From: a candidate division KSB1 bacterium
Lineage (GTDB): Bacteria; Zhuqueibacterota; JdFR-76; DREG01
Assembly: GCA_022566355.1 (NCBI GenBank)
Contig: JADFJB010000146.1
Coordinates: forward strand, 1 to 10,648
Length of the DNA: 10,648 nucleotides
Reading direction: 5' to 3'
A model generated the notes under the pieces. It was not told the origin of the DNA. It did no database searches and was given only the letters and a program-made list of their open reading frames with translations. Of the stretch, positions 1-10,648 are shown one piece after another; the stretch's first letter is position 1; each line of letters starts with the position of its first letter. The position numbers and the translations under genes are program-made.

Positions 1-44
1 ACTATTTCGGGTTTCGTGTTGTTCGTCCCCGGTCAGATTTATAA
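1..44 (+). CDS. C-terminal end of a DGR target protein (FGE-sulfatase / C-type-lectin fold), partial
   Basis: The window opens inside a gene. Read from position 3, the frame gives YFGFRVVRPRSDL and a TAA stop at 42-44. A GFRVVR-type tail close to the stop is the usual end of formylglycine-generating-enzyme-like (C-type lectin fold) proteins, the commonest targets of diversity-generating retroelements; in these the variable repeat lies in the last ~100-150 bp of the gene. An avd gene follows 91 nt downstream and a DGR-type reverse transcriptase remnant after that, which supports reading this as the diversified target. Only 13 codons are visible, so the variable repeat itself and the rest of the protein lie outside the window. 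Any FGE-like protein would end similarly, so the target role depends on the context. Confidence 0.6.
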   Translation, partial: YFGFRVVRPRSDL

Positions 45-52
45 TTTGAATC

Positions 53-84
53 TCTGCTAGTCTGTTGCTCTGTTTCTCTGAACG
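53..84 (+). repeat. Period-8 TCTG repeat behind the DGR target gene
   Basis: TCTG occurs at 53, 61, 69 and 77, exactly 8 nt apart, with variable 4-nt fillers (CTAG, TTGC, TTTC, AACG). The block begins 9 nt after the stop codon of the target gene and ends about 50 nt before avd. It is not a palindrome. Its position just past the expected end of the variable repeat makes a role in target recognition conceivable, but that is speculation. Confidence 0.5.
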
Positions 85-135
85 AAAATTTTTTGTAATT
101 TTTGTTTTTGAATTCAATAAAAGTGAGGAAATATA

Positions 136-516
136 ATGGCCAACAATGAGATGTTAATCATAAAAAAGGGCTATGATTTTTCCAAATGGCTGTTGCACCA
201 TACCGGCAAGTTTCCCAGGAGTTATCGTTTTAGTGTAGCGGCCAAGCTGGAAAACGGTATTTTGGATTTTATCGAAGCAACCACAGTTGCGAATATGAGA
301 AAAAACAAAATACCCTTGTTAAAACAAGCGGATGAAGCGCTGGCACGAATGCGGTTGTTATTCCGGTTAAGCTATGAAATGCGTTTTATCAATTTAAAGT
401 CTTATGAATTCGGCAGCAGCCAATTGGTCGAGTTAGGAAAGCTTCTTGGGTTGAAAAACAATGTTATAACTTTTTATCGTAAATTTGAAGAAAATCTCCA
501 GTTAAAAACTTGTTAG
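136..516 (+). CDS. avd: Avd, accessory protein of a diversity-generating retroelement
   Basis: A 126-residue, basic, mainly helical protein of the size and pattern of the Avd / S23 four-helix-bundle family. In the studied Bordetella phage DGR, Avd forms a positively charged homopentamer that binds the reverse transcriptase and the template RNA and is needed for mutagenic cDNA synthesis. Recognisable features are the N-terminal stretch ending GKFPRSYRFS (about residues 24-33), helices rich in basic and hydrophobic residues (33-60, 62-88), and the C-terminal helix with LGKLLGLKNN (about 101-110). The start is supported by GTGAGGA about 9 nt upstream of the ATG. The gene sits between the target-protein tail and the reverse-transcriptase remnant, the standard DGR order, and appears intact even though the enzyme it would serve is truncated. 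A stand-alone four-helix-bundle protein of the same superfamily is the alternative, but the neighbours favour Avd. Confidence 0.88.
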   Translation: MANNEMLIIKKGYDFSKWLLHHTGKFPRSYRFSVAAKLENGILDFIEATTVANMRKNKIPLLKQADEALARMRLLFRLSYEMRFINLKSYEFGSSQLVELGKLLGLKNNVITFYRKFEENLQLKTC

Positions 517-523
517 AGATAAG

Positions 524-551
524 TCCCCTCTCTAGAGGGGAATTATTATTT
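524..551 (+). terminator. Possible hairpin terminator after avd
   Basis: CCCCTCT pairs with AGAGGGG (525-540) just 8 nt after the avd stop, followed by the AT-rich AATTATTATTT. It could terminate transcription of avd. The same CCCCTCT/AGAGGGG palindrome recurs in the repeat upstream of the DUF559 gene, so it may instead be a solitary copy of that repeat's hairpin. The run of T is poor, which keeps the terminator reading weak. Confidence 0.35.
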
Positions 552-655
552 ACATTGAAATGCTAAAAAATAATAGCTATTCACTAATTATCAGTATGAA
601 AGAGCAGTCGAAAACTTGTTGTAGATTATTTGATCGAAGTAAGGGAAAGTAAAAA

Positions 656-697
656 GAATTCCAAATTCCCCTCTTGAGAGGGGATTTAGGGGTGTGT
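656..697 (+). repeat. Left hairpin-containing inverted repeat of the DUF559 unit
   Basis: The 42-nt block starts GAATTCC, contains the imperfect palindrome TCCCCTCTTGAGAGGGGA, and ends AGGGGTGTGT (688-697). Its last ten bases are the exact reverse complement of ACACACCCCT at 1118-1127, and its GAATTC matches the GAATTC at 1154-1159. The two blocks have the same length, orientation and arrangement: outer GAATTC, hairpin, inner ACACACCCCT. Together they enclose the DUF559 gene. Confidence 0.7.
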
Positions 698-726
698 AAT
701 TTTACTTTAAAAAAACCCATTAACTC

Positions 727-1104
727 ATGCCAAAACGCAAAATTATACCATACAATCCAAAACTAAAAGAATTTGCCAGGAATCTCCGCAATAACAGCAC
801 GTTATCTGAGATATTACTTTGGAAGAAACTAAAAGGAAAACAAATTCGCGGTTATGATTTTCACCGTCAAAAACCGCTTGATAATTATATTGTTGATTTC
901 TTTTGCAATGAACTGATGTTAGCCATAGAGATCGATGGTAGAAGTCACCATTACAAAGTTTTAGCAGATCGAGAACGGCAAAATAGTTTAGAATCATTTG
1001 GAGTCCATTTTCTTCGTTTTACAGATTATGAAGTCAAAACGAACATGGACAATGTAATTAGAGTTATTGAAGCGAAGATAATAGAACTTGAAGCGAAGGA
1101 TTGA
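727..1104 (+). CDS. DUF559 / Vsr-like endonuclease-fold protein
   Basis: A 125-residue protein of typical DUF559 length. This family is related to the very-short-patch repair endonuclease Vsr and has the PD-(D/E)XK nuclease fold; its biological role is not established. Visible signature: LRNNSTLSEILLWKKLK (20-36), FHRQKPLDNYIVDFFC (45-60), IEIDGRSHH (67-75), DRERQNSLESFG (81-92) and LRFTDYEV (96-103). Likely catalytic acidic residues are D57, E68 and D70, all present, so the domain looks complete and probably active. There is no convincing ribosome binding site before the ATG (a CCATTAACTC leader); expression may be weak. The gene is enclosed by matching inverted repeats and separates avd from the reverse-transcriptase remnant. 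This suggests it arrived as a separate unit and is not a native DGR component. A host repair or restriction-associated role cannot be excluded. Confidence 0.85.
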   Translation: MPKRKIIPYNPKLKEFARNLRNNSTLSEILLWKKLKGKQIRGYDFHRQKPLDNYIVDFFCNELMLAIEIDGRSHHYKVLADRERQNSLESFGVHFLRFTDYEVKTNMDNVIRVIEAKIIELEAKD

Positions 1105-1117
1105 TTGTTAGGTGAAT

Positions 1118-1159
1118 ACACACCCCTGAAAATGCTCCCGTCTGAACGGGAGGGAATTC
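1118..1159 (+). repeat. Right hairpin-containing inverted repeat of the DUF559 unit
   Basis: ACACACCCCT (1118-1127) is followed by a stem of CTCCCGT/ACGGGAG (1135-1152, loop CTGA) and by GGAATTC. It mirrors the block at 656-697 in length and arrangement. The stem bases differ from those of the left block but the hairpin is retained, as expected if the structure matters. It lies 13 nt after the DUF559 stop codon and could also act as its terminator. Confidence 0.65.
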
Positions 1160-1184
1160 ATGGAGCCAATCCTCATGTCGAATT

Positions 1185-1784
1185 CCTTCTATCGACCATG
1201 ATATTTTAAAATCTTTAATACATAAGCGAATCGTGTGTAATTTAACGTTATCTTTGATAGATACAATTATTGACCACAGCAATCCTCAAGTGTATGTGTT
1301 CGAGTATTTTCCGGGAGATGATCTGTTTACTCCATTTGAACGACGAAGAGGTTTACCGATTGGTAATTTAACCAGCCAGTTTTTTGCAAATTATTATCTT
1401 AACCCGCTTGACCATTTTGTAAAAGAAAAGTTAAAGTGTCAGGGATATATCAGGTACGTAGATGATTGTGTGCTTTTCTCGAACTCCAAAAGTGAATTGC
1501 GAAATTGGAAAAGGAATATAGCAGATTTTCTAGAACATTTTCGTTTAAGATTACATCCCGATAGATGTCAAATCTATCCGGTAAAAAATAGCAGCCGATT
1601 TTTGGGTCAAGTTATTTTCAGAACACACAGAAGATTATGTTCAAAAAATGTTCGGAAATTTAAGAAACGGATTTATATATGGCAAGAATATCCATGTGAA
1701 AATATACAGCAACGCGTGGCCAGTTGGATTGGCCATGCAAGGCAAGCAGATACTTTCTGCTTGTTAAAATCTTTAGGTCTATAA
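1185..1784 (+). pseudogene. DGR-type reverse transcriptase, 5'-truncated
   Basis: Homology begins at PSIDHDIL (from 1185) and runs in one open frame to a TAA at 1782-1784, about 199 residues against the roughly 330-400 usual for DGR reverse transcriptases. Retained parts are [20 protein letters not shown] (around 1350-1410), where IGxxxSQ is the signature that separates DGR enzymes from group II intron RTs, the catalytic YVDD (1455-1466), FLGQVIF, and the C-terminal thumb with [12 protein letters not shown]. Missing are the N-terminal fingers and the aspartate that normally precedes FFPSIDH by a few residues, one of the metal-binding residues. The only plausible internal start is GTG at 1233, without a good ribosome binding site. 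An in-frame stop at 1143-1145 closes the frame upstream. In a working DGR this enzyme copies the template repeat with errors at adenines; here it can hardly be active. Confidence 0.88.
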
Positions 1785-2158
1785 ACATCAAATTCTCAAA
1801 ATTCAAACCAATCTAACAACATCATATAGCTGTTGCACTTTATTTCTTAATGAAAATCAAAAACTTGTAATTAACAAGAAACTGATTTTCTTATCAGTTC
1901 CGACGAAAAAAGATTTGTCACTAAGGTTTAAGAAAATTAAAACCATCGAAAAACCCTATTGGAAGGATTCAATACTTTAGGAAGATTATCCATTAGATGA
2001 AATAGATTCCTTCTGAATGACATTCCTGGAAACTGAGGTTTAGCAAGTAATAATTTTTCCATTCCCACCCAATCCGGCAATTTTCTAAGTTTTAGAAAAA
2101 TTCCTTTACTATTATTATAGATTTTCATTTGAACTGCTAATATTCATGCAACATTCTT

Positions 2159-2189
2159 TTGAACAAAACGTCCTAAATTTGAATATAAT
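2159..2189 (+). promoter_or_regulatory. Possible promoter upstream of the 2241 start
   Basis: TTGAAC (2159-2164) and TATAAT (2184-2189) match sigma-70-type -35 and -10 hexamers. The 19-nt spacing is longer than the preferred 17. It is followed by GGAGGT and an ATG at 2241. In an AT-rich gap such matches occur by chance; the consensus of this organism is unknown. Confidence 0.25.
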
Positions 2190-2240
2190 TAAATCCATTT
2201 CAATATTCATAATCATAACAAAATGGAGGTAGTAAGAAAC

Positions 2241-2273
2241 ATGAAAGAAAAATTATTATGTGTACGGGATTAA
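2241..2273 (+). pseudogene. Ten-codon peptide with strong ribosome binding site, cut off in a repeat
   Basis: GGAGGT (2225-2230) lies 10 nt before ATG and the frame reads MKEKLLCVRD, then TAA. The last codons and the stop belong to an interspersed palindromic repeat beginning at about 2263. The strong initiation signal is out of proportion to a 10-residue product. This suggests the 5' end of a gene whose body was lost when the repeat arrived, or a short leader peptide. It is too short for any functional assignment. Confidence 0.3.
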
Positions 2274-2333
2274 CAGGATCAACAAGATAACAAAAGTGTT
2301 AATTCTGATCATCCTTGTTAATCCTATCAAAAA
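2263..2333 (+). repeat. Interspersed palindromic repeat, GGATTAACAGGAT family, copy 1
   Basis: The left arm GGATTAACAGGATCAACAAG is inverted, imperfectly, in GATCATCCTTGTTAATCC on the right side, forming a long hairpin with several mismatches. The core (GGAT-AACAGGAT-AACA-GAT) is shared with the perfect hairpin at 6641-6710, so two copies of one repeat family lie about 4.4 kb apart. Repeats of this look are frequent between genes in several FCB-group and related genomes. The family has no assigned function that I know of. Confidence 0.65.
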
Positions 2334-2459
2334 ATATATTTTTACCACAGTTGTGAATTTTGCTTCACTTTCTAATCCTTATTTCTTATATTTTCTACAC
2401 TCTTTAACTCTCGATTTAAATATCTTGAATAATATTCTCCTTGAGAAAGGAAACGCATC

Positions 2460-3794
2460 ATGAAAAACAATTTTGATGACCAAAAAGAAACTGTTGAAGT
2501 TCATTCTTCACGACGAAGGTTTTTGAAACAATTTGCAGGAGGTGTTGCTGCATCTGCTATTCTGCCATCTGCGATACTTGCCAATTCCGAAATTCTATCT
2601 AAAATATCTAGAACTAAAATTCCAATATCAGATTCAACTGTTGCTTCAGGTGAAAGCTATTGGAAAATGGTCAAGGAGCAATTTCCACTTCGACCCGGTT
2701 TTATTTTAATGAATTCCGCCAATCTCTGTCCAGCGCCCTATCCGGTTAGTGAAACTGTGTTCCGTTTGCAACGCGATGTCGATGCGGATGCTTCCTTTCA
2801 GAACCGGGGTAAGTTTCGTGAAATGCGCCAGAAATCTCTGATTGCGCTAGCGGATTACCTGGGGACTGATTCCGATGAATTGGTGATTACACGCAATACC
2901 ACCGAAGGCAACAACATGGTTATTAGTGGCCTGGATTTAAAAGCCGGTGATGAAGTCGTCATTTGGGACCAGAACCATCCCACCAATAATGTCGCCTGGG
3001 ATGTGCGGGCGCAGCGATTCGGTTTTACTGTAAAACGTGTTTCAACACCGAAATCACCGAATTCTCCGGAGGATCTTATTCAACCATTTAAAAACGCATT
3101 GACCAACAAAACCCGGGTGCTTGGATTCTCTCACATATCCAATATCTCAGGAGTCGCTTTGCCGGCTCAACAAATTTGTACCCTTGCAAGAGATCGAGGA
3201 ATCATGACATTGATCGATGGCGCGCAAAGCTTTGGTTTTATGAATTTGAAGCTACATGAAATCGGCTGTGATTTTTTCACTGGAAGCGCCCATAAATGGT
3301 TTATGGGACCCAAAGAAGCCGGGATTCTCTATGTTCGCAAGGATAGAGTCAAAGATTTATGGCCATCCATGGTGGGGGTCGGATGGGATCAGGCCAAGGA
3401 TAAAGGTGCAAATAAATTTTCTACTTTGGGACAGCGAGATGATGCAACAGTGTCGGCAATGGCAAAGGCAGTTGAATTTCACAAGCACATCGGTAAGGAA
3501 CGTGTAGATGCGCGAATCCGAGAATTGGCAGCTTCGATCAAAACAGAAGTTCAAAAAAAAATTCCCAATGCAGTTTTTCGAACACCTCTGGATGCCAATT
3601 TAAGCAGCGGCGTTGTTGTATTTAATATCCCGGGCATGGACTTAAGGAAAACTTTTAACCAACTCTACAAGGATCATAACATCGGTTGTGCAACTACCAG
3701 GGGTGAGTTCGCCGGCATGCGATTGAGTCCGAATATCTATAATCTGTTGGAGGAAGTGGATAGGGTTGTTGATACGATTAGAAATTTAGTCTAA
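2460..3794 (+). CDS. Tat-exported class V aminotransferase-fold PLP enzyme (isopenicillin-N-epimerase/cysteine-desulfurase-like)
   Basis: A 444-residue fold-type I PLP enzyme of aminotransferase class V. Residues 17-23 (SRRRFLK) followed by a hydrophobic stretch ending ILPSAILA (to about 41) form a twin-arginine signal, so a folded, cofactor-loaded enzyme is probably exported to the periplasm. Active-site features: TRNTTEGNN (144-152) for the cofactor phosphate, SHISNISG (224-231), LIDGAQSFG (251-259) with D253 for the pyridine nitrogen, SAHKW with K279 as the likely Schiff-base lysine, and RLSPNIYN (421-428), where R421 should bind a substrate carboxylate. Length and motifs are complete. Closest families by eye are CefD-like epimerases and SufS-like desulfurases; the substrate cannot be told from the sequence. 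AAAGGA about 8-10 nt upstream supports the start. It is transcribed alone, convergent with the permease gene. Confidence 0.87.
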   Translation: MKNNFDDQKETVEVHSSRRRFLKQFAGGVAASAILPSAILANSEILSKISRTKIPISDSTVASGESYWKMVKEQFPLRPGFILMNSANLCPAPYPVSETVFRLQRDVDADASFQNRGKFREMRQKSLIALADYLGTDSDELVITRNTTEGNNMVISGLDLKAGDEVVIWDQNHPTNNVAWDVRAQRFGFTVKRVSTPKSPNSPEDLIQPFKNALTNKTRVLGFSHISNISGVALPAQQICTLARDRGIMTLIDGAQSFGFMNLKLHEIGCDFFTGSAHKWFMGPKEAGILYVRKDRVKDLWPSMVGVGWDQAKDKGANKFSTLGQRDDATVSAMAKAVEFHKHIGKERVDARIRELAASIKTEVQKKIPNAVFRTPLDANLSSGVVVFNIPGMDLRKTFNQLYKDHNIGCATTRGEFAGMRLSPNIYNLLEEVDRVVDTIRNLV

Positions 3795-4043
3795 GACTTA
3801 GTTGTAATCATATTTCTTTTAGAAAAGTTAAACTTTATAATATTTCGACAAATGTACAGTATGCGCCCTTCGAAATGTTGCTAGTTGTTGAATCAGTAAT
3901 TCATTGTAAATTTAGTTTCAAATCATTTGAATGAATCAAAACTAAGACGCAGGCAGAAACTAACGATAAGCGGACTCATTCTTCAACCCGTTTTCCATAT
4001 TTTGAATTTACTATTGACTTTTATCTATTATCAGTTTTTTTAT
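3795..4043. other. Convergent intergenic region
   Basis: This ~250-nt AT-rich gap lies between two convergent genes. A small stem, CTTTT/AAAAG around 3817-3828, lies near the aminotransferase stop but lacks a proper T-run. I see no gene, RNA or strong terminator before the tandem array. Confidence 0.4.
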
Positions 4044-4134
4044 TTTCGTCTTTCGTCTTTCGTCTTTCGTCTTTCGTCTTTCGTCTTTCGTCTTTCGTCA
4101 ATCGTCAATCGTCTGCCGTCTATCGTCAATCATT
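4044..4134 (+). repeat. Heptanucleotide tandem array (TTTCGTC)n
   Basis: Eight perfect TTTCGTC units run from 4044 to 4099, followed in register by AATCGTC, AATCGTC, TGCCGTC, TATCGTC and a final AATCATT. The last unit contains the stop codon (complement of 4130-4132) of the permease gene, so the array reaches the coding region. On the permease strand the unit reads GACGAAA, so the array would form its 3' untranslated RNA. Units nearest the gene are diverged while the distal ones are identical, consistent with recent expansion on the distal side. A 7-nt unit shifts any reading frame, and no gene uses it. Confidence 0.95.
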
Positions 4135-6550
4135 CATACTTAATCGACTTTACCGGATTCTCCAACGCTGCTTTGATCGATTGATAACCGATAGCAACTA
4201 AAGCGATAAGAATCGCAAAGGCTGTTGCTAAAATGAAATTCTCTATGCCAATTCCGATTCTGTAAGCGAAATCCTCCAGCCAATTCCTCATGGCGAAGTA
4301 GGCGATTGGCCATGCTAAAATTGTTCCTATGATAACAAGTTTACCAAAATCGTTTGTTAGCATGAAAAGGATATTGCTAACATTTGCGCCCAATACTTTT
4401 CGTATGCCGATTTCTTTTGTGCGCCGTGCAACTGTCAATGTTGCCAATCCAAACAAGCCAAGACATGCAATTAGAATAGCAAATGAAGAAGCGTAGCCGA
4501 CAATCTTACCCCATCTTTCCTCTTCCCGATATTGTTGATCCACATCTTCATCAAGAAAACTGAATTGAAAGGGTTGATTGGCCGCACTGCTTTGCCAGGC
4601 TGATTTTACCAGGTCGATGGTTTGTGGGATTCGATCCGGTTGGATCCTAACATTGATAAAATTAACCGACCGCGGTGAAAAGGAAGTGGATATATCGTTT
4701 ATGCCGCGAAGAAGAGTCATCGGATTGAGTACAATTGCTAAAGGTGCAATTTCATTTTGTAATGATTGAAAATTGAAATCCTTTACCACTCCAATGATTT
4801 GGTGGGGAGGAAAATTCTTGCCCGGGAAGCTTTGACCCAGCGGAGACTGCCAATTAAAAAACTTTACCATTGCCTGGTTAACAATTACTGCATCGGTTGA
4901 GTCTGTAGCAAAATCTTTGGAAAAGTCGCGGCCATCAGCCAATTCGATTTCCAGGGTCTGCAAATAATCATGATCAACCGTAATTTGGTAGAACTGTTTA
5001 AATTCAGCCTGGTTGTCTCGGAATCCCATAATAGTCCAGGGGCTGGCAAAAGTTGCGGAAGCTCCGGAAACACTCAGAACCGCATCCTTGTTGGCAAGTT
5101 GATTTCGCAAGCGTTCAACCAGCATTTTCCCCTGAGCTGCAGGGCTATTATTGCGAATCACTAAAACTTGTTCATCATTAAATCCCAGGTTTTTCGTTTG
5201 CAGATATTCTATTTGATCCAGCATAATCAGTGTGCTAACGATTAAAAAAATGGATATGGTAAATTGAACCACAACCAAACTTCTGCCAAACAGTTTTGTG
5301 CCACCCAGTTTCGATTCTCCTTTGACCACCTCGGCAGGTTGAAACCTGGAGAGAATGAATGCCGGATAACTTCCGGCAGTTATGGCAACCAAAAGTATTA
5401 AGAAAGCGAAAATTGCCAAACTAAAAAAATCAACTGCAAATGCCAGTTGTTTATTGGCAATTTCATTGAAATAAGGCAAGAATATAATTGCCAAAAGTGT
5501 TCCCAAAACCATTGCGATAAAACTCATTAACACCGCTTCGCCCCAAAATTGTTTAATTAATTGACTTTTCAATGCACCTAATACTTTTCGCACTCCGACT
5601 TCCTTCGTCCGGCTAGCAGATCGTCCGATGGATAATATCATAAAATTAATGCAAGCAATGCCGAGGACCAGCAATGCGACGATGCTAAGAATCGTCGAAT
5701 ATATTGGGTCGCTTGTTGCTACAAAGCCAGCCGGAATATCCGGGTTCAGGTGGATATCCGTTATGGATTGAAGCTGTAGAGTAACAATATCTGCACCCTC
5801 TTTCGAGTAGTTGTTCTTAACGACAGCCTCCAATTTGCTTTCCATTTCCGGATGGGCCAAAGCAGCAGAGAGTACCACGTAGGTTTCCAGGAAAACGTTG
5901 AACCAGCTGGTTAATGCGCGTGGTCTCATGAAGCTGCGAGCATTATCAAAAGGAATTGCGATGCTGAATTGAATACTGGAATTTGTCGGACAATCTTTGG
6001 CGATTCCGGTGATCGTGAAATCATGAAAAGCATTGCCAAGTTTAATCGAAAGGGTTTGATTGAGGATGTCGGTGGAACCAAATATTTTACTGGCCATACT
6101 TTCGGTTAATACAACCGAATTTAAATTTTGTAAAACCGTTGATGGATTACCGGCTATTAATGGGAAAGAAAAGATTTCGAAGAAATCTGAATCTACTAAA
6201 TGATAATTTTCGGAAAAATTTTTATCGCCGAATCTCAGGTTGTCAGTTCTTGTTAGTACTCTAACTGCGCTTTCCACTTCCGGAAATGATTTTTCCATGG
6301 CTTCTGCCATGAGCGCTGGTGTTTGAACGTATGTGAAGGCATCACGGTCAGGTGGATCTTCGGTCACGTACACACGGTAAATGTTCTCGGCATTTTGATG
6401 AAATTTGTCATAACTCAGCTCATTTCGCACAAAAAGAAAAATCAACAAGCAGCAACCGATGCCGATGGCCAGCCCGACAATGTTGATGCCTGAGTAGAGT
6501 TTTTGATGAACCATATTGCGAAAGGCTATTTTGATGTAATTCAGCAGCAT
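4130..6550 (-). CDS. MacB/FtsX-family ABC transporter permease, two-module type
   Basis: An 806-residue inner-membrane protein with two MacB_PCD-FtsX modules. Predicted membrane segments are near 20-42, 284-307, 338-360, 373-398, 423-444, 687-707, 735-757 and 771-792, with large extracytoplasmic domains at about 45-280 and 446-685. Each module has the cytoplasmic signature after its membrane helix, RTKEVGVRKVLGA (314-326) and RTKEIGIRKVLGA (710-722), and the C terminus ENPVKSIKYE is typical of the family. Such permeases work with a MacB/LolD-type ATPase to drive efflux or mechanotransmission across the periplasm. No ATPase or membrane-fusion gene lies in the window, so the partner and substrate are unknown. 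GAGGT 6 nt before the ATG supports the start. It follows the amidase gene on the same strand after 180 nt, separated by a strong hairpin repeat, so cotranscription is doubtful. Confidence 0.93.
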   Translation of the reverse strand: MLLNYIKIAFRNMVHQKLYSGINIVGLAIGIGCCLLIFLFVRNELSYDKFHQNAENIYRVYVTEDPPDRDAFTYVQTPALMAEAMEKSFPEVESAVRVLTRTDNLRFGDKNFSENYHLVDSDFFEIFSFPLIAGNPSTVLQNLNSVVLTESMASKIFGSTDILNQTLSIKLGNAFHDFTITGIAKDCPTNSSIQFSIAIPFDNARSFMRPRALTSWFNVFLETYVVLSAALAHPEMESKLEAVVKNNYSKEGADIVTLQLQSITDIHLNPDIPAGFVATSDPIYSTILSIVALLVLGIACINFMILSIGRSASRTKEVGVRKVLGALKSQLIKQFWGEAVLMSFIAMVLGTLLAIIFLPYFNEIANKQLAFAVDFFSLAIFAFLILLVAITAGSYPAFILSRFQPAEVVKGESKLGGTKLFGRSLVVVQFTISIFLIVSTLIMLDQIEYLQTKNLGFNDEQVLVIRNNSPAAQGKMLVERLRNQLANKDAVLSVSGASATFASPWTIMGFRDNQAEFKQFYQITVDHDYLQTLEIELADGRDFSKDFATDSTDAVIVNQAMVKFFNWQSPLGQSFPGKNFPPHQIIGVVKDFNFQSLQNEIAPLAIVLNPMTLLRGINDISTSFSPRSVNFINVRIQPDRIPQTIDLVKSAWQSSAANQPFQFSFLDEDVDQQYREEERWGKIVGYASSFAILIACLGLFGLATLTVARRTKEIGIRKVLGANVSNILFMLTNDFGKLVIIGTILAWPIAYFAMRNWLEDFAYRIGIGIENFILATAFAILIALVAIGYQSIKAALENPVKSIKYE

Positions 6551-6640
6551 ATTTACCTCAAGGATTAGTGGTATGACTCATTGGAAAGAAATGAATTAAT
6601 TATTTAGACGATTAGAATCCTGATTAAGTTTAAGTGAATA

Positions 6641-6710
6641 TTTTTTGACAGGATGAACAGGATGAACATGATTATTCATCTTTGTAAATCCTGTTCATCC
6701 TGTCAAAAAA
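6641..6710. repeat. Interspersed palindromic repeat, GGATGAACAGGAT family, copy 2
   Basis: The arms 6641-6663 and 6688-6710 are perfectly complementary over 23 bp (TTTTTTGACAGGATGAACAG plus GAT on the left) around a 24-nt loop. The core matches the diverged copy at 2263-2333. It sits between two same-strand genes. On both strands the stem is followed by A, not by T, so it is not a standard intrinsic terminator, but such a hairpin could stabilise the 3' end of the amidase mRNA. The perfect pairing suggests recent insertion or selection on structure. Confidence 0.85.
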
Positions 6711-6730
6711 ATTCTTGAAGTTTATGAAAT

Positions 6731-8395
6731 CTAAGCAATCTCAGGGATCGTTAAATCAACGCTCGGCAAAAATTTCGGAGGTTGCCGATGTTTCGCGGCC
6801 TGCTCAAAGGCATATGTGATTTTAATGAGCTTAGGATCGCTATAAGCTTCAGCAAAAAACGAAATACCTACCGGCAAACCAAAAATATAACCAGCGGGAA
6901 CGGTGATGTTCGGATAACCGGAGATTGCAGCAGCAGACGAACTGCCCCCACCAAAATGGTCGCCGTTGATTAAATCGGTTGGCCATGGCGGCCCTCCGGT
7001 CGGCGCTATAATTGCATCAAGATTATGTTTCGCCATGGTTGCATCGATTCCTTCTTTGCCAGCAAGACGACGCCCTGTTTCCAGGGCTTCGAGGTACTCT
7101 TTTTCGGTCAACGGTCCCTTTTCTTCAGCTTTTAAAAAGGTCTCTTGCTCAAAGTAAGGCATTTCGATATCTCGGTTTTGCTCATTAAATTCTATGATAT
7201 CTTTGAGGGTTTTTACTTTTACATTTGGAGAAAGTCCGGCCAAATATTTGTTCAGATCTGCCTTGAATTCGTACAAAAGAACCTGGAAAGCGTGGGGGTT
7301 GTATTGTCGATGTGTTTCTATTTTGGCTTCATCGATGATGACCGCACCCTGCTGTTTCATCACTTCAATGGCATCTTCCATCAATTTGTCGACTTTTTCA
7401 TGGAAGCCGAAAGAATTGCGTGCAACACCGATTCGCATTCCCTTCAAGCCGTTTGGATCCAGGAATTGGGTGTAATCCGTATGCGCTTTTCCCTGGCTTT
7501 GTTTGCTCGCATCGTCTCTTTCATCGATGCCAGTGAGAGCGCCCAACAAAGCAGCTGCATCCGCAACGGTTCTCGCCATCGGTCCGGCTGTATCCTGGCT
7601 GTGGGCGATAGGAATGATACCCGTTCGGCTGATCAACCCGACAGTTGGTTTAATCCCGACAATTGAATTTGCCGATGAAGGGCATACAACCGATCCATTG
7701 GTTTCTGTCCCGATTGCGGCTGCACAAAGACTCGCGGCGGTTGCAGCGGCCGAACCGGAACTTGAGCCACATGGATTTCGATCCAGGACGTAAGGATTGT
7801 TCGTCTGGCCTCCCCTTCCGCTCCATCCGCTCGATGAACGACTGGAACGGAAATTGGCCCATTCACTCAAATTGGTTTTCCCAAGTATAATTGCACCCGC
7901 TTGCCTGAGTTTTTGAGCTACGAATGAGTCCTGCAACGCAATTGAGCCGGCTAAAGCGTGCGAGCCCGCCGTAGTGGTCATTTTATCGGCAGTATCGATA
8001 TTGTCTTTGATCAAAATTGGAATACCATGCATGGGTCCTCTAGCGCCTTTTTCGGCTCGTTCCTTATCCAGGGCTTCGGCGATTTCAATGGCATCCGGGT
8101 TGACTTCCAATACGGAATTCACTTTTGGACCCGAGCGATCGATCTCTTCAATTCGTGAAAGATAAAGTTCTGTAATCTTCTTAGCAGAATATTGCCCGGA
8201 TTCCATCCCTTTTTGTATTTCCGCAATGGTCATCTCATCCAGCTCAAAATCGGCAACTTTTGTCTTTGAAATATTCTGGCTACAGGATACCGCAGCCCCG
8301 GTTAAAGCCATAGCGCCACCGAGCGCTGAAAGCTGGAGGAATTCTCTTCTTTTCATGTTCGAAGAGTCTTGTGAGTCAGTTTGATTTTGATCCAT
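6731..8395 (-). CDS. Tat-exported amidase (amidase signature family)
   Basis: A 554-residue enzyme of the amidase signature family, which hydrolyses amide bonds with a Ser-cisSer-Lys triad. Likely residues are K130 in PILIKDN, S211 in CGSSSGSAAA (209-218) and S235 in ETNGSVVCPSS (231-241); all are present. The N terminus carries a twin-arginine motif, KRREFLQ (15-21), a hydrophobic stretch, and AAVSC ending at C38, which could serve as a weak lipobox; a Tat-exported lipoprotein is plausible. Start: AAGAGG lies about 7 nt before the ATG at 8395, while ATG at codon 14 would also keep the whole Tat motif. The extra 20-90 residues over cytoplasmic amidases are explained by the signal. Substrate is unknown: peptide, nitrile-derived and polyamide amidases share these motifs. 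There is no GatB or GatC gene nearby and the protein is exported, so a GatA role in tRNA amidation is unlikely. Confidence 0.92.
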   Translation of the reverse strand: MDQNQTDSQDSSNMKRREFLQLSALGGAMALTGAAVSCSQNISKTKVADFELDEMTIAEIQKGMESGQYSAKKITELYLSRIEEIDRSGPKVNSVLEVNPDAIEIAEALDKERAEKGARGPMHGIPILIKDNIDTADKMTTTAGSHALAGSIALQDSFVAQKLRQAGAIILGKTNLSEWANFRSSRSSSGWSGRGGQTNNPYVLDRNPCGSSSGSAAATAASLCAAAIGTETNGSVVCPSSANSIVGIKPTVGLISRTGIIPIAHSQDTAGPMARTVADAAALLGALTGIDERDDASKQSQGKAHTDYTQFLDPNGLKGMRIGVARNSFGFHEKVDKLMEDAIEVMKQQGAVIIDEAKIETHRQYNPHAFQVLLYEFKADLNKYLAGLSPNVKVKTLKDIIEFNEQNRDIEMPYFEQETFLKAEEKGPLTEKEYLEALETGRRLAGKEGIDATMAKHNLDAIIAPTGGPPWPTDLINGDHFGGGSSSAAAISGYPNITVPAGYIFGLPVGISFFAEAYSDPKLIKITYAFEQAAKHRQPPKFLPSVDLTIPEIA

Positions 8396-8469
8396 ATCAA
8401 CCTCTTTTTTTTAATGAACTTGAAATTACACTATTCTTTTCTCGAATAACTATGTGGAAGTATGTAAGA

Positions 8470-8507
8470 ATCCCGATATTTGTGCCATAAGGCTCAAATA
8501 TCGGGAT
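8470..8507. repeat. Perfect-ended hairpin ATCCCGATATTTG
   Basis: ATCCCGATATTTG is exactly inverted at 8495-8507, giving a 13-bp stem, then one T-T mismatch, three more GCC/GGC pairs and a four-base ATAA loop. It lies about 75 nt upstream of the amidase start, on the leader side. No T-run follows on either strand, so it is not an intrinsic terminator. It may be an intergenic repeat or a leader RNA structure of the amidase. Confidence 0.75.
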
Positions 8508-8544
8508 GAAATATTTATAGCTATAGAATAGTAGGATTTTTAGA

Positions 8545-8673
8545 ACTCCTTTAGGAGTGAAATGTTGAAAAACTAGCCTCATTTTAGATCACAATTACCA
8601 ATATTGCACACCTACGGAGTGCTTTATCAGGGGTCCTAATTTTTTTCTATAAATAGATCACTCCTGCCGGAGT
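8545..8673. repeat. Cluster of three ACTCC...GGAGT mini-hairpins
   Basis: ACTCCTTTAGGAGT (8545-8558), GCACACCTACGGAGTGC (8606-8622) and ACTCCTGCCGGAGT (8660-8673) are short palindromes of one type, spaced 50-65 nt apart with AT-rich spacers such as TTTTTTCTATAAATAGATC. A related CTATAAATATTTCA occurs on the other strand at about 8508-8524. This resembles dispersed intergenic repeats common in Bacteroidota-like genomes. Confidence 0.55.
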
Positions 8674-8696
8674 TGAATGGGTTGTTTAATAATAAT

Positions 8697-8808
8697 TGAG
8701 TCTACTCTAAAAACCGATTCAATCGCTTTTCTAAAAAAAATTGATACATAAAAACAAATACTTATGAGAGCGATGGAATCGGTATCCCACCTTTTTAGAA
8801 TGAACTCA
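8697..8808. repeat. 112-nt imperfect inverted repeat (MITE-like or structured RNA)
   Basis: The left end reads TGAGTCTACTCTAAAAA (8697-8713), then CCGATTCAATCGCT. The reverse complement of the right end reads TGAGTTCATTCTAAAAA, then 9 extra bases (GGTGGGATA), then CCGATTCCATCGCT. About 30 positions per arm match with few mismatches around an AT-rich centre. Matching termini reading inward fit a miniature inverted-repeat element. No target duplication is evident and there is no transposase. Confidence 0.6.
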
Positions 8809-8844
8809 TATATAAAATATAAATACTGTGACGAATTAGAATTG

Positions 8845-8998
8845 TATTTATTACCATCAAAAAAGGTAAATTTAACTTCCCTGGCCGCCTCTCCATAAAA
8901 TAAGGAGGGTGATTTTTTTCCCTTGATAAGGGGAAGTCAGGAAGGGGTTTTGAGATAAACAAAGTACTGCAATTCTATTATTTATTTATAACCATCAA
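8845..8998. repeat. Palindromic CCCTT/AAGGGG repeat between 16-nt direct repeats
   Basis: TATTTATTACCATCAA (8845-8860) and TATTTATAACCATCAA (8983-8998) differ at one base. Between them lies a GC-richer insert (about 8876-8950) with short stems, CTCC/GGAG around 8890-8907 and CCCTTGATAAGGGG at 8921-8934, and an inverted CTTCCCTG / CAGGAAGG pair near its ends. It looks like an intergenic repeat that is itself flanked by a duplication, but the outer repeats are AT-rich and could be chance. Confidence 0.4.
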
Positions 8999-9077
8999 AT
9001 ATATTCAAAAAGGGCAATTGGTTCTCTCCTTTTTTACCATCGGCAAATGCAGCCCAATTCAATAAAATAATCATAAA

Positions 9078-9153
9078 AGCCAAGAAATTCTTTTCCTTTT
9101 CGCCATGATTTACCAGCGAATCACGAACCGAAGAATTTTACTATCTCTTGGCT
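9078..9153 (+). other. Loose hairpin upstream of the small membrane peptide
   Basis: AGCCAAGAAATTCTT (9078-9092) pairs with AAGAATTTT plus CTTGGCT (to 9153), with a 9-base bulge on the right arm, and an inner TTCGC/GCGAA stem may form. It ends 14 nt before the ATG at 9167, where it would form a structured leader. No known riboswitch class is recognised. Confidence 0.25.
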
Positions 9154-9166
9154 GCAAAGGGAAAAA

Positions 9167-9369
9167 ATGGAAAAAGAATCAGAAAACAAACAAACTAAAT
9201 GCAGGCGGACAGGGCGCTGGGACAATTGATTTGAACGGGTATAGCCCTCTCCGGAATCGGTGTAGCAATGGATAACATCGCTATCGGAATTGGAATTGGA
9301 TTAGCGCTTGGTGTTGCCATTGGAAGCAGTCAACAAAAAAAGGTTAAGAAAAATTCTTCCGTCAACTAA
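9167..9369 (+). pseudogene. Small glycine-rich (glycine-zipper-like) membrane peptide, apparently frameshifted
   Basis: The intact part is a 33-residue frame from ATG 9268 to TAA 9369: MDNIAIGIGIGLALGVAIG, then a polar, basic tail SSQQKKVKK. It has one membrane span with glycines at regular intervals, as in glycine-zipper peptides. Upstream, the same frame continues as IALSGIGVA to a stop at 9232-9234. The preceding bases read AGGQGAGTIDLNG in a second frame, and a start with an AAAGGG ribosome binding site at 9167 gives MEKESENKQTK in a third. Joined, these would make a sensible ~65-70-residue protein, so two frameshifts (true decay or assembly errors) are likely. ATG 9268 lacks a good ribosome binding site. 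Function is unknown. The end lies 46 nt before the next gene on the same strand. Confidence 0.45.
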
Positions 9370-9415
9370 GTTAACAAGTGATGATGCCAGGAATAATCTA
9401 ATTCAAGGAGAAAGT

Positions 9416-9865
9416 ATGCAAATAGAACTATCGAAAGACGAGTATAGAAATTTGTTGGATCTACTGGTAATAGCCGATTGGGTGCTGAATGTTCATAATG
9501 AGGATGCGGAGCCAACAAATAAAAAGTACCATGAAGTTGAACAAAAAATATTTTCTTATGCGGGTAAAATGGGGTTCGTTGACTTAATAGAATACGATAT
9601 AAAGTATAATGAATTTTTTCCCACGGCTGATCTTGAAGAAGGGGAAAGTCGGGATTATCTCGACGAATACGACAATAATACATTTTGGACAGAGTTGGTA
9701 GATCGTCTTATTGAGAGAGATGTTATTAAGGAAATTGGCGAAAAAAAGCTTGAGAAATTGACCATTGAAAAGCGTTATGAAAAAGAACAGCCATTGGCAG
9801 ATAAATATGGCACCGAATTTGAAAAGAATGGACTTGATAATTTAGTATTGAAAATGGATGTTTAA
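9416..9865 (+). CDS. Conserved-looking acidic protein of unknown function
   Basis: A 149-residue soluble protein, starting MQIELSKDEYRNLLDLLVIA. I choose this start because AAGGAG lies 5 nt before the ATG at 9416; the frame stays open to 9308, but that extension overlaps the glycine-rich peptide and reads as low-complexity. The sequence is highly charged, with an N-terminal helix-rich part (about 7-60), an acidic stretch FFPTADLEEGESRDYLDEYD (67-86) and a mixed-charge C-terminal half containing FWTELVDRLIERDVI (90-104) and EKRYEKEQP. It has no signal peptide, membrane span or catalytic motif that I can name. It resembles unnamed conserved proteins I associate with diverse bacteria, but I do not recognise a named domain and assign no function. 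It may be cotranscribed with the small peptide before it. Confidence 0.8.
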   Translation: MQIELSKDEYRNLLDLLVIADWVLNVHNEDAEPTNKKYHEVEQKIFSYAGKMGFVDLIEYDIKYNEFFPTADLEEGESRDYLDEYDNNTFWTELVDRLIERDVIKEIGEKKLEKLTIEKRYEKEQPLADKYGTEFEKNGLDNLVLKMDV

Positions 9866-9966
9866 TAATGATTCAAAATATGCTTTGTAAGCATTCAAGT
9901 TCATGAATAAGTTTACCGGATAACACTGCAATCCGTGGCCAGCCTTTTGCCTGAATTCGATTAACA

Positions 9967-10527
9967 ATGGAAACTGACAGACTGAAATGGAACAAGAAAT
10001 TTTCCAGTCGACTCTACGAATTAAAGCAACCGGAACCATTCGTGGTTCGCCATATCGATTTGCTGCACAACAAAACCGTGCTTGATCTTGCTTGCGGGGA
10101 TGGTAGAAACGCCATTTATTTGGCATCCAAAGGCTATTCTGTTACCGCCATAGATATTTCCGATGTTGCATTGGATAGATTAACACACTTTGCTAAAGAA
10201 GTTCATGTACAAATAGCAACGAAACAAATGGACCTGGAACTTGCGGAAGAGCTGGATCAGTCGGGTGTATTCGACAATATCCTGGTAAATTCCTACAAAC
10301 CTTCTCAAGCACTATGGAATAAACTGCCTTCATTACTACAAAAAGATGGCATCCTAATCATGACCGTGTTTAATATGTTACAACATCATAAGCACGGTTT
10401 TTCCAGCCAATTTTGTGCGGAAGAGTCTGAGTATTTAGATGCTTCTTTGGAATTGGAGGCTTTGGAGTACGAGAAATTAAGCTATAATGAGAAGTATCTG
10501 GATGGCTATGTATTTCGTAGAAAATAA
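9967..10527 (+). CDS. Class I SAM-dependent methyltransferase, TehB-like
   Basis: A 186-residue Rossmann-fold methyltransferase. Motif I is TVLDLACGDGRNAIYLA (37-53), with the SAM-binding acidic-glycine loop DLACGDGRN (40-48). D63 in AIDIS should bind the ribose hydroxyls, MDL (88-90) is the adenine-contacting segment, and FDNILVNSY (102-110) corresponds to the strand carrying motif IV. The GDGRNAIYLASKGYSVTAID layout is that of the TehB/YcgJ-like group, which methylates small molecules; TehB itself acts on tellurite and selenite. The substrate here cannot be inferred. Length suits a minimal single-domain member. No clear ribosome binding site precedes the ATG (ATTCGATTAACA leader), so the start is less certain. 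It lies 101 nt after the preceding gene, with a short hairpin in between. Confidence 0.88.
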   Translation: METDRLKWNKKFSSRLYELKQPEPFVVRHIDLLHNKTVLDLACGDGRNAIYLASKGYSVTAIDISDVALDRLTHFAKEVHVQIATKQMDLELAEELDQSGVFDNILVNSYKPSQALWNKLPSLLQKDGILIMTVFNMLQHHKHGFSSQFCAEESEYLDASLELEALEYEKLSYNEKYLDGYVFRRK

Positions 10528-10648
10528 ATTCCAAATGACAAGCACCAAAAAACAAATAACCTGCACTATTCATAAATTCATAGTATTAAGCTTGAAGTTT
10601 CAAAAGTGTCATCCCGTCGCGCAACGGGATCTATTTCCATAAAATTAA
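10528..10648. repeat. Intergenic repeat fragments at the window end
   Basis: ATTCCAAATGACAAGCACCA directly follows the methyltransferase stop and looks like a widespread intergenic repeat that I associate with FCB-type genomes. ATCCCGTCGCGCAACGGGAT (10612-10631) is a hairpin with a 7-bp stem and 6-base loop of REP type; it is followed by CTATTTCC, so it could weakly terminate transcription. Both identifications rest on general resemblance. Confidence 0.4.

Follow-up and report, generated by a model that had tools for sequence, protein, structure and literature searches.

The window (the whole 10,648-nucleotide stretch analyzed here, from a candidate division KSB1 bacterium) carries near its left end two genes of a DGR with a small nuclease-like gene between them. 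An avd-like gene (bAvd) lies on the forward strand at positions 136–516 (Pfam PF22296, E = 1.5e-15), and a 5′-truncated DGR-type reverse transcriptase (RT) occupies 1185–1784 on the same strand, reading from PSIDHD to its end (tblastn with full-length relatives; RVT_1). The gene between them, at 727–1104 and also on the forward strand, is an intact DUF559 gene of 125 aa (PF04480), YcjD/Vsr-like and of the EDxHD-type PD-(D/E)XK kind, in which the family-invariant residues are present. It is the only gene between two inverted arms (685–698 and 1117–1130) that are 93% complementary over 14 nt. The initial annotation of a lone DUF559 gene enclosed by inverted hairpin repeats is thus borne out, the Pfam match having an E-value of 1.6e-29 (102 bits against a cut-off of 20.6).

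The two arms contain an exact 10-mer, AGGGGTGTGT at 688–697 and ACACACCCCT at 1118–1127, with hairpins on the outer sides of the 10-mers (668–683 and 1135–1152) and a GAATTC at each margin (656–661 and 1154–1159). The left motif (656–697, forward strand), which has copies elsewhere in the genome, consists of GAATTC, the hairpin CCCCTCTTGAGAGGGG, a linker ATTT and a third-strand box, the 10-mer, directed toward the gene. The right end (1118–1159, reverse strand) consists of the box, a linker hairpin, CTCCCGTCTGAACGGGAG, and GAATTC. A strict search pattern in which the box was joined to GAATTC gave 0 matches, since in the repeat the hairpin precedes the box. Folded as single-stranded DNA, the left hairpin has a z-score of −1.9 and the right hairpin one of −4.0. 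The paired blocks had originally been bounded at 656 and 1159; their shared 10-mer, GAATTC and hairpins were confirmed, but 656 is not the left edge. In a blastn search of 517–1200 against the same genome, left homology edges fell at query positions 69–79 on five contigs (C105, C157, C44, C68, and C113), reaching approximately 589, and a left arm common to other copies of the element spans 589–655 on the forward strand.

The stems of the two blocks had also been described as differing in sequence while keeping their fold. Both do fold, and they look unlike because an outer CCCCTCT..AGAGGGG stem is missing from the right end in the window, where only the linker hairpin is left; sister copies (L041 and L045) have a right end with this outer stem plus the linker hairpin. 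A triplex detector found no triplex at the decayed right end, and because of this decay the window copy is probably stuck. No transposase was found between the element ends (window ORFs, Pfam), no clean target-site duplication was identified, and no cytosine-5 methyltransferase was present among the window ORFs scanned, which include one TehB-type SAM methyltransferase at 9967–10527.

A second, gene-less remnant of the element lies directly upstream (499–587, forward strand), composed of a left-arm fragment (499–520), a hairpin (521–545; z = −3.8 as single-stranded DNA) and a right-end tail extending to approximately 587, with matches to C68:4138–4200 (92%) and to the right end on C105. Its first part, at the end of avd, repeats 605–626 at 82% identity, and the remnant extends into avd at its 3′ end, where it supplies the last codons of that gene. 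On the other side, a junction at 1160–1184 connects the element to the truncated RT, whose homology to full-length DGR-type relatives (L249–L251, 341–360 aa) starts abruptly at 1185 in tblastn alignments, so that around 152 N-terminal residues of some 350 are missing. The window therefore has avd and a truncated RT in place of the avd and full-length RT of a DGR. Relatives retain both genes and have no DUF559 at their RT loci. Of the earlier proposal that the element sits where the DGR was broken and replaced part of it, the truncation of RT at the junction stands. A clean insertion does not: the damage involves a deletion beside two remnants of the element, which may have caused the loss or may have settled there later.

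Other repeats occur in the window. Positions 10605–10645 (GTGTCATCCCGTCGCGCAACGGGATCT) resemble the CGTC-tagged REP type, which has no known enzyme (PMC3733652). A further palindromic repeat, of type gattaacaggat...atcctgttaatc / gaacaggatgaaca...tcctgttcatcctgtc and unrelated to the motif flanking DUF559, occurs twice (2259–2335 and 6640–6712), and a tandem heptamer (TTTCGTC, ∼8–9 copies) at 4042–4105 separates an aminotransferase-like gene from one for an FtsX-like permease.

The window protein is a probable nuclease. E28, D57, D70, H74, and D81 are invariant in the family and E68 is invariant or nearly so, and all are present. The AlphaFold2 model (pLDDT 91.6) has as its nearest solved folds a Neisseria endonuclease-like protein (3hrl, Z = 16.4), the homing endonuclease I-Bth0305I (Z = 12.5) and Vsr (Z = 9.8), so that DUF559 does have mobile kin. 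The gene is not inside an intron.

The flanking block has three parts. A hairpin is followed, after a short linker, by a G-rich box whose sequence is the mirror image of the purine arm of the stem, with T in place of A. The left end, TCCCCTCTTGAGAGGGGATTTAGGGGTGT, reads as Y-loop-R-linker-third strand. The stem arm AGAGGGG, reversed, is GGGGAGA and the box is GGGGTGT, so that G stands opposite G and T opposite A, as the purine triplex code requires. The same architecture is seen in the E. coli BoxC/PIT/triplex motif (CCCTCNCCCN3-6GGGNGAGGGN3GGGNGAGGG), for which a triplex has been shown in vitro and of which MG1655 has 23 copies, with no transposase or integrase remnants found nearby and with loci that vary among E. 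coli strains (PMC4666352). The window repeats are not of an unknown type: by their sequence they belong to this class, and they are predicted to fold in the same way. Across all loci the third strand scored 6.07 against its own stem vs. 5.47 (SD 0.07) against the stems of other loci, and in a second phylum 7.07 vs. 5.90 (SD 0.16), differences to which shared ancestry contributes in both cases; none of 2000 permutations gave an own-stem fit as high.

Chance does not account for the inverted pair. GGGATTTAGGGGTGTGT has six exact occurrences in the 4.6-Mb genome; counted as linker plus box, the copies number six exact and four with one mismatch, and with up to three mismatches allowed the pattern gives 23 matches (8 for a reversed control). 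DUF559 copies are found on five contigs: that of the window (C146), C139 (decayed, 83% identity, one TGA stop), C105, C157, again decayed, and C82, where the copy is distant and its hairpins differ. The copy on C105 retains the N-terminal 55 codons and then passes directly into the right end, and C113 has a left end, a gene fragment and a right end; both are internal deletions. Bare left ends (C122, C90, and C139:2255), bare right ends (C26, C193, C134, and C185) and an outward-facing pair of ends (C43) complete the inventory. Additional DUF559 copies in the genome carry the same block, and gene-free and decayed copies exist.

Among 99 genomes of relatives and outgroups, 39 had a homologue of the window protein, and we compiled 80 named loci from Bacteroidota, Planctomycetota, Nitrospirota, Cyanobacteriota, Bacillota, Myxococcota, and others. 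Flank-vs.-flank inverted-repeat scores exceeded the 99% control level at 52 of 79 named loci and 15 of 27 whole-genome loci. Boxes assigned to classes faced the gene upstream at 72 and downstream at 78 of 110 loci, as compared with 1 of 93 upstream and one downstream at a distance of 1.2 kb, and the class was the same at both gene ends in 40 of 60 cases (8.3 expected; maximum of 21 in 10,000 shuffles). Given that these classes were drawn up from the discovery loci, we ran a class-free triplex detector, which found the motif upstream at 40, downstream at 42 and at both ends of 30 of 79 loci; in another phylum the corresponding numbers were 17, 15, and 12 of 27. This class-free test and the second phylum answer the discovery-set bias of the box classes in part only. 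The detector returned 0 of 64 far flanks (1.2 kb) and none in shuffles. Distant DUF559-like genes in viral contigs, used as a contrast set, had motifs at 3 of 72 and 1 of 72.

Box type is tied more closely to the protein than to the host. Mapped onto the protein tree, box class requires 22 changes vs. 47.6 in shuffled data, and within Bacteroidota alone eight vs. 19.4 (none of 1000 shuffles as low), and one genome (G015) has five DUF559 copies with different boxes, each copy matched at its two ends. In the phylum of the window, for which wider sampling gave no species beyond 82, the median number of motifs per genome was 10 with DUF559 and 0 without it (p = 2.6e-6), a difference that was not significant within families (p = 0.12). 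Three genomes of this phylum (G002, G080, and G069) hold 42–137 triplex-pattern matches with DUF559 not detected, including 137 in G080 and 72 in G069, both incomplete assemblies; G002 carries variants such as GGGGTACGGGGG. The motifs in these genomes may reflect a different enzyme or the loss of the gene.

Several loci show signs of mobility. A methylase-type gene of G009, which we take to be of the DUF1156 type, is interrupted in frame by a two-ended unit of 490 bp, and homologues in G024, G035, and G071 are continuous through the insertion site, with no unit. At six loci (L104, L114, L141, L144, L149, and L164) DUF559 is fused in frame to the N-terminus of a host gene through peptide linkers encoded by the hairpin or motif; the fusion partners look like threonine dehydratase, shikimate kinase, RecQ, QueG, and RseP. 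Direct duplicates of the whole motif cluster often bracket the gene (131 bp at 97% identity in L387, 80 bp at 91% in L380, and 197 bp at 82% in L383), and in L377 (G120:C46:4300–6164) the motif cluster and DUF559 are together tandemly duplicated; the two units share 98.5% identity across 800 bp, and a third motif cluster closes the array.

In E. coli, DUF559 is represented by YcjD, encoded between sapF and fabI, and BoxC units adjoin ycjD on its 3′ side only. The ycjD region was present in 3362 of 5426 complete E. coli genomes. Among sampled genomes, those with ycjD had 11–28 BoxC-type matches (median 20, n = 37) vs. 1–22 (median 3.5, n = 22) in those without it, a difference (p = 1e-8) for which phylogroup is a confounder; BoxC remnants persist in strains lacking ycjD, with up to 22 matches. 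The interval between sapF and fabI was considered as an empty site and rejected: ycjD-negative strains have the eef efflux region there (PMC12817139), which makes this a replacement with no clean empty site. The alx–sstT interval was likewise rejected, the ST131 strain having a deletion inside a BoxC pair. Between trpS and yhfZ, a BoxC unit is present in H240 and absent in S88. A comparison of three strains at this spot (L297, L316, and L317) gives BoxC in H240, nothing in S88 and an apparent REP/BIME pair in DSM 498; unrelated small repeats thus settle at one place.

The reading that we favor, at a probability of roughly 60%, is that a DUF559 gene and the motif copies surrounding it form one selfish unit, made up of a nuclease plus the DNA structure on which it acts. 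Each end would provide two arms, one of pyrimidines and one of purines, and a third strand able to fold back as a purine-type triplex. Extrusion of the motif in single-stranded or cruciform form, as might happen on the lagging strand, would let the nuclease recognize it and nick or cut beside it, after which host repair would copy or join the segment elsewhere; it is by such a route that we infer the nuclease to move the palindromes. Two inward-facing ends with a gene would constitute an autonomous unit and an internal deletion a miniature one, while a bare motif or doublet would be REP-like and mobilized in trans. Recombination between copies would explain why entire end clusters are directly duplicated on either side of the gene, and the E. 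coli pair would be YcjD and BoxC. The data show the association of gene and motifs, their orientation, the matching of the ends, co-diversification, the classes of copies and insertion polymorphism; recognition, cutting and the transfer route are the proposed part. Counting against a selfish unit, a PD-(D/E)XK nuclease by itself lacks the chemistry for strand transfer. The reading is further weakened by the BoxC units on only the 3′ side of ycjD, the phylogroup confounding, the BoxC-rich strains without ycjD, the within-family p of 0.12, the motif-rich genomes in which DUF559 was not detected and the motif-poor DUF559-like genes of viral contigs.

The main rival is homing into motif sites, whereby the nuclease cuts gene-less motif sites and break repair copies the gene in, the motifs being targets spread by other or host processes. 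The closest characterized relative of the protein is a homing endonuclease, I-Bth0305I, and both the cluster duplicates (L387, L380, and L383) and the G120 tandem fit insertion into, or recombination between, motif sites. Gene-free and internally deleted two-ended units at unrelated loci are harder to reconcile with homing, as is the in-frame insertion in G009 where the homologues have no motif, and homing alone leaves the spread of the motifs unexplained. We regard homing as unlikely; it may also coexist with a selfish nuclease-repeat pair. Still less probable is that recombination-prone, motif-rich intergenic spots collect small genes, with DUF559 a bystander and the motifs terminators or inert. 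The variable BoxC loci of E. coli (PMC4666352) and the apparent REP/BIME at the trpS–yhfZ spot in another strain are what such hitch-hiking would predict, but the consistent inward orientation of the motifs, their matched ends, their co-diversification with the protein tree and their near absence from flanks 1.2 kb away are not. A host role, in which DUF559/YcjD would serve repair or suppress recombination by resolving or removing triplex-forming repeats and would be kept nearby for regulation, has in its favor the Vsr-like fold and the tie of Caulobacter VsrA (DUF559) to a DNA damage response in the absence of the methylase ScmA (PMC12907096), but it is improbable given the patchy presence of the gene, the several decayed copies per genome and the association of the gene with more motifs, not fewer.

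A selfish nuclease-repeat unit of this kind has partial counterparts among known systems. It shares with BoxC/PIT/TM_ECO (PMC4666352) the Y-loop-R-linker-third-strand order, many intergenic copies, the occurrence as singletons and inverted pairs, and a patchy distribution among strains; unlike the E. coli sites described there, for which no linked mobility gene is reported, the variants in other phyla flank DUF559 and their box varies with the protein. REP/REPIN-RAYT systems (REPtrons; PMC3733652, PMC8266576) similarly have short palindromes, paired in inverted orientation on either side of a gene for a small endonuclease, together with gene-free copies elsewhere and diversifying repeats. The REP/RAYT-like arrangement with an unrelated nuclease that the initial annotation proposed is upheld in its anatomy: where RAYTs are HUH single-tyrosine transposases (TnpA_REP) with a GTAG tag, the window protein is a DUF559 protein with a Vsr-like PD-(D/E)XK fold, no GTAG was found beside the hairpin of the window ends, which carry the 10-mer box instead, and a third triplex strand is added. 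EDxHD homing endonucleases (I-Bth0305I, 3r3p) resemble it in fold, in the conserved acidic/histidine pattern and in being selfish nucleases, but the DUF559 gene lies outside any intron or intein, is flanked by structured repeats and, at 125 aa, encodes little beyond the catalytic domain. Also similar are the Rickettsia palindromic elements and the CGTC-tagged REPs (PMC3733652), palindromes that lack a known enzyme and of which some lie in frame in genes; their stem and tag differ, and the CGTC-tagged REPs were for this reason ruled out as a partner of DUF559. A literature search covering non-subscription papers found none linking DUF559 or YcjD to the triplex-motif repeats.

DUF559 is paired with triplex-type repeats in many phyla, and the E. 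coli form of this pairing, YcjD with BoxC, suggests that a nuclease-repeat mobile system has been overlooked. More tentatively, and with odds that we place somewhat below even, DUF559/YcjD proteins may be the enzymes dedicated, throughout bacteria, to mobilizing intrastrand-triplex repeats. They would add to REP/RAYT and homing endonucleases a third type of nuclease-repeat partnership, in which the foldback triplex would be the signal, nuclease and triplex would co-evolve, and BoxC would be the non-autonomous offspring. To our knowledge, the BoxC/PIT repeats of E. coli have been known since the 1990s without a function or mobilizer, and similar G-rich palindromes are abundant in many bacterial genomes. 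E. coli K-12 has both YcjD and BoxC, and the question is therefore directly testable there. If DUF559 acts on triplex repeats, a large class of repeats would gain a cause, the widespread DUF559/YcjD family would gain a role, and DNA triplexes would gain a possible role in biological recognition.
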